Below are positions 1-64,000 of a DNA stretch of 64,000 bases, piece after piece (position 1 is the first letter of the stretch; the number at the start of each line of letters is the position of its first letter). The DNA is from an uncultured Clostridia bacterium (GTDB lineage: Bacteria; Bacillota; Clostridia; Oscillospirales; Acutalibacteraceae). The notes under the pieces are model-generated. The model was not told the DNA's origin and ran no database searches. It worked only from the letters and a program-made list of their open reading frames with translations. Location: NCBI GenBank assembly GCA_947630285.1, contig CANRHD010000001.1, positions 186,001 to 250,000 of the forward strand. The letters run 5' to 3'. Position numbers and translations under genes: made by a program.

Positions 1-810
1 TTTAACATAGATTTTTATTGCATTAAGCATATACTGCTCTTTACCGTCAATCAGAACAATCTTATTAAGAAGCTGAACCATATTCATTTTTTCCTTATGC
101 TCAAAAACAGTTAAATCCATTTTTGACACCGTATAATCAATAAACGGCCGAAAAGGTTCCATTAAATCGCAAGCCAAGTTAAATTGATTAAACACATTAT
201 CGTGAAAAATGCCAAGCTGACAGGCATATCCGTTTGCAACCACCTCTCGGGCGACCGCAGACAAAAGTACAGAATAGCCGTAATTTAATGCGGCGTTAAT
301 ATTATTCTCCTGACTGCGTGAAAAGGTCTTGCCGAAAAGGGCGTTAAAATACACCTTTGCGGCATGTCCTTCCCTGTTTGTCAAATCGGCAAATTCAATC
401 TCATTAAGATAATTATAAAGCATATCGCTTTCGGTTTTTTCGTTTTTAACGAGCACCGCCATCTGGCCGGAAATTTTGGAGCGGACTATTTCCGACCAGA
501 CAAATCCCTTAATATCCGAAGTCCATTGAAGCTGTTTTCTGAATTTTAAACTTGTGTCGTGGTTTCCGAAGTACGGCAAAAAAGTACCGAAGGGACATCT
601 TTTTTCATCGCAAAAGACTATATCAATCTTTCTTTTGGCAAGCTCGCACAAAAGATATGCCGTGAGCGAAACCGCCGTCGATTCTACAATTAAAACGGAT
701 ATTTCGCTCAGATGCACTCTTTTTGAACCCTCCTGATTTCTAACCACGAGGTAATCCATTTTATAGTCAAGCTTAGACGAGCTTGACACCACCACAACTC
801 TCCAGCTCAT
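1..810 (-). CDS. cas1: CRISPR-associated endonuclease Cas1, type II (3' end off window)
   Basis: This is the metal-dependent integrase that, with Cas2, inserts new spacers. I translated 270 codons with no stop before the left window edge, so the C-terminus is missing; type II Cas1 is usually a little under 300 residues, so little is lost. The protein starts MSWRVVVVSSSSKLD, typical of type II Cas1. The three metal ligands are visible at E147 (in REGHAAKVYF), H203 (in GIFHDNVF) and E218 (in LMEPFRPF), almost the same positions as in Streptococcus pyogenes Cas1 (E149, H205, E220, from memory). The ATG lies one base after the cas9 stop, so the two are co-transcribed and probably translationally coupled. 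cas2, csn2 and the CRISPR array are expected left of the window and were not seen. Confidence 0.95.
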   Translation of the reverse strand, partial: MSWRVVVVSSSSKLDYKMDYLVVRNQEGSKRVHLSEISVLIVESTAVSLTAYLLCELAKRKIDIVFCDEKRCPFGTFLPYFGNHDTSLKFRKQLQWTSDIKGFVWSEIVRSKISGQMAVLVKNEKTESDMLYNYLNEIEFADLTNREGHAAKVYFNALFGKTFSRSQENNINAALNYGYSVLLSAVAREVVANGYACQLGIFHDNVFNQFNLACDLMEPFRPFIDYTVSKMDLTVFEHKEKMNMVQLLNKIVLIDGKEQYMLNAIKIYVK

Positions 811-811
811 A

Positions 812-3800
812 TTATTTGAGTAAATCAACCCTTGTTTCAAAAAGTCCGGTTACGGATTTGTTGATAAGTACGGCGGAGCTTACCTTGTCAAGGGTTTTAT
901 TAATGTATATTGATCCCGAATTCTTAAGTCCGCCGATTAAGGTCAAATCGGCTGTTTGCCTGTCGCATTTAAAAAGCTTGAGCATCTGTTCTAAAAGCTC
1001 ACACTGTTTCAAAAGCGAAAGGGACGCAAATTTTTCCCCGCCTTTTAAAATGACATTACTTGCAGAGTCAAGCAATCTTTTATAAACTGGCTGCTGTATT
1101 TTATCCGCAAGCACATTATAAAGCTGAATATTTTTTTCACAGCTTAACTCCACATATTCTTTATCTTTAAATTTGCGTAGGGATATAGGCAGCTCACGCT
1201 GCGCATTTCTGCAACTTTCAACATATTTGAGCATAGCTTTAAGGTATTTTTCGTATTCGGGGTCTAAAACGAGCTGATAATTATGTTTGCAAGAAAGGTA
1301 ATTATTAAATCTTCCGGTAACAAAAAGGTTTTTTCCGTCCACATTCAACTGCTGGTCGAATAGTATTTTTGGGCAAATAATTTTAGGCTCTTCAAGTCCC
1401 AAAACCTCCTCGCAATACTTAATCGGGTCTTTTTCATAAAGGGATTTTTCATAAATATATACGGGTTCTATCGATCTTCTGCGTTTTTTCTTGCCCTGAT
1501 GTTCGACTGCAAAGAAATATGCGCCCGATATTTTATTATAGCCTCCGTATTTTTCTATTTCCTTTCCTATCTTTATTGGAAGCTGACCCTTTCCGGCAGG
1601 CATAATCTGCACATCGTATAACGCTCCCTTAGTCTCATGCGCCCTTCTTGATACGATAATGTTATTCTTGCTCATATACTTTTTGACGGTTTTGATAGAC
1701 TCGGTCTTATCCCATGCGCCCTTGACATCATAGTCAAATACCTTGTTAAGGCTGTATTCGTACTTCTCATCATCTTCTTTAGGACCTCGGTTTTTTAAAT
1801 AGAAAAAGAATTTTTCCGTAAATTTGGTATCGTAGACATTCCCGACTACAATGTTAAGATAAGCGTCCTTTGCATGGTGAAAATCGTTTAATTCCCTGCA
1901 CTTTACAAAACCAAAATCATTTTTAAACCTGGAAACATTATTTGCTTTTGAATAGACAATTTTTGTTTCGGGATAATTCTCCGTCAACAGCTGTGCTACC
2001 GCCTTGGTAGACTGAGCGGTTTCGACAAGCTGCCTTTGTACGAAGCTTGAAAGCTCCTCTGCGGTCAAAGGATAGTTCCTTGTAAGCCTTTCATATTTTT
2101 TCTCGCTTATAAGGCCTTTGTCCAAAAGTATTTTCCAGTAGCCGCTCATATTTTGACGCCACGAATTATTAATGGGATAATTATTGCCTTTATCTTCGTT
2201 GTATTTTCTCTTTACCAGCACACGGTTATCAAGGCTGTCGTCAATAATTTTTGACTGAGGGAAAATATGGTCTACATCGTAATTTTTATCGATTTCCTCA
2301 ATCTCGATTTTCTCGCCCGTATACATACATTTTCCCATTTGCGTGTAATAAAGATAAAGCGCATCGTGGCGAAGCTTTGATTCCTCGGTCTTTTCGAGGC
2401 TCTCATACAGCTCTCCGCTGTCTATTTTACACGCCTTGTAGAGTTCAATCAGCTTTTCTTTACGGCTCTTGGTGCGCTCCTTTTTGTTATCAAGCGTACC
2501 CCTTGTAACCTCTACAAATATTTTCTTGGGAGCGGACTTTTTAATATCGACGATTTCATCAATAATTTTCATAGCCTGCAAAATGCTTCTCTTTACAAGC
2601 GTAGGAACATACATATCTTCAATTTGACTTTTTATGCCCTCTTTTACGGGATACTTTTCGTCAAGATAAGCTTTGGCGTTTTCCGCAAATTGATATTCGT
2701 CACTCAAAAGCTGATTTAAATTGCAGTTGGTTTCACGGAGCATCTCGATTATGCTGTGAGCCTCGCCGTTTTCATCTGCCGAATAGATTTCCGTTAAGAA
2801 CTTTTTTGAAAGCCTGCCCCAGTCCTTATATCTAAGCCTGCAAACATATGAAATATCGTTTTCATCAAGCGCTTTACAGTTTTTACGAAGCCAATTTCTA
2901 AGCAGTTTTTTATCATCGCCGAAAACAAGTATCCTCTGTATTATCTCCTCTACCATTTCTTTGTCGCCGGTTTTATCAAGGATTTTCTTAAAATCATGGT
3001 AGGAGTTAAGCTTTGATTTAACTGTATCGTCAATTCCGGAAATTTTGTCCTCCTCTTTTACCAGGCCGAGCGACATCAAGTATTTTTTAACGCCTTTTTT
3101 AGTTAATTTTGATTTACTTTTGACAAACAGATCGTTATAAATCCGCTTTTTAACATCAACGGGAATAAGATTACCGTTGACCTTAATCGTATTAATTTCG
3201 TTTAAAACGCAGTACTCGCTGTAAAGCAGAGAATCCTTGGGCAATACATACTCGCCCGTATAGGAACACCTGTTTATAAGATTTATTATGAAATTTTCGG
3301 CGCTTTTTTCAATGTCAACTACCCTGTCAAAATTCCAAGGGTAAATTTTTTCGTCCTTTCTGACAAGCCATGCTTTTTCGGAAGAAGCGTTAAGCGGTCC
3401 TACATAGTAAGGTATTCTGAATTTAAAAATACTTATAATTTTTTCCTTTACGCTTATTCCTTCGGAGTCGGTTTCATTGAGGAACGGCAGATATTTTGAG
3501 GAGTTTTCAAGTATTTTTTTAAGCTCTTTTAAGTGGAGCTGAATGGGTATAACGCTGTTGTCCGAGCTTCTTAACTTGGGCAGGAACTCGTTTGCTTTGA
3601 TTTTTTCATATATTTCCCTATATTTCTCATCGGCCGCCAAATCCGGCAATTCCTTTAGAAGGAATTTGCAAAAATCCTCCTGACTGCACGGGCTATCGCC
3701 GCTTTCAAGATTGCGGCGGCCGTATGCGCTGAAGTTCTTTAAATCTTTTGACTTTTGAGAAAAAATACGCTTATATTCAGACGGACGGTTTTCCTTAACA

Positions 3801-4816
3801 TATGCTTTAAGCATCTTCAAATCGCTTTTGTTTTGCTCGAACATTTCAATTTTAGCTTCGCTTATGTACTCGTGGTTTTTGAGTATTTGAGCAAGACGGG
3901 CGGAATCAAACACAGCTTTGAGCGAAACGATTAAATCGACCCTGTCGCCGAGCTCGTCGGAAAGGGCGGAAAGCTTCTCGTCCAAATCATTTTTAAGACA
4001 AATTGAACTTGTTTCGGCGTTCTTTAACTGCTCGTCGTTAAACAAATTGCAAAGCTTAACCGTTGAGCCCGAAAGAGCCTGAACCAGGCAATCCATATTA
4101 ACGCTGTCGTCCTCGCCTTTCCCGATTAAAACACAATTCTTTAAAGCTTTTTTCTTTGCGGTAATATTAAGCGAATTATCAATAAGCGATTTTATAAAAT
4201 TTTCACGGTCTTTAAAGCTTAATTCGGTATCAAATCTCTCGTTTAAAAGGAAATTAAGCTCATCAAGTATTTCTGAAATATTTTTATAATTGTCGCCCGA
4301 TTCGCTCTCAAATAAGAAGTGTCCCCTATTTTTAACAATATGATGCAGAGCCAAAAATACCAAACGGGGATCATGGAAGCCGTCATTTTTTATAAGCTCA
4401 TCTCTTAAATGGTAAACTGTAGGATATTTTTTTAAATAATCTTTATCGGTAAAGTCCTTATCGTTAAAAAGCGAATACCTGCATTTTTTATCGGTTTTGT
4501 CCTCTGCAAAAAGAGAGCTTTCGTGAAGCCGTATAAAAAAGGACGGGTCAATCTTTGCTATTTCATCATTAAACAGCATTTCAAGCAGTTCAAGGCGCTG
4601 TTTTTTTCTCGCAAGCGCCCGTCTTGCCTCTCTGTTGCCGCGCCTTTCCGTAGCGTCATTTGCAGGCTCAAAAAGTCTGACGCCCCACATGGCGTTGCCT
4701 TTAAATTTAAGCACATTGTAGTTTTCATCGGTTACCGCCCAGCCTACGGAATTTGTACCGATGTCGAGCCCTATGCAATAGTCCGATGTTTTTTTGTTGT
4801 TTCCGTTTGTTTTCAT
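812..4816 (-). CDS. cas9: CRISPR-associated endonuclease Cas9 (type II)
   Basis: RNA-guided double-strand DNA nuclease of the type II effector. From the chosen start it has 1334 residues, close to the S. pyogenes enzyme. Visible parts in order: RuvC-I (IGLDIGTNSVGWAV, catalytic D18), the arginine-rich bridge helix (TERRGNREARRALARKK), a long recognition lobe, RuvC-II (FVEVTRG, E769), the HNH nuclease (YDVDHIFPQS, H850) and RuvC-III (HHAKDAYL, H980/H981 and D984). All catalytic residues are present, so it should be active. The longest frame begins at 4846, but that start overlaps the tracrRNA -35 box and has no ribosome site; the ATG at 4816 has GGAGG eight bases upstream, so I use it. cas1 follows with a one-base gap. 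The subtype (II-A or II-C) cannot be fixed without the genes left of the window. Confidence 0.97.
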   Translation of the reverse strand: MKTNGNNKKTSDYCIGLDIGTNSVGWAVTDENYNVLKFKGNAMWGVRLFEPANDATERRGNREARRALARKKQRLELLEMLFNDEIAKIDPSFFIRLHESSLFAEDKTDKKCRYSLFNDKDFTDKDYLKKYPTVYHLRDELIKNDGFHDPRLVFLALHHIVKNRGHFLFESESGDNYKNISEILDELNFLLNERFDTELSFKDRENFIKSLIDNSLNITAKKKALKNCVLIGKGEDDSVNMDCLVQALSGSTVKLCNLFNDEQLKNAETSSICLKNDLDEKLSALSDELGDRVDLIVSLKAVFDSARLAQILKNHEYISEAKIEMFEQNKSDLKMLKAYVKENRPSEYKRIFSQKSKDLKNFSAYGRRNLESGDSPCSQEDFCKFLLKELPDLAADEKYREIYEKIKANEFLPKLRSSDNSVIPIQLHLKELKKILENSSKYLPFLNETDSEGISVKEKIISIFKFRIPYYVGPLNASSEKAWLVRKDEKIYPWNFDRVVDIEKSAENFIINLINRCSYTGEYVLPKDSLLYSEYCVLNEINTIKVNGNLIPVDVKKRIYNDLFVKSKSKLTKKGVKKYLMSLGLVKEEDKISGIDDTVKSKLNSYHDFKKILDKTGDKEMVEEIIQRILVFGDDKKLLRNWLRKNCKALDENDISYVCRLRYKDWGRLSKKFLTEIYSADENGEAHSIIEMLRETNCNLNQLLSDEYQFAENAKAYLDEKYPVKEGIKSQIEDMYVPTLVKRSILQAMKIIDEIVDIKKSAPKKIFVEVTRGTLDNKKERTKSRKEKLIELYKACKIDSGELYESLEKTEESKLRHDALYLYYTQMGKCMYTGEKIEIEEIDKNYDVDHIFPQSKIIDDSLDNRVLVKRKYNEDKGNNYPINNSWRQNMSGYWKILLDKGLISEKKYERLTRNYPLTAEELSSFVQRQLVETAQSTKAVAQLLTENYPETKIVYSKANNVSRFKNDFGFVKCRELNDFHHAKDAYLNIVVGNVYDTKFTEKFFFYLKNRGPKEDDEKYEYSLNKVFDYDVKGAWDKTESIKTVKKYMSKNNIIVSRRAHETKGALYDVQIMPAGKGQLPIKIGKEIEKYGGYNKISGAYFFAVEHQGKKKRRRSIEPVYIYEKSLYEKDPIKYCEEVLGLEEPKIICPKILFDQQLNVDGKNLFVTGRFNNYLSCKHNYQLVLDPEYEKYLKAMLKYVESCRNAQRELPISLRKFKDKEYVELSCEKNIQLYNVLADKIQQPVYKRLLDSASNVILKGGEKFASLSLLKQCELLEQMLKLFKCDRQTADLTLIGGLKNSGSIYINKTLDKVSSAVLINKSVTGLFETRVDLLK

Positions 4817-4835
4817 AAATTTTTCCTCCAAGGTA

Positions 4836-4863
4836 TTGACAAGCAATAATTTATGTGTATAAT
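4836..4863 (+). promoter_or_regulatory. tracrRNA promoter
   Basis: TTGACA at 4836-4841 and TATAAT at 4858-4863 with a 16-base spacer and a TGTG just before the -10 box. Both hexamers are perfect sigma-A consensus. Transcription would start near 4870, exactly where the anti-repeat region begins. It points away from cas9, whose start codon is only 20 bases away. Confidence 0.85.
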
Positions 4864-4869
4864 TAATAG

Positions 4870-4988
4870 TGTTCAGAGTACCATCTGAATTTACACTACT
4901 AAGTTCAAATAAGCTTTTAGCGAAAGAATCGGTTTTACCGAATCCGCAGTGTGCGGATTAAAGTCTCGAAAGAGGCTTTATTTTTTTG
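4870..4988 (+). ncRNA. tracrRNA of the type II CRISPR system
   Basis: Trans-activating RNA that pairs with the CRISPR repeat and loads Cas9. After the promoter comes an anti-repeat (about 4872-4910) containing ATTTACACTACT and TTCAAAT; its complement predicts a repeat starting like GTTTGAGAGTAGTGTAAAT. Then come three hairpins: TCGGT/ACCGA at 4929-4941, a perfect 8-bp stem AATCCGCA/TGCGGATT at 4941-4959, and a terminator AAAGTCTC-GAAA-GAGGCTTT at 4960-4979 followed by a T run. This order (anti-repeat, nexus, terminal hairpins) is that of known tracrRNAs. The repeat itself is inferred because no array lies in the window. Confidence 0.88.
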
Positions 4989-5010
4989 CTTTTTGTAAAG
5001 CGTTGTCTAA

Positions 5011-5039
5011 ATTATAATCTATGTGGAAAGTTTTGTAAA
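5011..5039 (-). promoter_or_regulatory. Probable cas9 operon promoter
   Basis: On the minus strand, TTTACA (5034-5039) and TATAAT (5011-5016) are separated by 17 bases. It is the best minus-strand promoter between the flavoprotein gene and cas9. Transcription from about 5004 would give a leader of roughly 190 bases that runs antisense through the whole tracrRNA gene. Nothing else was seen in 4989-5120. Confidence 0.6.
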
Positions 5040-5121
5040 CAAATTTCGGCATAGTATGTACTGAAATTGGGACTTTTCTATGATTATTTATGTAAGATTA
5101 TATGATTATTAAAGATTGAAT

Positions 5122-5161
5122 AAAAAAAGAGTCTTCGGGAATATGAAACCCCGGAGGCTCT
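5122..5161 (-). terminator. Terminator of the flavodiiron gene
   Basis: A 12-bp imperfect stem (5128-5139 with 5150-5161) followed on the minus strand by seven T residues, 31 bases after the fprA stop. Confidence 0.8.
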
Positions 5162-5191
5162 TTTAATGCTGTGTTTAATTTTTTAATATGC

Positions 5192-6349
5192 TTATTTTAC
5201 AAGCTCGTCTGCAAGGGAGCTGAGCTGTTCTGTATTTTCCGGCGTAAGTCTTGTTTTTATTGTGACGGGTTCGCCGACGAAGGTTATATTTTTCATCTGC
5301 TCAAACTCCGCCCTCATAGTCTTTGCGGCGGTAGGCGCCCAGGAGCCGTTTTCGACAAAGGCGACCTTTCTGTTTTGAAACGCCTTGCTTTTAAGGTGAT
5401 GGATAAAATCGCTCATAGGGGCAAAAACGCCTGCGTCATAGCTTGAAGCCATACACAAAAGCGTGCTGTGCCTGAAAGCGTCCTCAACACATTCCGCAAT
5501 ATCGTCCCTTGACAGATCGGCAATCGCAACCCTCGGACAGCCCTTTGCTTCGAGTATTTCTTTCATCTTATGAGCGGCCTCCGCCGTATTGCCGTGGATT
5601 GACGCATAGGCTATAAACACGCCCTCGTCCTCCCACATATACGACGACCAGGTATCGTAAAGCGAAAGCACCTCGGGTATTGTATCGGTCAGAACAGGGC
5701 CGTGAAGCGGACAGATTGTTTTAATTTCAAGTCCCTTGGCCTTTTTAAGCAGAGTCTGAACCGAAGCGCCGTACTTGCCGACTATATTGAAATAATATCT
5801 TCTTGCTTCGCACGACCAGCCCTCGTCGGCGTCAATGGCCCCGAATTTGCCGAAGGCGTCTGCGGAGAAGAGTATTTTTTCCGTCTTTTCGTAGGAGAGC
5901 ATTACCTCCGGCCAATGAACCATAGGCGCCAAGATAAAGCTTAAAGTGTGACTGCCAAGCTCAAGGGTATCGCCCTCCCCTTTTGTTATAACCCTTGAAA
6001 GGTCAACATCGGCAAACTGCAAAAGCATGGTTTTTGCCTTTTGCGAGCAAACTATCCGCATATCGGGGTAAAGGCGGCACACCTGCTGAATATTTGCGGA
6101 ATGATCGGGTTCAAGGTGATGCACAACAAGATAATCGGGCTTTCTGCCGTCAAGCGCCTTCTCCAAATTCTCAAGCCATAGGCCGCTTACGATTTTATCC
6201 GCAGTATCCATTATTGCAATTTTATCGTCAAGTATGACATACGAGTTATACGCCATACCGTTGGGAATTATATACTGGCCTTCAAACAGGTCAAGCTCAC
6301 GGGTGCTTGCCCCGATATATTTTACGCTTTGTGAAATATTGACATTCAT
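5192..6349 (-). CDS. fprA: Flavodiiron protein (A-type flavoprotein, FprA family)
   Basis: Reduces O2 to water or NO to N2O in anaerobes, taking electrons from rubredoxin. The 385-residue protein has an N-terminal metallo-beta-lactamase-fold domain with the diiron motif H78-x-E80-x-D82-H83 (HLEPDHSAN) and a C-terminal flavodoxin domain starting near residue 250 (VFIAYASIHGNTAEAAH). That is the minimal two-domain form, about the usual length. The longest frame starts at 6430, but the ATG at 6349 (MNVNISQS) has AAAGGAG upstream and gives the usual N-terminus. The two other genes of this defence set, a rubredoxin and a flavin reductase-rubredoxin, lie directly upstream, which supports an oxygen or NO scavenging role. 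Which gas it prefers cannot be read from sequence. Confidence 0.93.
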   Translation of the reverse strand: MNVNISQSVKYIGASTRELDLFEGQYIIPNGMAYNSYVILDDKIAIMDTADKIVSGLWLENLEKALDGRKPDYLVVHHLEPDHSANIQQVCRLYPDMRIVCSQKAKTMLLQFADVDLSRVITKGEGDTLELGSHTLSFILAPMVHWPEVMLSYEKTEKILFSADAFGKFGAIDADEGWSCEARRYYFNIVGKYGASVQTLLKKAKGLEIKTICPLHGPVLTDTIPEVLSLYDTWSSYMWEDEGVFIAYASIHGNTAEAAHKMKEILEAKGCPRVAIADLSRDDIAECVEDAFRHSTLLCMASSYDAGVFAPMSDFIHHLKSKAFQNRKVAFVENGSWAPTAAKTMRAEFEQMKNITFVGEPVTIKTRLTPENTEQLSSLADELVK

Positions 6350-6388
6350 TTTTTTAGCTCCTTTACCTTTAATTGAAATTACCGATAT

Positions 6389-6417
6389 ATAATAGCATAA
6401 ATCAAAAACACATTCAA
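6389..6417 (-). promoter_or_regulatory. fprA promoter
   Basis: Minus-strand TTGAAT (6412-6417), 17-base spacer, TATTAT (6389-6394). It lies between the rubredoxin terminator and fprA, so the two genes can be transcribed separately. Confidence 0.7.
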
Positions 6418-6426
6418 TAAAATTTT

Positions 6427-6461
6427 CCAAAAAAACAGGCTCGGATTTTACCGGGCCCGTT
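6427..6461 (-). terminator. Terminator of the rubredoxin gene
   Basis: Stem of 6451-6461 with 6434-6444 (one mismatch, one wobble), followed on the minus strand by a run of seven T. It starts six bases after the rubredoxin stop. Confidence 0.8.
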
Positions 6462-6466
6462 TAAAA

Positions 6467-6622
6467 TTATTCTTCTTCAAAAGCTTCTTTGTCAAGTCCG
6501 CATACGGGGCAGACAAAATCCTCCGGAACCTCCGACCAGGGAGTGCCGGGAGCAATTCCGTTTTCGGGATCACCGGCTTCCTCATCGTAAACATAACCGC
6601 AGGGGCATACATATTTAGCCAT
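6467..6622 (-). CDS. Rubredoxin, 51 residues
   Basis: Small iron-sulfur electron carrier, expected donor to the neighbouring flavodiiron protein. I translated it by hand because a longer overlapping frame hides it. It begins [15 protein letters not shown] and ends in [17 protein letters not shown]. The four iron-binding cysteines are two CxxC-type pairs: CPCG, with one residue fewer between the Cys than the usual CxxCG, and CPVCG. The first pair therefore reads C-P-C, the shortened form found in some clostridial rubredoxins. The ATG at 6622 has GAAAGGAG upstream, its own promoter and its own terminator, so it is a single-gene transcript. Identity is strong. Confidence 0.92.
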
Positions 6623-6657
6623 ATTTTTTCTCCTTTCATAAATAAATTTACGAATTA

Positions 6658-6686
6658 ATAATATAACTATTATGCCCTTTCGTCAA
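6658..6686 (-). promoter_or_regulatory. Rubredoxin promoter
   Basis: Minus-strand TTGACG (6681-6686), 17-base spacer, TATTAT (6658-6663). Confidence 0.7.
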
Positions 6687-6719
6687 TATTATTATTTTAA
6701 TTTCAGCAGATATATTTTA

Positions 6720-6748
6720 TTGCAAAAAGCAGATTATTGAGTTAAAAT
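6720..6748 (+). promoter_or_regulatory. Promoter of the flavin reductase-rubredoxin gene
   Basis: TTGCAA (6720-6725), 17-base spacer, TAAAAT (6743-6748). It is divergent from the rubredoxin promoter about 35 bases away, so one regulator could control both. Confidence 0.6.
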
Positions 6749-6792
6749 AAATATATACAGGCTGACATTAATTAAATGAAAGGATTTTAAAA

Positions 6793-7404
6793 ATGGACGA
6801 TAACGCAATGTTTAAGCTGACATACGGGCTTTTTGTATTAACGGCTAAAGAGGGCGAAAAGGACAACGGCTGTATAGTAAACACCGTAAGCCAGGTCGCC
6901 TCACAGCCGAATACCGTAGCGGTTGCCGTCAGCAAAAGCAATTTTACTCACGATATGATAAAAAACACGGGAGTTTTCAATGTTTCCGTGCTTACTCAAA
7001 GCGCAAAATTTGAAACCTTTAAGCACTGGGGCTTTCAAAGCGGAGGCGATACGGACAAGACTGCCGAAATAGAATTTTCAAGGAGCGAAAACGGGCTTAT
7101 ATACCTGACAAAAGAAACCAACTCATATATCAGCGCAAAGGTGTTTTCGACCGTTGACCTGGGAAGCCATACGCTGTTTTTGGCAAAGGTTACAGACGCA
7201 AGGCTCTTAAACGACGAGCCGTCCGTAAGCTATGATTATTACCACAAAAACATTAAGCCTGCGCCGCAGATAAGCAGGAAAAAGGGATTTATTTGTAAAA
7301 TCTGCGGTTATATTTATGAGGGCGACACCCTCCCCGACGACTTTATATGCCCGTGGTGCAAGCACCCGGCGTCGGATTTTGAGCCCATTGAAATTGACGG
7401 CTGA
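6793..7404 (+). CDS. hrb: Flavin reductase-rubredoxin fusion (high-molecular-weight rubredoxin)
   Basis: Transfers electrons from NAD(P)H to flavodiiron proteins. The 203-residue protein has an N-terminal FMN-binding split-barrel flavin reductase domain (about 1-155, starting NAMFKLTYGLFVLTAKEG) and a C-terminal rubredoxin domain (about 163-203) with CKICGYIYEG and CPWCKHP, giving all four iron ligands. This architecture matches Hrb of acetogens, which works with FprA. It is divergently transcribed from the rubredoxin and fprA genes, so the three probably make one NAD(P)H to rubredoxin to O2/NO chain. GAAAGGA precedes the ATG. The pairing with this FprA is inferred from context. Confidence 0.9.
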   Translation: MDDNAMFKLTYGLFVLTAKEGEKDNGCIVNTVSQVASQPNTVAVAVSKSNFTHDMIKNTGVFNVSVLTQSAKFETFKHWGFQSGGDTDKTAEIEFSRSENGLIYLTKETNSYISAKVFSTVDLGSHTLFLAKVTDARLLNDEPSVSYDYYHKNIKPAPQISRKKGFICKICGYIYEGDTLPDDFICPWCKHPASDFEPIEIDG

Positions 7405-7423
7405 TTTTTAAATAAAACTTATT

Positions 7424-7452
7424 AAAAAGGCTTGTTTTACAGGCCTTTTTTT
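7424..7452 (+). terminator. Terminator after hrb
   Basis: Stem AAAAAGGC/GGCCTTTTT with a T run, 20 bases after the stop. Confidence 0.8.
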
Positions 7453-7476
7453 GGCGATTATTCTGCTAATTTGTAA

Positions 7477-7505
7477 TTGACACGGTTTTAAAATTCTTCT
7501 ATAAT
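7477..7505 (+). promoter_or_regulatory. Promoter of the cyclic-di-GMP operon
   Basis: TTGACA (7477-7482), 17-base spacer, TATAAT (7500-7505): perfect consensus, 65 bases before the response regulator start. Confidence 0.85.
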
Positions 7506-7569
7506 ATATTGAGTTAAATTTTTTCTAAAATTTATTAGCAAATTCTTTTCTTGGCAACGGAGATTTCCC

Positions 7570-9645
7570 ATGAACGATGATGAACGCAGCAAAATTTTAA
7601 TAGTTGACGATTCAATGATCAACCGTGCGATTTTGTCTGATATAATAGAAGAAAAATTTTCTGTGTTGGAGGCAGAAAACGGCGTTGAGGCAATGAAGCT
7701 TATCAGGGAATACGGCAATAAGCTGTCGCTTATTTTGCTTGACCTTGTTATGCCCGAAATGGACGGTCTTGAGGTTCTTGCGGCGATGAACAGGTTTAAC
7801 CTTATAAACGAAATTCCCGTAATTATGATTTCCGCGGAAAACTCTTCGTCATATATCGAGCGTGCTTATGAGCTGGGCGCTACGGACTTTATAAACAGGC
7901 CGTTTAATGTCTATGTCGTAAAAAAGCGTATCGCAAACACGATTATGCTTTACTCAAAGCAAAAAAACCTTATAAACCTGGTAAGCCAGCAGGTCTACGA
8001 AAAGGAAAAGAACAGCGACCTTATGGTTAAAATACTAAGCCATATTGTCGAATTCAGAAACGGCGAGAGCGGACTGCACATTATGCATGTCAACACGATT
8101 ACGGAGCTTGTTTTAAAACAGCTTATTAAGAAAACCGATAAATACAAGCTCACCATGAGCGATATTGACTGCATAGTTACCGCCTCTTCCCTGCACGATA
8201 TAGGTAAAATTTCAATTCCCGACGAAATACTCAACAAGCCCGGCAGGCTCACTGCCGAGGAGTTTGAGGTTATCAAGGGCCATTCGGAGGCCGGCGCAAA
8301 GATGCTCGGCTTCCTGACGGAATATATAAACGACCCCCTTGTCATAGCGGCGAAGGATATATGCCTTTACCACCATGAGAAATATGACGGAAAAGGTTAT
8401 CCCATGGGGTTAAAGGGCGACGAAATACCCATTTCCGCCCAGGTTGTCGCAATAGCCGATGTATATGACGCCCTCGTAAGCGAGCGCTGTTACAAAAAGG
8501 CCATTCCGCACAAGGAAGCGCTGAAGATGATTTGCGACGGCGAATGCGGCGCATTCAACCCCATTGTGCTTGAATGTTTGTGCGATATTGAGGCCACCCT
8601 CGAAAACGAAATTAAGGTAAATTCGTTATCCCACAACAGCGTCCGCAAGGTCAGGAAAATTACCGATGAACTGTTGAGCCAGAGCGGTATTTCAAGCGAG
8701 AGCAACTCCATAAATTACCTTGAACAGGCAAGGACCATGTCGGAATTTCTCGCTTCGATGTCCAAGGAAATTCAATTTGAGTACACCAAGGACTCCGATG
8801 TGCTTACCGTTTCCGAGTGGTTCGCAGAGAAATTCAAATTACCGCTTGTAATAGTCAACCCTTTCAAAAACGAAAAGGTGCTTGACATAATTAACGGCCT
8901 TGACAATGTTGAGTATTTTGGCGACGAGCTTAAAAAGACCACGCCGGAAGAACCGGCTATTGAATTTACCACGCAAATAAAAATCGAGGGACAGCACAGA
9001 TCCCACCGTGTGCTTTGTATGGCGAAATGGGACACGGAGGGAGAAGCTCCGAGGATTGTCGGCGCAGTAGGCAAGCTTATCGATATTGAAAACGAATATC
9101 AAATTATGGCCGACCTAAAAAGACAGGCTTCCCTTGACCCGCTTACAAACATTTACAACCACAGATACTGCGTAAATCTTGTAAAGAACAAGCTGTCCGA
9201 AAACACAAGCGGCAACTATGCGCTCGGGCTGTTTGACCTTGACAGTTTTAAATCGGCGAACGACAACTTCGGTCACTTGTTCGGTGACGAGGTGTTAAAG
9301 AGCGTAGCCTCCACCCTGCAACGCACTTCGAGAAAAAAAGATATTGTTGCGAGAATAGGCGGAGACGAATTTATGGTTTTTATCGAGTACAAAACCGATA
9401 ACGAACTTAAACGGGCCGTTGAGAGCATACACAGGACGATAAACGATATTAAGCTTGACGCCTACAATGTAAAAATCAGCACGGGTATTTCCACTACAAA
9501 GGAAGTCGGCTACGATTACAACACTCTGTTTAACTGTGCGGACACGGCGCTGTATTATTCAAAAAGCCTTAGAAACGGCGCACTGAGCTATTATGATAAG
9601 GAAATGAAGCTAAGCGGTTTCAAAATCACTCCTATAGAAAATTGA
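7570..9645 (+). CDS. Response regulator with HD-GYP and GGDEF domains (cyclic-di-GMP turnover)
   Basis: A 691-residue protein able in principle both to make and to break cyclic-di-GMP. Order of parts: receiver domain (1-125) with acidic pair D13/D14 and phospho-acceptor D58 (LLDLVMPEMDG); HD-GYP phosphodiesterase (about 150-340) with H209-D210 (HDIGK), HHEKYDGKGYP (G276-Y-P) and IADVYDAL; a middle region (about 400-510) that looks like a PAS/GAF-type sensor; and a diguanylate cyclase (about 520-680) with DPLTNIYNHRY and an intact G597-GDEF motif. In the receiver the usual lysine before Pro is replaced by arginine (INRPF, R110), which could alter phosphorylation response. All catalytic motifs of both output domains look intact. 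An HPt gene follows 12 bases later; no histidine kinase is nearby. Confidence 0.93.
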   Translation: MNDDERSKILIVDDSMINRAILSDIIEEKFSVLEAENGVEAMKLIREYGNKLSLILLDLVMPEMDGLEVLAAMNRFNLINEIPVIMISAENSSSYIERAYELGATDFINRPFNVYVVKKRIANTIMLYSKQKNLINLVSQQVYEKEKNSDLMVKILSHIVEFRNGESGLHIMHVNTITELVLKQLIKKTDKYKLTMSDIDCIVTASSLHDIGKISIPDEILNKPGRLTAEEFEVIKGHSEAGAKMLGFLTEYINDPLVIAAKDICLYHHEKYDGKGYPMGLKGDEIPISAQVVAIADVYDALVSERCYKKAIPHKEALKMICDGECGAFNPIVLECLCDIEATLENEIKVNSLSHNSVRKVRKITDELLSQSGISSESNSINYLEQARTMSEFLASMSKEIQFEYTKDSDVLTVSEWFAEKFKLPLVIVNPFKNEKVLDIINGLDNVEYFGDELKKTTPEEPAIEFTTQIKIEGQHRSHRVLCMAKWDTEGEAPRIVGAVGKLIDIENEYQIMADLKRQASLDPLTNIYNHRYCVNLVKNKLSENTSGNYALGLFDLDSFKSANDNFGHLFGDEVLKSVASTLQRTSRKKDIVARIGGDEFMVFIEYKTDNELKRAVESIHRTINDIKLDAYNVKISTGISTTKEVGYDYNTLFNCADTALYYSKSLRNGALSYYDKEMKLSGFKITPIEN

Positions 9646-9657
9646 GGTGACAGAAAA

Positions 9658-10005
9658 ATGACTTTAAATGAATGTATTGAAGTTTTAAGCGGCGATTTTG
9701 ACGAATTAAAAGGCAGAATGTTATCTGAGGAAAGGATCAAGAAATTTCTGCGTATGTTCCCGAACGACCGGAGCTTTTCGGAGCTGTGCGCCGCAATGGA
9801 AAACGAGGATTACGAATCAGCCTTCCGAGCTGCTCACACCTTAAAGGGAGTATGCGCCAACCTCGGTATCGAGAGGCTCAGAATAAAAGCAAGCGAGATT
9901 ACTGAAGCGCTTAGGGGCAATGTGAATAACGGCGCCGACGAAATACTGCCCGACCTTATCGAGGAGTACAATGCGGCGGTCGACGCAATAAACATACTTG
10001 AGTAA
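9658..10005 (+). CDS. HPt domain phosphotransfer protein
   Basis: A 115-residue helical protein consisting of one histidine phosphotransfer domain. The phospho-acceptor is H60 in AAHTLKGVCANLG, the standard HPt signature. It follows the REC-HD-GYP-GGDEF gene by 12 bases with a GAGGTGA ribosome site, and a terminator follows, so the two form a bicistronic unit. The likely role is to carry phosphate to or from the receiver D58 of its neighbour; the partner kinase is not in the window. The pairing is inferred from operon structure. Confidence 0.9.
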   Translation: MTLNECIEVLSGDFDELKGRMLSEERIKKFLRMFPNDRSFSELCAAMENEDYESAFRAAHTLKGVCANLGIERLRIKASEITEALRGNVNNGADEILPDLIEEYNAAVDAINILE

Positions 10006-10020
10006 ACATATTGAACTTTC

Positions 10021-10050
10021 GGGCTTTCTCTTTTAGGGAAAGCCTTTTTT
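10021..10050 (+). terminator. Terminator after HPt gene
   Basis: GGCTTTC/GAAAGCC stem (10022-10028 with 10038-10044) and six T. Confidence 0.85.
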
Positions 10051-10060
10051 AATTTATTAA

Positions 10061-10089
10061 TTGAAAACACGGGAAATAAATGATATAAT
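10061..10089 (+). promoter_or_regulatory. metF operon promoter
   Basis: TTGAAA (10061-10066), 17-base spacer, TATAAT (10084-10089). The leader is only about 35 bases, leaving no room for a SAM or cobalamin riboswitch. Confidence 0.8.
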
Positions 10090-10129
10090 TTATAATCAAA
10101 TTATCTAAAGGATTTGAAAGGTTATTGTT

Positions 10130-11017
10130 ATGCAGATTAAGGATATTTTAAAAAGCCGCAATATTTCTCTTTCTTTCGAGGTTTTTCCGCCTAAAAAGGA
10201 GTCGTCCTTTGAAAGCGTCAGAATTGCCACGGAGGAAATAGCGGCGCTGAAGCCGGCGTTTATGAGCGTTACCTACGGCGCAGGAGGGGGCACGAGCGAG
10301 TACACCCTGTCTGTAGCAAAAAACATAAAGGAAAAATACTCCGTTCCCATGCTCGCCCACCTCACCTGCGTTTCTTCCGACAGGGCTCTTATAGCAAAAA
10401 GGATAGAGGAAATAAAAGAGGCCGGAATTTCAAACATTATGGCATTAAGAGGAGATCTCACGGACGAGCTTGAAAACTCGGACAGGAGCAAATGGGATTA
10501 TGTTCACGCCGTTGATTTGATTTACGAGCTCAAGCAAAAGGGCGATTTCTGCATAGGGGCGGCATGCTATCCGGAGGTTCACCCCGAAAGCGCAAACCAA
10601 CGGGAAGATATTAAGCACTTAAAGGAAAAGGTTGACGCAGGCGTGGATTTCCTTACCACGCAGATGATTTTTGACAATAATCTTTTTTACAATTTTCTGT
10701 ATAAAATACGGGAGGCAGGCATATCCGTTCCAGTAATACCCGGAATTATGCCCATCACAAACGCCAATCAGGTGGAGAGGGCAATTAAGCTTTCGGGCGC
10801 TTTTATGCCGCAGCGTTTTAGGGCTATGGTTGACAAATTCGCATCTGACCCCGACGCTATGAAGCAGGCGGGAATAGCCTATGCGACGGACCAGATAATA
10901 GACCTGTACGCCAACGACATTACAAACGCCCATATTTATTCTATGAACAAGCCCGATGTTGCGGCAGGTATTATGAATAATCTTTCCGCCATTTTGGGCA
11001 AAAGCTTTTTGGAGTAA
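10130..11017 (+). CDS. metF: 5,10-methylenetetrahydrofolate reductase
   Basis: Reduces methylene-THF to methyl-THF, the methyl donor for methionine synthase. The 295 residues are the usual length of the bacterial single-domain enzyme. Recognisable stretches are SFEVFPPKKESSFES at the N-terminus (catalytic Glu in the EVFPPK motif), AHLTCVSSDR, NIMALRGD and TTQMIFDNNLFYNF. It heads an operon with the MetH reactivation domain and MetH, so its product is used on the spot. The ATG has GAAAGG upstream. Confidence 0.95.
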   Translation: MQIKDILKSRNISLSFEVFPPKKESSFESVRIATEEIAALKPAFMSVTYGAGGGTSEYTLSVAKNIKEKYSVPMLAHLTCVSSDRALIAKRIEEIKEAGISNIMALRGDLTDELENSDRSKWDYVHAVDLIYELKQKGDFCIGAACYPEVHPESANQREDIKHLKEKVDAGVDFLTTQMIFDNNLFYNFLYKIREAGISVPVIPGIMPITNANQVERAIKLSGAFMPQRFRAMVDKFASDPDAMKQAGIAYATDQIIDLYANDITNAHIYSMNKPDVAAGIMNNLSAILGKSFLE

Positions 11018-11023
11018 TTTCAA

Positions 11024-11650
11024 ATGCCTGAAAATGTGATTTTATTGAAAAAATATGACGGCAGTATGCTAAACCCCGTAAACGAAAAAGAGGTTTGGCG
11101 CTATGCCGGATACTTCGGAAAAGGCATAAATGTAAGCGGCGAATTAAAGGAAATTCTGCGCCTTGTCGAGGGGGAATTGGCAGACCGTCTATCTTTAAGG
11201 GTCTGCTTCAGGCGTATGCCAATTACCCGGGAAGAAGATATGCCGGTTATGCCGTTTCACTGTAAATCAAAAAATTTGGCAAGCTGTATTAAGGACAGCG
11301 ACGAGGTTATTATTTTTGCCGCTACGGTGGGAATTGAGGCGGACAGATATATTGCAAGGTATCAAAAGCTCTCTCCGCTTCGTGCACTTGTGGCTCAGGC
11401 CTATTCGGCGGAGAGGATTGAGGCGCTTTGCGATAAGTTCTGCCAAGAAATCGAAACAGAACTGAAAGAGGAAAATCTCTGCGCCACTAAAAGATTTTCA
11501 CCCGGTTACGGCGATTTGCCGCTTGAAACACAGACGGAAATTTTCAAACTGCTCGATTGCAGCAGGAAAATAGGGGTGTCTTTAAACGACAGCCTGCTGA
11601 TGTCGCCGTCAAAATCGGTGACCGCCGTTTTCGGCGTAAAAAAACCGTAA
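11024..11650 (+). CDS. Stand-alone MetH reactivation-domain protein
   Basis: A 208-residue protein resembling the C-terminal activation domain of cobalamin-dependent methionine synthase, which binds SAM and remethylates inactive cob(II)alamin. The signature RFSPGYGDLPLETQ, which contacts SAM in MetH, is present near residue 160. The first ~100 residues are more divergent than in fused MetH. It lies between metF and metH, seven bases after metF, and the metH here lacks this domain, so it supplies the missing function in trans. This split form is known in Firmicutes. Confidence 0.88.
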   Translation: MPENVILLKKYDGSMLNPVNEKEVWRYAGYFGKGINVSGELKEILRLVEGELADRLSLRVCFRRMPITREEDMPVMPFHCKSKNLASCIKDSDEVIIFAATVGIEADRYIARYQKLSPLRALVAQAYSAERIEALCDKFCQEIETELKEENLCATKRFSPGYGDLPLETQTEIFKLLDCSRKIGVSLNDSLLMSPSKSVTAVFGVKKP

Positions 11651-11708
11651 GATAAGGCGGATTTACGGGCACGGCAAAAGGGATTGCGTATTATGGAGGC
11701 GAAAGCAA

Positions 11709-14132
11709 ATGAGGGTTACGGACTTTGTTAAAAATAATCTGACCGTACTTGACGGCGGAACGGGCACCCTGTTACAGCAGAGTGGCCTTGTGCCGGGCGA
11801 GTTGCCGGAAAGATGGAACATTTCGCACCCGAATGTTATAACGGAAATTCACAAAGCCTATTTTGACGCAGGCTCCAATATAGTTTGCACAGATACTTTC
11901 GGCGCAAACTGTCTTAAATTTGACGAACGGGAGCTTGATGAAATCATCTGCGCCGCCGTTAAAAACGCTAAGGACGCAAGGGACAAAAGCACGGGCGGAC
12001 AGCAAAAATTTATAGCGCTTGACATAGGCCCTACGGGGAAGCTTTTAAAGCCTTACGGAGATTTTGATTTTGACAGCGCAGTAGAATGTTTTGCAAGAAC
12101 GGTAAAAGCCGGTGTAAAATACGGCGTGGATTTAATTTTTATAGAAACCATGAACGACAGCTATGAAACAAAGGCGGCGGTTTTGGCGGCAAAGGAAAAC
12201 TCCGATTTGCCCGTTTTTGTTTCAAACGCCTATTCCGACGACGGAAAGCTAATGACGGGAGCCTCCCCTGCCGCAGTTATAGCCATGCTTGAGGGGCTGG
12301 GCGCAGACGCAATAGGCATTAACTGTTCGTTGGGGCCAAAGCAGTTAAAGGGCGTTGTTGAGGAATATTTAAAGTATTCCTCGCTCCCCGTAATTTTAAA
12401 GCCGAACGCCGGACTTCCCAAAAGCGTTGAGGGCAAAACAGTATATGATGTTACGCCCGATGAATTTGCCGAGGATATGCTGAAATACGCCCAAAGCGGA
12501 ATAAGAATACTCGGCGGTTGCTGCGGTACAACGCCCGAATATATTTTAAAGACCTGCGAAAGGGTTAAAGAAATTAAGCCAAAGCCCATAACGGACAAGG
12601 GTTTAACGATGGTAAGCTCTTACACCCATGCGGTTGTGTTCGGCGACTCCCCCGTTCTTATCGGCGAAAGAATTAATCCTACAGGCAAAAAGCTTTTTAA
12701 ACAGGCGCTGCGTGACAACGATATTGACTATATTTTAAACGAGGGTCTAAAACAGCAGGAAAAGGGCGTTCATATTCTTGATGTAAATGTGGGACTGCCC
12801 GAAATTGACGAGGTTCAAATGCTTAAAAAGGTTTGCTTTGAGCTTCAGGCGATTATCGACCTCCCCCTGCAAATAGACACGGCGGATATTAACGCTATGG
12901 AGTCTGCCCTGCGCCGCTATAACGGAAAGGCCATGATAAACTCCTTAAACGGCAAGGAAAAAGTGATGTCGGAGGTCTTTCCCCTTGTTAAAAAATACGG
13001 CGGTTTGGCGGTCTGCCTGACGCTCGACGAAAACGGTATTCCCGAAACTGCCGAGCAGAGAGTGGAAATAGCAAGGAAAATCATCGCAACCGCCGAAAAA
13101 TACGGCATAGAGAAAAAGAACCTGATTTTCGATACTTTAACCATGACGATAAGCGCCGATACCCGTTGTGCGGTTGAAACGCTCAAGGCGTTAAACACTA
13201 TAAAAAATGAGCTTAAATGCCGCACCGTACTCGGCGTTTCCAATGTCTCGTTCGGCCTGCCGTGCAGAGATGTTTTAAACGGGGCTTTCTTTTCGCTCGC
13301 ATTGGAAAACGGGCTTTCCGCCGCAATTATGAATCCCAATTCAAACGAAATGATGAAAAGCTACTACGCCTTTAAGGCTTTAAAAAATTTGGACGGAAAC
13401 TGCGCCGAATACATTGAAAATATCGAAAAGACTGCCTACTGTGACATTCCGCCACGAAAGAGCACGGATAACGGGATAAGGGAAAATAACGGCGATGGGG
13501 AAGCCGGTCGGACACAGCTTCAAAACGCCATAGCAAAGGGGCTTAAGGATAAGGCGGCGGCGATTACAAAAGAGCTGTTGGAAAGCACGGACGCACTTGA
13601 AATTGTCAAAACCCAGATAATTCCGGCGCTCGACTCGGTGGGGAAGAAATTTGAAAACAAAACCCTGTACCTGCCCCAGCTTCTTATGAGCGCAGAGGCG
13701 GCGCAGGCGGCATTTGAGAAAATCAAGGCAAAGCTCTCCGAAAGCAAAACTAAGTCGGTCGGCCGAGGCAAATTTATAATAGCAACGGTCAGGGGCGATA
13801 TACACGATATAGGCAAAAATATAGTTAAGCTTATAATGGAAAACTACGGCTTTGAGGTGTATGACCTGGGGAAAGATGTTCCGCCGCAGACCATAGTTGA
13901 CGAGGCGGTAAGGCTCAACGCCCCAATAGTCGGGCTGAGCGCACTTATGACGACAACAGTACCGTCTATGGCTCAAACCATAAAGCTGTTAAGGGAAAAG
14001 GCGCCGTGGGTAAAGGTAATAGTCGGCGGCGCAGTTCTCACCAAAGAGTATGCCGACAGCATAGGCGCAGATTACTACGCAAAGGACGCAATGGAAACGG
14101 TAAGGTACTCTTTGGAGATTACGGAAAATTAA
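11709..14132 (+). CDS. metH: Cobalamin-dependent methionine synthase, without activation domain
   Basis: Moves a methyl group from methyl-THF through cobalamin to homocysteine. The 807 residues carry, in order, the homocysteine-binding barrel (1-290; zinc ligands C206 in GINCSLG and C271/C272 in GGCCGT), the pterin-binding barrel (about 310-560; GERINPTGKK, DVNVGLPEID), the helical cap (about 600-680) and the B12-binding domain with D-x-H699-x-x-G (DIHDIGKN). E. coli MetH is about 1230 residues; the missing third is the activation domain, encoded by the preceding gene. A GGAGG-like site precedes the ATG. A strong terminator ends the operon. Confidence 0.95.
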   Translation: MRVTDFVKNNLTVLDGGTGTLLQQSGLVPGELPERWNISHPNVITEIHKAYFDAGSNIVCTDTFGANCLKFDERELDEIICAAVKNAKDARDKSTGGQQKFIALDIGPTGKLLKPYGDFDFDSAVECFARTVKAGVKYGVDLIFIETMNDSYETKAAVLAAKENSDLPVFVSNAYSDDGKLMTGASPAAVIAMLEGLGADAIGINCSLGPKQLKGVVEEYLKYSSLPVILKPNAGLPKSVEGKTVYDVTPDEFAEDMLKYAQSGIRILGGCCGTTPEYILKTCERVKEIKPKPITDKGLTMVSSYTHAVVFGDSPVLIGERINPTGKKLFKQALRDNDIDYILNEGLKQQEKGVHILDVNVGLPEIDEVQMLKKVCFELQAIIDLPLQIDTADINAMESALRRYNGKAMINSLNGKEKVMSEVFPLVKKYGGLAVCLTLDENGIPETAEQRVEIARKIIATAEKYGIEKKNLIFDTLTMTISADTRCAVETLKALNTIKNELKCRTVLGVSNVSFGLPCRDVLNGAFFSLALENGLSAAIMNPNSNEMMKSYYAFKALKNLDGNCAEYIENIEKTAYCDIPPRKSTDNGIRENNGDGEAGRTQLQNAIAKGLKDKAAAITKELLESTDALEIVKTQIIPALDSVGKKFENKTLYLPQLLMSAEAAQAAFEKIKAKLSESKTKSVGRGKFIIATVRGDIHDIGKNIVKLIMENYGFEVYDLGKDVPPQTIVDEAVRLNAPIVGLSALMTTTVPSMAQTIKLLREKAPWVKVIVGGAVLTKEYADSIGADYYAKDAMETVRYSLEITEN

Positions 14133-14180
14133 AACACGACAGCCTCTGTGTTTTCGGCGCAGAGGCTGTCGTGTTTTGTA
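14131..14180 (+). terminator. Strong terminator after metH
   Basis: Perfect 18-bp stem, 14131-14148 with 14160-14177, loop of 11. The stem starts AAAA and ends TTTT, so it can act in both directions. Confidence 0.9.
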
Positions 14181-14274
14181 TATATTACACTATTTTAATA
14201 CATTATTTTCTACTATAAAACCAAGTTAAGCGATTGACTTTTGGGCTTTAAAGTACTAAAATAAATTGTGTGCT

Positions 14275-15084
14275 TTAAAGCGCTAAATTGCCGCCCAAAA
14301 GCCGACGGGCGTTTTTATATAAAATCTTATCGGTTTCTTCCTCGGAAAAGCCGAAACGCTTTACAAGCTCAATAAATTTTTTCTGGTCGCTCCAGGGCGA
14401 ATCTGTTGCAAACAGGATTTTGTCAAAGCCGTGCTTTAATATTATCTCCCTGCATTTACCGTAATAGCGGTCAAGCACAAAGGAGGTATCAAAGTAAACG
14501 GGCTTGCCGGCAAGCTTTTCAAGCACCTCGTCGGGCAAATCACAGCCCCCCATATGTGCGAGCACGAGCTTGTTTTCAATTACGCCCTCAAGCTGTGACA
14601 AAACATTCAGCACCATATCGGGAGTACAGTGGACATCGTCCCTGTAGCCGACATCGACGCCGGCATGGGTTATAATTATCAGATCCCTCTTTGCGGCCTC
14701 TCCGATAATGCGTATGTACCTCGGGTCGTCAAAGTAGACCCCCTGGTAGTCGGGGTGGATTTTTATTCCGAAAAGCCCGTTTTCCTTTATTTTATCGAGT
14801 ACCTCTTCGGGATTTTCGCAGTCGGGGTGAATTGCGCCGGCATAAATTACCCCGTCCTTTCCGCTTATCTCAAAGGACAGACGGTTTATAGACCCTACCT
14901 GCTTTGCGACGGTGGCTACGGGAAGCACTACGCTAACATCTACGCCGGAGGCTTTCATCGAACCTTTCAATGCGGAAAGCGTACCCTCCCTGTAAGGCTT
15001 GACATTGCCTTTTTCGGAAAGAAAAGCTATGGTTTGCGCCGCCATTTTATCGGGAAATGTGTGGGTGTGAAAATCAATAACCAT
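14275..15084 (-). CDS. Amidohydrolase family 2 metal-dependent hydrolase
   Basis: A 269-residue TIM-barrel hydrolase or decarboxylase of the amidohydrolase-2 type. Metal ligands are visible: H6-x-H8 (IDFHTHTFP), the histidine in IITHAGVDVG, the histidine in LAHMGGCDLP and the aspartate in FATDSPWSD. The substrate is not evident. It is transcribed away from the acyl-CoA ligase gene, sharing the 94-base region between them, so it may belong functionally to the aromatic acid cluster (the family includes carboxylate and aromatic-acid decarboxylases), but that is inference. Both strands end near the bidirectional metH terminator. Confidence 0.85.
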   Translation of the reverse strand: MVIDFHTHTFPDKMAAQTIAFLSEKGNVKPYREGTLSALKGSMKASGVDVSVVLPVATVAKQVGSINRLSFEISGKDGVIYAGAIHPDCENPEEVLDKIKENGLFGIKIHPDYQGVYFDDPRYIRIIGEAAKRDLIIITHAGVDVGYRDDVHCTPDMVLNVLSQLEGVIENKLVLAHMGGCDLPDEVLEKLAGKPVYFDTSFVLDRYYGKCREIILKHGFDKILFATDSPWSDQKKFIELVKRFGFSEEETDKILYKNARRLLGGNLAL

Positions 15085-15178
15085 TTTTTCATTCTCCTAA
15101 CGGGTTTATGGATTTTTGCTTATTTTATCAAGTTACAAATTATTATAGCATAAAAATAAATTTTTTAAAGGTGAAATT

Positions 15179-16813
15179 ATGACAATCGTAGATTTATTGG
15201 AAAAAAACAGCCGTGAGCTGGCCGACGAAACCGCTCTGGTTGAAATCAACCCCGAAATGGAGGAGAGCAGACGCCTCACCTGGCGTGATTACGAGTTGGT
15301 CGAGCCCACAAGCCGTTCGTATTACAGAACGGAAATCAGTTGGGCGGTTTTCAACGAAAAGGCGAACAGGTTTGCAAACGCCCTCATAAGCCTCGGTATC
15401 GGAAAGGGCGATAAGGTGGCAATTCTTTTGATGAACTGCCTTGAATGGCTTCCGATTTATTTCGGCGTGCTTAAAACGGGCGCTATGGCGGTGCCGCTTA
15501 ACTTCCGCTACGCCTCCGACGAAATTAAGTACTGCACGGATTTATCGGAGTCGGATATGCTCGTTTTCGGCCCCGAATTTATAGGCAGGGTTGAAAAGAT
15601 TGCCGATGAAATAAGCAAAAACAGACTGCTTATCTATGTCGGCGACGGCTGTCCGTCGTTTGCGGAAAGCTATTATAACCTCACCGCAGATTGCAGCAGT
15701 CTAAACCCGAACATTCCTCTCACCGAAGACGATTATGCGGCCATTTACTTTTCCTCGGGTACTACGGGCTTCCCGAAGGCCATACTTCACAAGCACAGGT
15801 CGTTAATTCACTCGTGCATAGTTGAACAGAAGCATCATTCGCAGCAGCACGACGATGTATTCCTGTGCATACCCCCTCTTTATCACACCGGCGCAAAGAT
15901 GCACTGGTTCGGCTCGCTTATAAGCGGTTCAAAGGCCGTGTTGCTGAAAGGCACAAAGCCCGAATTTATTTTGGACGCCGTTTCAAAGGAAAAATGCACT
16001 ATAGTATGGCTTTTGGTGCCGTGGGCGCAGGATATTTTAAATGCGCTTGATTCAGGCAAATTAAAGCTTGAGGACTATGACCTGTCTCATTGGAGGCTTA
16101 TGCACATAGGCGCACAGCCTGTTCCGAAAAGCCTTATCAAGCATTGGCTTGAATACTTCCCCAATCACCAATACGATACAAACTACGGCCTTTCCGAATC
16201 CATAGGGCCCGGAGCGGTTCATTTGGGCGTTGAAAATGTTCATAAGGTAGGCGCCATAGGTATCCCCGGCTACGGCTGGCAGGTTAAAATCGTAAACGAA
16301 AACGGCGAAGAGGTATCGGGCAGTGATGTCGGCGAGCTTTGCCTTAAAGGCGACGGCGTAATGGAGTGTTACTACAACGACCCCGAAGCCACCGCAAAGG
16401 CGCTTAAGGACGGCTGGCTTTACACAGGCGATATGGCCATGCGTGACGAAGACGGCTTTATTTTCCTTGTTGACAGGAAAAAAGATGTTATTATCACGGG
16501 CGGCGAAAACCTTTATCCCGTTCAAATCGAGGACTTTATCCGTACTTTCCCGAAGGTGAGCGATGTAGCCGTAATCGGCCTGCCCGACGACAGACTCGGC
16601 GAAATTGCGGCGGCGATAATTAAAATCAAGGACGGTATGACCTCAAGCGAAGAGGAAATTATGGAATTTTGCAAGGGTATGCCCAGATATAAGCGCCCGA
16701 GGAAAATCATTTTTGCAGATGTTCCGAGAAATCCCACGGGAAAAATCGAAAAGCCCCTGCTTCGTAAAATCTACGGCGCCGACCATTTGGTAGCAAATCA
16801 AAACGAGCGATAA
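15179..16813 (+). CDS. AMP-forming acyl-CoA ligase
   Basis: A 544-residue adenylate-forming enzyme that activates a carboxylic acid to its CoA thioester. Motifs: the AMP/phosphate loop YFSSGTTGFPKAILHKH (about 190-206), NYGLSESIGPG, YTGDMAMRDEDGFIF and the C-terminal lysine in NPTGKIEKPLLRK. The length and motifs fit the fatty-acyl/benzoate-type ligases. It is the first gene of a run of six same-strand genes (ligase, sodium symporter, iorA, iorB, paaK, ACT) with short gaps, so its acid is probably an aryl or branched acid handled by that pathway. AAAGGTG precedes the ATG. Confidence 0.9.
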   Translation: MTIVDLLEKNSRELADETALVEINPEMEESRRLTWRDYELVEPTSRSYYRTEISWAVFNEKANRFANALISLGIGKGDKVAILLMNCLEWLPIYFGVLKTGAMAVPLNFRYASDEIKYCTDLSESDMLVFGPEFIGRVEKIADEISKNRLLIYVGDGCPSFAESYYNLTADCSSLNPNIPLTEDDYAAIYFSSGTTGFPKAILHKHRSLIHSCIVEQKHHSQQHDDVFLCIPPLYHTGAKMHWFGSLISGSKAVLLKGTKPEFILDAVSKEKCTIVWLLVPWAQDILNALDSGKLKLEDYDLSHWRLMHIGAQPVPKSLIKHWLEYFPNHQYDTNYGLSESIGPGAVHLGVENVHKVGAIGIPGYGWQVKIVNENGEEVSGSDVGELCLKGDGVMECYYNDPEATAKALKDGWLYTGDMAMRDEDGFIFLVDRKKDVIITGGENLYPVQIEDFIRTFPKVSDVAVIGLPDDRLGEIAAAIIKIKDGMTSSEEEIMEFCKGMPRYKRPRKIIFADVPRNPTGKIEKPLLRKIYGADHLVANQNER

Positions 16814-16844
16814 GCCCGTTAAAAAATAAATTGGAGGAAAATTT

Positions 16845-18413
16845 ATGAACACAACTATGATTTTCACCTTATGCCTTATCGTATGCTTTTTCGCATTGAT
16901 GATAGGCATAGGCGTCAAGTCAAGAAAACACGCAACGGATGTAAACGGCTTTGTCTTGGGCTCACGCTCGGTAGGCCCGTGGCTTAGTGCGTTTGCTTTC
17001 GGAACATCTTACTTTTCGGCGGTTATTTTTGTAGGCTATGCCGGACAGTTCGGCTGGAATTTCGGCCTTGCGTCAACCTGGATAGGCCTCGGAAACGCCT
17101 TTATAGGCTCTCTGCTCGCCTGGACCATACTCGGCAGAAGGACAAGGATCATGACCCAGCATTTGTCCTCAAAAACCATGCCCGATTTCTTCGGCTCAAG
17201 GTTTGAGTCAAAGGGGCTTAAAATTGCGGCATCGGTTATAACATTTGTTTTCTTAATCCCCTACACCGCTTCGTTATTTAACGGCCTTTCAAGGCTCTTT
17301 TCCATGGCGTTTAACGGTATCGACTACTCGGTATGCGTTATCTTAATGTCATTGCTTACGGGACTTTATGTTCTTATAGGCGGTTATATGGCAACGGCTA
17401 TCAACGACTTTATCCAGGGTCTTATAATGCTTTGCGGTATAGTTGCGGTAATACTTGCCGTGCTCAACGACAACGGCGGTCTTTTAGAGGCCACAAAATC
17501 GCTTGCCGCAGTCGAGGGCGACGCAGGCTGGCTCGGAGCTTACTCCTCTTTCCTCGGACCGAACCCCGTATTCCTGCTTTTCGTAGTAATGCTGACCTCC
17601 TTAGGCACATGGGGACTTCCTCAAATGGTAGGCAAGTTCTATGCCATTAAAAATGAAGATTCGATAAAGAAAGGCACCGTAATCTCCACAATTTTCGCCA
17701 TAGTTGTCGCCGGCGGCTGTTATTTCCTGGGCGGCTTCGGCAGGCTTTACAATATTGATGTTGCCGCAGAGGGCTTTGACGCAGTTATCCCGACTATGCT
17801 CTCAACCCTTTCACCCATAATCATAGGCATAGTTATAGTGCTTGTTCTCTCGGCTTCAATGTCCACGCTTTCATCTCTTGTTCTGACAAGCGGCTCGACC
17901 GTAACTCTCGATTTGATAGCTCCGCTTACCAAAAAAGAGTTCAGCGAAAAAAAGAAAATGTTAGTAATGAGAACATTAATTGTTGTATTTATCGTAATTT
18001 CTGCTATAATAGCAATTAAGCAGGCAAAAAGTAAGAGCTTGTTTATTGCGCAGATGATGGGCGTTTCCTGGGGAGCGCTTGCAGGTGCGTTCTTAGCTCC
18101 TTTCTTATACGGCCTGTACTATAAAAAGACAACGAAGGCTGCTGTTATTGTATCGTTCATTTACGGCGTGGGTCTTGAGGTCATTCAGCTTTGCATCTCG
18201 CTGGGACTGTTCAAGTTCGCCGACGGCTCGGTACTTTCGTTCGTATTTACAAACTCCTTGTATTCGGGCGTATTTGCAATGGTTGGCGGTTTGATAATTG
18301 TTCCCGTTGTAAGCCTTATTACGCAGAAGACCCTGCCCAAAAATGTTGACAAGATGTTTGAATGTTACAACGATACAAAGACGGTTGAAATTACTGACAG
18401 CCTCGGTAAGTAA
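16845..18413 (+). CDS. Sodium:solute symporter (SSS family)
   Basis: A 522-residue integral membrane protein with about 13 hydrophobic segments, the usual size for the SSS family that includes the proline and pantothenate carriers. It begins with a membrane segment (TMIFTLCLIVCFFALMIG) and contains the family-type stretches AFGTSYFSAVIFVGYAG and LSASMSTLSSLVLTSGS near the sodium site. GGAGG lies before the ATG. Lying between an acyl-CoA ligase and iorA, it probably imports the organic acid used here; the substrate cannot be read from sequence. Confidence 0.9.
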   Translation: MNTTMIFTLCLIVCFFALMIGIGVKSRKHATDVNGFVLGSRSVGPWLSAFAFGTSYFSAVIFVGYAGQFGWNFGLASTWIGLGNAFIGSLLAWTILGRRTRIMTQHLSSKTMPDFFGSRFESKGLKIAASVITFVFLIPYTASLFNGLSRLFSMAFNGIDYSVCVILMSLLTGLYVLIGGYMATAINDFIQGLIMLCGIVAVILAVLNDNGGLLEATKSLAAVEGDAGWLGAYSSFLGPNPVFLLFVVMLTSLGTWGLPQMVGKFYAIKNEDSIKKGTVISTIFAIVVAGGCYFLGGFGRLYNIDVAAEGFDAVIPTMLSTLSPIIIGIVIVLVLSASMSTLSSLVLTSGSTVTLDLIAPLTKKEFSEKKKMLVMRTLIVVFIVISAIIAIKQAKSKSLFIAQMMGVSWGALAGAFLAPFLYGLYYKKTTKAAVIVSFIYGVGLEVIQLCISLGLFKFADGSVLSFVFTNSLYSGVFAMVGGLIIVPVVSLITQKTLPKNVDKMFECYNDTKTVEITDSLGK

Positions 18414-18437
18414 TTTGATTGAAACAGGGTGAAAGAT

Positions 18438-20174
18438 TTGAAGAAACTTATGCTCGGCAATGAGGCCATTGCACGAGGTCTTTACGAGGCCGGAGTTAAG
18501 CTTGTATCAAGCTATCCCGGCACGCCGTCAACGGAAATTACGGAATTTGCCGCAAAATACGATGAAATCTACTGCGAGTGGGCGCCGAACGAAAAGGTTG
18601 CCACAGAAGTGGCTTTCGGCGCATCATTAAGGGGAATACGCAGCGCCTGCGCCATGAAGCATGTCGGCTTAAATGTTGCCGCCGACCCGTTGTTTACGCT
18701 TTCATACACGGGCGTAACCGGCGGTATGGTGCTGTTTGTTGCGGACGACCCTGCCATGCACTCTTCGCAAAACGAGCAGGATTCCCGTCATTACGCCATA
18801 GCCGCAAAGGTTCCCATGCTCGAACCTGCCGACTCGGCGGAGGCAAAGGATTTTGTAAAGGAAGCTTACCGTATCTCGGAAGAATACGACACTCCCGTTA
18901 TTATCCGTATGTGCACGAGAATAGCCCATTCGCAGAGCTCGGTCGAGCTGTGCGAGAGGGAGGAAATTCCGCTTGCGCCGTATGAGAAAAATCCGCAGAA
19001 ATACATAATGGCTCCGGCAAACGCAATTAAACGCCACCCCTTTGTTGAGGAAAGAACGAAAAAGCTTGTCGCACTTGGGGAAACAAGCGCATTGAACCGT
19101 GTTGAAAAAACAAGCGGCGAAACAGGCATTATTTGCTCGGGCACCTGCTACAATTATGTTAAGGAAGTTTTCGGCGACAGCGTTTCGGTGTTAAAGCTCG
19201 GAATTATCAATCCTTTACCCGTCGATTTAATTAAGGACTTTGCCGCCGGGGTTAAAAAGCTTTATGTAATAGAAGAGCTTGACCCCATCATTGAAACCCA
19301 TCTAAACAACATAGGCGTTAAATGTATCGGCAAGGAAATGTTTTCAATACTCGGCGAATTTAATCAAAACACAATTCGCCGGGCTTTCGGTCTTTCAATC
19401 CCCGAAAATACTGCGACCGACAATGCGGTTCCCGTGCGTCCGCCGGTTATGTGCGCAGGCTGTCCGCACAGGGGTCTGTTCTACACATTGGCAAAGCACA
19501 AAATAACCGCTTTAGGCGATATAGGCTGTTACACGCTGGGAAGCGCCGCTCCCCTTTTCGCCCTGGATTCGACGCTTTGTATGGGCGCCTCCGTTTCGGG
19601 GCTTCACGGCTTTAACAAGGCCGGCGGAGCGGAAAGCGAAAAGAAAACCGTCTGCGTTATAGGCGACTCGACCTTTATGCACTCGGGCATTACGGGGCTT
19701 GTAAACATTGCTTACAATGCGTCAAACTCTACGGTTATAATTCTCGATAACTCTATAACGGGTATGACGGGGCATCAGCAGAACCCGACTACCGGCTACA
19801 ATATTAAGGGCGAGCCTGCCGCGGCGGTCAACCTTGAAAAGCTCTGCCGCTCCATCGGAATTGAGAGGGTCAGGGTCGTTGACCCGTACAATCTCAAAGA
19901 ATGTGAGGACGCTGTTATTGAGGAGCTTGCGGTTGAAGCTCCCTCCGTAATCATTTCAAGAAGACCGTGTATGCTTCTTAAATATGTTAAGGCTAAGCCC
20001 CCTGTCACGGTAAACGAGGACAAATGCGTAGGCTGTAAAATGTGTATGAAAATAGGCTGTCCTGCCATCAGCATTAAGAACAAGAAAGCCCACATTGACT
20101 TTACCCAATGTGTAGGCTGTGATGTTTGCACGCAGATGTGCAGAGTAAACGCTATAGAAAAGGGGGAAAGATAA
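18438..20174 (+). CDS. iorA: Indolepyruvate:ferredoxin oxidoreductase, alpha subunit
   Basis: TPP-dependent subunit that oxidatively decarboxylates arylpyruvates (indolepyruvate, phenylpyruvate, hydroxyphenylpyruvate) to aryl-acetyl-CoA, reducing ferredoxin. The protein is 578 residues. It starts MKKLMLGNEAIARGLYEAG, has the YPGTPSTEITEF segment, a TPP-binding part (GDIGCYTLG, GDSTFMHSGITGLVN, DNSITGMTGHQ) and two C-terminal ferredoxin-type clusters (CVGCKMCMKIGCP, CVGCDVCTQMC). I chose the TTG at 18438 because AGGGTG lies six bases upstream and homologues start there; a GTG at 18429 would add three residues. The stop abuts the iorB start. Confidence 0.93.
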   Translation: MKKLMLGNEAIARGLYEAGVKLVSSYPGTPSTEITEFAAKYDEIYCEWAPNEKVATEVAFGASLRGIRSACAMKHVGLNVAADPLFTLSYTGVTGGMVLFVADDPAMHSSQNEQDSRHYAIAAKVPMLEPADSAEAKDFVKEAYRISEEYDTPVIIRMCTRIAHSQSSVELCEREEIPLAPYEKNPQKYIMAPANAIKRHPFVEERTKKLVALGETSALNRVEKTSGETGIICSGTCYNYVKEVFGDSVSVLKLGIINPLPVDLIKDFAAGVKKLYVIEELDPIIETHLNNIGVKCIGKEMFSILGEFNQNTIRRAFGLSIPENTATDNAVPVRPPVMCAGCPHRGLFYTLAKHKITALGDIGCYTLGSAAPLFALDSTLCMGASVSGLHGFNKAGGAESEKKTVCVIGDSTFMHSGITGLVNIAYNASNSTVIILDNSITGMTGHQQNPTTGYNIKGEPAAAVNLEKLCRSIGIERVRVVDPYNLKECEDAVIEELAVEAPSVIISRRPCMLLKYVKAKPPVTVNEDKCVGCKMCMKIGCPAISIKNKKAHIDFTQCVGCDVCTQMCRVNAIEKGER

Positions 20175-20747
20175 ATGGATACCAAGAACATTATGATTGT
20201 CGGCGTAGGCGGTCAGGGAAGCCTTTTGGCAAGTAAGCTTTTGGGCTCTCTGCTCACCGACGAGGGATACGATGTAAAAGTCAGCGAGGTTCACGGTATG
20301 AGCCAGAGGGGCGGTTCGGTTGTAACCTATGTCCGCTTTGGCGACAAGGTTTATTCCCCTGTAATAAGCGAGGGCGAGGCCGATGTTATAGTCTCGTTTG
20401 AAAAGATTGAGGCGGCAAGGCATCTTGCCTGTCTTAAAAAAGACGGTAAAATAATAGTAAACACTCAGGAAATTGACCCCATGCCCGTTATAACGGGTGC
20501 GGCCGAATATCCGTCCGATATAATTGACGAAATTAAGTCAAAGGGGGTTTTTGTTGACGATATTGACGCCCTTGAGCTTGCAAAGCAGGCTGGAAACGCC
20601 AAAAGCGTTAATATAGTCCTTATGGGCAGAGTTGCGAAGTACTTTGATATTCCCTACGAAAAATGGATTGCCGCTATTGAGAAAATCGTTAAGCCGCAAT
20701 TTGTTGAAGTAAACAAAAAAGCCTTTAATTTAGGCTATAATGTATAA
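20175..20747 (+). CDS. iorB: Indolepyruvate:ferredoxin oxidoreductase, beta subunit
   Basis: A 190-residue gamma/beta-type subunit of 2-oxoacid oxidoreductases, which completes the IorA enzyme and binds CoA. It has the family N-terminus NIMIVGVGGQGSLLASKLL and the motif VSEVHGMSQRGGSVVTYVRFG. The ATG follows the iorA stop with no gap, so the subunits are translationally coupled in equal amounts. Length is normal for IorB. Confidence 0.95.
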   Translation: MDTKNIMIVGVGGQGSLLASKLLGSLLTDEGYDVKVSEVHGMSQRGGSVVTYVRFGDKVYSPVISEGEADVIVSFEKIEAARHLACLKKDGKIIVNTQEIDPMPVITGAAEYPSDIIDEIKSKGVFVDDIDALELAKQAGNAKSVNIVLMGRVAKYFDIPYEKWIAAIEKIVKPQFVEVNKKAFNLGYNV

Positions 20748-20759
20748 AGGAGAATGACT

Positions 20760-22070
20760 ATGGCACAGCACTACTATCAACCCGAAATCGAAACCGCATC
20801 AAGAGAAAAAATACTTGAAATCCAAAACGAAAAAATTGTAAAGCAGGTTCGTCATGTTTATGACAATGTGCCTTACTACAGAAAGCTTATGGAGGAAAAA
20901 GGCGTTACGCCCGACGACATTAAAAGCGTTGACGATATTAAGAAGCTTCCCTTTTTGACAAAGGCGGATCTTCGTGACGCTTACCCCTACGGTCTGCTGG
21001 GTACCGACCTTAAAAAATGCGTAAGGATACAGTCAACCTCAGGTACTACGGGCAAAAGAGTTGTTGCGTTCTATACCCAGGAGGATATAGATATTTGGGA
21101 AGAATGCTGTGCGAGAGCCATTGTTGCCGCAGGCGGAACAAACGAAGATGTTTGTCAGGTCTGCTACGGCTACGGTCTTTTCACGGGCGGCCCCGGTCTT
21201 AACGGCGGTTCTCACAAGGTAGGCTGTCTTACGCTCCCGATGTCGTCGGGAAATACCGAGCGTCAAATTCAGTTTATGATGGATCTCGGCTCTACCATAC
21301 TCTGTTGTACCCCCTCCTATGCCGCATACATAGGCGAGTCGCTTGCAGAAGCCGGCTACAAGCCTGAGGACAACAAATTAAAGGCAGGTATTTTCGGCGC
21401 AGAACCCTGGACCGAGGAAATGAGAAGAAGCATCGAAAAGAGCCTCGGCATAAAGGCATACGATATTTACGGACTGACCGAAACAAGCGGCCCCGGAGTA
21501 TCCTTTGAGTGCAGTGAGCAAACGGGTATGCACATAAACGAGGACCATTTCTATGCGGAAATCATCGACCCCGACACGGGAGAGGTTCTCCCCGAGGGTT
21601 CAAAAGGCGAGCTTGTGTTCACCTCTCTTGACAAGGAGGCGTTTCCGCTTCTCCGTTACAGGACGAGAGATATATGCGTACTAAGCCGCAAAAAATGCTC
21701 CTGCGGCAGAACGCATGTTAAAATGAGCAAGCCCATGGGCAGAAGCGACGATATGCTCATTATAAGAGGCGTTAATGTATTCCCGAGCCAGATTGAAACG
21801 GTACTTCTCAACGAGGGATATACGCCTAACTATCAGATACTCGTAGACAGGGTAAATAACAGCGATACCATTGATATAAATGTTGAGCTTACCCCCGAAC
21901 AGTTCTCTGACAAGGTAAGCGAAACGCAGGCTAAAGAAAAGGCTTTGGAGAGCGCAATGCGTACAATGCTCGGAATAGGCCCCAAGGTTCATTTGGTTCC
22001 GCCGAAATCCGTTGTCCGCAGTGAGGGCAAGGCCGTCAGAGTTATTGATAAGCGCAAGCTTCATGATTGA
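20760..22070 (+). CDS. paaK: Phenylacetate-CoA ligase
   Basis: Interconverts aryl acetates and their CoA thioesters with ATP/AMP. The 436-residue protein has the PaaK-type signature VRIQSTSGTTGKR, YDIYGLTETSGPG, YRTRDICVL and the C-terminal GRSDDMLIIRGVNVFPSQIE. Next to iorAB it most likely converts the aryl-acetyl-CoA produced to the free acid with ATP gain, as proposed for amino-acid fermenting archaea, or activates imported acid. The first ATG at 20754 is only one base after AAAGGAG; the second at 20760 is at proper distance, so I use it. Confidence 0.93.
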   Translation: MAQHYYQPEIETASREKILEIQNEKIVKQVRHVYDNVPYYRKLMEEKGVTPDDIKSVDDIKKLPFLTKADLRDAYPYGLLGTDLKKCVRIQSTSGTTGKRVVAFYTQEDIDIWEECCARAIVAAGGTNEDVCQVCYGYGLFTGGPGLNGGSHKVGCLTLPMSSGNTERQIQFMMDLGSTILCCTPSYAAYIGESLAEAGYKPEDNKLKAGIFGAEPWTEEMRRSIEKSLGIKAYDIYGLTETSGPGVSFECSEQTGMHINEDHFYAEIIDPDTGEVLPEGSKGELVFTSLDKEAFPLLRYRTRDICVLSRKKCSCGRTHVKMSKPMGRSDDMLIIRGVNVFPSQIETVLLNEGYTPNYQILVDRVNNSDTIDINVELTPEQFSDKVSETQAKEKALESAMRTMLGIGPKVHLVPPKSVVRSEGKAVRVIDKRKLHD

Positions 22071-22082
22071 GGAGGATTTGGT

Positions 22083-22502
22083 ATGTCTATTAAGCAGTTA
22101 TCAGTTTTTGTTGAAAACAAACCCGGTAAACTTTTGGAAATAGTAAAAACCCTTGCAGAAGCAGAAATCAATATACGAGCAATGAGCATAGCGGACACCA
22201 GGGACTTCGGCATACTCCGTTTGATAGTTTCCGACATCGAAAAGGCGAAGGAGATACTCTCCGACGACTGCGTTGTTACGGTTACCGAAGTTATTGCAGT
22301 TGAAATGAGCGACAAGGCAGGCGCTCTTTCAAATGTGCTTAAAGCTTTCGGAGAGGCCGAAATAAACATTGAATATATGTACGCTTTTACGGCTTCCACG
22401 GAGCTCGGCGCATATGTTGTTATCCGTGTTGACGACAACTGCGCCGCAGAAAAGGTACTTGCGCAGGAAGGCATAGCCACGCTTGATGTTTCGGCTATCT
22501 GA
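22083..22502 (+). CDS. Tandem ACT-domain protein
   Basis: A 139-residue protein made of two ACT domains, small amino-acid-sensing folds (first from SVFVENKPGKLLEIVKTLAE, second from SDKAGALSNVLKAFGEAEI). Such proteins often sit after paaK in arylpyruvate clusters and probably sense aromatic amino acids to tune the ligase or oxidoreductase; that role is inferred. GGAGG lies before the ATG, partly overlapping the paaK stop. It is the last gene of the operon. Confidence 0.9.
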   Translation: MSIKQLSVFVENKPGKLLEIVKTLAEAEINIRAMSIADTRDFGILRLIVSDIEKAKEILSDDCVVTVTEVIAVEMSDKAGALSNVLKAFGEAEINIEYMYAFTASTELGAYVVIRVDDNCAAEKVLAQEGIATLDVSAI

Positions 22503-22544
22503 AAAAGTAACCTATCTGTCATCAGAATTTTATAATAATTAATA

Positions 22545-22796
22545 ATTAAAGTTTTCGGCCGCATTTTTCAAAAAGAGATTCCCCTGTCAGGGGAAATGTC
22601 TGCGAAGCGGACAAAAGGGTAAGGGTCGAGGGGCAAAGCCCTCGTCGCAGTCCGCAGACTGCGAAACACCTGTACTTCATAAAGCGCAGGAGGGGCGCAA
22701 AACAGTTCGGTGAACTGTTTTGCGTTGGGGAACCCTCGCCGAGGGGTCCCCGTAAGCTTATTCCTTTTATTCATACTCCGGCCGAAAACTTTTAAT
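22545..22796 (+). repeat. Structured repeat element, copy A
   Basis: One of four related non-coding elements. It has GAGGGGCAAAGCCCTC, GCAGTCCGCAGACTGC, a perfect 13-bp stem (CGCAAAACAGTTC with its complement, three-base loop) and GGGGAACCC...GGGGTCCCC in that order. It carries the long inner module with ATTCCCCTGTCAGGGGAAAT. Unlike the others its two ends are inverted repeats (ATTAAAGTTTTCGGCCG at 22545-22561 and its near complement at 22779-22796). It sits after the ACT gene and before the operon terminator. The wider gap 22503-22918 holds this, that terminator and the nitroreductase leader. Confidence 0.85.
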
Positions 22797-22822
22797 ATTT
22801 TCCAACATTTTATGCCAAAATG

Positions 22823-22857
22823 AAATCAGTTGTATTACCGCAACTGATTTTTTGGTT
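22823..22857 (+). terminator. Terminator downstream of the ior/paaK operon
   Basis: AAATCAGTTG/CAACTGATTT perfect 10-bp stem (22823-22832, 22841-22850) followed by a T-rich run. It is separated from the ACT gene by repeat copy A. Confidence 0.8.
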
Positions 22858-22918
22858 TTAAAAGCTGAAATTTTATGGTAAAATATTATTATCAAATATC
22901 AAAAAGGAGCAAACGGCA

Positions 22919-23431
22919 ATGGAATTTTTCGATACGGTAAAAAACAGGTATTCCTGTAAAAAGTTTAACGGAGAAAGCGTTGAAAAGGAAAAGCTTGAAA
23001 TGATACTCGAGGCAGGCAGGCTTGCTCCGACCGCAAAAAATCTTCAGGAACAGCATATCTATGTTGCGCAAAGCAAAGAGGCGCTTGCAAAAATCGACGC
23101 CTCCACCCCCTGCCGCTACAATGCAGGAACCGTTTTGGTTGTTGCCTACGACAGGGATAACTGCTATACTTATCCTGGCGGCAAGCACAGCTCCGGCGTG
23201 GAGGACGCCGCCATCGTGGCGACGCATATGCTTTTGGCGGCGCAGGCCGTCGGCGTTGACAGCTGTTGGCTTAACTGCTTTGACCCCGAAAAGCTCAAGG
23301 CGGATTTGGGCTTAAAGGAAAACGAAGAAATAATGATGCTTATGGATTTAGGCTATGCCGCAGAGGGCTTTTCACCGCTTGAAAACCACTTTAAAAGAAA
23401 GCCTGTTTCCGAAACCGTCAGCTTTATTTGA
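22919..23431 (+). CDS. Nitroreductase family FMN protein
   Basis: A 170-residue FMN-dependent NAD(P)H oxidoreductase. The N-terminus EFFDTVKNRYSCKKFNGESV with the arginine-serine type FMN phosphate contact, LEAGRLAPTAKNLQ, and the C-terminal LGYAAEGFSPLENHFKRKP are characteristic of the nitroreductase fold. The physiological substrate is unknown. It is a single gene flanked by repeat copies A and B in opposite orientation. AAAAGGAG precedes the ATG. Confidence 0.88.
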   Translation: MEFFDTVKNRYSCKKFNGESVEKEKLEMILEAGRLAPTAKNLQEQHIYVAQSKEALAKIDASTPCRYNAGTVLVVAYDRDNCYTYPGGKHSSGVEDAAIVATHMLLAAQAVGVDSCWLNCFDPEKLKADLGLKENEEIMMLMDLGYAAEGFSPLENHFKRKPVSETVSFI

Positions 23432-23460
23432 GCTTTATACCGCAGATGAGGTAAAAATAG

Positions 23461-23487
23461 GAGCGTGGGATTTGACCCACGCTCTTT
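23461..23487 (+). terminator. Terminator hairpin, gene-proximal duplicate at copy B
   Basis: GAGCGTGGG/CCCACGCTC 9-bp stem, six-base loop, only three T. Identical over 27 bases to 23723-23749, which keeps the T-rich tail. This copy has lost its tail to the repeat. Confidence 0.85.
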
Positions 23488-23722
23488 GCGTGCAGAAAAA
23501 GCAGTTTTACAAAGTCTACGGCGCAATAGAAATCAGCTCACGGGGAACCCCCGGCGAGGGTTCCCCAACGCAAAACAGTTCACCGAACTGTTTTGCGCCC
23601 CTCCTGCGCTTTATGAAGTACAGGTATTTCGCAGTCTGCGGACTGCGACGGGGGCTTTGCCCCTCGACCCTACCGCCTTTTGAAAAAGGCGGCCGAAAAC
23701 TTTTAATACTATTACAAAACGA
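23488..23722 (-). repeat. Structured repeat element, copy B
   Basis: A 235-bp copy in the opposite orientation to copies A, C and D. Read on the minus strand it shows TTTTCGGCCGCC, the short inner module (GCGGT instead of the long one), GGGGCAAAGCCCC, GCAGTCCGCAGACTGC, the 13-bp stem around GGT, and a perfect GGGGAACCC/GGGTTCCCC stem. It is bracketed by 27-bp direct repeats of the nitroreductase terminator hairpin. The gap 23432-23766 holds only this and the two hairpins. Confidence 0.88.
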
Positions 23723-23749
23723 GAGCGTGGGATTTGACCCACGCTCTTT
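23723..23749 (+). terminator. Terminator hairpin, distal duplicate at copy B
   Basis: Same 27 bases as 23461-23487, here followed by AATTTTATT, so it is the copy with the full terminator tail. It may also serve the convergent lipoprotein gene. Confidence 0.85.
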
Positions 23750-23766
23750 AATTTTATTCTTTGCTT

Positions 23767-25446
23767 TTATTTAAAAAGGTTTTTAATTCTTTGGACAAAT
23801 CCGACTTTCTGGGTTTGCACTGAAGACTGCGCTTCTTGTACGGGTATCTCTATCGCCTGCGTCTTATATGTGAACATTACGGAAGATTTTACGCCGTCCG
23901 CTTTGCCCGTGAATATATCGTACTGCGAACCGAAAGTCAGCCACTCTTTCATTCTGCCTGCAAGCGCCTGCGTCTGCTCCTGCGAAAGATTTATCGAGCC
24001 CGTGTATTTTTGGGCGGTTTTCATTATGGCGTCAATTTTTTTGGAATTGTCCTCGCTTGCAAGACTGCCGACCAGCTCAAGCACATCTTTATTCTTTTCG
24101 ATTGTTGAAAGCACGGATTTTAACTTTTCAAGGGTTTGCGGCAGGTTGTCGAGCATAGCCGCTGTTTCCGGGTCTTTCATATCCTGCGACATGGCCTGCA
24201 TAACGGGCATTATATCGTTGAGGTCATTGGCTATTACGGAAATATCCGAAAGCCCCGAGGAAAGATTGGGAAGCACCTCAAGAAGCGCCTTAACCGCAGG
24301 GTCGTTTAAGGTGGAGGATATTTGCTTTAAATCCGCCTTTTCAAGGTCGTCTACAAGCTTGCCGAGCTTTTGTATGTTTTCCTCCGTCATATATTTGCCG
24401 AAGGTCTTTACAAGCTTTTCGTTCTGAGTATAAAGATTTACCGCCTCCTCAACTGCGCCCATCATATCCTCTATTTTATTTGAGTCGCCGTAAAGCAGAT
24501 TGATTACCTTGTTTATGTCAAGGCCGTTCATCGCCGTTCTGACGCTCTCAATATCGGACAGCACGCCCTTTATCTCGTCAACCGAATCGGGCAGGCTTCC
24601 GTTGCCGAACGAGCCCAGAGAGGAAAAAGGCATAACGGCAAACATCATATTGCCAAGCTCAAAGTTTTCGGCCTGCGCCGTGATTGTAAATGTATCGGAA
24701 TACATTGATTTATCAATGAACGACGATTTAAGCGAGGACAGTCCGAGACTTTCGTCCATACCGGGAACGCCGACAAAGAAAGCTATCTGTTTAGCCCCGT
24801 CGCTGAGGGTTGAACCGTTTTCGACGCTGATATTTTTAAACACGCCTTCCTGCATTATCATTCCGCCTGCCAAAATCATCGGACAGCAAACGGTATATTT
24901 CTTTGAGTCGATATTTACCGTCTTTTTCAATGTGTTCTGCGCCTTTATAACGATTTTAACATTGCCCGACTTTCCGGCTATATCGTCTGCGCTTATCTGT
25001 GAATCGTTAAGGTAATAGCTTATTTTAAACTTAACGGGCGGTTCTTTGTCGGTAACGCCGCTGTAATAGAGGTCGGTGGTATCCATATTCCACAGAATGA
25101 ACTCGCCGTCCTCTTTGGCCTGCGCCAGGGACTTTACATTCCTTATATCGCTTAACGGGCTTTTATCCCTGATTTTTGTCTGCGGCGTATCGGTATGGAG
25201 CCAATCCGTGACGCTTAACTTATCGACGCTTCCGTCCTTTTTCAGATTTACATAAACCGTTTCTTCCTTGCTCACATTTTGCGCAAAGCTGTCATAGTTT
25301 TTTTCCGTATATTCCTGCTCGCCCGAATCGTCAAGCAAAATTTCATTATCCGTTGTCGGCTTCTTGGAACAGCCTGCGAACGCCGTCAGCGCAAGGACCG
25401 CCGAAAGCAATACACATAAGAATTTGTACGCTGTTTTATTACGCAT
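23767..25446 (-). CDS. Lipoprotein of an MMPL efflux operon
   Basis: A 559-residue secreted lipoprotein of unknown exact function. It has a signal peptide with lipobox LTAFAGC (Cys at about 26), a beta-rich region (about 60-260) and a long helical region (about 270-500) with regular leucines suggesting coiled coil, ending in a basic tail (RIKNLFK). The start overlaps the end of the MMPL transporter gene by eight bases, and the same trio (TetR, MMPL pump, lipoprotein) recurs in clostridia, so it probably acts as an extracytoplasmic partner of the pump. No catalytic motif was seen. Confidence 0.82.
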   Translation of the reverse strand: MRNKTAYKFLCVLLSAVLALTAFAGCSKKPTTDNEILLDDSGEQEYTEKNYDSFAQNVSKEETVYVNLKKDGSVDKLSVTDWLHTDTPQTKIRDKSPLSDIRNVKSLAQAKEDGEFILWNMDTTDLYYSGVTDKEPPVKFKISYYLNDSQISADDIAGKSGNVKIVIKAQNTLKKTVNIDSKKYTVCCPMILAGGMIMQEGVFKNISVENGSTLSDGAKQIAFFVGVPGMDESLGLSSLKSSFIDKSMYSDTFTITAQAENFELGNMMFAVMPFSSLGSFGNGSLPDSVDEIKGVLSDIESVRTAMNGLDINKVINLLYGDSNKIEDMMGAVEEAVNLYTQNEKLVKTFGKYMTEENIQKLGKLVDDLEKADLKQISSTLNDPAVKALLEVLPNLSSGLSDISVIANDLNDIMPVMQAMSQDMKDPETAAMLDNLPQTLEKLKSVLSTIEKNKDVLELVGSLASEDNSKKIDAIMKTAQKYTGSINLSQEQTQALAGRMKEWLTFGSQYDIFTGKADGVKSSVMFTYKTQAIEIPVQEAQSSVQTQKVGFVQRIKNLFK

Positions 25447-27565
25447 TGTCTAACTCCTCCGATTCTTCAACTGTATTTTTGCCGCCGTTATCCGGCTTTT
25501 TTTCTCTCCACTTAAAGCTTGTTTTTGAGATAAGCCCCTCGCCTATGCAAAGTATGGGCGCAAGGAATAATATTATTACAAGTGCGCTTATTACCGAGCC
25601 CCTTGCAAGCAGGGCGCATATGCCTTTTATAATTGATATATCGCAGATAAGGTAAACGCCGAAGGTCGCCACAAAGAACACCGTTGCGCTTTGCAGTATT
25701 GAAATCTGCGCCGCAGTCATCGCATTTAATATAGCCTGTTTTTTGCCGTTGTTCCTGTTTAGCTCCTCTTTAAACCTTGTCGTCAGCAAAATTGCGTAAT
25801 CGACCGTTGCGCCGAGCTGAACGCAGTTTATTACGGTCGGGTCTACGAACGACATCTGAACCCCCGAAAGCACGGAAATCGAAAGATTTATCCAGATAGC
25901 AAGCTCTATTGAAAGGGTCAGAATAATGGGCAGAGAGATAGATTTAAGACAAATTGCTATGAGTATGAATATCGCCGCAACCGAGAGTATGCTTGTGACG
26001 GCGAAATCCCTGTCCGTAGTAGTTATCAAATCCCTTGATATTGCGCCCTCGCCCGTTACAAATCCGTTTTTGTCATAGGATTTAACGATTTTTTCGAGGC
26101 GTCCCACCTGTTCGTTTAATTCGTCCGTCGCCGTGGCGTACTGCGAATTTACCATCATAAGCTGTAGGCCGTCCGCCTTGCAGATTTTAAGAATACTGTC
26201 GGGAATTATGCTGTCGGGTACTGCCGGTCCGACAAAGTCATTGTAAGCCAACATGGAGCTTACGCCGCCGACATTTCTAATTTCGTCCTCCATTTCCATT
26301 ATTTTGCCCGTGGGCATACTGTCGTCAAATATAATGAAATGGGTTGTAGCCATATCAAAATCGGCTTTCAGCTTATTAAGTCCCCTGACGGATACAAAAT
26401 CCTCGGGAAGCGCCTTATCCATGCTGTAGTACAGTTCCGCCTTGCTCTGAACAAAATACGCCGGAATGAGCAATAAAACGAATATTACGGCAAAAACTCT
26501 CCTGTGCTTATACACAAAGCTGTTGAGCTTGGAAAAATCGGGCATCAGATTTCTGTGGCGGTATTTATTGATAGCCTCCTCAAACAGCAGTATAAGCTCC
26601 GGCAATACGAATATAACGGTAAATATTCCGAATATAACGCCCTTTGCCATTACAAAGCCTATATCGAAGCCGAGCCTTAACTGCATAAAGCACAGCGCCA
26701 AAAAGCCGAAAATGGTTGTAAGCGACGAACCGATAAGCGCCGTAAGGGATTTTGTAACCGCCGCCGCCATTGCCTGCGTTCTGTCGGGATATTTGGGCTT
26801 TTCCTCCTCGTACCTGTCGAGCAGGAAAATGGAGTAATCCATTGTTACGCCAAGCTGTAGTATAGCGGCTATGCTCTGGGTAATAAAGGATATTTCGCCG
26901 AGGAAAATATTTGTCCCCATATTATAAACTATAGCCATTGCCAGTGCGGCAAGTATAATAAACGGAAGCACCCACGACTGCATCATCAACGACATTACCG
27001 CAAGCGCAAGCAAAACGGCAACGCAAATATAAACGGGCGCCTGCTTGTCGCAAACCTCTTTTGTGTCCTCAACTATGGCGGAAAGTCCGCTGATTACGGT
27101 ATTTTTATTCATCAATCCCTTTATCTGCGCTATTGCGTCGAGAGTTTCGTCGGAAGATCCGGGATTGCTGTACCTGACAAGCATCATGGTTTTGTTTTCG
27201 TCTGCGCTGTAAAAAATATCTTTAAGCACATCGGGCAAAACGCTTACGGGAATTGAAATATCCGCAAGCTCGTCTGACCACATAACGGAGGCTACGCCGT
27301 CTATTTTTTCAATCTCCCCCTTTAGTGCGGAGGAGTACTTTGCCGGCATATCCTCTATTACAATTATTGAAATTCCCGCGTTGTTAAAGGTTTCGTCAAG
27401 TACCTGTTCGCCCTTAACAGAGTCGAGAGTGTCGGGAAGATAAGACATTATGTCATAATTGACCCTTGTTGCCAAAAAGCCGATGATTGACGGTATCAGC
27501 AGTAATACCGCTATCAATACGACCGTTTTCGGGTGCCTTGCCTCCCAGAGCGCAATTTTTTTCAA
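25439..27565 (-). CDS. MMPL/RND-family transporter
   Basis: A 708-residue membrane exporter with two MMPL repeats, each one membrane segment, a large outside loop and five further segments (first repeat about 10-340, second about 350-690). Conserved stretches are the proton-relay-type QLGVTMDYSIFLLDRY in the first half and QLGATVDYAILLTTRFKEE in the second. Likely exports a lipid or amphiphile driven by proton flow. It overlaps the TetR gene by four bases (ATGA) and the lipoprotein by eight, so all three share one mRNA under TetR control. The substrate is unknown. Confidence 0.92.
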   Translation of the reverse strand: MKKIALWEARHPKTVVLIAVLLLIPSIIGFLATRVNYDIMSYLPDTLDSVKGEQVLDETFNNAGISIIVIEDMPAKYSSALKGEIEKIDGVASVMWSDELADISIPVSVLPDVLKDIFYSADENKTMMLVRYSNPGSSDETLDAIAQIKGLMNKNTVISGLSAIVEDTKEVCDKQAPVYICVAVLLALAVMSLMMQSWVLPFIILAALAMAIVYNMGTNIFLGEISFITQSIAAILQLGVTMDYSIFLLDRYEEEKPKYPDRTQAMAAAVTKSLTALIGSSLTTIFGFLALCFMQLRLGFDIGFVMAKGVIFGIFTVIFVLPELILLFEEAINKYRHRNLMPDFSKLNSFVYKHRRVFAVIFVLLLIPAYFVQSKAELYYSMDKALPEDFVSVRGLNKLKADFDMATTHFIIFDDSMPTGKIMEMEDEIRNVGGVSSMLAYNDFVGPAVPDSIIPDSILKICKADGLQLMMVNSQYATATDELNEQVGRLEKIVKSYDKNGFVTGEGAISRDLITTTDRDFAVTSILSVAAIFILIAICLKSISLPIILTLSIELAIWINLSISVLSGVQMSFVDPTVINCVQLGATVDYAILLTTRFKEELNRNNGKKQAILNAMTAAQISILQSATVFFVATFGVYLICDISIIKGICALLARGSVISALVIILFLAPILCIGEGLISKTSFKWREKKPDNGGKNTVEESEELDNA

Positions 27566-28164
27566 TTTCTATCACCTTCGGTATCTATAGAATTTCCGAC
27601 TATTGCCAAAAGCTGAGGCTTTAGCTGTTCGAGGGAATACGGCTTTTCGTAGAGTATTGCGTTACAGCAGGCGGAAACTACCATATCTATATACAGATAC
27701 AGCCTTATGCCGACCGTGTCCTCATCCCCTCCGAGAGCCAAAAAATAATTGTATATTTCATCATACAGTTGTTTTAGCGGACCTGTGCGGTTTTCTATAA
27801 CCGCCTCCACGCAAACATTGACATTTTTATCAATAAGCAATGCGAGGGTCCTGTTTTCCTCAAGGAATTTAATTAAAAAATCAATATAGTTTTTTGTATG
27901 GATTTTAAAATCCCCGGCGTTTTTGATTTTGCACGGTTCAAACTCAACGGCCGTCATAAATTTTGACGCCTTGTCAAGTATCAGCTTTGAAATAAGGTCA
28001 TATTTATCCTTAAAATAAAGGTAAAAAGTCCCCTTTGCAACGCCGGCTTTTTTTACTATTTCGTCTATTGACACAAGGTGCGAGCCCTTTCTCTCAAAAA
28101 GCTCATACGCAGAGTCAAGCATAGACTTAAACTTTTCGCTTTTGTTTAACGCTCTTTTGCTCAT
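27562..28164 (-). CDS. TetR/AcrR family repressor
   Basis: A 200-residue regulator with an N-terminal helix-turn-helix (about 10-57; FKSMLDSAYELFERKG, IVKKAGVAKGTFYLYF, KDKYDLISKL) and a helical ligand-binding C-terminal domain. It is the first gene of the pump operon, and two copies of a 13-bp palindrome-like site flank its promoter, so it almost certainly represses its own operon until the pump substrate binds. GGAGG precedes the ATG. Confidence 0.93.
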   Translation of the reverse strand: MSKRALNKSEKFKSMLDSAYELFERKGSHLVSIDEIVKKAGVAKGTFYLYFKDKYDLISKLILDKASKFMTAVEFEPCKIKNAGDFKIHTKNYIDFLIKFLEENRTLALLIDKNVNVCVEAVIENRTGPLKQLYDEIYNYFLALGGDEDTVGIRLYLYIDMVVSACCNAILYEKPYSLEQLKPQLLAIVGNSIDTEGDRN

Positions 28165-28179
28165 AAGCGCCTCCTTAAA

Positions 28180-28192
28180 TGACTAACAGTCA
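28180..28192 (-). promoter_or_regulatory. TetR operator 1
   Basis: TGACTAACAGTCA, downstream of the transcription start. It is the inverted form, with one mismatch, of operator 2, 40 bp away centre to centre (about four helix turns). Confidence 0.75.
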
Positions 28193-28204
28193 TTTTCTTT
28201 AGAG

Positions 28205-28233
28205 ATATTAGCACAAAAATGACCGTTAGTCAA
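28205..28233 (-). promoter_or_regulatory. Promoter of the tetR-MMPL operon
   Basis: Minus-strand TTGACT (28228-28233), 17-base spacer, TAATAT (28205-28210). The -35 box lies in operator 2. Confidence 0.8.
28220..28232 (-). promoter_or_regulatory. TetR operator 2
   Basis: TGACCGTTAGTCA on the plus strand, overlapping the -35 box, so binding would block RNA polymerase. Confidence 0.75.
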
Positions 28234-28320
28234 TATTTTTTCTTGGCGTTAATAATTTGTTTACAAATTAAACAAGTAAGCGCAATATCGGCGCTGTGAG
28301 CCGAAGCTGTATCGTATGAT

Positions 28321-28365
28321 TTGCCCCGACCCTTGACTCTTCTTAAAAGGCGGACAAAGCTTTAA
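28321..28365 (-). repeat. Possible decayed fragment of the structured repeat
   Basis: GCCCCGACCCTTGA followed by AAAAGGCGGACAAAGCTTTAA resembles the end of copy B (GCCCCTCGACCCTA, AAAAAGGCGGCCGAAAACTTT). None of the strong hairpins remain. The rest of 28234-28380 shows nothing recognisable. Confidence 0.3.
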
Positions 28366-28380
28366 CGGTTTATCTGCATA

Positions 28381-28416
28381 CAAAAACAGCCTTTCATTGC
28401 GAAAGACTGTTTTTTC
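28381..28416 (-). terminator. Terminator of the feo operon
   Basis: AACAGTCTTTC/GAAAGGCTGTT stem (28385-28395, 28401-28411) with T runs on both sides, so it may work in both directions. Confidence 0.8.
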
Positions 28417-28418
28417 GA

Positions 28419-28592
28419 TTATCGGCCTTTATGGCAGGAGCTGTTCATGGGACAGCATCCGCAGTTGTTGCCGCAGGAGCATTTGCCCTTCTTTTTGTCC
28501 TTTATCATACTTGCTATAATCAGGGCTATTACAATAACAAGGACTAAGCTTATCAATATGGTGGCTATATTGTCAATTATAAAATCAAATAT
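28419..28592 (-). CDS. FeoB-associated Cys-rich membrane protein, apparent ATA start
   Basis: A 57-residue protein translated by hand. It has one membrane segment (IATILISLVLVIVIALIIASM), then KDKKKGK and a cysteine-rich tail (CSCGNNCGCCPMNSSCHKGR). This matches the small Cys-rich proteins that follow feoB in many clostridia and probably help ferrous iron transport. No ATG, GTG or TTG lies in frame before the membrane segment: the frame opens after a TAA at 28608-28610, and the only plausible start is ATA at 28590-28592, seven bases after AAAGGGGGT and directly after the feoB stop, giving M-FDFIIDN. An ATT three codons on is a weaker choice. A sequencing error is possible. Confidence 0.8.
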   Translation of the reverse strand: MFDFIIDNIATILISLVLVIVIALIIASMIKDKKKGKCSCGNNCGCCPMNSSCHKGR

Positions 28593-28593
28593 T

Positions 28594-30999
28594 TTATATA
28601 CCCCCTTTTACCGCCGTTAATCTGGTTGCCTCTTTATATGGCCTTACAAGCATATAAATCATTCCCACAAGCACAAGCGACGCCGCAATCAACCCGATAA
28701 TATTTGCATTACCCGTAAAGAGATTTCCGAATTGATTTATCATAAGCGAAACCGCATATGCAAAGCCGCATTGATAGCACACCGCAAACAGCGTCCACTT
28801 TGTATTGTTCATCTCTCTTTTTATTGCGCCTATCGCCGCAAAGCAAGGGGCGCAGAGAAGATTGAAAACGAGGAAGGAATAGCCTGTAACGGCGGTGAAT
28901 ACCCCTGCGAGGGAGCTGTAAACCGACTCGCCCGAATTGTAAAGTATGCCCATGGTGCCTACTATGTTTTCCTTTGCAACCAGGCCCGTAACGGAAGCTA
29001 CGGCCGCCTCCCAAGTGCCGAAGCCGAGAGGTATGAATATCCAGGAAATGCCCTTGCCGATAAAGGCTAAAATGGATAGATCAAGCTGTTCCTCGGAGAG
29101 CATTGTGAATTTGCCGTCTACAAAGCCGAAGTAGCTTGTAAACCATACTACGATAGTGGAAAGCAGGATTATTGTACCTGCCTTTTTAATGAACGACCAG
29201 CCCCTTTCCCAGGTTGAACGCAGAACATTTTTGACCGTGGGCAGGTGATACGCCGGAAGCTCCATTACAAACGGAGCGGGGTCGCCTGCAAACATCTTTG
29301 TCTTTTTAAGCATAATGCCCGAAACGATTATAGCGGCCATACCTATGAAATATGCGCTTGTTGCAACCCATGCCGAGCCGCCGAAAATAGCGCCGGCTAT
29401 CATCGAGATGAACGGAACCTTTGCGCCGCAGGGGATAAATGTAGTTGTCATTATCGTCATACGGCGGTCACGCTCGTTTTCTATGGTTCTGGACGCCATA
29501 ATTCCCGGAACTCCGCAGCCCGTGCCTACAAGCATGGGAATAAACGATTTTCCCGAAAGACCGAACTTTCTGAAAATCCTGTCAAGCACAAAGGCTATCC
29601 TTGCCATATATCCGCAGGCCTCAAGAATTGCAAGCAGGAGGAAAAGTACAAGCATTTGGGGTACAAAGCCCAAAACCGCACCTACGCCTGCGACTATACC
29701 GTCGTTTATAAGTCCGCTGAGCCAATCCGCCGCACCTGCCTTTTCAAGGGCGCCGCCCACCAATACGGGAATACCGGGTACCCATACGCCGTAATCGGCA
29801 GGGTCGGGTTCCTCGCCGCCAAAGGCGTTGAAATCGGTCACAGCCGTGTTGTAATCGCCGAGGGTAGCTTTCTTTTCGCTGACCTCAAGTGTTTCTTCGT
29901 CCGTAATTTTATAGGTGAAATTGCCTTTCGGAGCCTCTCCGTTTTCTTCTGTATAGGCGTTGTAGCCGTCAATTATAAGGGAGGCGTTCGTAAACTTTTC
30001 GGCGTCCTGCTCGTACTCTGCGCTTCCTATTCCGAACAGGTGCCAGCCGTCCCCGAATAGCCCGTCGTTCGCCCAATCGGTTGCAAAGCTTCCGACGCTT
30101 ACCATTGAAATGTAATATACAAGGAACATTATTACCGCAAAAACGGGAAGACCGAGCCATCTGTTTGTAACAATCTTATCTATTTTATCGGAGACTGTCA
30201 GCTTACCTGCGTTTTTCTTTTTATAGCAAGCCTTAATCACGGAAGCTATGTAAATATACCTTTCGTTGGTTATGATAGATTCCGCATCGTCGTCAAGCTC
30301 GTTTTCGGCTTGCTTTATATCGTTTTCGATGTGCGCCAAGGTTTCCTGCGCTATATTTAACGACTGCATAACCTTGTCGTCCCGTTCAAAGATTTTAATG
30401 GCGTACCATCTCTGCTGCTCTTCGGGCATATCGTGAACTGCGACCTCCTCAATATGCGCCAAGGCATGTTCAACCGCACCCGAAAAGCTGTGCTGTGGGA
30501 CGGTTTTTCCGCTCTTTGCCGCCTCTATTGCGGCCTCTGCGGCCTCTGCCGTGCCCAAGCCTTTTAGGGCGGAAATTTCCACAACCTTGCAGCCGAGCTG
30601 TCGGGACAGCTCATCGGTGTTGATTTTATCCCCGTTTTTCCTCACCGTATCCATCATATTTACCGCTACAACCACAGGTATGCCGAGCTCCGTAAGCTGA
30701 GTGGTAAGATACAGGTTCCTTTCGAGGTTTGTTCCGTCAACTATATTTAAAATTGCGTCGGGACGGTTGGCTATAAGGTAATTTCTCGCCACAACCTCCT
30801 CCATGGTATATGGGGACAGCGAGTAAATTCCGGGCAGGTCGGTTATTATGACGCCGTCGTGCTTTTTAAGCTTTCCTTCCTTTTTTTCCACCGTAACTCC
30901 CGGCCAGTTTCCGACGAACTGATTTGAGCCTGTCAGAGCGTTGAACAGGGTTGTTTTTCCGCTGTTCGGGTTTCCTGCAAGAGCAATTCTTATTTCCAT
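28594..30999 (-). CDS. feoB: Ferrous iron transporter FeoB
   Basis: GTP-dependent Fe(II) importer. The 801-residue protein has an N-terminal G domain (G1 GNPNSGKTTLFN, G3 DLPGIYSLSPY, G4 NMMD, G5 SALKG), a helical spacer (about 170-260) and a C-terminal membrane part with two Gate domains; RKFGLSGKSFIPMLVGTGCGVPG is the conserved stretch with the key cysteine. Between the first membrane segment and the Gate region there is an outside insertion of about 120 acidic residues (about 295-415), larger than in E. coli FeoB. It follows two feoA genes. One operator-like palindrome lies just upstream of its start. Confidence 0.96.
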   Translation of the reverse strand: MEIRIALAGNPNSGKTTLFNALTGSNQFVGNWPGVTVEKKEGKLKKHDGVIITDLPGIYSLSPYTMEEVVARNYLIANRPDAILNIVDGTNLERNLYLTTQLTELGIPVVVAVNMMDTVRKNGDKINTDELSRQLGCKVVEISALKGLGTAEAAEAAIEAAKSGKTVPQHSFSGAVEHALAHIEEVAVHDMPEEQQRWYAIKIFERDDKVMQSLNIAQETLAHIENDIKQAENELDDDAESIITNERYIYIASVIKACYKKKNAGKLTVSDKIDKIVTNRWLGLPVFAVIMFLVYYISMVSVGSFATDWANDGLFGDGWHLFGIGSAEYEQDAEKFTNASLIIDGYNAYTEENGEAPKGNFTYKITDEETLEVSEKKATLGDYNTAVTDFNAFGGEEPDPADYGVWVPGIPVLVGGALEKAGAADWLSGLINDGIVAGVGAVLGFVPQMLVLFLLLAILEACGYMARIAFVLDRIFRKFGLSGKSFIPMLVGTGCGVPGIMASRTIENERDRRMTIMTTTFIPCGAKVPFISMIAGAIFGGSAWVATSAYFIGMAAIIVSGIMLKKTKMFAGDPAPFVMELPAYHLPTVKNVLRSTWERGWSFIKKAGTIILLSTIVVWFTSYFGFVDGKFTMLSEEQLDLSILAFIGKGISWIFIPLGFGTWEAAVASVTGLVAKENIVGTMGILYNSGESVYSSLAGVFTAVTGYSFLVFNLLCAPCFAAIGAIKREMNNTKWTLFAVCYQCGFAYAVSLMINQFGNLFTGNANIIGLIAASLVLVGMIYMLVRPYKEATRLTAVKGGI

Positions 31000-31019
31000 A
31001 TCGTGTTCCTTTCAAATGA

Positions 31020-31035
31020 GTTAGTTTTAGCTAAC
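31020..31035 (-). promoter_or_regulatory. feo palindrome 4, between feoA and feoB
   Basis: GTTAGTTTTAGCTAAC, one mismatch from GTTAGC-N4-GCTAAC. It lies 21 bases before feoB, where it could control an internal start or block elongation. Confidence 0.65.
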
Positions 31036-31075
31036 TGCAAGATTTAAAAATAAGGGAATACTCCCCTTTTTAAGC

Positions 31076-31297
31076 TTATTCAACCTCTATCATTTCCGCA
31101 TCGGCTTTTCTTATGGAAAGCTCGTATCCTCGCACGGTTATTTCTATGGGGTCGCCCAGCGGAGCAAGCTTTTTCACCTGTAGCTCAACGCCCTTTGTAA
31201 GACCCATATCCATTATGCGCCGTTTAACCGCCCCCTCGCCGTGGAGCTTTACCACCTTTAGCCTTTCGCCTGTTTTGGCCTGTCGTAATGTTTTCAT
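31076..31297 (-). CDS. feoA: FeoA protein
   Basis: A 73-residue SH3-like protein that assists FeoB. It has the FeoA pattern KTLRQAKTGERLKVVKLHGEGAVKRRIMDMGLTKG...VKKLAPLGDPIEITVRGYELSIRKADAEMIEVE in outline (shortened here). It is the second of two feoA genes and lies 76 bases before feoB. GGAGG precedes the ATG. Confidence 0.93.
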   Translation of the reverse strand: MKTLRQAKTGERLKVVKLHGEGAVKRRIMDMGLTKGVELQVKKLAPLGDPIEITVRGYELSIRKADAEMIEVE

Positions 31298-31325
31298 AAC
31301 TTTCCTCCTTGTGTTTTATGTAAAA

Positions 31326-31544
31326 TCAAACCATGATTTTTTGCGCCGTTTCTTTGCTTATGGCTATTCTCGCATCTTTAACGCTGACTATAACATTGCC
31401 GCCGAGCGTGTTTATTATTTTCACGGAACCGCCGACCACAAAGCCGAGCTCCTCAAGATGCTTTTTTACTTTATCGGTGCCGCCGATTTTTTTTATGATA
31501 TTTTCTTCGCCCTCGCACGCAAGCGTTAAAGGCAGCATAAACAT
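31326..31544 (-). CDS. feoA: FeoA protein, first copy
   Basis: A 72-residue FeoA-type protein, first gene of the feo operon. It starts MFMLPLTLACEGEEN and contains KKHLEELGFVVGGSVKIIN and ends in the ARIAISKETAQKIMV pattern that most FeoA proteins share. It differs from the second FeoA, so this is an old duplication. GGAGAGAT precedes the ATG. Two operator palindromes lie within 65 bases upstream. Confidence 0.9.
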   Translation of the reverse strand: MFMLPLTLACEGEENIIKKIGGTDKVKKHLEELGFVVGGSVKIINTLGGNVIVSVKDARIAISKETAQKIMV

Positions 31545-31555
31545 CTCTCCTTCTT

Positions 31556-31571
31556 GTTAGCAGAGGCTAAC
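31556..31571. promoter_or_regulatory. feo palindrome 1
   Basis: GTTAGCAGAGGCTAAC, exact GTTAGC-N4-GCTAAC. It lies in the feoA leader, about 40 bases after the predicted start of transcription. Confidence 0.8.
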
Positions 31572-31590
31572 TCAATGCCTTAAAAATCGG

Positions 31591-31606
31591 GTTAGCTTTT
31601 GCTAAC
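31591..31606. promoter_or_regulatory. feo palindrome 2
   Basis: GTTAGCTTTTGCTAAC, exact match, extended to a GG...CC pair. It covers the predicted transcription start of the feo operon, a good position for repression. Confidence 0.85.
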
Positions 31607-31615
31607 CTCCTATAC

Positions 31616-31644
31616 ATAATATCCGAATTAAATCACTTTGTCAA
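31616..31644 (-). promoter_or_regulatory. feo operon promoter
   Basis: Minus-strand TTGACA (31639-31644), 17-base spacer, TATTAT (31616-31621). Confidence 0.88.
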
Positions 31645-31700
31645 TATTTCTTTTAAAAAATTCGGCACGAAAAAGCAATTTCGGAAATTTAAACAATTTA

Positions 31701-31716
31701 GTTAGCGATTGCTAAC
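31701..31716. promoter_or_regulatory. feo palindrome 3
   Basis: GTTAGCGATTGCTAAC, extended by A...T on each side. It lies between the feo promoter and the promoter of the divergent FMN protein gene, so it may control either. Confidence 0.8.
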
Positions 31717-31758
31717 TATACATTGTGTATTTTTTCGCATTTTCCGTTTCCCCTACGA

Positions 31759-31787
31759 TTGTAAAACGCCGTTTTCTGTGCTATTAT
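31759..31787 (+). promoter_or_regulatory. Promoter of the FMN split-barrel gene
   Basis: TTGTAA (31759-31764), 17-base spacer, TATTAT (31782-31787). Confidence 0.75.
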
Positions 31788-31821
31788 ATAACGGTAAAAA
31801 ACTTTAAAAGGAGCAAAGCGA

Positions 31822-32298
31822 ATGTTCAGGGAAATGGTGCGTAAAAACAGGCAGATAAGCCGAGAGGAATGTATCGGCATTTTAAAAAACGAGCCGAGAG
31901 GCGTGCTGTCCGTTACAGGCGACGGCGACTACCCTTACGGTATGCCTATGAATTTTTGGTACTGCGAGGATAACGGCCATATATATTTTCACGGCGGAAA
32001 ATCGGGCCACAAAATTGACGCTTTAAAAGCTGACGACAGGGTTTCTTTCTGCGTTTATGACAGCGGATACAGAAACGACGGCGACTGGGCGCTAAACATT
32101 AAAAGCGTTATAATTTTCGGCAGGGTAAAATTTGTCGATGATTTTGACAAGGTAGTTGACATCAGCCGAAAGCTTAGCCTGAAATATACGGCTGACAGCC
32201 AATACATAGAAAAAGAGATTTCACGCTTTGCCAAAACAACGCTCTGCCTTGAGCTTATACCCGAACATATGACGGGAAAGCTTGTAAAAGAGTCCTGA
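31822..32298 (+). CDS. Pyridoxamine 5'-phosphate oxidase-like FMN-binding protein
   Basis: A 158-residue split-barrel flavoprotein of the NimA/PNPOx-like group. Recognisable parts are SREECIGILKNEPRGVLSV, YPYGMPMNFWY and IYFHGGKSGHKIDALK, which form the flavin pocket in this family. The role is unknown; relatives reduce nitro compounds or bind haem or F420. It is divergent from the feo operon and shares its upstream region, including an iron-type palindrome, so iron or redox control is possible but only inferred. AAAAGGAG precedes the ATG. Confidence 0.85.
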   Translation: MFREMVRKNRQISREECIGILKNEPRGVLSVTGDGDYPYGMPMNFWYCEDNGHIYFHGGKSGHKIDALKADDRVSFCVYDSGYRNDGDWALNIKSVIIFGRVKFVDDFDKVVDISRKLSLKYTADSQYIEKEISRFAKTTLCLELIPEHMTGKLVKES

Positions 32299-32318
32299 AC
32301 GGCCGCAAATATACGCAA

Positions 32319-32355
32319 AAATCCCTCCTCGTTTTGGGGAGGGATTTCGTTTTTG
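32319..32355 (+). terminator. Terminator after the FMN protein gene
   Basis: AAATCCCTCC/GGAGGGATTT perfect 10-bp stem followed by CGTTTTT. Confidence 0.85.
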
Positions 32356-32420
32356 GGAAGTTAAATGCAAATTGTTCATATTTTTTGTAAATATTGCCCT
32401 AAAAATCGTCAGTTTTCTTG

Positions 32421-32449
32421 TTGAAAATTAAGGGTGAAGAGAGTATAAT
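32421..32449 (+). promoter_or_regulatory. Promoter of the MATE gene
   Basis: TTGAAA (32421-32426), 17-base spacer, TATAAT (32444-32449). Confidence 0.82.
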
Positions 32450-32499
32450 GTCCTCTAAACACATAAAAAGAAACAGTTTTAGCTTCGGAGGAATATAAA

Positions 32500-33843
32500 T
32501 TGACAAAAGGCAAATCAATGACTGAGGGCTCGCCGTGGAAGCATATACTGATTTTCGCCCTGCCCGTTCTTGCAGGGGCGTTGCTCCAACAGTTATATAA
32601 CACGGTAGATACGATAATAGTCGGCAACTATTCGGGAGAGGACGCTCTGTCGGCGGTAGGCACAACCGCTCCGGTAACCTTCCTTTTCCTTGCGATAGCG
32701 ATGGGATTTTCGCAGGGCAACGGCGTTCTCGTAGCGCAGTATTTCGGCGCAAATGACGAAAAAAGGCTTAGGAAGGCCGCTTCAACGGGTCTTATACTTA
32801 TTTTTTCTCTGGGTATCTTAACCACAATAGCCGGCGTAATTCTCGCAAAGCCGATAATAATACATTTAATTCATGTTCCCAAAGAGATAATAAGCCTGAC
32901 CGAGCAATACTTTTTAATATACACCCTCGGCCTGATTTTTCAATTTGGATACAACATTTTTTCATCTATACTGCGTGCCGTGGGCGACAGCTCCGCAACG
33001 CTGTACTTTTTGCTTATATCATCGGTGCTAAACATAGTGCTTGACCTGATTTTTGTTGCAAAATTTCACTGGGGAGTTGCCGGTGCGGCGATCGCTACGG
33101 ATATTTCACAGGCCGTCTCTTTTGTTGCGGCATATGTTTACATGTCCGTAAAATACCCTGTTTTCAGGTTTAAATTTAAAGATTTAAGCTGGGAAAGACA
33201 GCTTGCAAAAAAGACTGTAACAATAGGCTTCCCCATGGCATTACAGCTTATAGTCGTCTCGCTGGGGCTTACGCTTATACAGAGAGCGGTCAACGAATTC
33301 GGCAAGACAATGACCGCCTCGTTTACGGTCGGGCAGAGAATAGAAATGTACCTTAACCTCCCCTGTAACGCCTTTCAAACGACGCTTGCGACCTATACGG
33401 GTCAAAATATCGGGGCAGGCAAAATGGACAGGGTTTCAAAGGGAGCCCGTCAATCCGTTTTTATGTCCGTACTGTTTTCGATTGTGATAGCCATAGCCAT
33501 GTGGAGCTTTTCGGGCAGTATTGTAAACCTGTTCGGAATAAGCGACCAATCCGCAGTTTACTGCAATATGCACATTAAGGCGATTTCGCTCGTAAACCTT
33601 ATACTTTCAATGTATGTTCCGCTTTTCGGCGTTTTTCAGGGCGCAGGCCACGGCGGAATACCGACTGTTGTCGCCACCTGTGCGCTTTCGACAAGGGTTA
33701 TAGTTACATATCTTTTAAGATACAGCAGATTTTTCGGATATACTATTATCTGGTGGAACGGTCTGTTCGGCTTTGCGATAGGCTGTACTATAAGCTGGGT
33801 TTACTATCTGAGCAAACGCTGGCAGAAAAACTCAAGGCTGTAA
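32500..33843 (+). CDS. MATE family efflux transporter
   Basis: A 447-residue, 12-segment exporter of the MATE family that uses sodium or proton flow to expel drugs or metabolites. The start MTKGKSMTEGSPWKHILIFALPVLAG and the stretch QQLYNTVDTIIVG are typical, and the second half repeats the fold (FPMALQLIVVSLGL). The start codon is TTG, with GGAGG eight bases upstream; homologues begin with MT(K/Q)G, which supports it over the ATG six codons later. It is a single-gene unit with its own promoter and terminator. The substrate is unknown. Confidence 0.93.
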   Translation: MTKGKSMTEGSPWKHILIFALPVLAGALLQQLYNTVDTIIVGNYSGEDALSAVGTTAPVTFLFLAIAMGFSQGNGVLVAQYFGANDEKRLRKAASTGLILIFSLGILTTIAGVILAKPIIIHLIHVPKEIISLTEQYFLIYTLGLIFQFGYNIFSSILRAVGDSSATLYFLLISSVLNIVLDLIFVAKFHWGVAGAAIATDISQAVSFVAAYVYMSVKYPVFRFKFKDLSWERQLAKKTVTIGFPMALQLIVVSLGLTLIQRAVNEFGKTMTASFTVGQRIEMYLNLPCNAFQTTLATYTGQNIGAGKMDRVSKGARQSVFMSVLFSIVIAIAMWSFSGSIVNLFGISDQSAVYCNMHIKAISLVNLILSMYVPLFGVFQGAGHGGIPTVVATCALSTRVIVTYLLRYSRFFGYTIIWWNGLFGFAIGCTISWVYYLSKRWQKNSRL

Positions 33844-33857
33844 TTTGACAAAGATAA

Positions 33858-33896
33858 AAGCCGGTGCATTTTGTTTGCACCGGCTGTATTTTTATT
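33858..33896 (+). terminator. Terminator after the MATE gene
   Basis: GCCGGTGC/GCACCGGC stem followed by a T-rich run; converges on the ABC operon. Confidence 0.85.
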
Positions 33897-33901
33897 TATT
33901 T

Positions 33902-34690
33902 TCAGGACAGGAGCATACGGTCGTTTGTGAGCGCTTTTCCGGAAGCGAGCTTAAACTGTTCAAGCAGATCTGCTACGGTTAATCCGCTTCGCTTTTCGCC
34001 CTCAACATCAAATATGACCTTGCCTGCGTCCATCATTACGGTTCTGTTGCCCAGGTCGAGCGCAGACTGCATATTGTGCGTTATCATAAGGCAGGTCAGC
34101 GAATTGCCGCTGACAATTTCAGCCGTAAGCTTTAAAACCTTTTCGGCGGTAGACGGATCAAGCGCCGCCGTGTGTTCGTCAAGTAAAAGAAGCTTCGGAG
34201 GATTGTATGTCGCCATAACAAGGGTAAGGGCCTGCCTTTGACCGCCCGAAAGCAGTCCCACCGGCTGTTGCATATGGTCCTCAAGCCCCATATCGAGCAG
34301 GGAGAGCCTGCTCCTGAACTCAGCCTTATCCTGCTTTGAAACTCTGCTAAGCCACCCTCCCTTACCTGCGGCAAGAGCCAAATTTTCCTCTATACTCATA
34401 CCGGGCGCACTGCCTCGCATGGGGTCCTGGAACAGCCTGCCTATGCTTTTTGCCCTCTTGTGCGGAGGCATAAGGGTAATATCCTCACCGTCGAGGGTGA
34501 TTTTTCCCTCATCGGTTGTAAAATCCCCTGCTATGGCGTTAAACAGCGTGCTTTTGCCTGCTCCGTTTGCGCCGATTATGGTGATAAAATCGCCGTCCTT
34601 GACGCTCAGCGAAAGCTTATCAAGCGCAGTTTTGGCGTTTACCGTGCCCGGGTGAAAGGTTTTTGAAATCTCTTTTATCTCAAGCATCAT
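33902..34690 (-). CDS. ABC transporter ATP-binding protein (TrpXYZ-type)
   Basis: A 262-residue ATPase. Walker A is GANGAGKST, the signature is LLSGGQRQAL, Walker B is LLLLDEHTAALD and the switch histidine is in MITHNM. It overlaps the permease gene by four bases (ATGA). With the permease and lipoprotein it forms an importer of the type predicted to carry tryptophan, and the operon leader is a T-box reading a tryptophan codon. The tryptophan assignment rests on that leader. Confidence 0.93.
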   Translation of the reverse strand: MMLEIKEISKTFHPGTVNAKTALDKLSLSVKDGDFITIIGANGAGKSTLFNAIAGDFTTDEGKITLDGEDITLMPPHKRAKSIGRLFQDPMRGSAPGMSIEENLALAAGKGGWLSRVSKQDKAEFRSRLSLLDMGLEDHMQQPVGLLSGGQRQALTLVMATYNPPKLLLLDEHTAALDPSTAEKVLKLTAEIVSGNSLTCLMITHNMQSALDLGNRTVMMDAGKVIFDVEGEKRSGLTVADLLEQFKLASGKALTNDRMLLS

Positions 34691-35619
34691 GCGGCCTCCT
34701 TTGAATGTTTATGGGAGAGCTGCCTTTTAAACTCCGGATATTTTGATTTCAGATAGGGTCCCGAAATTGCAATTACAACGATTACGGACGATACAAGCTT
34801 TAGCATTGAAGCCGGCATATCGAACCTGAGCGCAACGGTATATACGACCCTGAATACTATCGAGCCGAGCACAACGCCGACCGCCTTTGCGGGAATTTTA
34901 CCCTTGCTTACAAACACGCCGCCTATGAGAAGCGAGGCAAGCGCTATTGTAACCATACCCGTGCCTATGTCGATATTGACGGATTTCTGCGACTGTGCAA
35001 GCAGACAGCCCGAAAGCCCGGTAAATGAATTTGAAATGCAAAGCCCGATTATTGTTGTAAACGCAGGGTCAATGGAGGACGAGCGAACCATATCGGGATT
35101 GTAGCCCGTAGCCCTTATTGCAAGACCCAATTTCGTTTTCAGGAAAATTGACAGGAATATTACTACAAGCGCAACCGCAATTACCGACACAATTAAAACA
35201 TTGTGCTGTTCAAGCGGCGTGCCCTCAAGTATGGATTTAAGCTGCGTAAAGACCGTCTTGGTTGTATTCATATTGAGTAACGATGAATTTCCCATTACGG
35301 CTATGTTTACGGAATAAAGGCCGGTATTTACTATTATACCTGCAAGCAGGCTGTCAACGCCCATTTTAGTCTGCAAAAGCGCCGTTACAAAGCCCGAAAG
35401 CACGCCTGCAAGCATTGCCGCCGGAATGGAAAGCAGAGGATGCCCCGAAATTGCCACCGCCGCACCGACGGTTGCCCCGAGGGTAAAACAGCCGTCCGTC
35501 GAGAGGTCGCAGACATTGAGCATCGAATAGCTTAAAAACAGCGCCAAAACGGTCAGCGAGCTTATAAGCCCGAGCTGTAAAGCGTTTTCGCCCAAATTAA
35601 GTATTGAATTTAAGTCCAT
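34687..35619 (-). CDS. ABC transporter permease (TrpXYZ-type)
   Basis: A 310-residue membrane subunit with about nine hydrophobic segments, of the branched-chain/BMP-type permease group. Family-type stretches are LNVCDLSTDGCFTLGATVGAA near the N-terminus and GLCISNSFTGLSGCLLAQSQ. The basic tail (KHSKEAA) is cytoplasmic. It pairs with the downstream ATPase and the upstream lipoprotein. Confidence 0.92.
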   Translation of the reverse strand: MDLNSILNLGENALQLGLISSLTVLALFLSYSMLNVCDLSTDGCFTLGATVGAAVAISGHPLLSIPAAMLAGVLSGFVTALLQTKMGVDSLLAGIIVNTGLYSVNIAVMGNSSLLNMNTTKTVFTQLKSILEGTPLEQHNVLIVSVIAVALVVIFLSIFLKTKLGLAIRATGYNPDMVRSSSIDPAFTTIIGLCISNSFTGLSGCLLAQSQKSVNIDIGTGMVTIALASLLIGGVFVSKGKIPAKAVGVVLGSIVFRVVYTVALRFDMPASMLKLVSSVIVVIAISGPYLKSKYPEFKRQLSHKHSKEAA

Positions 35620-35701
35620 ACTACCACTTCTCTTTATTAAACAGGCAAACAGATAACCCTTGTCAGATTATCTGTTTGCCGTATCGTTACAGTTTTCCGT
35701 T

Positions 35702-36820
35702 TTATGCGCCGATCGTTTCGAGTATAAGGTTGAAAATTGCCTTTGTATCAAGGTAATCCGATGTGCCTGTGATATTCTTTCCGGGAGCCTCAAGCGAAGC
35801 TACGAGCTGTGTGCTTACCGGGTCTGAAACGGCCGCAAAGATTACGGGTATTTTGCTCTCCTCCGTTGCCGACTGCATAGCCATTGCCACGGGAGTTGCG
35901 ATACCTACCATAAGGTCAACCTTGTCTGCATTGAAGCCTGCTATTATCTGATTCATAACATTGGAGTCCGCATTGCAGTTGTCGTAATCTATTTCAAAGG
36001 CTACGCCATTTTCCTTGCCGATCTTGTCAAGCTGGATTTTGATACTGCTTACGATTTGATTGAGCGAAGCGTCGTCAACATAATTGCAGATACCGACCTT
36101 AAAGCTCTTTTCGGCATTTGCCGCACCGAGCTTACCCGATTCAAGGGCGGAAGCCGGATTGCTTGAAAGGCCGTCGTCAAAGGCCTCGCCTGTTTTGATT
36201 TCGTTTATCTTTTGGCAATAGGGCTTATATTTTTCGGAAATTTCATCAAAATTATAACCCATTTTTTCGCATATTTCTTTGTTTATTGTGGCTGTGCCGT
36301 TATCAAACTGCTTAACTGCGAGCGACGCCGTATCCTTGCCGTTTACCAAAACATCGGCTATCATATTTGCGGTTTCGGTGCCGAGGTTGATGTAGTCAAC
36401 GCCGTATCCGAGGTAAGCGCCGTTAAGGGCGAAAGAATCCGCACCTGTAAAGTGGGGTATTTTAGCCTCCGCCAGCTTCTCGTAAATTGAAAGCTCCGCA
36501 GTCATAATTGTATTGTCCGAAGGTGTGAAAAGTGCGGAAACCTTATCCGCAATAGCCGAGTCAACCGCAAGGCTTACTTCGTCAACGGTTGTGCCGGTGT
36601 ATTCCTTATACTTGATTCCCTTTTCGTCAAGGAAAGCCTTTGCCTCTTTAATGGCGGTTGTGGAGGCGTCCTGACCGGGGTCGTAGAGAAGACCTATTGT
36701 CTTATCGCCTGAAGCGGACGAAGACTTGTCTGCGCTTTCCTTTTTGTTTGAGCAGGCCGCAAGGCTTACTGCCATGGCAATTACAAGAATTACCGCTAAA
36801 ATTTTGCTTGATTTTTTCAT
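35702..36820 (-). CDS. ABC transporter substrate-binding lipoprotein (TrpX-type)
   Basis: A 372-residue binding protein of the ABC sub-bind family (PF04392 type). It has a signal peptide and lipobox SLAACS (Cys near 23), then two similar lobes each starting with a GLLYDPG or GICNYVD strand. Members of this family with tryptophan T-box leaders are predicted tryptophan (or tyrosine) binders. It is the first gene of the operon, and AAAGGAG lies before its ATG. Ligand identity is inferred from the leader. Confidence 0.9.
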   Translation of the reverse strand: MKKSSKILAVILVIAMAVSLAACSNKKESADKSSSASGDKTIGLLYDPGQDASTTAIKEAKAFLDEKGIKYKEYTGTTVDEVSLAVDSAIADKVSALFTPSDNTIMTAELSIYEKLAEAKIPHFTGADSFALNGAYLGYGVDYINLGTETANMIADVLVNGKDTASLAVKQFDNGTATINKEICEKMGYNFDEISEKYKPYCQKINEIKTGEAFDDGLSSNPASALESGKLGAANAEKSFKVGICNYVDDASLNQIVSSIKIQLDKIGKENGVAFEIDYDNCNADSNVMNQIIAGFNADKVDLMVGIATPVAMAMQSATEESKIPVIFAAVSDPVSTQLVASLEAPGKNITGTSDYLDTKAIFNLILETIGA

Positions 36821-36929
36821 TTTAGATTACTCCTTTTTTAATTTTGTATTTTTAGCTGTTATAATGTGTTATGTGTTTAAACTGCGCCATCGTCTTTTTA
36901 AAATTTTCATATTTTACGCTCCTTATAAT

Positions 36930-37195
36930 AAAAAAATCCTGCCCCAAAACTGGGACAGGAAATAAAACCTGCGGTACCACCCAAATTGACGAAAAAGCTT
37001 CGTCCGCTCTGCCTCATACAAACATATGAGCTGTACTGTAACGGGTACATTCCGTCGGTTGCTACTTGCGCCGAAGCGCTTTCGGCCGCCCTCGTAAGTC
37101 CATTCGCCCTAAACTCCCCTGCTGCCTTTGCACCGCCGACAGCTCTCTAAAAGCTTTGTATAGGGTTACTACTCTTAGTCATAGGTTTTCTTATC
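36930..37195 (-). ncRNA. T-box riboswitch, tryptophan specifier
   Basis: Leader RNA that senses uncharged tRNA and prevents termination. On the minus strand, after the promoter, stem I has the AGAGAG and GGTGCAAAG elements; the stem CCCTA/TAGGG is followed by CGAA-TGG-A, with the specifier TGG (Trp) at 37100-37102. The T-box GGGTGGTACCGC is at 36971-36982 and the terminator stem CCTGCCCC/GGGACAGG with seven T is at 36930-36959. It controls the ABC importer operon downstream. The gap 36821-37248 holds this leader and its promoter. Confidence 0.93.
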
Positions 37196-37201
37196 GGTAA
37201 A

Positions 37202-37230
37202 ATAATATCACAGCAAAAATGAGTTGTCAA
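37202..37230 (-). promoter_or_regulatory. Promoter of the T-box/ABC operon
   Basis: Minus-strand TTGACA (37225-37230), 17-base spacer, TATTAT (37202-37207). Confidence 0.85.
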
Positions 37231-37248
37231 CACATTTTTTATAAATTT

Positions 37249-38163
37249 TTATAAATTATTTTCCCCGTTGCCGCCGTTGTCTTGGGTATCGTTTTCCTCT
37301 GCTTTTTCAGGCTCCTGCGCCTGCGGAGTTTCGGAAATCTGCTCTGCTTCGGCATTTTCTTCGGGGCTTACGGGAGCTTCGCTTTCACCGAAATAACGGG
37401 ATTGGCCATTAACCTGCTGAGAATAGCTCTGCGCTATGTCGTAGGGGCTTTGGGGGCTCTGTTCGGACTGAAAATCATTGTAAATCGGCGGCTCGGGCAT
37501 AAAGGCTTCGGGCGCTATAAGACCATTTTCGATGGCGTTGGATTTAAGGTTTTCATAATACATCGCCCTGACCGTTTCCATATACGGGAGCGCATAAATA
37601 TACACTATTCCCAGCGTGCAAACGCCTGCTATCTCCCAGCCGATAAAGCTCAGTTCAAGGATAAACAGCTCCGATTTGTAGCCGTTTGTCATTATAGAGC
37701 TCATACGCTTTGCCTGCGACGCTTTCAGCTTGCTGTTATCGTGTAAAATATAATCTACCTGTGAATATTCAAACGCCTTTATTATACCGGGAATTACAAA
37801 TAAGAGCGACCAGAGAAATATAGTAACTTTTGTTATAAATCTTCCGGCAAAATATGAGCCGAAATTGTCTATTCCCTCTTGATACAGGGATTTTGCGTCG
37901 GGATTAAAGCCCCTTAACCAATTAAGGAAATAGCCTGCAACGGCGGCGCCGAAAGGCAGTGCGACAAGCGAAAGCAATTCAACACCGAAAGAAACCGTAA
38001 ATCTTGCCGAGCCGTCATCAATGCCGAACAGGTTGGTAACATAGGAAAAGTCGCTGAGAATGTAATATAACAACACGGCAAAAAACATTTTAAACCACTT
38101 GTTGTCAACGCTTAAAAGCCCCCTTGCCTCCTGCTTAATTGCGGCTCTGTTTAATACGCCCAT
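37249..38163 (-). CDS. DUF975 family membrane protein
   Basis: A 304-residue protein. The N-terminal 220 residues resemble DUF975: NRAAIKQEARGLL, four to five membrane segments, FKAFEYSQVDYIL-type middle (IPGIIKAFEYSQVDYILHDN) and a YYENLK motif after the last segment. The last 80 residues are a low-complexity acidic tail rich in Gln, Pro, Glu and Asn, likely disordered. Function of the family is unknown. GGAGG precedes the ATG, and it is followed by the T-box promoter of the next operon. Confidence 0.85.
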   Translation of the reverse strand: MGVLNRAAIKQEARGLLSVDNKWFKMFFAVLLYYILSDFSYVTNLFGIDDGSARFTVSFGVELLSLVALPFGAAVAGYFLNWLRGFNPDAKSLYQEGIDNFGSYFAGRFITKVTIFLWSLLFVIPGIIKAFEYSQVDYILHDNSKLKASQAKRMSSIMTNGYKSELFILELSFIGWEIAGVCTLGIVYIYALPYMETVRAMYYENLKSNAIENGLIAPEAFMPEPPIYNDFQSEQSPQSPYDIAQSYSQQVNGQSRYFGESEAPVSPEENAEAEQISETPQAQEPEKAEENDTQDNGGNGENNL

Positions 38164-38233
38164 AAATTTACCTCCTTGTTACAATAAGAAATTTTTTATA
38201 TCTATGAAAATATAATGCCTAAGCTGATATAAT

Positions 38234-39631
38234 TTATTCCCTGTGCCATTTAACGCCCTGCGGAGTGTCCTCAAGCACTATGCCCTGTGCTTTCAGTTCG
38301 TCTCTTATTTTATCGGCCTGCGCCCAATTTTTTTCTTTCCTCGCCTGCTGACGGGCCTCTATAAGCTTTTCGATTTCCCCGTCAAGATCTCCCTTATCCC
38401 TGTTGTAGACAAGGCCGAGAACGCCGGTTAGCTCATCGAAAATGTTTGCGGCATATTCTATAAGCTCCTTTGAGCCCGAGTTCATAACGCTTATATTTAT
38501 ATCCTTAACAAGCTCGAACACAGCCGAGATACCGTCCGCCGTGTTGAGGTCGTCGTCCATAGCCTCAATAAACTGCTCCCGTCTTGAATTGAGTTGCTTT
38601 TTAATTTTCTCTGCGTTTTCGGGCAAAGCGTCGGAGGCGTTTTTTAGCGCAAAGTCAAGACCGTCACGGCAGGTATAAAGCCTTTGCAGAGACGCCCTGC
38701 ATTGTTCAATGATGTCGGTGCTGTAGTTTATGGGGCTTCTGTACTGCGAGGAAATCATCAGATAGCGTATAGGCTCGTAGCCGTATTTTTCCGCAACATC
38801 ACGGACGGTAAAGAAATTGCCCAAGGATTTTGACATCTTTACATTGTCCACATTTATATACCCGTTGTGCATCCAATAATTCGCAAACGGCACGCCGTTA
38901 CAGCACTCCGACTGTGCAATCTCGTTTTCATGGTGGGGGAAAATGAGGTCCTGGCCTCCGCAATGTATATCTATGGTTTCGCCGAGATAACGCCTTACCA
39001 TGGCGGAGCACTCAATATGCCAGCCGGGTCTTCCCTTGCCCCAGGGGGAGTCCCAATAAGGCTCGCCGGGCTTAGCCCCTTTCCAAAGCGCAAAGTCCAT
39101 GGGCTCTTTTTTCAATTCGCCCACATTAATCCTTGCGCCTGCCTCCAAGTCCTCAAGCGGCTGGTGGGAAAGCTTCCCGTACTGCTTGAATTTTTTGGGA
39201 CTGAAGTAGACATCGCCGTTTTCGACGGGATAGGCGTAGCCCTTTTCAACAAGCGTGCCGATTATGCTGATTATCTCGTCGATATTCTCCGTGGCCTTGG
39301 GGTGAACCGTTGCCCTGCGGAAGTTCATACCGTTTACATCTTTCCAAAATTCTTCGATATATTTTTCGGAAACCGTTTTGTAATCGGAATTTTCTTCAAT
39401 GGCCTTTTTAATTATTTTGTCGTCTATATCGGTAAAATTTTGAACGAAATTAACTTTGTAGCCCCTGTATTCGAGATAGCGGCGCAGGGTGTCGAATACG
39501 CACAGCGGTCTTGCGTTGCCGATGTGAATATAATTATAAACGGTGGGGCCGCAGGCGTATATTTTAACCTCGCCCTCGGTTATTGTTTTAAGTTCCTCTT
39601 TTTTCCTTGTAAGGGTATTATAAATTCTCAT
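38234..39631 (-). CDS. cysS: Cysteinyl-tRNA synthetase
   Basis: Class I aminoacyl-tRNA synthetase, 465 residues, usual length. Zinc and ATP site motifs are visible: YACGPTVYNYIHIGNARP (HIGH-type HIGN), HPxxEN region WHIECSAM and FPHHENEIAQSE, and the KMSKS loop as KMSKSLGNF. It overlaps the end of cysE by 14 bases. Both genes sit under a cysteine T-box, so charging of tRNA-Cys and cysteine synthesis are raised together when cysteine is short. Confidence 0.97.
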   Translation of the reverse strand: MRIYNTLTRKKEELKTITEGEVKIYACGPTVYNYIHIGNARPLCVFDTLRRYLEYRGYKVNFVQNFTDIDDKIIKKAIEENSDYKTVSEKYIEEFWKDVNGMNFRRATVHPKATENIDEIISIIGTLVEKGYAYPVENGDVYFSPKKFKQYGKLSHQPLEDLEAGARINVGELKKEPMDFALWKGAKPGEPYWDSPWGKGRPGWHIECSAMVRRYLGETIDIHCGGQDLIFPHHENEIAQSECCNGVPFANYWMHNGYINVDNVKMSKSLGNFFTVRDVAEKYGYEPIRYLMISSQYRSPINYSTDIIEQCRASLQRLYTCRDGLDFALKNASDALPENAEKIKKQLNSRREQFIEAMDDDLNTADGISAVFELVKDINISVMNSGSKELIEYAANIFDELTGVLGLVYNRDKGDLDGEIEKLIEARQQARKEKNWAQADKIRDELKAQGIVLEDTPQGVKWHRE

Positions 39632-40274
39632 CTTGCTTCTCCTTATTTTTATATTCCTGCAATTCCTTTTCGAGGCGTTCTATTCTCAACTTCATTTTGC
39701 AAAGCTCCTGAGAGACGGGGTCGGGAATATGAACCTGATCCAGTTTATCGATCCTTTTGCCGCCCTGCTTAACGACCCTTGCCGGAACGCCTACCGCCGT
39801 TGAATCGGGCGGAATTTCATCAAGCACGACCGCACCGGCGGCTATGTTGGTATTGTCGCCCACCTTGAACGGCCCCAGAACCTTTGCGCCGGAGCCTATC
39901 ATAACTCCGTTTCCGATAGTGGGGTGGCGTTTGCCGACATCTTTGCCGGTTCCACCGAGCGTAACGCCCTGATAAATTGTAACATCGTCGCCTATCTCGG
40001 TAGTTTCGCCTATTACTACACCGGTGCCGTGGTCAATAAAGAACCTTTTGCCTATTTTTGCGGCAGGGTGAATTTCAATCCCCGTTTTCTTTACGGCTCT
40101 CTGTGAAATTGCCCTGGCAATAAACCTGTGATTGTGCGTCCAAAACCAATAGGCCCTGCGGTGCATTCTGATAGCCTTAAGACCGGGGTAAAGGAAGAGT
40201 ATTTCCGCATTTGATTTTGCGGCGGGATCCCGTTCCTTTACGGTCATAATATCTTCTTTGAGCTGTTCAAACAT
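39618..40274 (-). CDS. cysE: Serine O-acetyltransferase
   Basis: First step of cysteine synthesis: acetyl-CoA plus serine to O-acetylserine. The 218-residue protein has the N-terminal helical part and a left-handed beta-helix of hexapeptide repeats (IEIHPAAKIGKRFFIDHGTG...GVTLGGTGKDVGKRHPTIG in outline), with the catalytic His in DHGTG. The longest frame starts at 40307 inside the T-box terminator, so I use the ATG at 40274, eight bases after GGAG. It is the first gene after the cysteine T-box. Confidence 0.95.
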   Translation of the reverse strand: MFEQLKEDIMTVKERDPAAKSNAEILFLYPGLKAIRMHRRAYWFWTHNHRFIARAISQRAVKKTGIEIHPAAKIGKRFFIDHGTGVVIGETTEIGDDVTIYQGVTLGGTGKDVGKRHPTIGNGVMIGSGAKVLGPFKVGDNTNIAAGAVVLDEIPPDSTAVGVPARVVKQGGKRIDKLDQVHIPDPVSQELCKMKLRIERLEKELQEYKNKEKQDENL

Positions 40275-40282
40275 TGCATCAT

Positions 40283-40535
40283 CTCCAAAAAACAAAAATG
40301 CCCTCAAAGCCCCGTTGGGACTAAGAAGGCGAATATTCGCGGTTCCACTTCATTTTATAACTTTTGCGGCCTGTAACGGAGCCTGCCGTGCAGAGATACT
40401 GTTTTCCCCCTGCCTGCTCATAAGCGCACTTCACATTCTATTTCTTTAAGGCGCTTACAGCCGACGGCGCCTGTTCTCTGAAAAAGAAATATAAACGCTA
40501 CTCTTCATATTCAAAGCATTTATAATTACTTAACA
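40283..40535 (-). ncRNA. T-box riboswitch, cysteine specifier
   Basis: Leader RNA sensing uncharged tRNA-Cys. On the minus strand the stem ATTTCTTT/AAAGAAAT is followed by AGAA-TGT-G, with the specifier TGT (Cys) at 40433-40435. The T-box GTGGAACCGC is at 40339-40348, and the terminator stem GCCTTC...GAGGGC (40300-40330) is followed by a T-rich run. The genes controlled, cysE and cysS, agree with a cysteine specifier. This fills the gap 40275-40571. Confidence 0.93.
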
Positions 40536-40540
40536 AATAT

Positions 40541-40569
40541 ATTTTAGCATATATTTTCAAAAATTGCAC
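40541..40569 (-). promoter_or_regulatory. Promoter of the cysteine T-box operon
   Basis: Minus-strand GTGCAA (40564-40569), 17-base spacer, TAAAAT (40541-40546). The -35 box is weak. Confidence 0.55.
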
Positions 40570-40571
40570 TA

Positions 40572-41174
40572 TTATTTTGAATAATCTATAAAACTTTTGC
40601 TGTCCTTAATATAAATTATGCCCGAAACAACGGTAAGGGCCGCCGTAATCCACAAAAGAAAATTTGAAATTACGGGGATAGATAAAGCTTCCGGCAAATT
40701 TTTAAGTATATCGGAATTTAAAACATCGCTTATAATATAGTCTATTTCACACAGCAGCATAATGACAATGGTAAAGGTCATTTGGCTGACGGTTTTAAGC
40801 TTTCCCCAAATATTTGCAGGAATGACAACGCCGTTTGACGCAGAAATCATTCTTACGGAGGATATTGCAAACTCCCTTGTAAGGACTATCATTACTATCC
40901 AGATATTGCAAAGCCCCATGGTCATAAACGCAAGCAGGGCCGATGTAGTAAGAACCTTGTCTGCAATAGGGTCAAGCAGCTTGCCGAAATTGGTTATCTG
41001 ATTGTTTTTCCTTGCAAGCCTGCCGTCAACAGCGTCCGTTATTGCGGCGGCGGAAAAGATAAGAGCTGCGATTAAGAACCTGTGGGGAAGCGCCTTTAAG
41101 AGTATAACCGCAAGGAACAGCGGCGTTATTATAATCCTTGCTACGGTGAGCCTGTTGGGTGTGTTTAATTTCAT
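40572..41174 (-). CDS. pgsA: CDP-diacylglycerol-glycerol-3-phosphate 3-phosphatidyltransferase
   Basis: Makes phosphatidylglycerol phosphate in the membrane. The 200-residue protein has the CDP-alcohol phosphotransferase motif with its aspartates, DAVDGRLARKNNQITNFGKLLDPIADK (split in text: DAVDGRLAR, then GKLLDPIADK), and about five membrane segments. It overlaps rimO by four bases, last gene of the recA-recX-rimO-pgsA unit. Length is normal. Confidence 0.95.
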   Translation of the reverse strand: MKLNTPNRLTVARIIITPLFLAVILLKALPHRFLIAALIFSAAAITDAVDGRLARKNNQITNFGKLLDPIADKVLTTSALLAFMTMGLCNIWIVMIVLTREFAISSVRMISASNGVVIPANIWGKLKTVSQMTFTIVIMLLCEIDYIISDVLNSDILKNLPEALSIPVISNFLLWITAALTVVSGIIYIKDSKSFIDYSK

Positions 41175-42496
41175 ACTACCTCTCCGATTAAATCATATTC
41201 GTTGGTACCCATAATTTCAACATCGACAAAATCACCCTCATTGAGCTCGTAACCGCAGGTGAAATTAACGCTTCCGTCAATTTCGGGCGCATCACGCCAA
41301 GTCCTGCCGTAATATGTATCCGTATAGGCGTCATAGCCCTCAACCACGGTACGGTAGATTTTTCCTATATTCTTTTCGTTGAGCTTTTCAAAAATTCTGT
41401 ACTGCTGTTCCATAATTATTTCGCCGCGCTCTTTTTTGGTCTGCTCGTCAATCTGGTCGGGAAGCTGTGCGGCAGGCGTACCCTCCTCCCTGGAATAGGC
41501 AAAACAGCCGAGCCTGTCAAACTGCGCTTTTTCCACAAAATCGGAAAGGGTTTCAAAATTCTCCTCGGTTTCGCCGGGGAAGCCCGTTATAAGGGTTGTT
41601 CTTATAACAGCGTCGGGCATTTTGCTCCTGATTTTACCGATTAATCGGAGCAGACTGTCCCTGTCGCCCCTGCGGTTCATTCTCTTTAAAACCTCTGCGT
41701 CGGCGTGCTGAATGGGAATATCAAAATAGTTTAAAACCTTGTCGTTGTTTTTAAAGGCGTCAAGCAAATCGTCTGTCAGCCTTTCGGGATAGCAGTACAA
41801 AACCCTTATCCACTCAAGACCCTCGATTTCATTAAGCGATGTCAAAAGCGCCGGCAAAGCGGATTTTCCGAAAAGGTCCTCGCCGTATCTGCTTGTATCC
41901 TGCGCTACTACAATAAGCTCTTTTACGCCTGATTTAGCGAGGCTGTCGGCCTCTTTTAATATATCCTCGGGACTGCGGCTTCTGAACTCGCCCCTGATAC
42001 TCGGAATGGCGCAGTAAGTACAATGGTTTGAACAGCCCTCCGCAATTTTAATGTATGCAAAATAGCCGGGCGTTGTCAAAAGCCTCTCGCCGTTAAGCGG
42101 CAGGCAGGTTTTTTCGCTGAAAAGCTCAAGCTGTTCGCCCGATATTACCCTGCGGCATATATCGACTATATCCTTGTTGGAGCCCAGGCCGACAACGGCG
42201 TCAACCTCCGGCATTTCGGAAAGTATTTCGTGCTTGTAGCGCTCGGCAAGGCAACCCGTGACAATTATTTTGCCGATAATGCCCTCCTTTTTAAGCTCCG
42301 CCATATCAAGGATATTTTCTATTGCTTCTTTTTTGGCGTCCTCGATAAATCCGCAGGTGTTGATTATAACGGCGTCGGCGCCGTCCACGCTGTCGGTAAT
42401 CTCAAAGCCCTCTTTGGCAAAGGCGGCAAGCATAATTTCCGCATCTATCTGATTTTTAGAACACCCCAGGGAAATCATACCGATTTTTTTACTCAT
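41171..42496 (-). CDS. rimO: Ribosomal protein S12 methylthiotransferase
   Basis: Radical SAM enzyme that methylthiolates an Asp in ribosomal protein S12. The 441-residue protein has the N-terminal cluster domain (MISLGCSKNQIDAE), the radical SAM motif CSNHCTYCAIP and a C-terminal TRAM domain (about 375-440). The ATG at 42496 has GAGG upstream and gives MSKKIGMISLGC; the longer frame from 42562 lies in recX. The start overlaps the recX stop by eight bases. Confidence 0.95.
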   Translation of the reverse strand: MSKKIGMISLGCSKNQIDAEIMLAAFAKEGFEITDSVDGADAVIINTCGFIEDAKKEAIENILDMAELKKEGIIGKIIVTGCLAERYKHEILSEMPEVDAVVGLGSNKDIVDICRRVISGEQLELFSEKTCLPLNGERLLTTPGYFAYIKIAEGCSNHCTYCAIPSIRGEFRSRSPEDILKEADSLAKSGVKELIVVAQDTSRYGEDLFGKSALPALLTSLNEIEGLEWIRVLYCYPERLTDDLLDAFKNNDKVLNYFDIPIQHADAEVLKRMNRRGDRDSLLRLIGKIRSKMPDAVIRTTLITGFPGETEENFETLSDFVEKAQFDRLGCFAYSREEGTPAAQLPDQIDEQTKKERGEIIMEQQYRIFEKLNEKNIGKIYRTVVEGYDAYTDTYYGRTWRDAPEIDGSVNFTCGYELNEGDFVDVEIMGTNEYDLIGEVV

Positions 42497-43115
42497 AATA
42501 ATCCTCACTGTCAGTATCGTTTTTAACGCAGGACAAAGCTTTTTTAATATCGCCGTAATCATAGCCCATACGGATAAGGGCGTTTACCGTGCGGTTGAGC
42601 GATTTTTCATCGGAAAGCTTATTTGCGTATTTGGAATTTAACAATAATATAATACGATTATAATTGTCTTTGTCAAGAGAATTTACGGCTTTTTTTGCGG
42701 TTTCGGAGTCAACTCCCTTGGCTTTAAGCTCCATTTCAATCCTTTTAGGCGCAAATTTTTTCCTTGTGTAAAGCTCCTCGGCATAGCTTTGGGCAAATTT
42801 TTCATCGTCAATGAGCATAAGCTCGCCGAGCCTGCCGACAGCCTGCTCGGCCGCCTGACGGGGAAAATCCCGCGAAAGCCTTAAAACAAGCTCCTTTTCG
42901 GAATATGCCCTGCGGTTTAAAAGACCTGCGCCCTTTAAAAACGCACGGCGGGAGTTAACCGAGTTTTCAAGCTCGATTAACTCCTGTTCGTCAATCTCTT
43001 TGAGTTTTCGCCATTTTTCGGAATACCAATAATCGCTGTCGCAGGTAAGGCGGTATTCGCCGTCAATGTAAATATGGATTTTGTCCGCCTTTCCGGACTT
43101 TACGCTTAATTTCAT
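42489..43115 (-). CDS. recX: Regulatory protein RecX
   Basis: A 208-residue helical protein that limits RecA filament growth. It has the RecX pattern: three-helix repeats such as RRAYSEKELVLRLSRDF, KKFAPKRIEMELKAKGVD and NALIRMGYDYGDIKKAL. Its ATG overlaps the recA stop by one base (TAATG), so it is co-transcribed with recA and under the same SOS control. Confidence 0.92.
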   Translation of the reverse strand: MKLSVKSGKADKIHIYIDGEYRLTCDSDYWYSEKWRKLKEIDEQELIELENSVNSRRAFLKGAGLLNRRAYSEKELVLRLSRDFPRQAAEQAVGRLGELMLIDDEKFAQSYAEELYTRKKFAPKRIEMELKAKGVDSETAKKAVNSLDKDNYNRIILLLNSKYANKLSDEKSLNRTVNALIRMGYDYGDIKKALSCVKNDTDSEDYYE

Positions 43116-44242
43116 TACTCGTCGTCATCTACGATTACATCTATCTTTGCCCTTGCGGCGTCCTTGGTGGTCTTTACGGGCTTGTAGGAGATAACCTCGT
43201 CGGAAAGCCCGTCGTCCGCAGACTCTTCCTTTTGCTCGGCAAATTTTTCCCTGATTTTCGCCTCAACCTCGTCGGCAATTTCGGGATTGTCACGAAGATA
43301 CTGCTTTGCATTTTCCCTGCCCTGCGCTATTCTTGACTCGCCGTAGGAGAACCAAGCGCCGCTCTTTTTGATAATTTCGTTATTTACCGCAATATCGACA
43401 AGCTCGCCGTAGTGTGAAATTCCCTCGCCGAACATAATATCAAACTCTGCCGTTTTAAAGGGCGGTGCGACCTTGTTTTTAACGACCTTTACCTTGGTGT
43501 GAGAGCCTATGAACTCGCCGTCCGAACCCTTGAGAGCCTCGGATTTACGGACATCGAGGCGCATCGAGGCGTAGAACTTCAGCGCACGGCCACCCGTTGT
43601 GGTTTCGGGATTTCCGAACATTACGCCGACCTTTTCCCTCAACTGATTTATAAATATAATTATGGTGTCCGATTTTGAGATAACGCCTGCAAGCTTACGC
43701 ATAGCCTGCGACATAAGCCTTGCGTGGGCGCCGACATGGCTGTCGCCCATTTCGCCGTCGATTTCCGATTTGGGAACAAGCGCCGCAACTGAGTCAACTA
43801 CAATTATATCCAAAGCTCCCGAACGGGCAAGCGCATCAACAATTTCAAGCGCCTGTTCGCCGTCGTCGGGCTGTGAAACAAGAAGCGAGTCTACATCTAC
43901 GCCCAAATTTGCCGCATAAACGGGGTCAAGGGCGTGCTCTGCGTCAACGAAAGCGGCCTCACCGCCGTTTTTCTGAGCTTCCGCTACCGCATGGAGTGCA
44001 AGCGTTGTTTTGCCCGAAGATTCCGGCCCGTAAATTTCGATAATTCTGCCTTTCGGGAAACCGCCTATACCCGTTGCAAGGTCAAGCGCAATAGAGCCTG
44101 TGGAAAGAGCCTCCACATTTAAGGTACTGCTTTCGCCCAAACGCATAATAGCGCCGTCGCCGTATTTTTTCTCTATCTGTGAAAGCGCTATTTCAAGAGC
44201 CTTCTTTTTATTCTCGTTTTTTGCACCGCCTGTTTTTGCCAT
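43115..44242 (-). CDS. recA: Recombinase RecA
   Basis: Homologous recombination and SOS coprotease. The 375-residue protein has Walker [19 protein letters not shown], the L2-type stretch [18 protein letters not shown] and an acidic C-terminal tail ending VDDDE, typical of RecA. A DinR/LexA box lies 19 bases upstream of the start. Length is usual. Confidence 0.98.
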
Positions 44243-44260
44243 GTTAGCTTACCTCTCAAT

Positions 44261-44274
44261 CGTACAAATGTTCG
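44261..44274 (-). promoter_or_regulatory. LexA (DinR) SOS box of recA
   Basis: On the minus strand CGAACATTTGTACG, one mismatch from the Firmicute consensus CGAAC-N4-GTTCG. It lies just after the recA -10 box, covering the transcription start. Confidence 0.85.
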
Positions 44275-44282
44275 TTTTCATA

Positions 44283-44311
44283 ATTATATATTAAATGCAA
44301 ACAAAATGCAA
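44283..44311 (-). promoter_or_regulatory. recA promoter
   Basis: Minus-strand TTGCAT (44306-44311), 17-base spacer, TATAAT (44283-44288). Confidence 0.82.
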
Positions 44312-44391
44312 GGCTTTTTTTAGTATTTTCGCAGCTTTTTTGATTTTTTCTCCATTTTTTTAAATTTCAGCAGTTTTTTTAATAAAAACAC

Positions 44392-44420
44392 TTGCAATTT
44401 ATTAATAACTTTGGTAAAAT
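44392..44420 (+). promoter_or_regulatory. rpmB promoter
   Basis: TTGCAA (44392-44397), 17-base spacer, TAAAAT (44415-44420). Confidence 0.72.
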
Positions 44421-44456
44421 ATTTGCTGTTACTGAAAAAGGAGGTGCCTATGCACT

Positions 44457-44642
44457 ATGGCAAAATGTGATTTCTGCGGAAAAGATGTTGCTTTCGGCAT
44501 TAAAGTTTCTCATTCACACAGAAGGTCAAACAGAACCTGGAAGCCTAATGTAAAAAGAGTTAGGGCAATCGTAAACGGCTCTCCTAAAAGAGTTTATGCT
44601 TGCACTCGTTGCCTTCGTTCGGGCAAGGTTACAAGAGCTTAA
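44457..44642 (+). CDS. rpmB: 50S ribosomal protein L28 (zinc-binding form)
   Basis: A 61-residue ribosomal protein. It has both CxxC pairs (CDFCGK at the N-terminus, CTRCLRSG at the end) that bind zinc, so it is the zinc-type L28; zinc-starved cells often keep a second Cys-less copy elsewhere. AAAGGAGG lies upstream. It is a single-gene unit with promoter and terminator. Confidence 0.97.
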   Translation: MAKCDFCGKDVAFGIKVSHSHRRSNRTWKPNVKRVRAIVNGSPKRVYACTRCLRSGKVTRA

Positions 44643-44662
44643 CTTAATTGCTGAATGAATTT

Positions 44663-44690
44663 GCGCTCACTAAAAAGTGAGCGTTTTTTC
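44663..44690 (+). terminator. rpmB terminator
   Basis: CGCTCACT/AGTGAGCG stem (44664-44671, 44676-44683) followed by six T. Confidence 0.9.
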
Positions 44691-44721
44691 TTTTGCCGAT
44701 TTAGTCTTTTGTGCAAAACAA

Positions 44722-44742
44722 AAGGGCGTATAAAAACGCCCT
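44722..44742 (-). terminator. Terminator hairpin, distal duplicate at copy C
   Basis: AGGGCGT/ACGCCCT stem, six-base loop. On the minus strand it is followed by TTTTGTTTTG, so this is the copy with the terminator tail. Identical over 21 bases to 45003-45023. Confidence 0.82.
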
Positions 44743-45002
44743 CAGCCTGTTGATAAACTGTTTTACGATAGCAAAATGTTCAAAAGTTTTTGTCCGTCTT
44801 TTTTCAAAAAGGCGGTGGGGTCGAGGGGCAAAGCCCCCGGCGCAGTCCGCAGACTGCGAAACACCTGTGCTTCAAAAAGCGCAGGAGGGGCGCAAAACAG
44901 TTCAGTGAACTGTTTTGCGATGGGGAACCCTCGCCGGGGGTTTCCCATAATTTTATTTCTTTTGTGCATATTGCCAAGCGACACATACTTTTTTACACGC
45001 TG
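44743..45002 (+). repeat. Structured repeat element, copy C
   Basis: A 260-bp copy with the short inner module. Parts in order: CAGCCTGTTGATAAACTG end, AAAAGTTTTTGTCCG, GGGGCAAAGCCCC (44825-44837), CGCAGTC/GACTGCG (44841-44858), a perfect 13-bp stem with loop AGT (44891-44919), GGGAACCC/GGGTTTCCC (44923-44946) and an AT-rich end finishing TTTTTTACACGC. It is bracketed by 21-bp direct repeats of the pduL terminator hairpin. It fills the gap 44691-45042 together with those hairpins. Confidence 0.88.
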
Positions 45003-45023
45003 AAGGGCGTATAAAAACGCCCT
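45003..45023 (-). terminator. Terminator hairpin, gene-proximal duplicate at copy C
   Basis: Same 21 bases as 44722-44742, here directly after the pduL stop but without a T tail on the minus strand, because the repeat follows. Confidence 0.82.
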
Positions 45024-45042
45024 TAAATTTTGATGTTTTTTA

Positions 45043-45618
45043 TCAGTCAAGTATAATTCCCATTGTGCCGGCAGGTGCAAGAACCGCATTCGACTCGTCG
45101 GTATCAATGTGCATGGCAAGCGAAAAGTTCGGGCTTACACGGACGACCGTATCCGCAAACACAAGCGAGCGCTCCGCAGAATCAATTTTAACGGAAACGA
45201 CCTGCTTATCCTTAAGGCCGTATTTTTCGGCGTCCTCCGGGGTCATATGAATGTGGCGCTTTGCAACGATTACGCCCTCTTTGAGTTCAACCTCGCCCTT
45301 AGGCCCTACAAGCTTGCAGGCTCCGCTGCCCTCAATGTCCCCCGATTCTCTGACCGGAGCTTTAACGCCTATAGAACGGGCGTCGGAGGCCGAAATTTCA
45401 ACCTGACAGGCGCTTCTTACGGGGCCGAGAATTGAAACTGCCGGAAATGATGATTTTTCACCGATTACCTGTACCCTTTCCTCGCAGGCAAACTGCCCGG
45501 GCTGTGAAAGGTCTTTTTTCTTTGTAAGCTCATAGCCCTCGCCGAAAAGAATTTCAAGAGCCTCCTTTGTAACATGCACATGGCGTGCGGAGGTTTCAAC
45601 CAAAACTGTTTTTTCCAT
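45043..45618 (-). CDS. pduL: Phosphate propanoyltransferase (PduL family phosphotransacylase)
   Basis: Converts acyl-CoA and phosphate to acyl phosphate (acetyl or propanoyl). The 191-residue protein has the paired PduL domains with zinc-binding histidines in ETSARHVHVT (near 10) and IVAKRHIHMTPEDAE (near 118). No microcompartment shell genes lie nearby, and there is no N-terminal encapsulation extension, so it is probably a soluble cytosolic enzyme that serves acetate formation from sugar acids of the neighbouring uronate genes. The substrate preference is inferred. Confidence 0.92.
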   Translation of the reverse strand: MEKTVLVETSARHVHVTKEALEILFGEGYELTKKKDLSQPGQFACEERVQVIGEKSSFPAVSILGPVRSACQVEISASDARSIGVKAPVRESGDIEGSGACKLVGPKGEVELKEGVIVAKRHIHMTPEDAEKYGLKDKQVVSVKIDSAERSLVFADTVVRVSPNFSLAMHIDTDESNAVLAPAGTMGIILD

Positions 45619-45645
45619 TATACTTCTCCTTATATATGTATAAAA

Positions 45646-46302
45646 TTATAAAATACCGAGTTCTTCACGGGCCGCCCTGATGTTCTCGACAAAGCGTTTG
45701 CCCGTTTCGGTAATTTTTTTGTAATCTCCGGTCTTTGCGCCTGCCGTAAGCGACGAACCTGCGCCTACCGCAACTGCGCCGGCCTTTATCCATTCGCCTA
45801 CATTGTCTGCGTCTACGCCGCCCGTGGGCATAATTTTTGCATAGGGTATCGGCCCTCTGATGTCCTTGATTATCTTAGGCCCGAAGAGATCCGCCGGGAA
45901 CACCTTTAAAATATCCGCTCCGTTTTCCATGGCGGTAAGTCCCTCTGTTACTGTCATAATGCCGGGCATCATAGGAACTCTGTAGCGGTTGCAAAGGTGA
46001 AGCGTGTCAAGGTCGAGCGCCGGACTTACTATGTATTCTGCGCCGGAAAGCATGGCAATTCTTGCGGTTGCGGCGTCAAGTACCGTACCTGCTCCCAAAA
46101 TAATCTGCTCGGGAGTATAGCGCTTGGCGAGCTCCTCAATAACCTTATCCGCATGAGGAACGGTAAATGTCAGCTCTATAGCGGCCACTCCGCCCTCGAT
46201 GCAGGCGTCCGTAATGCGTATCGCCTTATCTACGGATTCAGCCCTTACGACCGCAACTATACCGCAGTCCTGAATTTTTGTAATAATTTTTTCTTTGTCC
46301 AT
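45646..46302 (-). CDS. eda: 2-dehydro-3-deoxyphosphogluconate (KDPG) aldolase
   Basis: Splits KDPG to pyruvate and glyceraldehyde 3-phosphate, the last step of uronate breakdown. The 218-residue protein has the class I aldolase marks: VVRAESVDKAIRI, AIELTFTVPHAD (catalytic Glu), GAGTVLDAATAR and the Schiff-base lysine in ILKVFPADLFGPK, then PTGGVDADNVGEW. Other uronate genes lie upstream on the same strand. Confidence 0.95.
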   Translation of the reverse strand: MDKEKIITKIQDCGIVAVVRAESVDKAIRITDACIEGGVAAIELTFTVPHADKVIEELAKRYTPEQIILGAGTVLDAATARIAMLSGAEYIVSPALDLDTLHLCNRYRVPMMPGIMTVTEGLTAMENGADILKVFPADLFGPKIIKDIRGPIPYAKIMPTGGVDADNVGEWIKAGAVAVGAGSSLTAGAKTGDYKKITETGKRFVENIRAAREELGIL

Positions 46303-46318
46303 ATTAACATCTCCAAAA

Positions 46319-46771
46319 TCAGATTGTTTTTAACAGTTTAAAATATTTACCGCCGCCGTCCTCGCCGACGAAAATAATTTTGTCAAAGCCCATTTTTTGA
46401 TAAAGGCATATCGCAGGAAAATTGTCGATATCCACGCCGATTGACATCTCGTTATAGCCTTTCTCCGTTACATATTTTATCAAATATTCGCATAGCTTTT
46501 TACCAATGCCCTGACGCCTGAGTTCCTTTTTAACAATAAGTCTTGAAAAATACACACGCTTTAAGGGAACGGTATAGTCCGCATCGCCGTTTTCATAAAC
46601 AACGCTTATTTCACCGATGAATTTTCCTCTGCGTTCAAGAACGAATGTTTCACGCACACCGCTGACGATTTCTCCGTAAAACTGTTTTGCAAGCTCCTTT
46701 TGTTTTTTCATATCCCAAATTTCGGAGCATTTTTTAAAATCGGAGGGGTCAAGTCTGTGTATGCCGTCCAT
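46319..46771 (-). CDS. GNAT family N-acetyltransferase
   Basis: A 150-residue acetyltransferase. The acetyl-CoA loop is in RRQGIGKKLCEYLIKY, preceded by the RLIVKKEL strand, and the C-terminal LYQKMGFDKI motif is typical. The acceptor is unknown. It lies between the KDPG aldolase and KDG kinase genes with gaps of 16 and 30 bases, so it is co-transcribed with the uronate genes without an obvious metabolic link. Confidence 0.85.
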   Translation of the reverse strand: MDGIHRLDPSDFKKCSEIWDMKKQKELAKQFYGEIVSGVRETFVLERRGKFIGEISVVYENGDADYTVPLKRVYFSRLIVKKELRRQGIGKKLCEYLIKYVTEKGYNEMSIGVDIDNFPAICLYQKMGFDKIIFVGEDGGGKYFKLLKTI

Positions 46772-46801
46772 TTTATGTATCTCCCAAACGAAAATAATAT
46801 T

Positions 46802-47899
46802 TTACCTGTCAACCCTTGCGCCTGCGCCGGAAACTATCTTTTCAACCTCTTTAAGAGAAGCCATCGAGGTGTCGCCGGGGGTTGTCATGGCGAGCGCACC
46901 GTGAGCCACGCCGTAATTTACGGCGGTCTGCGGATCGCCCGTGGTAATAAGCCCGTAAATAAGCCCCGAAGCAAAGCTGTCGCCGCCGCCTACACGGTCG
47001 TAAATTTCAAGCCCGGGCAACGAAAGGCCGTTGTAAACCCTGCCGTCCGCATAGCAGATAGCGCTCCAGTCGTTTACCGTAGCCGTTTTAACGGTACGCA
47101 GAGTGGTTGCAATGAGTTTAAAATTGGGATATGCCCTGCAAACCTCGCCGAGCATCTTTTTGTAGCCCTCGATATTAAGGGATTTAAGGTTTTCGTCATT
47201 GCCCTCTATTTCAAAGCCGAGGCATGCGGTAAAGTCCTCCTCGTTGCCTATCATAACATCAATGTACTTGGCAATTTCTTTATTCACCTGCTGAGCCTTT
47301 GCCTTGCCGCCGATGTCGTTCCAAAGCGAGGGGCGGTAGTTGAGGTCATAGGAAACGACCGTGCCGTACTTTTTGGCGGCTTTAACGGCTTCAATAACGA
47401 CCTGTGAGGTTGTCTCGGAAAGAGCCGCAAAAATTCCGCCCGTGTGAAGCCAGCGAACTCCCAGCGAACCGAAGATATAATCCCAGTCGATGTCGCCTGC
47501 CCTGAGCTGGGAAACGGCGGTGTTTCCCCTGTCGGAAACCCCGACTGCGCCCCTTATTCCGTAGCCTCTTTCGGTAAAGTTAATGCCGTTTCGCACACTT
47601 CTGCCTATTCCGTCATATTTGACCCATTTGATCAGCGAAGTATCGACGCCGCCCTGGAGCATAAAATCCTCGACCAGCCTGCCCACTTCATTATCCGCAA
47701 GCGCAGTAACTGCGGCGGTTTTAAGGCCGAAGCAACGGCGAAGCCCTCTGGCAACATTGTACTCGCCGCCGCCCTCCCACGCTCTGAACGAACGGGCGGT
47801 TTTTATTCTGCCGTCGCCCGGGTCAAGGCGGAGCATTATTTCGCCGAGTGAAATCATATCGAACGCACACTCGTTTTTATCTCTTAATTTCAAGTCCAT
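46802..47899 (-). CDS. kdgK: 2-dehydro-3-deoxygluconokinase (PfkB family)
   Basis: Phosphorylates KDG to KDPG. The 365-residue protein is a PfkB/ribokinase-type sugar kinase with the N-terminal GGGEYNVARGLRR motif and the C-terminal ATP/catalytic motif DRVGGGDSFASGLIYGL (catalytic Asp in GGDS). Assignment to KDG rests on its place between uxuA/SDR and KDPG aldolase genes. It is somewhat longer than E. coli KdgK (about 310). Confidence 0.92.
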   Translation of the reverse strand: MDLKLRDKNECAFDMISLGEIMLRLDPGDGRIKTARSFRAWEGGGEYNVARGLRRCFGLKTAAVTALADNEVGRLVEDFMLQGGVDTSLIKWVKYDGIGRSVRNGINFTERGYGIRGAVGVSDRGNTAVSQLRAGDIDWDYIFGSLGVRWLHTGGIFAALSETTSQVVIEAVKAAKKYGTVVSYDLNYRPSLWNDIGGKAKAQQVNKEIAKYIDVMIGNEEDFTACLGFEIEGNDENLKSLNIEGYKKMLGEVCRAYPNFKLIATTLRTVKTATVNDWSAICYADGRVYNGLSLPGLEIYDRVGGGDSFASGLIYGLITTGDPQTAVNYGVAHGALAMTTPGDTSMASLKEVEKIVSGAGARVDR

Positions 47900-47913
47900 T
47901 TATATTGTCCTTT

Positions 47914-48159
47914 CTAAATCTTATTACCTATCAAAATGAAAATTTCGCACAGCGCCATACATACAAACGCAATAATCAAATCCCTTTTGGCGTTTGCGTC
48001 AAATGCGGATTTTTTATCGGCTTCAACGGTGACGCCGACCGTATTTTCCGCAGTATTTTCCGCTTTCTTTTTAGCCTTTTTACTGTCGATAAAAAACTTT
48101 ATTATGAAAACTACGGCAAGTAAAATCAATATACCGGCAACTATAAAAGCCCACCACAT
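47914..48159 (-). CDS. Small membrane protein in the uronate operon
   Basis: An 81-residue protein I do not recognise. It has a membrane segment at the N-terminus (WWAFIVAGILILLAVVFIIKF), a charged middle rich in Lys, Ala and Glu (SKKAKKKAENTAENT), and a second membrane segment at the end (IIAFVCMALCEIFILIG). The ATG at 48159 has AAGGAG upstream; the longer frame from 48210 would overlap the SDR gene. It lies between the SDR gene (10 bases) and kdgK (14 bases), so it is in the operon. A role as helper of a sugar-acid transporter is a guess. Confidence 0.75.
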   Translation of the reverse strand: MWWAFIVAGILILLAVVFIIKFFIDSKKAKKKAENTAENTVGVTVEADKKSAFDANAKRDLIIAFVCMALCEIFILIGNKI

Positions 48160-48169
48160 AATATACTCC

Positions 48170-49018
48170 TTATACTCCCGAATACGCACTGAAGCCGCCG
48201 TCAACGGCAATAGTGGTACCCGTTATAAAGCTTGAATACGCCTCGTCGCACAGGAAAAGCAGAGAGCCCTCAAGCTCCTCGGGCTCGCCGAACCTTTTCA
48301 TCGGCGTTGCGGATAAAATTTTGCCCGTTCTGGCGGTAGGCGTTCCGTCCTCGTTCCAAAGCAGGGTTTTGTTTTGGTTAGTCGAGAAAAATCCCGGCGC
48401 TATCGCATTTACACGGATACCAACGCCGGCAAAATGCACGGCCATAAACTCCGTAAAATTCTTTACCGCCGCTTTTGCCGCCGAATATGCCGGAATTTTT
48501 GTGAGCGGACGGTAAGCGTTCATGGAGGTTATCATAACAATACAGGTGTTTTTCTTTTTCGCCATATCCGCCGCAAAGACCTGCGTGGGTATAAGCGTTC
48601 CCAAAAAGTTGAGATTAAAAACAAAGGATATGCCCTGGGGATCAAGGTCAAAGAAGGTTTTTATATCTTCATTTTTTTCCGTAAGGTCAACGGCCTCAAG
48701 GGTTTCCTTTGTGGTTGTGCCCTTGGGATTGTTTCCGCCGGCTCCGTTTAAAAGTATATCGCAGGTGCCGAGCTTTTCGTTGACGGTTTCCCTTGCGCTG
48801 CGCATACTTTCGGTATCAAGCACATTACAGGCAACTGCTATTGCCGTGCCGCCCTGCGCCGTAATTTCATCGGCGACCTTTTTTGCCGCCGCTTCGTTTA
48901 AATCAAGCACCGCAACCTTTACTCCCTGACGGGCGAGCGCCTTTGCAAAATCTCCGCAAAGGACTCCGCCTCCTCCGGTGACAACGGCTACCCTGCCTTT
49001 TAGGTTCTCATGTGTCAT
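48170..49018 (-). CDS. Short-chain dehydrogenase, probable D-fructuronate reductase
   Basis: Expected to interconvert fructuronate and mannonate with NAD(P)H, the step UxuB does in E. coli by an unrelated fold. The 282-residue SDR has the Rossmann motif TGGGGVLCG, the NAG-type NGAGGNNPKG, active Ser in VMITSMNAY, YSAAK (Tyr/Lys) and VDGG at the end. The insert after NNPKG (about 95-130) is longer than in most SDRs and typical of mannonate-oxidoreductase SDRs. Its stop and start are tightly placed next to uxuA, which supports the assignment. Confidence 0.9.
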   Translation of the reverse strand: MTHENLKGRVAVVTGGGGVLCGDFAKALARQGVKVAVLDLNEAAAKKVADEITAQGGTAIAVACNVLDTESMRSARETVNEKLGTCDILLNGAGGNNPKGTTTKETLEAVDLTEKNEDIKTFFDLDPQGISFVFNLNFLGTLIPTQVFAADMAKKKNTCIVMITSMNAYRPLTKIPAYSAAKAAVKNFTEFMAVHFAGVGIRVNAIAPGFFSTNQNKTLLWNEDGTPTARTGKILSATPMKRFGEPEELEGSLLFLCDEAYSSFITGTTIAVDGGFSAYSGV

Positions 49019-49019
49019 A

Positions 49020-50090
49020 TTATCTGCGCTCCTTATTCTTTTTTACGGCTTCCCAAAGTCCGTTAATATATGCTACGCCCAAGGCTCTGTCATAAAGCCC
49101 GTAGCCGGGACGGGCAACCTCGCCCCAAATCATTCTGCCGTGGTCGGGGCGGATATATCCGTCAAAGCCCGTTTCCTGCAAAGCCTTTACTATTTCGTAC
49201 ATATCAAGCGAGCCTGCGGCGGACTCATGCGCCGTTTCGTTAAAGTGATTGTCAACGACCCTGACATTTCTTAAATGCGCAAAGTAAATTCTGTCGCCGA
49301 ACTCCCTGATCATGGAGGGCAGGTCGTTTTTAGCGCTTGCGCCCAAAGAGCCTGTGCAAAAGGTAAGGCCGTTATACTTTGAAGGCACCATATCGAGCAG
49401 TTTTTTAAGGCTGTCCCTGTCCTTAATAATTCTCGGCAGGCCGAAAATGTCCCATGGCGGATCATCGGGGTGTATCGCCATTTTCACATCACATTCCTCG
49501 CAGACGGGCATAATCGCTTCAAGAAAATATTTTAAATTATTCCAAAGGTCGTCTGCGGTAACATTCCTGTATTTTTCAAACAGCTCCTTAATTTCCGGCA
49601 TTCTTTCCGTCTCCCAGCCGGGCATGGCGTAGCCGTTCGAGTTGTCGTCGATTTCCTTAAACATATCCTCGGGACTTTTGCCCTCAATCTGAACCCCGTC
49701 ATATGAAAGGCAGGTAGCTCCGTTGCCCATATCCATGGCAAGATCCGTTCTTGTCCAGTCGAAAACAGGCATAAAATTATAGCATATAACCTTGACGCCC
49801 GCCTTTGCGAGGTTCCTGATGCTTGTCTTGTAATTTTCTATGTATTTTTCCCTTGTATCAAGTCCTATTTTAATATCTTCATGAACATTTACACTTTCAA
49901 TACATTCCATTGTAAGACCTGCGTCTTCAATTTCCTTTTTCATCTTGAAAATGTCTTCCTCGCTCCACGCTTCGCCTGCAGGAAGATAATGAAGCGCCGG
50001 AACTACGCCCGTAACATTGGGGATTTGCCTTATCTGCTCAAGCGTTACGGTATCTTTTTCTGCGCCGAACCAGCGAAAAGTCATCTGCAT
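49020..50090 (-). CDS. uxuA: Mannonate dehydratase
   Basis: Dehydrates D-mannonate to KDG. The 356-residue TIM-barrel protein has the UxuA marks MTFRWFG, PALHYLPAGEAWS, IHPDDPPWDIFGLPRI, TFCTGSLGA and RPDHGRMIW, with metal ligands His and Cys in those motifs. The frame opens at 50096, but the ATG there is only two bases from GGAGG; the ATG at 50090 is eight bases away, so I use it. It heads the catabolic run uxuA-SDR-small protein-kdgK-GNAT-eda-pduL. Confidence 0.95.
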   Translation of the reverse strand: MQMTFRWFGAEKDTVTLEQIRQIPNVTGVVPALHYLPAGEAWSEEDIFKMKKEIEDAGLTMECIESVNVHEDIKIGLDTREKYIENYKTSIRNLAKAGVKVICYNFMPVFDWTRTDLAMDMGNGATCLSYDGVQIEGKSPEDMFKEIDDNSNGYAMPGWETERMPEIKELFEKYRNVTADDLWNNLKYFLEAIMPVCEECDVKMAIHPDDPPWDIFGLPRIIKDRDSLKKLLDMVPSKYNGLTFCTGSLGASAKNDLPSMIREFGDRIYFAHLRNVRVVDNHFNETAHESAAGSLDMYEIVKALQETGFDGYIRPDHGRMIWGEVARPGYGLYDRALGVAYINGLWEAVKKNKERR

Positions 50091-50221
50091 TTGCATTTCC
50101 TCCCATTTTATATTTATATTATTTTAGCACTTAATAGTTTTAATGGCAATAATTTATTTTGATTTTTCGGCCATAATTATTAAAACTCTGTAAAAACGGC
50201 GGTTAAACGGAAATGAGAGCA

Positions 50222-50250
50222 AGAAAAAAGCCTTGAGGTTAGCTCTCAAG
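50222..50250 (-). terminator. Terminator between the uxu-side promoter and uxuA
   Basis: CTTGAG/CTCAAG stem (50232-50250) followed on the minus strand by GCTTTTTTCTTG. It lies about 75 bases after the promoter start and 130 bases before uxuA, so it could attenuate the operon or end trmD read-through. Confidence 0.7.
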
Positions 50251-50263
50251 ACTTTAAAGAGGA

Positions 50264-50289
50264 TTACTATAACGATATCGTTTAAGTAA
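50264..50289. promoter_or_regulatory. Palindrome with AACGATATCGTT centre
   Basis: A 26-base near-palindrome (TTACT...AGTAA) around AACGATATCGTT (50271-50282), the style of LacI-family operators, just downstream of the promoter. Confidence 0.6.
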
Positions 50290-50294
50290 TAAAA

Positions 50295-50338
50295 TGTTAC
50301 AGTGTCGGCAATACCTAACTGTTACCGACATTGTAGCA
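50295..50338. promoter_or_regulatory. Inverted repeat overlapping the -10 box and start
   Basis: TGTTACAGTGTCGG (50295-50308) and CCGACATTGTAGCA (50325-50338) are 14-base arms with two mismatches. The right arm covers the -10 box, so a repressor bound here would block transcription. Confidence 0.6.
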
Positions 50339-50358
50339 GATTAAAATTAATTTGTCAA
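50330..50358 (-). promoter_or_regulatory. Promoter upstream of uxuA
   Basis: Minus-strand TTGACA (50353-50358), 17-base spacer, TACAAT (50330-50335). Start near 50323. Best candidate for the uronate operon. Confidence 0.8.
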
Positions 50359-50380
50359 TAGTTGTAAGTAAATTTAAGAA

Positions 50381-51127
50381 TTACTCTGTTTCGTTTTCCG
50401 TTTCTTTAAGCTTTTTTAAATATTCCCTGTCCTCTTTCGTAAGGGGCGCAGTTTCAAGCATCTCGGGTCTTCGCAGATAGGTGCGCCTTAACGACTGTTC
50501 CCTTCTCCACTTTTCGATTTTTCCGTGGTTGCCGGACAAAAGCACCTCGGGAACCTCTTTGCCGTGCCAAACGGGAGGCCTTGTATACTGCGGATATTCA
50601 AGCAGGCCGTTATAATGGCTTTCAAGCTCCTTGGCCTCATCGTTGGGAAGCACGCCCTCAATCATTCTTGAAATTGAATCCGCCAAAACAAGCGCCGGAA
50701 GCTCTCCGCCCGTGAGCACATAATCGCCTATGGAGATCTCCTCGTCGGCAATTTCCTCGATTACCCTTTCGTCTATCCCTTCATAGTGGCCGCAAAGGAT
50801 TACAATGCCGTCAAGCAGGGACAGCTCTTTTACCTTTTGCTGGGTAAGGGATTCGCCCTGCGGCGACATATAAATCAGACGGGGCTTGGTCCTGTGCTTT
50901 TTGCACACATCTAAATAACAGTCGTAAATCGGCTGGTTCTGCATAATCATACCCGTACCGCCGCCGTAGGTTGCATCGTCCACCCTGTTATGCTTATCCT
51001 CGGTATAATCCCTGATGTTCACCGCATTTATTTCGACAAAGCCCTTTTCCCTTGCCCTGCCGATAATACTCTCTTTAAGCACGCTTTCGCACATTTCCGG
51101 AAAAAGCGTCAAAATATCAATTCTCAT
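50381..51127 (-). CDS. trmD: tRNA (guanine-N1)-methyltransferase
   Basis: Methylates G37 of tRNAs to prevent frameshifting. The 248-residue protein has the trefoil-knot SPOUT motifs ILCGHYEGIDERV and SIGDYVLTGGELPA, and NYPQYTRPP-type LEYPQYTRPPVW. It overlaps rimM by 11 bases, the usual order. Last gene of the ffh-rpsP-trmD operon. Confidence 0.97.
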   Translation of the reverse strand: MRIDILTLFPEMCESVLKESIIGRAREKGFVEINAVNIRDYTEDKHNRVDDATYGGGTGMIMQNQPIYDCYLDVCKKHRTKPRLIYMSPQGESLTQQKVKELSLLDGIVILCGHYEGIDERVIEEIADEEISIGDYVLTGGELPALVLADSISRMIEGVLPNDEAKELESHYNGLLEYPQYTRPPVWHGKEVPEVLLSGNHGKIEKWRREQSLRRTYLRRPEMLETAPLTKEDREYLKKLKETENETE

Positions 51128-51656
51128 CTTCCCTGACGCTCTCCTCCCCGTCGAACAAGCCCTTTAGAGCGTTGATATACACCGTTTCGTTTTCAATATC
51201 TGCGCTTATAATTACATCTTTTACAGCCGGCACAAGCGTTTCCTTTCCGTTTTTTGAGCGAACAGTCCAGACATCGTTTGCCGGATACTTCTGTATATCG
51301 GTAATTATGCCGTACACCATGTCGGAGTCGAACTGCCGAACGGTACAGCCCAAAAGGTCGTTAATAAACCATGTGTTTTCGGGCAGTTGGGCGTCCGCAC
51401 GCCTGATATACAGAACCGTATTGCGATAGCCCTGCGCCTGCTCGATGGTATCGACCCCGTGCAATTTGAGTATAACTATGTTGCCGTGGGGTCTTGCCGA
51501 GTCCACAGCCGCACTTTTTTTGCCGTTAATATCAAAGTAAACGGTTTTTATTTGCTTTACAAATTCGGGACTGTCGCACCACGGATTAAGGCGCATTTCG
51601 CCCTTTACGCCGTGCGTAGATACAATTTGCCCGAGCTCAAGATATTCTTTTATCAT
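51117..51656 (-). CDS. rimM: Ribosome maturation factor RimM
   Basis: Assists 30S assembly by binding S19. The 179-residue protein has the N-terminal RimM domain (LELGQIVSTHGVKGEMRLNPW) and the C-terminal PRC barrel (WFINDLLGCTVRQFD, TLVPAVKDVI). I use the ATG at 51656; a TTG at 51674 would add six residues. Neither has a clear ribosome site, because a terminator-like hairpin lies immediately upstream. Confidence 0.93.
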   Translation of the reverse strand: MIKEYLELGQIVSTHGVKGEMRLNPWCDSPEFVKQIKTVYFDINGKKSAAVDSARPHGNIVILKLHGVDTIEQAQGYRNTVLYIRRADAQLPENTWFINDLLGCTVRQFDSDMVYGIITDIQKYPANDVWTVRSKNGKETLVPAVKDVIISADIENETVYINALKGLFDGEESVREDEN

Positions 51657-51671
51657 AATCAAAACCGGTTG

Positions 51672-51697
51672 CAAAAAGGCAGACGGTCCGTCTGCCT
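51672..51697 (-). terminator. Terminator-like hairpin inside the rpsP-trmD operon
   Basis: GGCAGACG/CGTCTGCC stem with three-base loop and five T on the minus strand, between khpA and rimM. It would lower expression of rimM and trmD relative to rpsP. Confidence 0.75.
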
Positions 51698-51703
51698 GAG
51701 TGC

Positions 51704-51937
51704 TTAATCAATATCAATCTTGACCTTTACGCCGTCCCTTGTCGCACGGGCCTTAACAACAGTTCTGATAGCCTTGGCTATCCTGCCCTGCCTGCCGATA
51801 ATTCGGCCCATTTCGTCCTCGTCAACATGGAGATGGTAAACGGTAACGCCCCTTTCGTCGGGTTCGTCAACGGTCACGCAAACCTTATCGGGATTTTCGA
51901 CAAGGCCCTTTGCAATAGTTTCAAGAAGCTCTTTCAT
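51704..51937 (-). CDS. khpA: KH-domain RNA-binding protein
   Basis: A 77-residue single KH domain protein; relatives (KhpA) act with KhpB in RNA binding and cell growth in Firmicutes. The KH GxxG loop is IIGRQGRIAKAIR. Context between rpsP and rimM is universal in the group. AGGTC-type site precedes the ATG. Confidence 0.93.
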   Translation of the reverse strand: MKELLETIAKGLVENPDKVCVTVDEPDERGVTVYHLHVDEDEMGRIIGRQGRIAKAIRTVVKARATRDGVKVKIDID

Positions 51938-51951
51938 TTAAAAGACCTCCG

Positions 51952-52197
51952 TTATTTAATAATGCCGTTCTGCTTAAGAAGCGCTTTTACGGTATCTGTG
52001 GGCTGTGCGCCGTTTTTAATCCACTGCTGTGCTTTTTCGGCGTCGATTTTTACCTCCGCCGGATTTTTCATAGGATCGAATGTACCGATTTCCTCGATAC
52101 ATTTGCCGTCACGGGGCGATCTTGAGTCCGCAACGATTACACGATAGAAGGGGGCTTTTTTTGCGCCCATTCTGCGAAGTCTGATTTTTACTGCCAT
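51952..52197 (-). CDS. rpsP: 30S ribosomal protein S16
   Basis: An 81-residue ribosomal protein with the standard [20 protein letters not shown] start and FDPMKNP motif. The ATG at 52197 has GGAGG upstream; a start at 52212 would add five unlikely residues. Normal length. Confidence 0.97.
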
Positions 52198-52264
52198 TTT
52201 GATTTCCTCCAAAATATATTAAAATAATATTTACAACCACTTAAAAAGTGTTTGATTTACCTTT

Positions 52265-53614
52265 TTACATAGGGAAGCCGCCGTTCATACCGCCGAAGTT
52301 GAACCTTGAAAGCTTTTTACGCATACCCTTTGAGTTAAACTGCTTCATCATTTTCTGCATCTGCCTGAACTGCGCCAAAAGGCGGTTGACATCTTCAACC
52401 TGCATACCGCAGCCGGCGGCTATTCTCCGCTTCCTTGAGGGGTTTATGATGTCGGGATTTGCCCTCTCCTTAGGGGTCATTGATGAGATGATGGCCTGAA
52501 TTTTATCAAGCTGTCTGTCGTCAACCTCAACGCCCTTGAGCTTACTGCCGACGCCCGGAAGCATTGAAAGTATGTCTTTCATCGAGCCCATTTTTTTGAC
52601 CTGCTGCATCTGGTCGAGCAAATCGTTTAAATCGAATTTATTTTTGCGAAGCTTGGCTTCAAGCTCCTCCGCCTTTTTCTCGTCAAGGGCATTTTCGGCC
52701 TTTTCTATAAGCGAGAGAACATCGCCCATACCGAGTATTCTTGACGCCATTCTGTCGGGATAGAAATAGTCGAGCTCGTCTAACTTTTCGCCCATACCGA
52801 CAAATTTAATCGGCTTGCCCGTTACAGCCCTTGCTGAAAGCGCCGCACCGCCCCTTGTGTCGCCGTCCATTTTGGTAAGAACCATACCGTCGATGCCGAG
52901 GCTCTCGTCAAAGGTGCTTGCAACGGTAACTGCGTCCTGACCCGTCATAGCGTCAACCACGAGGAGAATTTCGTGCGGATGAACCTCCGCCTTAATGTTT
53001 TGAAGCTCCTCCATAAGCTCAAGGTCTATGTGCAGGCGGCCGGCCGTATCTATGATAACATAGTCATATCCCTTATCCTTGGCAAGGGACACCGCTTTTT
53101 TGGAAATTTCAACGGGATCGCCCTGACCCATTTCAAACACCGGAACATCGACCTGTTCGCCGACTACCTGTAACTGCTTTATGGCCGCAGGACGGTAAAC
53201 ATCGCAGGCGACGAGCAGGGGTCTGTGATTTTCCTTTTTAAGCTTTAAAGCAATTTTGGCGCAATGCGTTGTCTTACCTGAGCCCTGAAGTCCGCACATC
53301 ATAACTACGGTAGGCGGATGAGCCGCATACGCAAGCCTTGTCTGCGTAGTACCCATAAGGTCAGTAAGCTCTTCGTTTACTATTTTTATAACCATCTGCG
53401 CCGGAGTAAGGCTTTCCATAACCTGCGAGCCTATTGCCCTCTCGGTTACCCTTTGCGTAAAATCCTTTGCAACCTTATAGTTTACATCGGCTTCAAGCAG
53501 AGCGAGCCTTACCTCTCGCATAGCCTCTTTAACATCGGATTCGTTAAGACTTCCCTTGCCCCTTAACCGCTTAAAGGCCGATTCAAGTCTGTCAGATAAG
53601 CTCTCAAATGCCAT
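52265..53614 (-). CDS. ffh: Signal recognition particle protein Ffh
   Basis: GTPase of the signal recognition particle that targets membrane proteins. From ATG 53614 (MAFESLSDRLESAFK, after AGAGG) it has 449 residues: N domain, G domain with GLQGSGKTTHCAK and DTAGRLHID and TKMDGDTRGG, and a Met-rich M domain (about 300-449; MQQVKKMGSMKDILSMLPG, QFRQMQKMMKQF). The longer frame from 53635 overlaps ylxM. Confidence 0.97.
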   Translation of the reverse strand: MAFESLSDRLESAFKRLRGKGSLNESDVKEAMREVRLALLEADVNYKVAKDFTQRVTERAIGSQVMESLTPAQMVIKIVNEELTDLMGTTQTRLAYAAHPPTVVMMCGLQGSGKTTHCAKIALKLKKENHRPLLVACDVYRPAAIKQLQVVGEQVDVPVFEMGQGDPVEISKKAVSLAKDKGYDYVIIDTAGRLHIDLELMEELQNIKAEVHPHEILLVVDAMTGQDAVTVASTFDESLGIDGMVLTKMDGDTRGGAALSARAVTGKPIKFVGMGEKLDELDYFYPDRMASRILGMGDVLSLIEKAENALDEKKAEELEAKLRKNKFDLNDLLDQMQQVKKMGSMKDILSMLPGVGSKLKGVEVDDRQLDKIQAIISSMTPKERANPDIINPSRKRRIAAGCGMQVEDVNRLLAQFRQMQKMMKQFNSKGMRKKLSRFNFGGMNGGFPM

Positions 53615-53627
53615 TTGCAATACCTCT

Positions 53628-53990
53628 TTACTCAATAACCGACAGCGCCAAAGATTTTATTCTTACAGATGACTCGTTTATCTCCCTGGATAAATCGTGC
53701 TCAAGGTTGTAAGCGTTTATTGCGTCGGCACAGTCAATAATCTCATTCATACGGTTTTCGATTTTTTCAAACTTTTCCACAAAGCCGAGCTTGTTTTCCA
53801 TATCGTAAAGCTGGGCCTCGGCACGCTTGATAGCGTCACGCACGCCCTGCCTTGTAATGCCCTCGTTTTCGGCAATTTCGGCGAGGGATAAATCATCATT
53901 ATAATAGTAGTTAAGAAAATCCCTCTGTTTTTCAGTGAGCATTTCGCCGTAAAAGTCATATAGGATTGTTATTCTGATGTCATTAGCCAA
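53628..53990 (-). CDS. ylxM: YlxM/p13-family DNA-binding protein
   Basis: A 120-residue helix-turn-helix protein that regularly precedes ffh in Firmicutes and modulates SRP. Marks are ILYDFYGEMLTEKQRDFLNYY and the helix-turn-helix AEIAENEGITRQGVRDAIKRAE. The start is TTG at 53990, after GAAGGA, giving MANDIRITILYDF; the ORF opens further up at 54023 but without a ribosome site and with unlikely residues. Confidence 0.9.
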   Translation of the reverse strand: MANDIRITILYDFYGEMLTEKQRDFLNYYYNDDLSLAEIAENEGITRQGVRDAIKRAEAQLYDMENKLGFVEKFEKIENRMNEIIDCADAINAYNLEHDLSREINESSVRIKSLALSVIE

Positions 53991-54021
53991 AAGAATCCTT
54001 CTTCCGATAATTAAATAGAAC

Positions 54022-54058
54022 AAAAGCCACCCTGTAAAGTTATTTGCTTTACAGGGTG
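54022..54058 (-). terminator. Hairpin between the lipoprotein gene and ylxM
   Basis: Perfect 11-bp stem CACCCTGTAAA/TTTACAGGGTG (54028-54038, 54048-54058) followed on the minus strand by GCTTTTGTTC. It can end the lipoprotein mRNA; it also lies at the start of the ylxM operon transcript. Confidence 0.75.
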
Positions 54059-54060
54059 CT

Positions 54061-54089
54061 ATTATACTAAAAAATATTTACTTTGTCAA
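54061..54089 (-). promoter_or_regulatory. Promoter of the ylxM-ffh-rpsP-trmD operon
   Basis: Minus-strand TTGACA (54084-54089), 17-base spacer, TATAAT (54061-54066): perfect consensus. It starts seven bases after the lipoprotein stop. Confidence 0.85.
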
Positions 54090-54096
54090 GGATTTT

Positions 54097-54516
54097 TTAT
54101 CTCCAGTCGATTACCGCCGCATTTTCTTCATTGTCGAAGGGATCGCCGCTTCCGACAACAACATTCTGCTGAGAATTACCCTTTGCGGTCGTGGTTGATG
54201 CCTTTTTTGAGGTAGTGCCGTTATTTTTTTCGGTCTTCTCTTTTTCCATCTCCTCTTTTTCCTTGGAAACCTGCTCGGCGCTCTTTGTAAGGAGATCCTC
54301 CAAAAGCTCAACATTTCCGTCCTTATCGGTAGTGACGGGAATAACCGTTCCGCTTGAATTGGTTACAAACCTGTTGCCGTCGGCGTCGGTAGAAATTTCT
54401 ATACTCTTGGACGGCGCCGTGGTTTCGATTTCTTCCTTGGCCTTTTTACCGCAGGAGGCAAAAACCAAAACCGCCAATATAAGCAATACCGAAGCTAAAA
54501 TTATCTTTTTATTCAT
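54097..54516 (-). CDS. Small hypothetical lipoprotein
   Basis: A 139-residue lipoprotein I do not recognise. It has a signal peptide with lipobox VFASC (Cys near 22), a short folded stretch (about 40-75; ISTDADGNRFVTNSSGTVIPVTTD, here named in part), a Glu/Lys-rich helix and a Ser/Thr/Lys linker (about 95-120), and ends DPFDNEENAAVIDWR. It has its own promoter and GGAGG site. Function is unknown. Confidence 0.8.
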   Translation of the reverse strand: MNKKIILASVLLILAVLVFASCGKKAKEEIETTAPSKSIEISTDADGNRFVTNSSGTVIPVTTDKDGNVELLEDLLTKSAEQVSKEKEEMEKEKTEKNNGTTSKKASTTTAKGNSQQNVVVGSGDPFDNEENAAVIDWR

Positions 54517-54549
54517 AAATATTCTCCTCCGTAGTGACCGTATGTTAAT

Positions 54550-54578
54550 ATAATATCACCGATACAAATTATTTTCAA
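54550..54578 (-). promoter_or_regulatory. Promoter of the small lipoprotein gene
   Basis: Minus-strand TTGAAA (54573-54578), 17-base spacer, TATTAT (54550-54555). Confidence 0.75.
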
Positions 54579-54600
54579 CAAAAAAGCGCATATTTTTCTT

Positions 54601-56997
54601 TTACTTAAATTCGGCTATCGTAACTCCGTCCTCGCCCTCGCCGTACACACCGGTTCGGCAGGATTTTATATTGGGGTGCTTTTTCAAGTGCGCCTGAACG
54701 GCTTTCCTCAAAACGCCCGTACCCTTGCCGTGAATTACGGTGAACTCGTTAAGCCCCGAACGAAGCGTGGCGTCAATAAACCTGTCAAGCTCCATTATGG
54801 CCTCTTCCCTGTCCATTCCCCTGAGGTCAACGCTTGTCCTCGACGATTTTTCGCAACTGCTTTCCACGCTGTGAACGCTTCTTCTGCCCGGGGTCTGTTT
54901 TGCTTTGCTCCCTGTATTCAAAAGGCGAAGCTCCCCCAAAGGAACCTTGGTTTTCATTATCCCTGCCTGAACCTCGGCTGTACCCTTTGATGCGTTTACG
55001 GAAATGACCGTACCGTCGGTTCCGAGAGAAACTATCCTTACCGTATCGCCCTCGGTAAGCTCCCTTGGAAGCTTGTAGTCCTCATCGCCGTCGGAAAAAC
55101 TGCTTTGCGAGGTGATGTCGTCAATATCGTTGAGATGCTGTTTCATCGCCTGCCTTGCTTTTCTCGCCATTTCGGCTGCGTTTTTCTCTTTGGTCTGCTC
55201 CTTTTTGAGCATTTCTATTTCAAGCATAAGAGAATTTGCGGCACGCCTTGCGTTCTCAACTATTCTGTTTGCCTGCTCCTTTGCCTTGGCTATTTCCCTT
55301 TCGCCCTCGGCCGCCGCCTGCTCAAGCTTTCTCTCGGCGGATTTTTTTATTTCGTCTATCTGCCGTTGGAGCTCCAGAGTTTTATTCTTTTCCGCCTCCA
55401 TTTGAAGCCTTGTTTTTTCAAGGGTGTCCACCACCTCTTCAAACCTGCTGTTCTCTGCGGAAATAAGCTCCTGAGCGTTTTTGATTATCTCCCCGTCAAG
55501 CTTTAATCTTGACGAAACGGCAAAGGCGTTTGACCTGCCGGGAATACCTATAAGCAGTTTATATGTGGGCGCAAGGGTTTCAACATCGAACTCGCACGAG
55601 GCGTTCTCCACCCCCGGCGTTCTCAGGGCGTATTCCTTCAGCTCGGAATAATGCGTTGTTGCGGCAATCTTTGCGCCCTTTGTACGCAGGTACTCAAGTA
55701 TTGCGACTGCAAGTGCGGCGCCCTCCACGGGGTCTGTACCTGCGCCGAGCTCGTCTATAAGGACGAGAGAGCTTTTATTTACCGTTTGGGTAATTGACAC
55801 TATCTTTGTCATATGTGCGGAAAATGTTGAAAGCGACTGCTCTATGCTCTGTTCCTCGCCTATATCGCACATTATATTGTCAAATACGGACAGTACGGAG
55901 TTTTCGTTTGCAGGTATGTATAACCCACACTCCGCCATAAGCGTGAGCAGACCCAGAGTTTTTATCGAAACGGTTTTTCCGCCCGTATTGGGTCCGGTTA
56001 TAACAAGGCAGTCAAACCCACCGCCGAGCCTTATATCAATGGGCACGACCTTTACGGGGTCTATAAGCGGATGCCTTGCCCCTTTAAGCTCCGTCACGCC
56101 TGCGTCGTTCATTACGGGCTTTGAAGCCTTCATCTTATATGCAAGCTGTGCCTTGGAGAAAATCAGGTTTAACTGTACTGCGCTGTTGTAGCTTGCCGTA
56201 ATCTGCTGTGAAAACTCCGCCGCCTCGGCGGACAGCTCGAAAAGTATTCTTTCGATTTCGTCACGCTCTTTGCTTAAAAGCACCTTTATTTCGTTGTTCG
56301 CTTCAACGACCCCGGCAGGCTCTATGAAAACGGTTGCGCCGCTTGACGAGGTATCGTGTACCATGCCTGCGACCTCCTGGCGGTGCTCGCTTTTTACGGG
56401 GACGACAAAGCGTCCGTTCCTTTGGGTGACTATGGCCTCCTGCAACAGATTTTTATAGTTTTGAGAATGAATCATTTTGTCAAGCTGTTCTCTTATCCTT
56501 GACTCCTGTATCCTCATCTTACGGCGTATCTCCTTTAACTGACGGGAGGCGTTGTCCGACATTTCTCCGTCGGAAATAATTGACGAGGTGATTTTATCCT
56601 CAAGATATTTGTTTGCGCTCAAAGCGTTAAAATAATCGTCTATTGCGGTCTGCGCGGAGGCCGATTTATCACGCCAGGAGATGATGGAGCGGATTGTGCG
56701 CAGGTTCTGCGCTATATCGAGCAATTCTCTCATATTGAGCGCTCCGCCCGCCTGCGCCCGTCTCAATGCGTTGTCCGTGTTTATAAGTCCGCCGAAAGAC
56801 GGCGCTCCGAACTTGGCAATCAGGATATGGGCGGCCTCGGTTTTGGCAAGCGCTTCGCCGACCTCAAAAATATCGCTCGACGGCACGGTTTCAAGAGCCA
56901 GACGGCGAGCGTCGTCACACGCCGTAAGCTCCGAGAGCATAGTTAGTATTTTCGGTAATTCAAGCGAGATATAATCTCTTTTTAAATCTTCGTGCAT
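54601..56997 (-). CDS. mutS2: Endonuclease MutS2
   Basis: A 798-residue MutS homologue acting in recombination control and ribosome-collision rescue. It has the MutS core with Walker A GPNTGGKT, DELGAGTDPVEGAAL and THYSELKEYAL, a long coiled coil (about 515-635), a KOW-like stretch and the C-terminal Smr nuclease domain (about 720-798; VDLRGMDREEAIMELD, IHGKGTGVLR). Length is the family's usual. recO lies directly upstream. Confidence 0.96.
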   Translation of the reverse strand: MHEDLKRDYISLELPKILTMLSELTACDDARRLALETVPSSDIFEVGEALAKTEAAHILIAKFGAPSFGGLINTDNALRRAQAGGALNMRELLDIAQNLRTIRSIISWRDKSASAQTAIDDYFNALSANKYLEDKITSSIISDGEMSDNASRQLKEIRRKMRIQESRIREQLDKMIHSQNYKNLLQEAIVTQRNGRFVVPVKSEHRQEVAGMVHDTSSSGATVFIEPAGVVEANNEIKVLLSKERDEIERILFELSAEAAEFSQQITASYNSAVQLNLIFSKAQLAYKMKASKPVMNDAGVTELKGARHPLIDPVKVVPIDIRLGGGFDCLVITGPNTGGKTVSIKTLGLLTLMAECGLYIPANENSVLSVFDNIMCDIGEEQSIEQSLSTFSAHMTKIVSITQTVNKSSLVLIDELGAGTDPVEGAALAVAILEYLRTKGAKIAATTHYSELKEYALRTPGVENASCEFDVETLAPTYKLLIGIPGRSNAFAVSSRLKLDGEIIKNAQELISAENSRFEEVVDTLEKTRLQMEAEKNKTLELQRQIDEIKKSAERKLEQAAAEGEREIAKAKEQANRIVENARRAANSLMLEIEMLKKEQTKEKNAAEMARKARQAMKQHLNDIDDITSQSSFSDGDEDYKLPRELTEGDTVRIVSLGTDGTVISVNASKGTAEVQAGIMKTKVPLGELRLLNTGSKAKQTPGRRSVHSVESSCEKSSRTSVDLRGMDREEAIMELDRFIDATLRSGLNEFTVIHGKGTGVLRKAVQAHLKKHPNIKSCRTGVYGEGEDGVTIAEFK

Positions 56998-56998
56998 A

Positions 56999-57742
56999 TT
57001 ATATTTTCCTCAATGAATTGTAAAAATCCAGCGTCCTGTATTTTCTTTCGGTTTTTGATTTTAAATAAGTTTCGGTGACATAGGACAAATCCTGAAGCTG
57101 TGCGTCGGTCATGCTGAAGCTGTAAAGCTTTTCAAGCTTTGAAAAAATTATATGGCGCATGGCGCTGACAATGCCGAGCTCCAACGCCAGCGGAGCGTTT
57201 TCGTCCGCACAGTTTTCACAGTAAATAAGCCCGTGTTCGATGTCAAAATACATAGTTTCCGTTTCAAATTCGCCGCAGCGCTCGCACGCCACAAGGTTGG
57301 GCATATAGCCGGAGAGCGAGAGCAGCCGAAGCTCGGTTATCGCCTTAATCTGCAAATCGGGCTTTTTGGAATTTGAGATCATATAAAGGGAATTTAAAAC
57401 GACCCTCAGATATTCGTTTGCGTCGGAAAGCTCGGGCGCAAGCTCACAGCTGAGCTCCGCAAAATACTGCGCCAGGGCAAGCTTCTCTATATTACTGCGA
57501 AGCCCGAAAAACACCTCTATAGTCTGCGCCTCGTCGATTATGTAGCTGTCCTTTCCGTTATACAGCGACAGTTTTGAGTAACACAAAAGGCCCGTAGCCG
57601 ACTGTTTTTTTGACTTGATGCTTTTTGCGCCCCTTACAAACGCCTTAATTACGCCCAAATCAGCAGTTAAAACGGTTACGAGCTTATCCTGTTCGCCTAT
57701 GCTCTGCTCTTTAAGAATAAGTCCTTTTGTGTTGAGTTTCAT
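56999..57742 (-). CDS. recO: DNA repair protein RecO
   Basis: Loads RecA at gaps in the RecFOR pathway. The 247-residue protein has the N-terminal OB fold (TKGLILKEQSIGEQDKLVTVL) and the zinc finger CERCGEFE...YCENC near 150-178. Its start overlaps a small YqzL-like gene by 32 bases, and era lies upstream, the common era-recO order. Confidence 0.93.
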   Translation of the reverse strand: MKLNTKGLILKEQSIGEQDKLVTVLTADLGVIKAFVRGAKSIKSKKQSATGLLCYSKLSLYNGKDSYIIDEAQTIEVFFGLRSNIEKLALAQYFAELSCELAPELSDANEYLRVVLNSLYMISNSKKPDLQIKAITELRLLSLSGYMPNLVACERCGEFETETMYFDIEHGLIYCENCADENAPLALELGIVSAMRHIIFSKLEKLYSFSMTDAQLQDLSYVTETYLKSKTERKYRTLDFYNSLRKI

Positions 57743-57851
57743 CGCTTTTTTCCCTGTTTACTTCGTTGTTCTTTACCGTGCAAAAGGTGAGATAATCCTC
57801 AACCTTTCCGCTTTTGGAAAATGTCACCCAATAGTCCTCTGTCTTTCTCAT
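57711..57851 (-). CDS. YqzL-like small protein
   Basis: A 46-residue protein translated by hand: MRKTEDYWVTFSKSGKVED then YLTFCTVKNNEV and a charged end. Bacillus YqzL, also just before recO, has the same W-x-x-F-x-x-(S/T)-G-x-(V/I)-x-x-Y-L pattern. The ATG at 57851 follows GTGAGGCGGTG. It overlaps recO by 32 bases in another frame, so the two are coupled. Function is unknown. The stretch 57852-57942 holds nothing else clear. Confidence 0.75.
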   Translation of the reverse strand: MRKTEDYWVTFSKSGKVEDYLTFCTVKNNEVNREKSDETQHKRTYS

Positions 57852-57942
57852 AAAAACACCGCCTCACGGTTAATGCAATTCTAAAATCAACCTTTAATGG
57901 TTACATTTTTAAATTAACCTGTAAGGCAGGCATATATTAATG

Positions 57943-58845
57943 TCAATCCAAGCCAAAATTGTGAATTAGCCCCTCTCGGTTTCGCCAATCCTCTTTTACC
58001 TTGACCCAGCATTTTAAATTAACTTTAATATCAAAAAAATTTTCAATATCCCGTCGTGCAAGGGTGGAAATTTTTTTAAGCATAGCGCCGCCCTTGCCGA
58101 TTATAATGCCCTTATGGCTTTCCTTTTCGCAGTAAATGGTGGCCTCGATGTCCATTATATCCGCATCGCTTCGTTCTTTCATCTTTTCAATCCCGACCGC
58201 CGTGCCGTGCGGAATTTCCTTTTCAAGAAGCCTGAGCATTTTTTCCCTTATAATCTCGGAAACAAGCACCCTTTCGGGCTGGTCTGTGAGAGTGTCGTCC
58301 GGGAAAAAGTGTATGCTCTCGGTTGCCAGAGCCTTGAGCTCGTCAAGCAGCTCGTCCATTTTCTCGTTATTTGCGGCGGAAACGGGAACTACAGCCTTAA
58401 AGTCATAGAGCTTCGCCGTTTCGGCAATTTTTTTCATAAGCTGTGTTTTATCTTTAATCATATCGATTTTATTAAGTGCAAGCACAACCGTCATTTTTTC
58501 TTTTTTGAATTTTTTAATAAGCTCAAGCTCTGCGGCGTTTAGCTTCTCATCGCTTGCGTCCGCAACAAAAAGACAGCAATCGACCCCCGAAATGCTGTCG
58601 CTGACAGCCTGTACCATTTTTTCGCCGAGCTTGTTTTTGGGTCTGTGAAAACCCGGAGTATCGGTAAAGACAAGCTGAATATTATCGTCCGTTGTAAGCA
58701 CGCCCATTATCCTTGTACGGGTGGTCTGCGGCTTTGAGGAAACAATGGCTATTTTACTGCCTATCAGCCTGTTTAATATAGAGGACTTGCCTACATTTGC
58801 CTTGCCCACTATCGCAATAAATGCGGTTTTTGATGTGTTATTCAT
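57943..58845 (-). CDS. era: GTPase Era
   Basis: GTPase that binds 16S rRNA and helps 30S assembly. The 300 residues comprise a G domain (GKANVGKSSILN, DTPGFHRPKNKLG, NKID) and a C-terminal KH domain (about 215-290; GIIIGKGGAMLKKI). It overlaps the diacylglycerol kinase gene by one base. Confidence 0.97.
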   Translation of the reverse strand: MNNTSKTAFIAIVGKANVGKSSILNRLIGSKIAIVSSKPQTTRTRIMGVLTTDDNIQLVFTDTPGFHRPKNKLGEKMVQAVSDSISGVDCCLFVADASDEKLNAAELELIKKFKKEKMTVVLALNKIDMIKDKTQLMKKIAETAKLYDFKAVVPVSAANNEKMDELLDELKALATESIHFFPDDTLTDQPERVLVSEIIREKMLRLLEKEIPHGTAVGIEKMKERSDADIMDIEATIYCEKESHKGIIIGKGGAMLKKISTLARRDIENFFDIKVNLKCWVKVKEDWRNREGLIHNFGLD

Positions 58846-59354
58846 TATTTGCCGTTCCTTTTTGTTTTATTGCCGTCCGCCGTACTTTTACCGAAGCCTT
58901 TAAAAATAAATACCGTTGAAAGCGCTATTGAAATGAGAAAAATCAAAAACATAAACGGCTTTTCAACATAGTAGTTATAAAGTGCGGCAAACGCCTGCGG
59001 CTGAAAAAGCACGGCTATGCCCACAAGCACGGCGAATATGGCGCAGACAAGCACTGCACCGGCGGCGGCGTCCTTTGCAAGCTTACCGTTTTCGGTTTTT
59101 TTATCGCTTGCAAGGTCAACCGTGCGCTCTACAGCCGTGTTGATAAGCTCCGCCGCCATTACCATGGCGTTCGCCAAAAAAATAAGTGCGAACTGCGTCG
59201 GGCTTACCTTAAAGAAATCGTACACAAGCAAAAAAGAATACATATAAGCTATGCAAACCAAATGTATTCTCATATTGCGTTCGTATTTAAGGGCCTGATA
59301 AATGCCCCTGAAAGCGTAGCCGAAGCTTTTAAACAAGCTTATCAGTCCGTTCAT
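58845..59354 (-). CDS. dgkA: Diacylglycerol/undecaprenol kinase
   Basis: A 169-residue membrane kinase of the DagK group that phosphorylates lipid alcohols, in Firmicutes usually undecaprenol. The active site is in NTAVERTVDLAS and AKDAAAGAVL. The usual protein is about 120 residues with three membrane segments; here an extra 45 residues add one or two membrane segments (MFLIFLISIALSTVFIF). It sits in the common ybeY-dgkA-era run. Confidence 0.92.
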   Translation of the reverse strand: MNGLISLFKSFGYAFRGIYQALKYERNMRIHLVCIAYMYSFLLVYDFFKVSPTQFALIFLANAMVMAAELINTAVERTVDLASDKKTENGKLAKDAAAGAVLVCAIFAVLVGIAVLFQPQAFAALYNYYVEKPFMFLIFLISIALSTVFIFKGFGKSTADGNKTKRNGK

Positions 59355-59358
59355 AGTA

Positions 59359-59865
59359 TTATTCCCCGTCCAAGTAGTAGCTTCCGTTCCTTTTGAGACC
59401 GAGCTGAGTTAAAACGCTTTCTTCCTTTTCCCTCATATGTACCGCCTCAAGTCCGCCCGTTTCATGGTCGTAACCGAGCAGGTGTAAAAGCGAATGAACG
59501 GTCAGGAAAGCAACCTCCCTGTTAAGGCTGTGGCCGTATTCCTCCGCCTGAGAAACTGCCTTTTCAAGCGAAATTACTATATCCCCGAGGAGCTTTGCGC
59601 CCGTGTCGGGATTAATATCGTACTCGCCGTCAACGCCAAGAGGGAACGACAAAACATCGGTTTCCCTGTCTATGTTCCTGTGCTTTTTGTTAAGCTGATG
59701 TATCTGCTCGTTATTTACAAAGCTGACGCTTATTTCCGCCGAGCCCTTGAAATTCTCCTGTGCAAGGACGGCGTTACAGCACCTGCGTATTAACATTCTT
59801 ACCCCTGTCGGCACTTTTACTTCTTTTTGATTATTTGAAATAATTACTTTAATTTTATCGCTCAT
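59359..59865 (-). CDS. ybeY: Endoribonuclease YbeY
   Basis: Zinc endoribonuclease for rRNA maturation. The 168-residue protein has the HxxxHxxxxxH metal motif as HSLLHLLGYDH near 130, and NKKHRNIDRETDVLSFP before it. It overlaps phoH by four bases. Confidence 0.95.
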   Translation of the reverse strand: MSDKIKVIISNNQKEVKVPTGVRMLIRRCCNAVLAQENFKGSAEISVSFVNNEQIHQLNKKHRNIDRETDVLSFPLGVDGEYDINPDTGAKLLGDIVISLEKAVSQAEEYGHSLNREVAFLTVHSLLHLLGYDHETGGLEAVHMREKEESVLTQLGLKRNGSYYLDGE

Positions 59866-60824
59866 CTTTTTCTGTTCTCCTCACTTTTTTCGTAGGCCTT
59901 GATTATATCCTGAACAAGCTTATGTCTGACAACATCTTTTTCGCTGAATTCATTAATGGAAATGCCCTCGATATTTTTAAGAATTTTCATAGCCTGCGTA
60001 AGGCCGGATTTTTTGCCGTCGGGCAGGTCGATTTGCGTTATGTCGCCCGTTACGACCATTTTGGAATTAAAACCGAGCCTTGTCAAAAACATTTTCATCT
60101 GCTCTTTTGTGGTGTTCTGCGCCTCGTCAAGAATTATAAAGCTGTCGTCAAGAGTTCTGCCCCTCATATAGGCGAGCGGCGCAACCTCTATACTGCCCCG
60201 TTCCTGATACCTTTGAAAGGCGTCCGCCCCGAGCATATCAAAAAGCGCATCGTACAGGGGTCTAAGATAAGGGTCTACCTTCTGCTGTAAATCGCCCGGT
60301 AAAAAGCCCAGCTTTTCCCCTGCCTCGACCGCAGGACGGGTAAGTATAATCCTGTTTACCTCTTTTGCCCTGAAAGCGGTAACCGCCATGGCGACGGCAA
60401 GGTAGGTTTTACCCGTACCGGCAGGACCGGCGCCCAAAACTACGGTATTGTTCCTTATAGACTCTATATATTTTTTCTGACCGAGCGTTTTCGGCTTAAC
60501 GGGTTTGCCCTTTGCGGTTATGCAAATGCAATCCCCCGTCATTTCGCTCAGCTTTTCCTCGCTGTTGTCCTTTACAAGTGAAATTACATACCTGACATTC
60601 TGCTGAGAAAGCGCCTCTCCCTTATTAATGAGCATAAGCAGGCCTTTTACCGCCCTCGACGCCTTATCCACATTTTCAACATCGCCCGTTATTTTAAGCT
60701 CGGAGCCCCGGCTTATCACATTTACCGAAAATTCCTGTTCAATCAGCCTGACATTTTCATCGAAGCTTCCGAAAAGACTTACAGCATGCTCCATTCTGTC
60801 AACGCTGATTACCTGTTCAAACAC
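59862..60824 (-). CDS. phoH: PhoH-family ATPase
   Basis: A 320-residue ATPase of the PhoH-like group, possibly acting on RNA with YbeY. Walker A is GPAGTGKTYLA and Walker B is FIILDEAQNT; the N-terminal part is a KH-like region. The open frame starts at 60875, but the GTG at 60824 after AGGGATGG gives a better N-terminus (MFEQVISVDRMEHAVSLFG); I use it with moderate certainty. Confidence 0.93.
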   Translation of the reverse strand: MFEQVISVDRMEHAVSLFGSFDENVRLIEQEFSVNVISRGSELKITGDVENVDKASRAVKGLLMLINKGEALSQQNVRYVISLVKDNSEEKLSEMTGDCICITAKGKPVKPKTLGQKKYIESIRNNTVVLGAGPAGTGKTYLAVAMAVTAFRAKEVNRIILTRPAVEAGEKLGFLPGDLQQKVDPYLRPLYDALFDMLGADAFQRYQERGSIEVAPLAYMRGRTLDDSFIILDEAQNTTKEQMKMFLTRLGFNSKMVVTGDITQIDLPDGKKSGLTQAMKILKNIEGISINEFSEKDVVRHKLVQDIIKAYEKSEENRKR

Positions 60825-60880
60825 TAATTGACCATCCCTAACAAAAAACTGTGTAAATTTACTATATAATATCATATATT

Positions 60881-62050
60881 TTATGAAATATCAACTAAAA
60901 TTGCTTTTCTTACGCCTATATCTTTTTTTACCTGATATTCGCCCGAAAAATATGTGATACCGTTATTTTTATTTTCTGTAACAAGCTGTGAAATTATTTC
61001 TTCGCTTTGTAAAAAAATATCTCTGTAATTTTCACAGTAGGCCTTTGCGCAATAAAGAGGTCTGTATTCTTCGGGAAGCGTTACCTTGTCGGATAGCTCA
61101 TATGAGTGTTCTTTCACTATCCCCAAAGGCAGTTCTATTTCGCCGTTTGTGAGCTTTTGAATAAACCTGCTTGCGTTCTTTTCGCCTACGGGAGGTCCGA
61201 CGGGTATTTCAACGCCCAAAATATAGACAAGTCTTCTGTTTTTCTCGGCCTTTTGGGTGCGGAAAGAAAAGTCAAGATTATTTGTGTTTATTTTTTTCCT
61301 GACGCTTGCGAACACCTTTCCCCTTGCCGCCATTAAATTTTCACTGCCGTCCGCATTTTCGGTAATTCCGGAAATTAGCAGATCGCCCTTGACTACGGCG
61401 TCGCCGACCTCGATTTCAGCCCTGCCTATATTCGCCTCAATGCTTACTACGGTGCCGTTTTCGGCGGAGATTATATTGCAGGGCTTGGAATTATCGGGAA
61501 AGCTCGGCTTTTCGCTCCTTTCGTTTACCACGATTTCAGCCCTTGAGCCTATTATATTGACGCTCGCAAAGGAGAGCGACGGAAGCGCCCTTGTAACATT
61601 GTAGGCGGCTTCCTCGCAGTCGATTTTCGCTTTAAACTCCCCTATCCTTACGCCGTTTTCGTAAAACGCCTCCAAAATCTGCTCGTCGGTCAGTTCAATA
61701 TTACCAGAAACGCTTATGCTCCAAATCATAGACGACAAAAACGCCACCAGCAGGCACGCAAAGCCAAAGCCTATCAAAATCCCGGCCCGTTTCCTGTATG
61801 CGCGCATAAAAAAAGGAAGTCCGTGCTTTTTTGTAATGCTCACCCTGACCCCGGAGCGTTTGGCGGACTCCCTTATAATTTTATACCCTTTCACCGTGGT
61901 ATCTGCCCTTAAATAATCCTCTTTTCTTTTTAAATTCCAAAGCGGTATCCTGTTTTTTGTGCAAAGGTTTACAAATCTTTCGATAAAACCGCCGCTTGCC
62001 GTAAAGCTGACATAGCCCCTTAAAAACCTCAAAATTCTTATAATTATCAT
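60881..62050 (-). CDS. yqfD: Sporulation protein YqfD
   Basis: A 389-residue sporulation protein required at forespore engulfment. It has the N-terminal basic region, a single membrane segment near 90-112 (GILIGFGFACLLVAFLSSMIW), and a large outside domain with POTRA-like start (GNIELTDEQILEAFYENGVRIG) and NERSEKPSFPD. It follows yqfC by three bases. The yqfC-yqfD-phoH-ybeY order is widely conserved in spore formers. Confidence 0.93.
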   Translation of the reverse strand: MIIIRILRFLRGYVSFTASGGFIERFVNLCTKNRIPLWNLKRKEDYLRADTTVKGYKIIRESAKRSGVRVSITKKHGLPFFMRAYRKRAGILIGFGFACLLVAFLSSMIWSISVSGNIELTDEQILEAFYENGVRIGEFKAKIDCEEAAYNVTRALPSLSFASVNIIGSRAEIVVNERSEKPSFPDNSKPCNIISAENGTVVSIEANIGRAEIEVGDAVVKGDLLISGITENADGSENLMAARGKVFASVRKKINTNNLDFSFRTQKAEKNRRLVYILGVEIPVGPPVGEKNASRFIQKLTNGEIELPLGIVKEHSYELSDKVTLPEEYRPLYCAKAYCENYRDIFLQSEEIISQLVTENKNNGITYFSGEYQVKKDIGVRKAILVDIS

Positions 62051-62053
62051 AAA

Positions 62054-62362
62054 CTACCCCACGCTTTCAAAATCAATACTGAATATATTTCCCGTAATGA
62101 CGGTTTGAATATCGGAATAATTTTTAATTTCAATATCGTCGCCCGTAAAGCCCACAAGCAGAGCACCCGTATTAAGCTTTATTCTCGACTGCGAATATTC
62201 CACTATACCCTTACAGCCGTCAACTATGATTTCCCTGTTCCCGTTTGTCTCTATATGCGGAAGCGAGGAGTCAAGCATTTCGGGTATTTCCAGCTTTTCT
62301 CTTAAAGTGTTTTTCCTCTCGTTTTCGGCAGTTTCCCTCTTCTTACGCTTTGAGGAAGCCAT
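62054..62362 (-). CDS. yqfC: YabP/YqfC family sporulation protein
   Basis: A 102-residue protein with a charged N-terminus (ASSKRKKRETAENERKN) and a YabP/YqfC domain: ETNGNREIIVDGCKGIVEYSQ and LLVGFTGDDIEIKNYS. It is a mother-cell sporulation protein in Bacillus. GAGGTGAG precedes the ATG. The 65-base region to the divergent ylbJ gene contains CATATAAAT-like -10 sequences of sigma-E style on both strands, too weak to call. Confidence 0.92.
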   Translation of the reverse strand: MASSKRKKRETAENERKNTLREKLEIPEMLDSSLPHIETNGNREIIVDGCKGIVEYSQSRIKLNTGALLVGFTGDDIEIKNYSDIQTVITGNIFSIDFESVG

Positions 62363-62427
62363 ATTCTCACCTCACTCATATAAATATATGAATTTGCATA
62401 TAAATTGATTACTGAAAGAGTGATGAT

Positions 62428-63483
62428 ATGAGAAGAAATATTGTTTATAATTTTATACTCGCTTTCTTTACGGTTCTTGCGTTTATCTGTCTTTTTGTAA
62501 AATCGGACGAATGTATGCAGGGCGTAAAGGACGGCATTATGCTTTGCGTAAACTCCATAATTCCCTCGCTGTTTCCGTTTATGATAGTATCAAGGTTTAT
62601 AGTAAATTCGGGGCTCGGCGATTTTTTCGGCCGATTTTCGGGCAAAGCTACGCAAAAGCTTTTTAAACTGCCCGGCATTTGCTCTTTTGTAATAATTATG
62701 TCGATGATAGGCGGCTTCCCCGTTGGGGCAAAGATGACCTGCGACCTGCTTGAAAGCGGTAAAATAAGCGAAAACGAGGCGCAGAGGCTCAATCTGTTTT
62801 GCATTAATGCCGGCCCGGCTTTCGTCATAGGCACGGTGGGGGAAATTTTTGCAAAAAGCAGGCAGTTGGGCGTACTGCTTTTTTTCTGTTCAATCACCGC
62901 CTCCTTTTTAATGGGAATTATGAGCAGAGCGCTGTGCGACGGCGAGAGAAAAGAAGAATATGTTTTTGCCTTTGGGTCCGTGCCGAACCCCGTAAGCGCT
63001 TTTACGGACTCTATTGCGGACGCTTCCGGGTCAATGTTTGCAATATGCTCATGGGTAATAATTTTTAACGCCGTTATCAACTGCATTTTATCGTCGGGCA
63101 ACAGCATCTGCACGACGGCGTTATGCGCTCTGCTTGAGGTTACAAGCGGAATAGAACAGTCCTGCGGCGTTCTGCCCATACCCGTGCTTGCGTCTATACT
63201 TTCGTTCGGGGGCTTTTCCGTTCACTGTCAGATTTTTTCGTATGTGAAAAAAAGCGGGCTGAATTTCAAGCTGTTTTACGCCTCAAGAATAATATGCGCC
63301 GTCCTGTCGGGCGTTATATGCTATATCGCTTTACGGATTTTCCCGTTTGAAATAGAGGTTTTCGCCTCCGAGTCAACGCTTACGGCAAGCGCATATTCGG
63401 TTTCGCTTCCGTCCGCCGTTGCGCTGATAGTTATGTGCTGTTCGCTTATTTTTGAACTTGATACAAACAGGAAAATATGTTAG
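62428..63483 (+). CDS. ylbJ: Sporulation integral membrane protein YlbJ-like
   Basis: A 351-residue membrane protein with about eight segments of the nucleoside-recognition (Gate) type. Marks are SLFPFMIVSRFIVNSGLGDFF, MIGGFPVGAKMTCDLLESG and NAGPAFVIGTVG. YlbJ is needed for spore cortex formation. It is divergent from the sporulation operon yqfCD, which fits. A weak site precedes the ATG. Confidence 0.88.
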   Translation: MRRNIVYNFILAFFTVLAFICLFVKSDECMQGVKDGIMLCVNSIIPSLFPFMIVSRFIVNSGLGDFFGRFSGKATQKLFKLPGICSFVIIMSMIGGFPVGAKMTCDLLESGKISENEAQRLNLFCINAGPAFVIGTVGEIFAKSRQLGVLLFFCSITASFLMGIMSRALCDGERKEEYVFAFGSVPNPVSAFTDSIADASGSMFAICSWVIIFNAVINCILSSGNSICTTALCALLEVTSGIEQSCGVLPIPVLASILSFGGFSVHCQIFSYVKKSGLNFKLFYASRIICAVLSGVICYIALRIFPFEIEVFASESTLTASAYSVSLPSAVALIVMCCSLIFELDTNRKIC

Positions 63484-63516
63484 TATAATAGCAGAATAAA
63501 TTACGGATGTGAAAAA

Positions 63517-63735
63517 ATGAAAAAGTCTGTTTACAATACCGAAAATATTTCTCCCTGCTGTGATTACTGCCTCATAGGCAAGCCTGCGCCGGACGGCAAA
63601 ACCGTTCTCTGTCCCAAAAAGGGCGTTGTGGCAAAGGATTTCAGCTGTAAGAAATTCAAATACGACATAATGAAAAGGACGCCGAAAAGAGCGCCCAAGC
63701 TTCAAAGCTTTTCCGAGGAAGATTTTTCAATATAA
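63517..63735 (+). CDS. Small Cys-rich hypothetical protein
   Basis: A 72-residue protein I do not recognise. It has cysteines at SPCCDYC, LCPKKG and DFSCKKFKYD, five to six in total, enough for a zinc or iron-sulfur site, and a basic C-terminal half (KRTPKRAPKL). It starts 33 bases after ylbJ and is followed by a terminator, so it is co-transcribed with ylbJ. Function is unknown. Confidence 0.75.
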   Translation: MKKSVYNTENISPCCDYCLIGKPAPDGKTVLCPKKGVVAKDFSCKKFKYDIMKRTPKRAPKLQSFSEEDFSI

Positions 63736-63746
63736 TGTGCAAAATT

Positions 63747-63785
63747 AAACGGGCGGCGGTTTTAAAATACTGCCGTCCGTTTTAA
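63747..63785 (+). terminator. Terminator of the ylbJ operon
   Basis: ACGGGCGGC/GCCGTCCGT stem with one wobble, followed by TTTTAAT. Confidence 0.82.
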
Positions 63786-63831
63786 TATGTAAATAAAAAG
63801 CTTAATTTTTTATTGAGAAAGAAGCAAAGCT

Positions 63832-63858
63832 AAGGGGAACCCTTGTCCGGGTTCTCCT
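63832..63858 (-). terminator. Terminator-like hairpin at the left edge of copy D
   Basis: GGGGAACCC/GGGTTCTCC stem (63834-63842, 63849-63857). On the minus strand it is followed by a T-rich stretch, like the distal hairpin of copy C. Confidence 0.65.
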
Positions 63859-64000
63859 CAGCCTGTAGATAAACTGTTTTGCGATAGCAAAATGTCCAAA
63901 AGTTTTCGCCCGCCTTTTACAAAAAGAGATTCCCCTGTCAGGGGAAATGTCTGCGAAGCGGACAAAAGGGTAAGGGTCGAGGGGCAAAGCCCTCGGCGCA
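63859..64000 (+). repeat. Structured repeat element, copy D (cut by window edge)
   Basis: It starts with the same CAGCCTGT-GATAAACTG end as copy C, directly after a hairpin, then TTTTGCGATAGCAAAA, AAAAGTTTTCGCCCGCC, the long inner module as in copy A (ATTCCCCTGTCAGGGGAAAT, TGTCTGCGAAGCGGACA) and GAGGGGCAAAGCCCTC. The right half lies beyond the window. Confidence 0.85.

Follow-up and report, generated by a model that had tools for sequence, protein, structure and literature searches.

The intergenic region between rpmB and pduL raises the question of how a short repetitive element came to carry the same complete hairpin on both of its sides, and what kind of agent put it there.

Hairpin repeats at copy C and the corresponding empty sites

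In the window, which is the whole 64,000-nucleotide stretch of DNA that was analyzed, the sequence AAGGGCGTATAAAAACGCCCT is present at 44722 to 44742 and again at 45003 to 45023, with 21 of 21 bases identical. The initial annotation had described an exact 21-bp duplication of a hairpin at this position, and both parts of that description hold, as the two repeats are identical and the repeat forms a hairpin on folding. The 260 bp between the repeats (44743 to 45002, plus strand) are copy C of the element. It begins with CAGCCTG and finishes with CACGCTG, its ends (CAGCCTGTTGATAA and, as the reverse complement, CAGCGTGTAAAAAA) resemble those of the IS1182 family, and no ORF of more than 118 amino acids in the mechanical ORF list overlaps it.

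The two neighboring genes converge toward copy C. On the plus strand, rpmB (44457 to 44642; ribosomal protein L28, Pfam Ribosomal_L28) is followed by its own terminator-like hairpin, read from the sequence at about 44665 to 44692. On the minus strand lies pduL (45043 to 45618; phosphate propanoyltransferase, Pfam PTAC), the downstream hairpin of which was the insertion target. Along the minus strand, pduL is followed by the right, proximal hairpin copy (45023 to 45003) without a T run, the element, the left, distal copy of the same hairpin (44742 to 44722), and then TTTTGTTTTG, an arrangement that had already been described and that was found again on reading the sequence.

PduL was found in 38 of the 39 genomes of the genus that were searched, including the host, and the downstream stretch was read in 30 of them. 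The most similar sister genome found (97% identity) lacks the element at this site: downstream of pduL come a single hairpin (AAGGGCGTGTGAAAACGCCCTT), then the terminator hairpin of rpmB, then rpmB itself. A second site in the window was compared in the same manner. Copy B (23488 to 23715, minus strand), which has a recognizable right end (GCGTGCAGAAAAA) and a degenerate left end, lies between a left hairpin repeat at 23454 to 23487 (AGCGTGGG...CCCACGCT) and a right hairpin repeat at 23716 to 23749 that matches it at 91% over 34 nt; the sister genome has no element at this site and one hairpin, with the same outer stem. Thus, at the copy B and copy C sites there is one hairpin without the element and two with it. 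A further copy starts on the plus strand at 63859 and leaves the window at 64000; in the genome it is located at C1:249859-250434, with 576 nt between recognized ends, and its hairpin-like flanking repeats are 28 to 29 nt long.

Flanks of the element throughout the host genome

The host genome, a draft of 2,026,620 bases in 33 contigs, was searched for other copies. Of 123 candidates, 40 were scored; among the places listed, the element was present in near-full or large partial length at 40, one of them in two pieces, and short matches to an internal palindrome were also seen. The element end motif was found at 59 places when at most one mismatch was allowed. Both ends were defined in 46 copies, a set from which copy B, as well as copy A described below, was left out. 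Sixteen left-end rows lacking a recognized right end were dropped; two of these rows, C11:53705 and C22:28077, coincide in part with copies that were counted. Duplicates of one copy, either overlapping or in reverse, were also removed. Of the dropped rows, L025 is flanked by a hairpin at each end and L009 at one end.

For each copy, the left and right flanks (about 75 nt) were aligned with one another, and alignment of each left flank with the right flanks of the other copies served as the control (2070 mismatched pairs), which gave a 99.9% level of 14 and a maximum score of 18. The score of copy C was 21. Because repeats above the 99.9% level were present in 36 of the 46 copies, the flanking repeats are not due to chance.

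The significant repeats were 19 to 40 bp long (median, 28 bp; n = 36). Their sequences were unrelated between sites, and 34 of the 36 were hairpin-forming (MFE under -7 kcal/mol), the exceptions being C27 and C8:65903; folding z-scores were under -2 for 32 of the 36. Repeat length correlated with hairpin length as predicted from only the right flank (Spearman rho, 0.84; n = 36), with a difference of at most 5 nt in 33 of 36 cases. The hairpins also filled the repeats closely. No more than 2 unpaired bases were present at the 5′ foot in 30 of the 34 hairpin repeats and at the 3′ foot in 32 of the 34, and in 27 of the 34 the left repeat abutted the nominal left end of the element exactly. The initial annotation had argued from two sites that chance was improbable, that the repeats were complete stem-loops of unrelated sequence and that their length followed hairpin size rather than being fixed. 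The tabulation of flanks that it had proposed, carried out here on the 46 two-ended copies, bears out all three points, as neither a general lack of repeats nor a fixed repeat length was found.

Ten of the 46 copies were under the threshold. One of these, C13:24039, is flanked on each side by a hairpin, but the two have diverged; no significant repeat was detected in the other 9, two of which (C17:18272 and C25:19563) have a hairpin on one side only. Two short copies of 109 bp, L053 and L057 (C18:18757 and C24:9154), have perfect ends and no long hairpin repeat, the repeats at their ends being 11 bp at most.

The two hairpins of a pair differed at 11 of 604 stem positions versus 15 of 223 unpaired positions (pairs of unequal length left out). 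The lower frequency of differences in stems suggests that the stems may be under continued selection, perhaps with both hairpin copies still useful. The outer sides of the repeats often retain a tail, as judged from the adjoining 8 nt: at least 5 A's precede the left copy in 18 of 36 cases, at least 5 T's follow the right copy in 28 of 36, and both are present in 13 of 36.

The gene context of the 46 copies, assigned with a simple rule that ignored ORFs under 80 amino acids, fits gene ends: 18 were convergent, 19 tandem and 2 divergent, with 6 within a long mechanical ORF and 1 at an edge. Of the 19 tandem copies, 11 share the direction of the genes and 8 have the opposite direction; the 8 wrongly include copy C because rpmB, with 61 amino acids, was below the 80-amino-acid limit. 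Thus, no fixed orientation to the upstream gene was seen in tandem contexts, and the earlier proposal of a common orientation, made from two copies, was not sustained. In the accessible text of a large IS survey, IS1182 elements are reported as over-represented between convergent genes (PMC9208149).

IS1182-family elements with related ends

The initial annotation had named no agent. The element ends point to a clade of IS1182-family transposases. The IS1182 profile NF033551 was matched at an E value of ≤0.001 in 8 of 59 relatives and at ≤1e-60 in 25 of 295 genomes of the order. Two of the elements detected with this profile were run against Pfam and matched DDE_Tnp_1_6, DDE_Tnp_1 and DUF772; the profile and these domains are shared by the CAG-ended partners and the IS1182 family in general. 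Several of the IS1182-profile elements begin with CAGCCTGTCGAAAAA or near variants, and the ends of the host element, CAGYCTGTCGATAA and CAGCGTGTAGAAAA, match the IS1182 ends CAGCCTGTCGAAAAA and CAGCCTGTAGAAAAAC (by eye, over only about 15 bp). CAG ends together with complete hairpins repeated on both sides were present at 7 of 32 loci (L079, L115, L116, L117, L121, L122 and L136); the flanking hairpins of L079 match at 94%.

When 30 transposases were placed in a tree, all 11 rows labeled as CAG-ended formed one group that contained no otherwise-labeled rows (support, 98; quick method with SH-aLRT support only). A wider group of 14 rows (support, 97) adds L114 and L078, which have CAG ends and a hairpin on each side, and L140, for which no CAG end pair was seen in the end examinations. 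Other IS1182 clades of the same order have ends (GGGGCTGT.. and GCTGTTGACAAA) unlike those of the CAG-ended clade, and no hairpin repeat was found directly at those ends. In one of these other-ended elements, L123, a 31-nt direct repeat and hairpin-like repeats outside both ends were observed (1244 to 1367 and 3013 to 3143). Three GCTGTTGACAAA-ended elements (L120, L123 and L138) have inverted repeats of 26 to 36 nt that extend past the ends; by analogy with IS1272, these elements might perhaps have inserted into a palindrome or replaced one.

A profile built from eight transposases of the CAG-ended clade was used to search named genomes, and the best 80 of 523 loci were collected. A strict end-motif finder recognized both ends in 41 of the 80, of which 37 were kept and 4 were dropped for flanks under 60 nt; in the other 39 the strict motif was not matched at both ends. 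The same hairpin was present on both sides of 24 of the 37 judged elements, a different hairpin on each side of 12, and a hairpin on one side only of 1; none had a hairpin on neither side. As a background figure, 147 of 740 positions picked at random in these loci are starts of hairpins with at least 7 pairs. The repeats of the 24 same-hairpin elements, which include Gemmiger, Anaerotruncus, Romboutsia, Metabacillus, Priestia and Bacillus records, were 21 to 38 bp long, and their length correlated with that of the hairpin (rho, 0.96; n = 24). Some of the 80 loci are copies within one genome (Romboutsia, Thermoanaerobacter). The named set and the survey of the order appear to overlap in genomes (L213 and L115, for example, have the same flanks), and their counts are therefore not additive.

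An earlier TIR finder had judged 65 of the 80 loci, the other 15 being at contig ends, and detected significant end repeats in 26, all within the 48 that have CAG at both ends. Since hairpin arms are themselves inverted repeats, this finder mis-set some ends, and the motif-bound finder was used for that reason. Some of the 39 loci that failed the motif have hairpin repeats according to the TIR finder (e.g., L226, L242, L276, L277, L279, L286 and, from Pseudoflavonifractor sp. An44, L272).

Two of the 12 elements with different hairpins can be accounted for. L245 has a mis-set end, and a 23-bp hairpin repeat was detected there by the first finder. L292, from Romboutsia timonensis, belongs to a longer stretch that runs on for about 2 kb and contains two more right ends, at distances of about 1 and 2 kb from that of L292; the farther of the two bears a hairpin matching the left side (loci L292, L295 and L296). 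This arrangement suggests a composite unit that may have moved as one. The other ten are unexplained. In G234, a genome of the host's family, the five IS copies that were read are identical over 1526 bp. Four of them have exact hairpin repeats at their ends, of 20, 21, 22 and 30 bp, and one transposase therefore makes duplications of different lengths. The fifth, which is outside the 37-element set, has two different hairpins; the right-hand one has a single further occurrence in this genome, where it adjoins the left end of an IS copy on the second contig, and it looks as if flanks may have been exchanged between two copies. A later or composite origin is thus plausible for the mismatched hairpins of both L292 and this fifth copy.

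No IS1182 transposase was detected when the 33 contigs of the host assembly were searched with PF13751 and NF033551, nor was a longer autonomous element seen behind the ends at 30 of the 59 end-pattern places plus further places. The autonomous partner may be absent from the host, lost, or missing from the draft. L042 (1501 to 1811) and L059 (1501 to 1815), two copies that each reach the end of a contig, share the same foreign nested insert, which begins with TGAACTGCACCCC or GAACTGCACCCC and within which both contigs end; the insert has no identifiable transposase and looks like another insertion sequence, presumably IS3-like. The missing partner counts against this reading, but MITEs may outlive their autonomous partners, and for this reason it is not treated here as disqualifying the element as a MITE. 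The element is short (about 260 bp), is present in many copies and has no transposase gene, and it shares with the autonomous elements both the type of target and the direct repetition of whole hairpins.

A congener, G031, has an IS1182 remnant (L081/L202) with a CAG end beside a hairpin; the remnant matches the G234 transposase at 69% over 143 residues. The same genome has 16 places with CAGCGTGTCGAAAAA or CAGCCTGTCGAAAAA, most of which apparently belong to another repeat with CAG ends; four copies of it were viewed (L188, L195, L208 and L212), and all four have, by eye, a hairpin at the left end.

Target recognition and rival explanations

Copy C is, with a probability of roughly 85%, a MITE mobilized in trans by a DDE transposase of the CAG-ended IS1182 clade that targets palindromes and duplicates the whole hairpin, because its ends match those of an IS1182 clade that also duplicates hairpins. 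In the mechanism that we propose, the CAG..TGTCGAAAAA-like inverted repeats at the element ends would be acted on in trans by such a transposase, the targets of which would be DNA palindromes, mostly intrinsic terminators. The transposase would recognize the palindrome in the form of an extruded cruciform or of a single-stranded DNA hairpin. On each strand, one of the two element 3′ ends would be joined to the 5′ foot of the hairpin, and gap filling would then copy the whole hairpin to both sides of the element. Since the four feet of a cruciform are adjacent at any arm length, a fixed active-site geometry would give hairpin-sized duplications of 19 to 40 bp.

The length of the target duplication made by a DDE transposase is usually treated as constant. 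No one constant length was found here, either for the MITE (19 to 40 bp) or for the identical IS copies (20, 21, 22 and 30 bp). Duplication length follows the hairpin over 19 to 40 bp in many separate insertions, with two empty sites and with autonomous elements that behave alike. It is apparently the shape of the target DNA, and not a fixed ruler in the enzyme, that determines this length. We incline, with some reserve, to a broader proposal, that the whole clade, from Oscillospiraceae-type MAGs to the Gemmiger, Romboutsia and Bacillus records, never measures its target. These transposases would dock at the four-way junction that extrusion of a palindrome creates, join the two 5′ feet and duplicate a hairpin of any length, so that a terminator is copied and not destroyed, and sister lineages such as IS1272 would represent the opposite strand choice (3′ feet, with loss of the hairpin) of the same structure-directed reaction. 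If this is correct, terminators would be a safe haven for MITEs of this clade.

Alternatively, a transposase dimer that senses sequence symmetry might bind and cut a linear double-stranded palindrome, with a stagger that follows the symmetry and without extrusion. DNA shape and sequence symmetry are inseparable from sequences alone, and the few copies with only short, weakly palindromic, sub-threshold repeats (e.g., AATTAATT) are consistent with this alternative. However, staggers of 19 to 40 bp for the MITE, and of 20, 21, 22 and 30 bp for identical IS copies, would demand variable protein geometry, and no common motif among the targets was apparent by eye. Recognition of symmetry in linear DNA thus seems a rather unlikely explanation, and recognition of an extruded or single-stranded hairpin is preferred.

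It is very improbable that the element took the place of a removed target hairpin, as in the stem-loop replacement known from IS1272, even though the transposase family and the type of target are the same (PMC4923244, PMC5678879). The hairpin is present twice at the sites studied here and once at the empty site, which contradicts replacement for copies B and C. According to the available portions of the reports on IS1272/TnSha1 of staphylococci, these members of the IS1182 family target hairpins, several of them confirmed terminators, with no sequence consensus (PMC4923244, PMC5678879), and their insertion deletes part of the hairpin with no target duplication (PMC4923244). The element studied here, which is likewise linked to the IS1182 family and to hairpin targets, differs in that the whole hairpin is duplicated rather than partly deleted or replaced. 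Duplication of the whole stem-loop was drawn as another possible pathway (Fig. 13b of PMC5678879), and the cases described here fit that second pathway. They provide genome-scale support for a pathway drawn in that figure only as a possibility and make it testable with a simple assay.

The hairpins could be thought to belong to the element itself, as they abut the element ends in most copies with a significant repeat. However, their sequence varies by site, and no mismatched flank pair scored above 18 (99.9% scored no higher than 14). This explanation is refuted at copies B and C by the match of their hairpins to the empty sites of the sister genome, and it is extremely unlikely for the element as a whole. 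Group IIC introns insert at terminator hairpins, a preference that would suit an RNA-based agent such as an intron-like retroelement inserting after terminators, but these introns are RNA-based, with no inverted-repeat ends and no target duplication, whereas the element has inverted-repeat ends of the kind that also bound DDE transposase genes, has a long target duplication, and gave no Rfam match in 44640 to 45060 up to E = 1, so that an origin of the copies from such an agent is scarcely credible.

A 4-bp repeat is listed for the IS1182 element ISCaa15 in the accessible part of that report (PMC3196728). In Methanosarcina acetivorans, the IS1182-related MITEs derived from ISMac2 are 160 and 169 bp long, with values of 4 and 0 in the last table column, taken here to be the DR size (PMC3852290). 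These are short, non-autonomous IS1182 relatives like the element studied here, and the available part of their description does not mention hairpin duplication (PMC3852290). Some IS1182 members target palindromes according to a 2015 review, as reported in the available text of PMC4923244. No report of whole-hairpin target duplication of the kind observed here was found in the portion of the literature covered by the search. ISfinder-type tables reportedly give variable direct repeats for IS1182 members, and parts of this behavior may therefore be familiar to curators already. Together the insertions form a natural map of the palindromes that transposition uses in living cells, and they illustrate a parasite after whose insertion host transcripts may still end in a tailed hairpin.

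The remaining copy in the window, copy A (22540 to 22799, plus strand), shares a core with the element and has other inverted ends (AGTTTTCGGCC). CAG ends and a hairpin duplication were looked for at copy A and were not seen, and the sister genome likewise has no element at this site. Many congeners match the element only at core positions of about 40 to 204, and for this reason the core may be an older repeat that was captured by a CAG-ended element.
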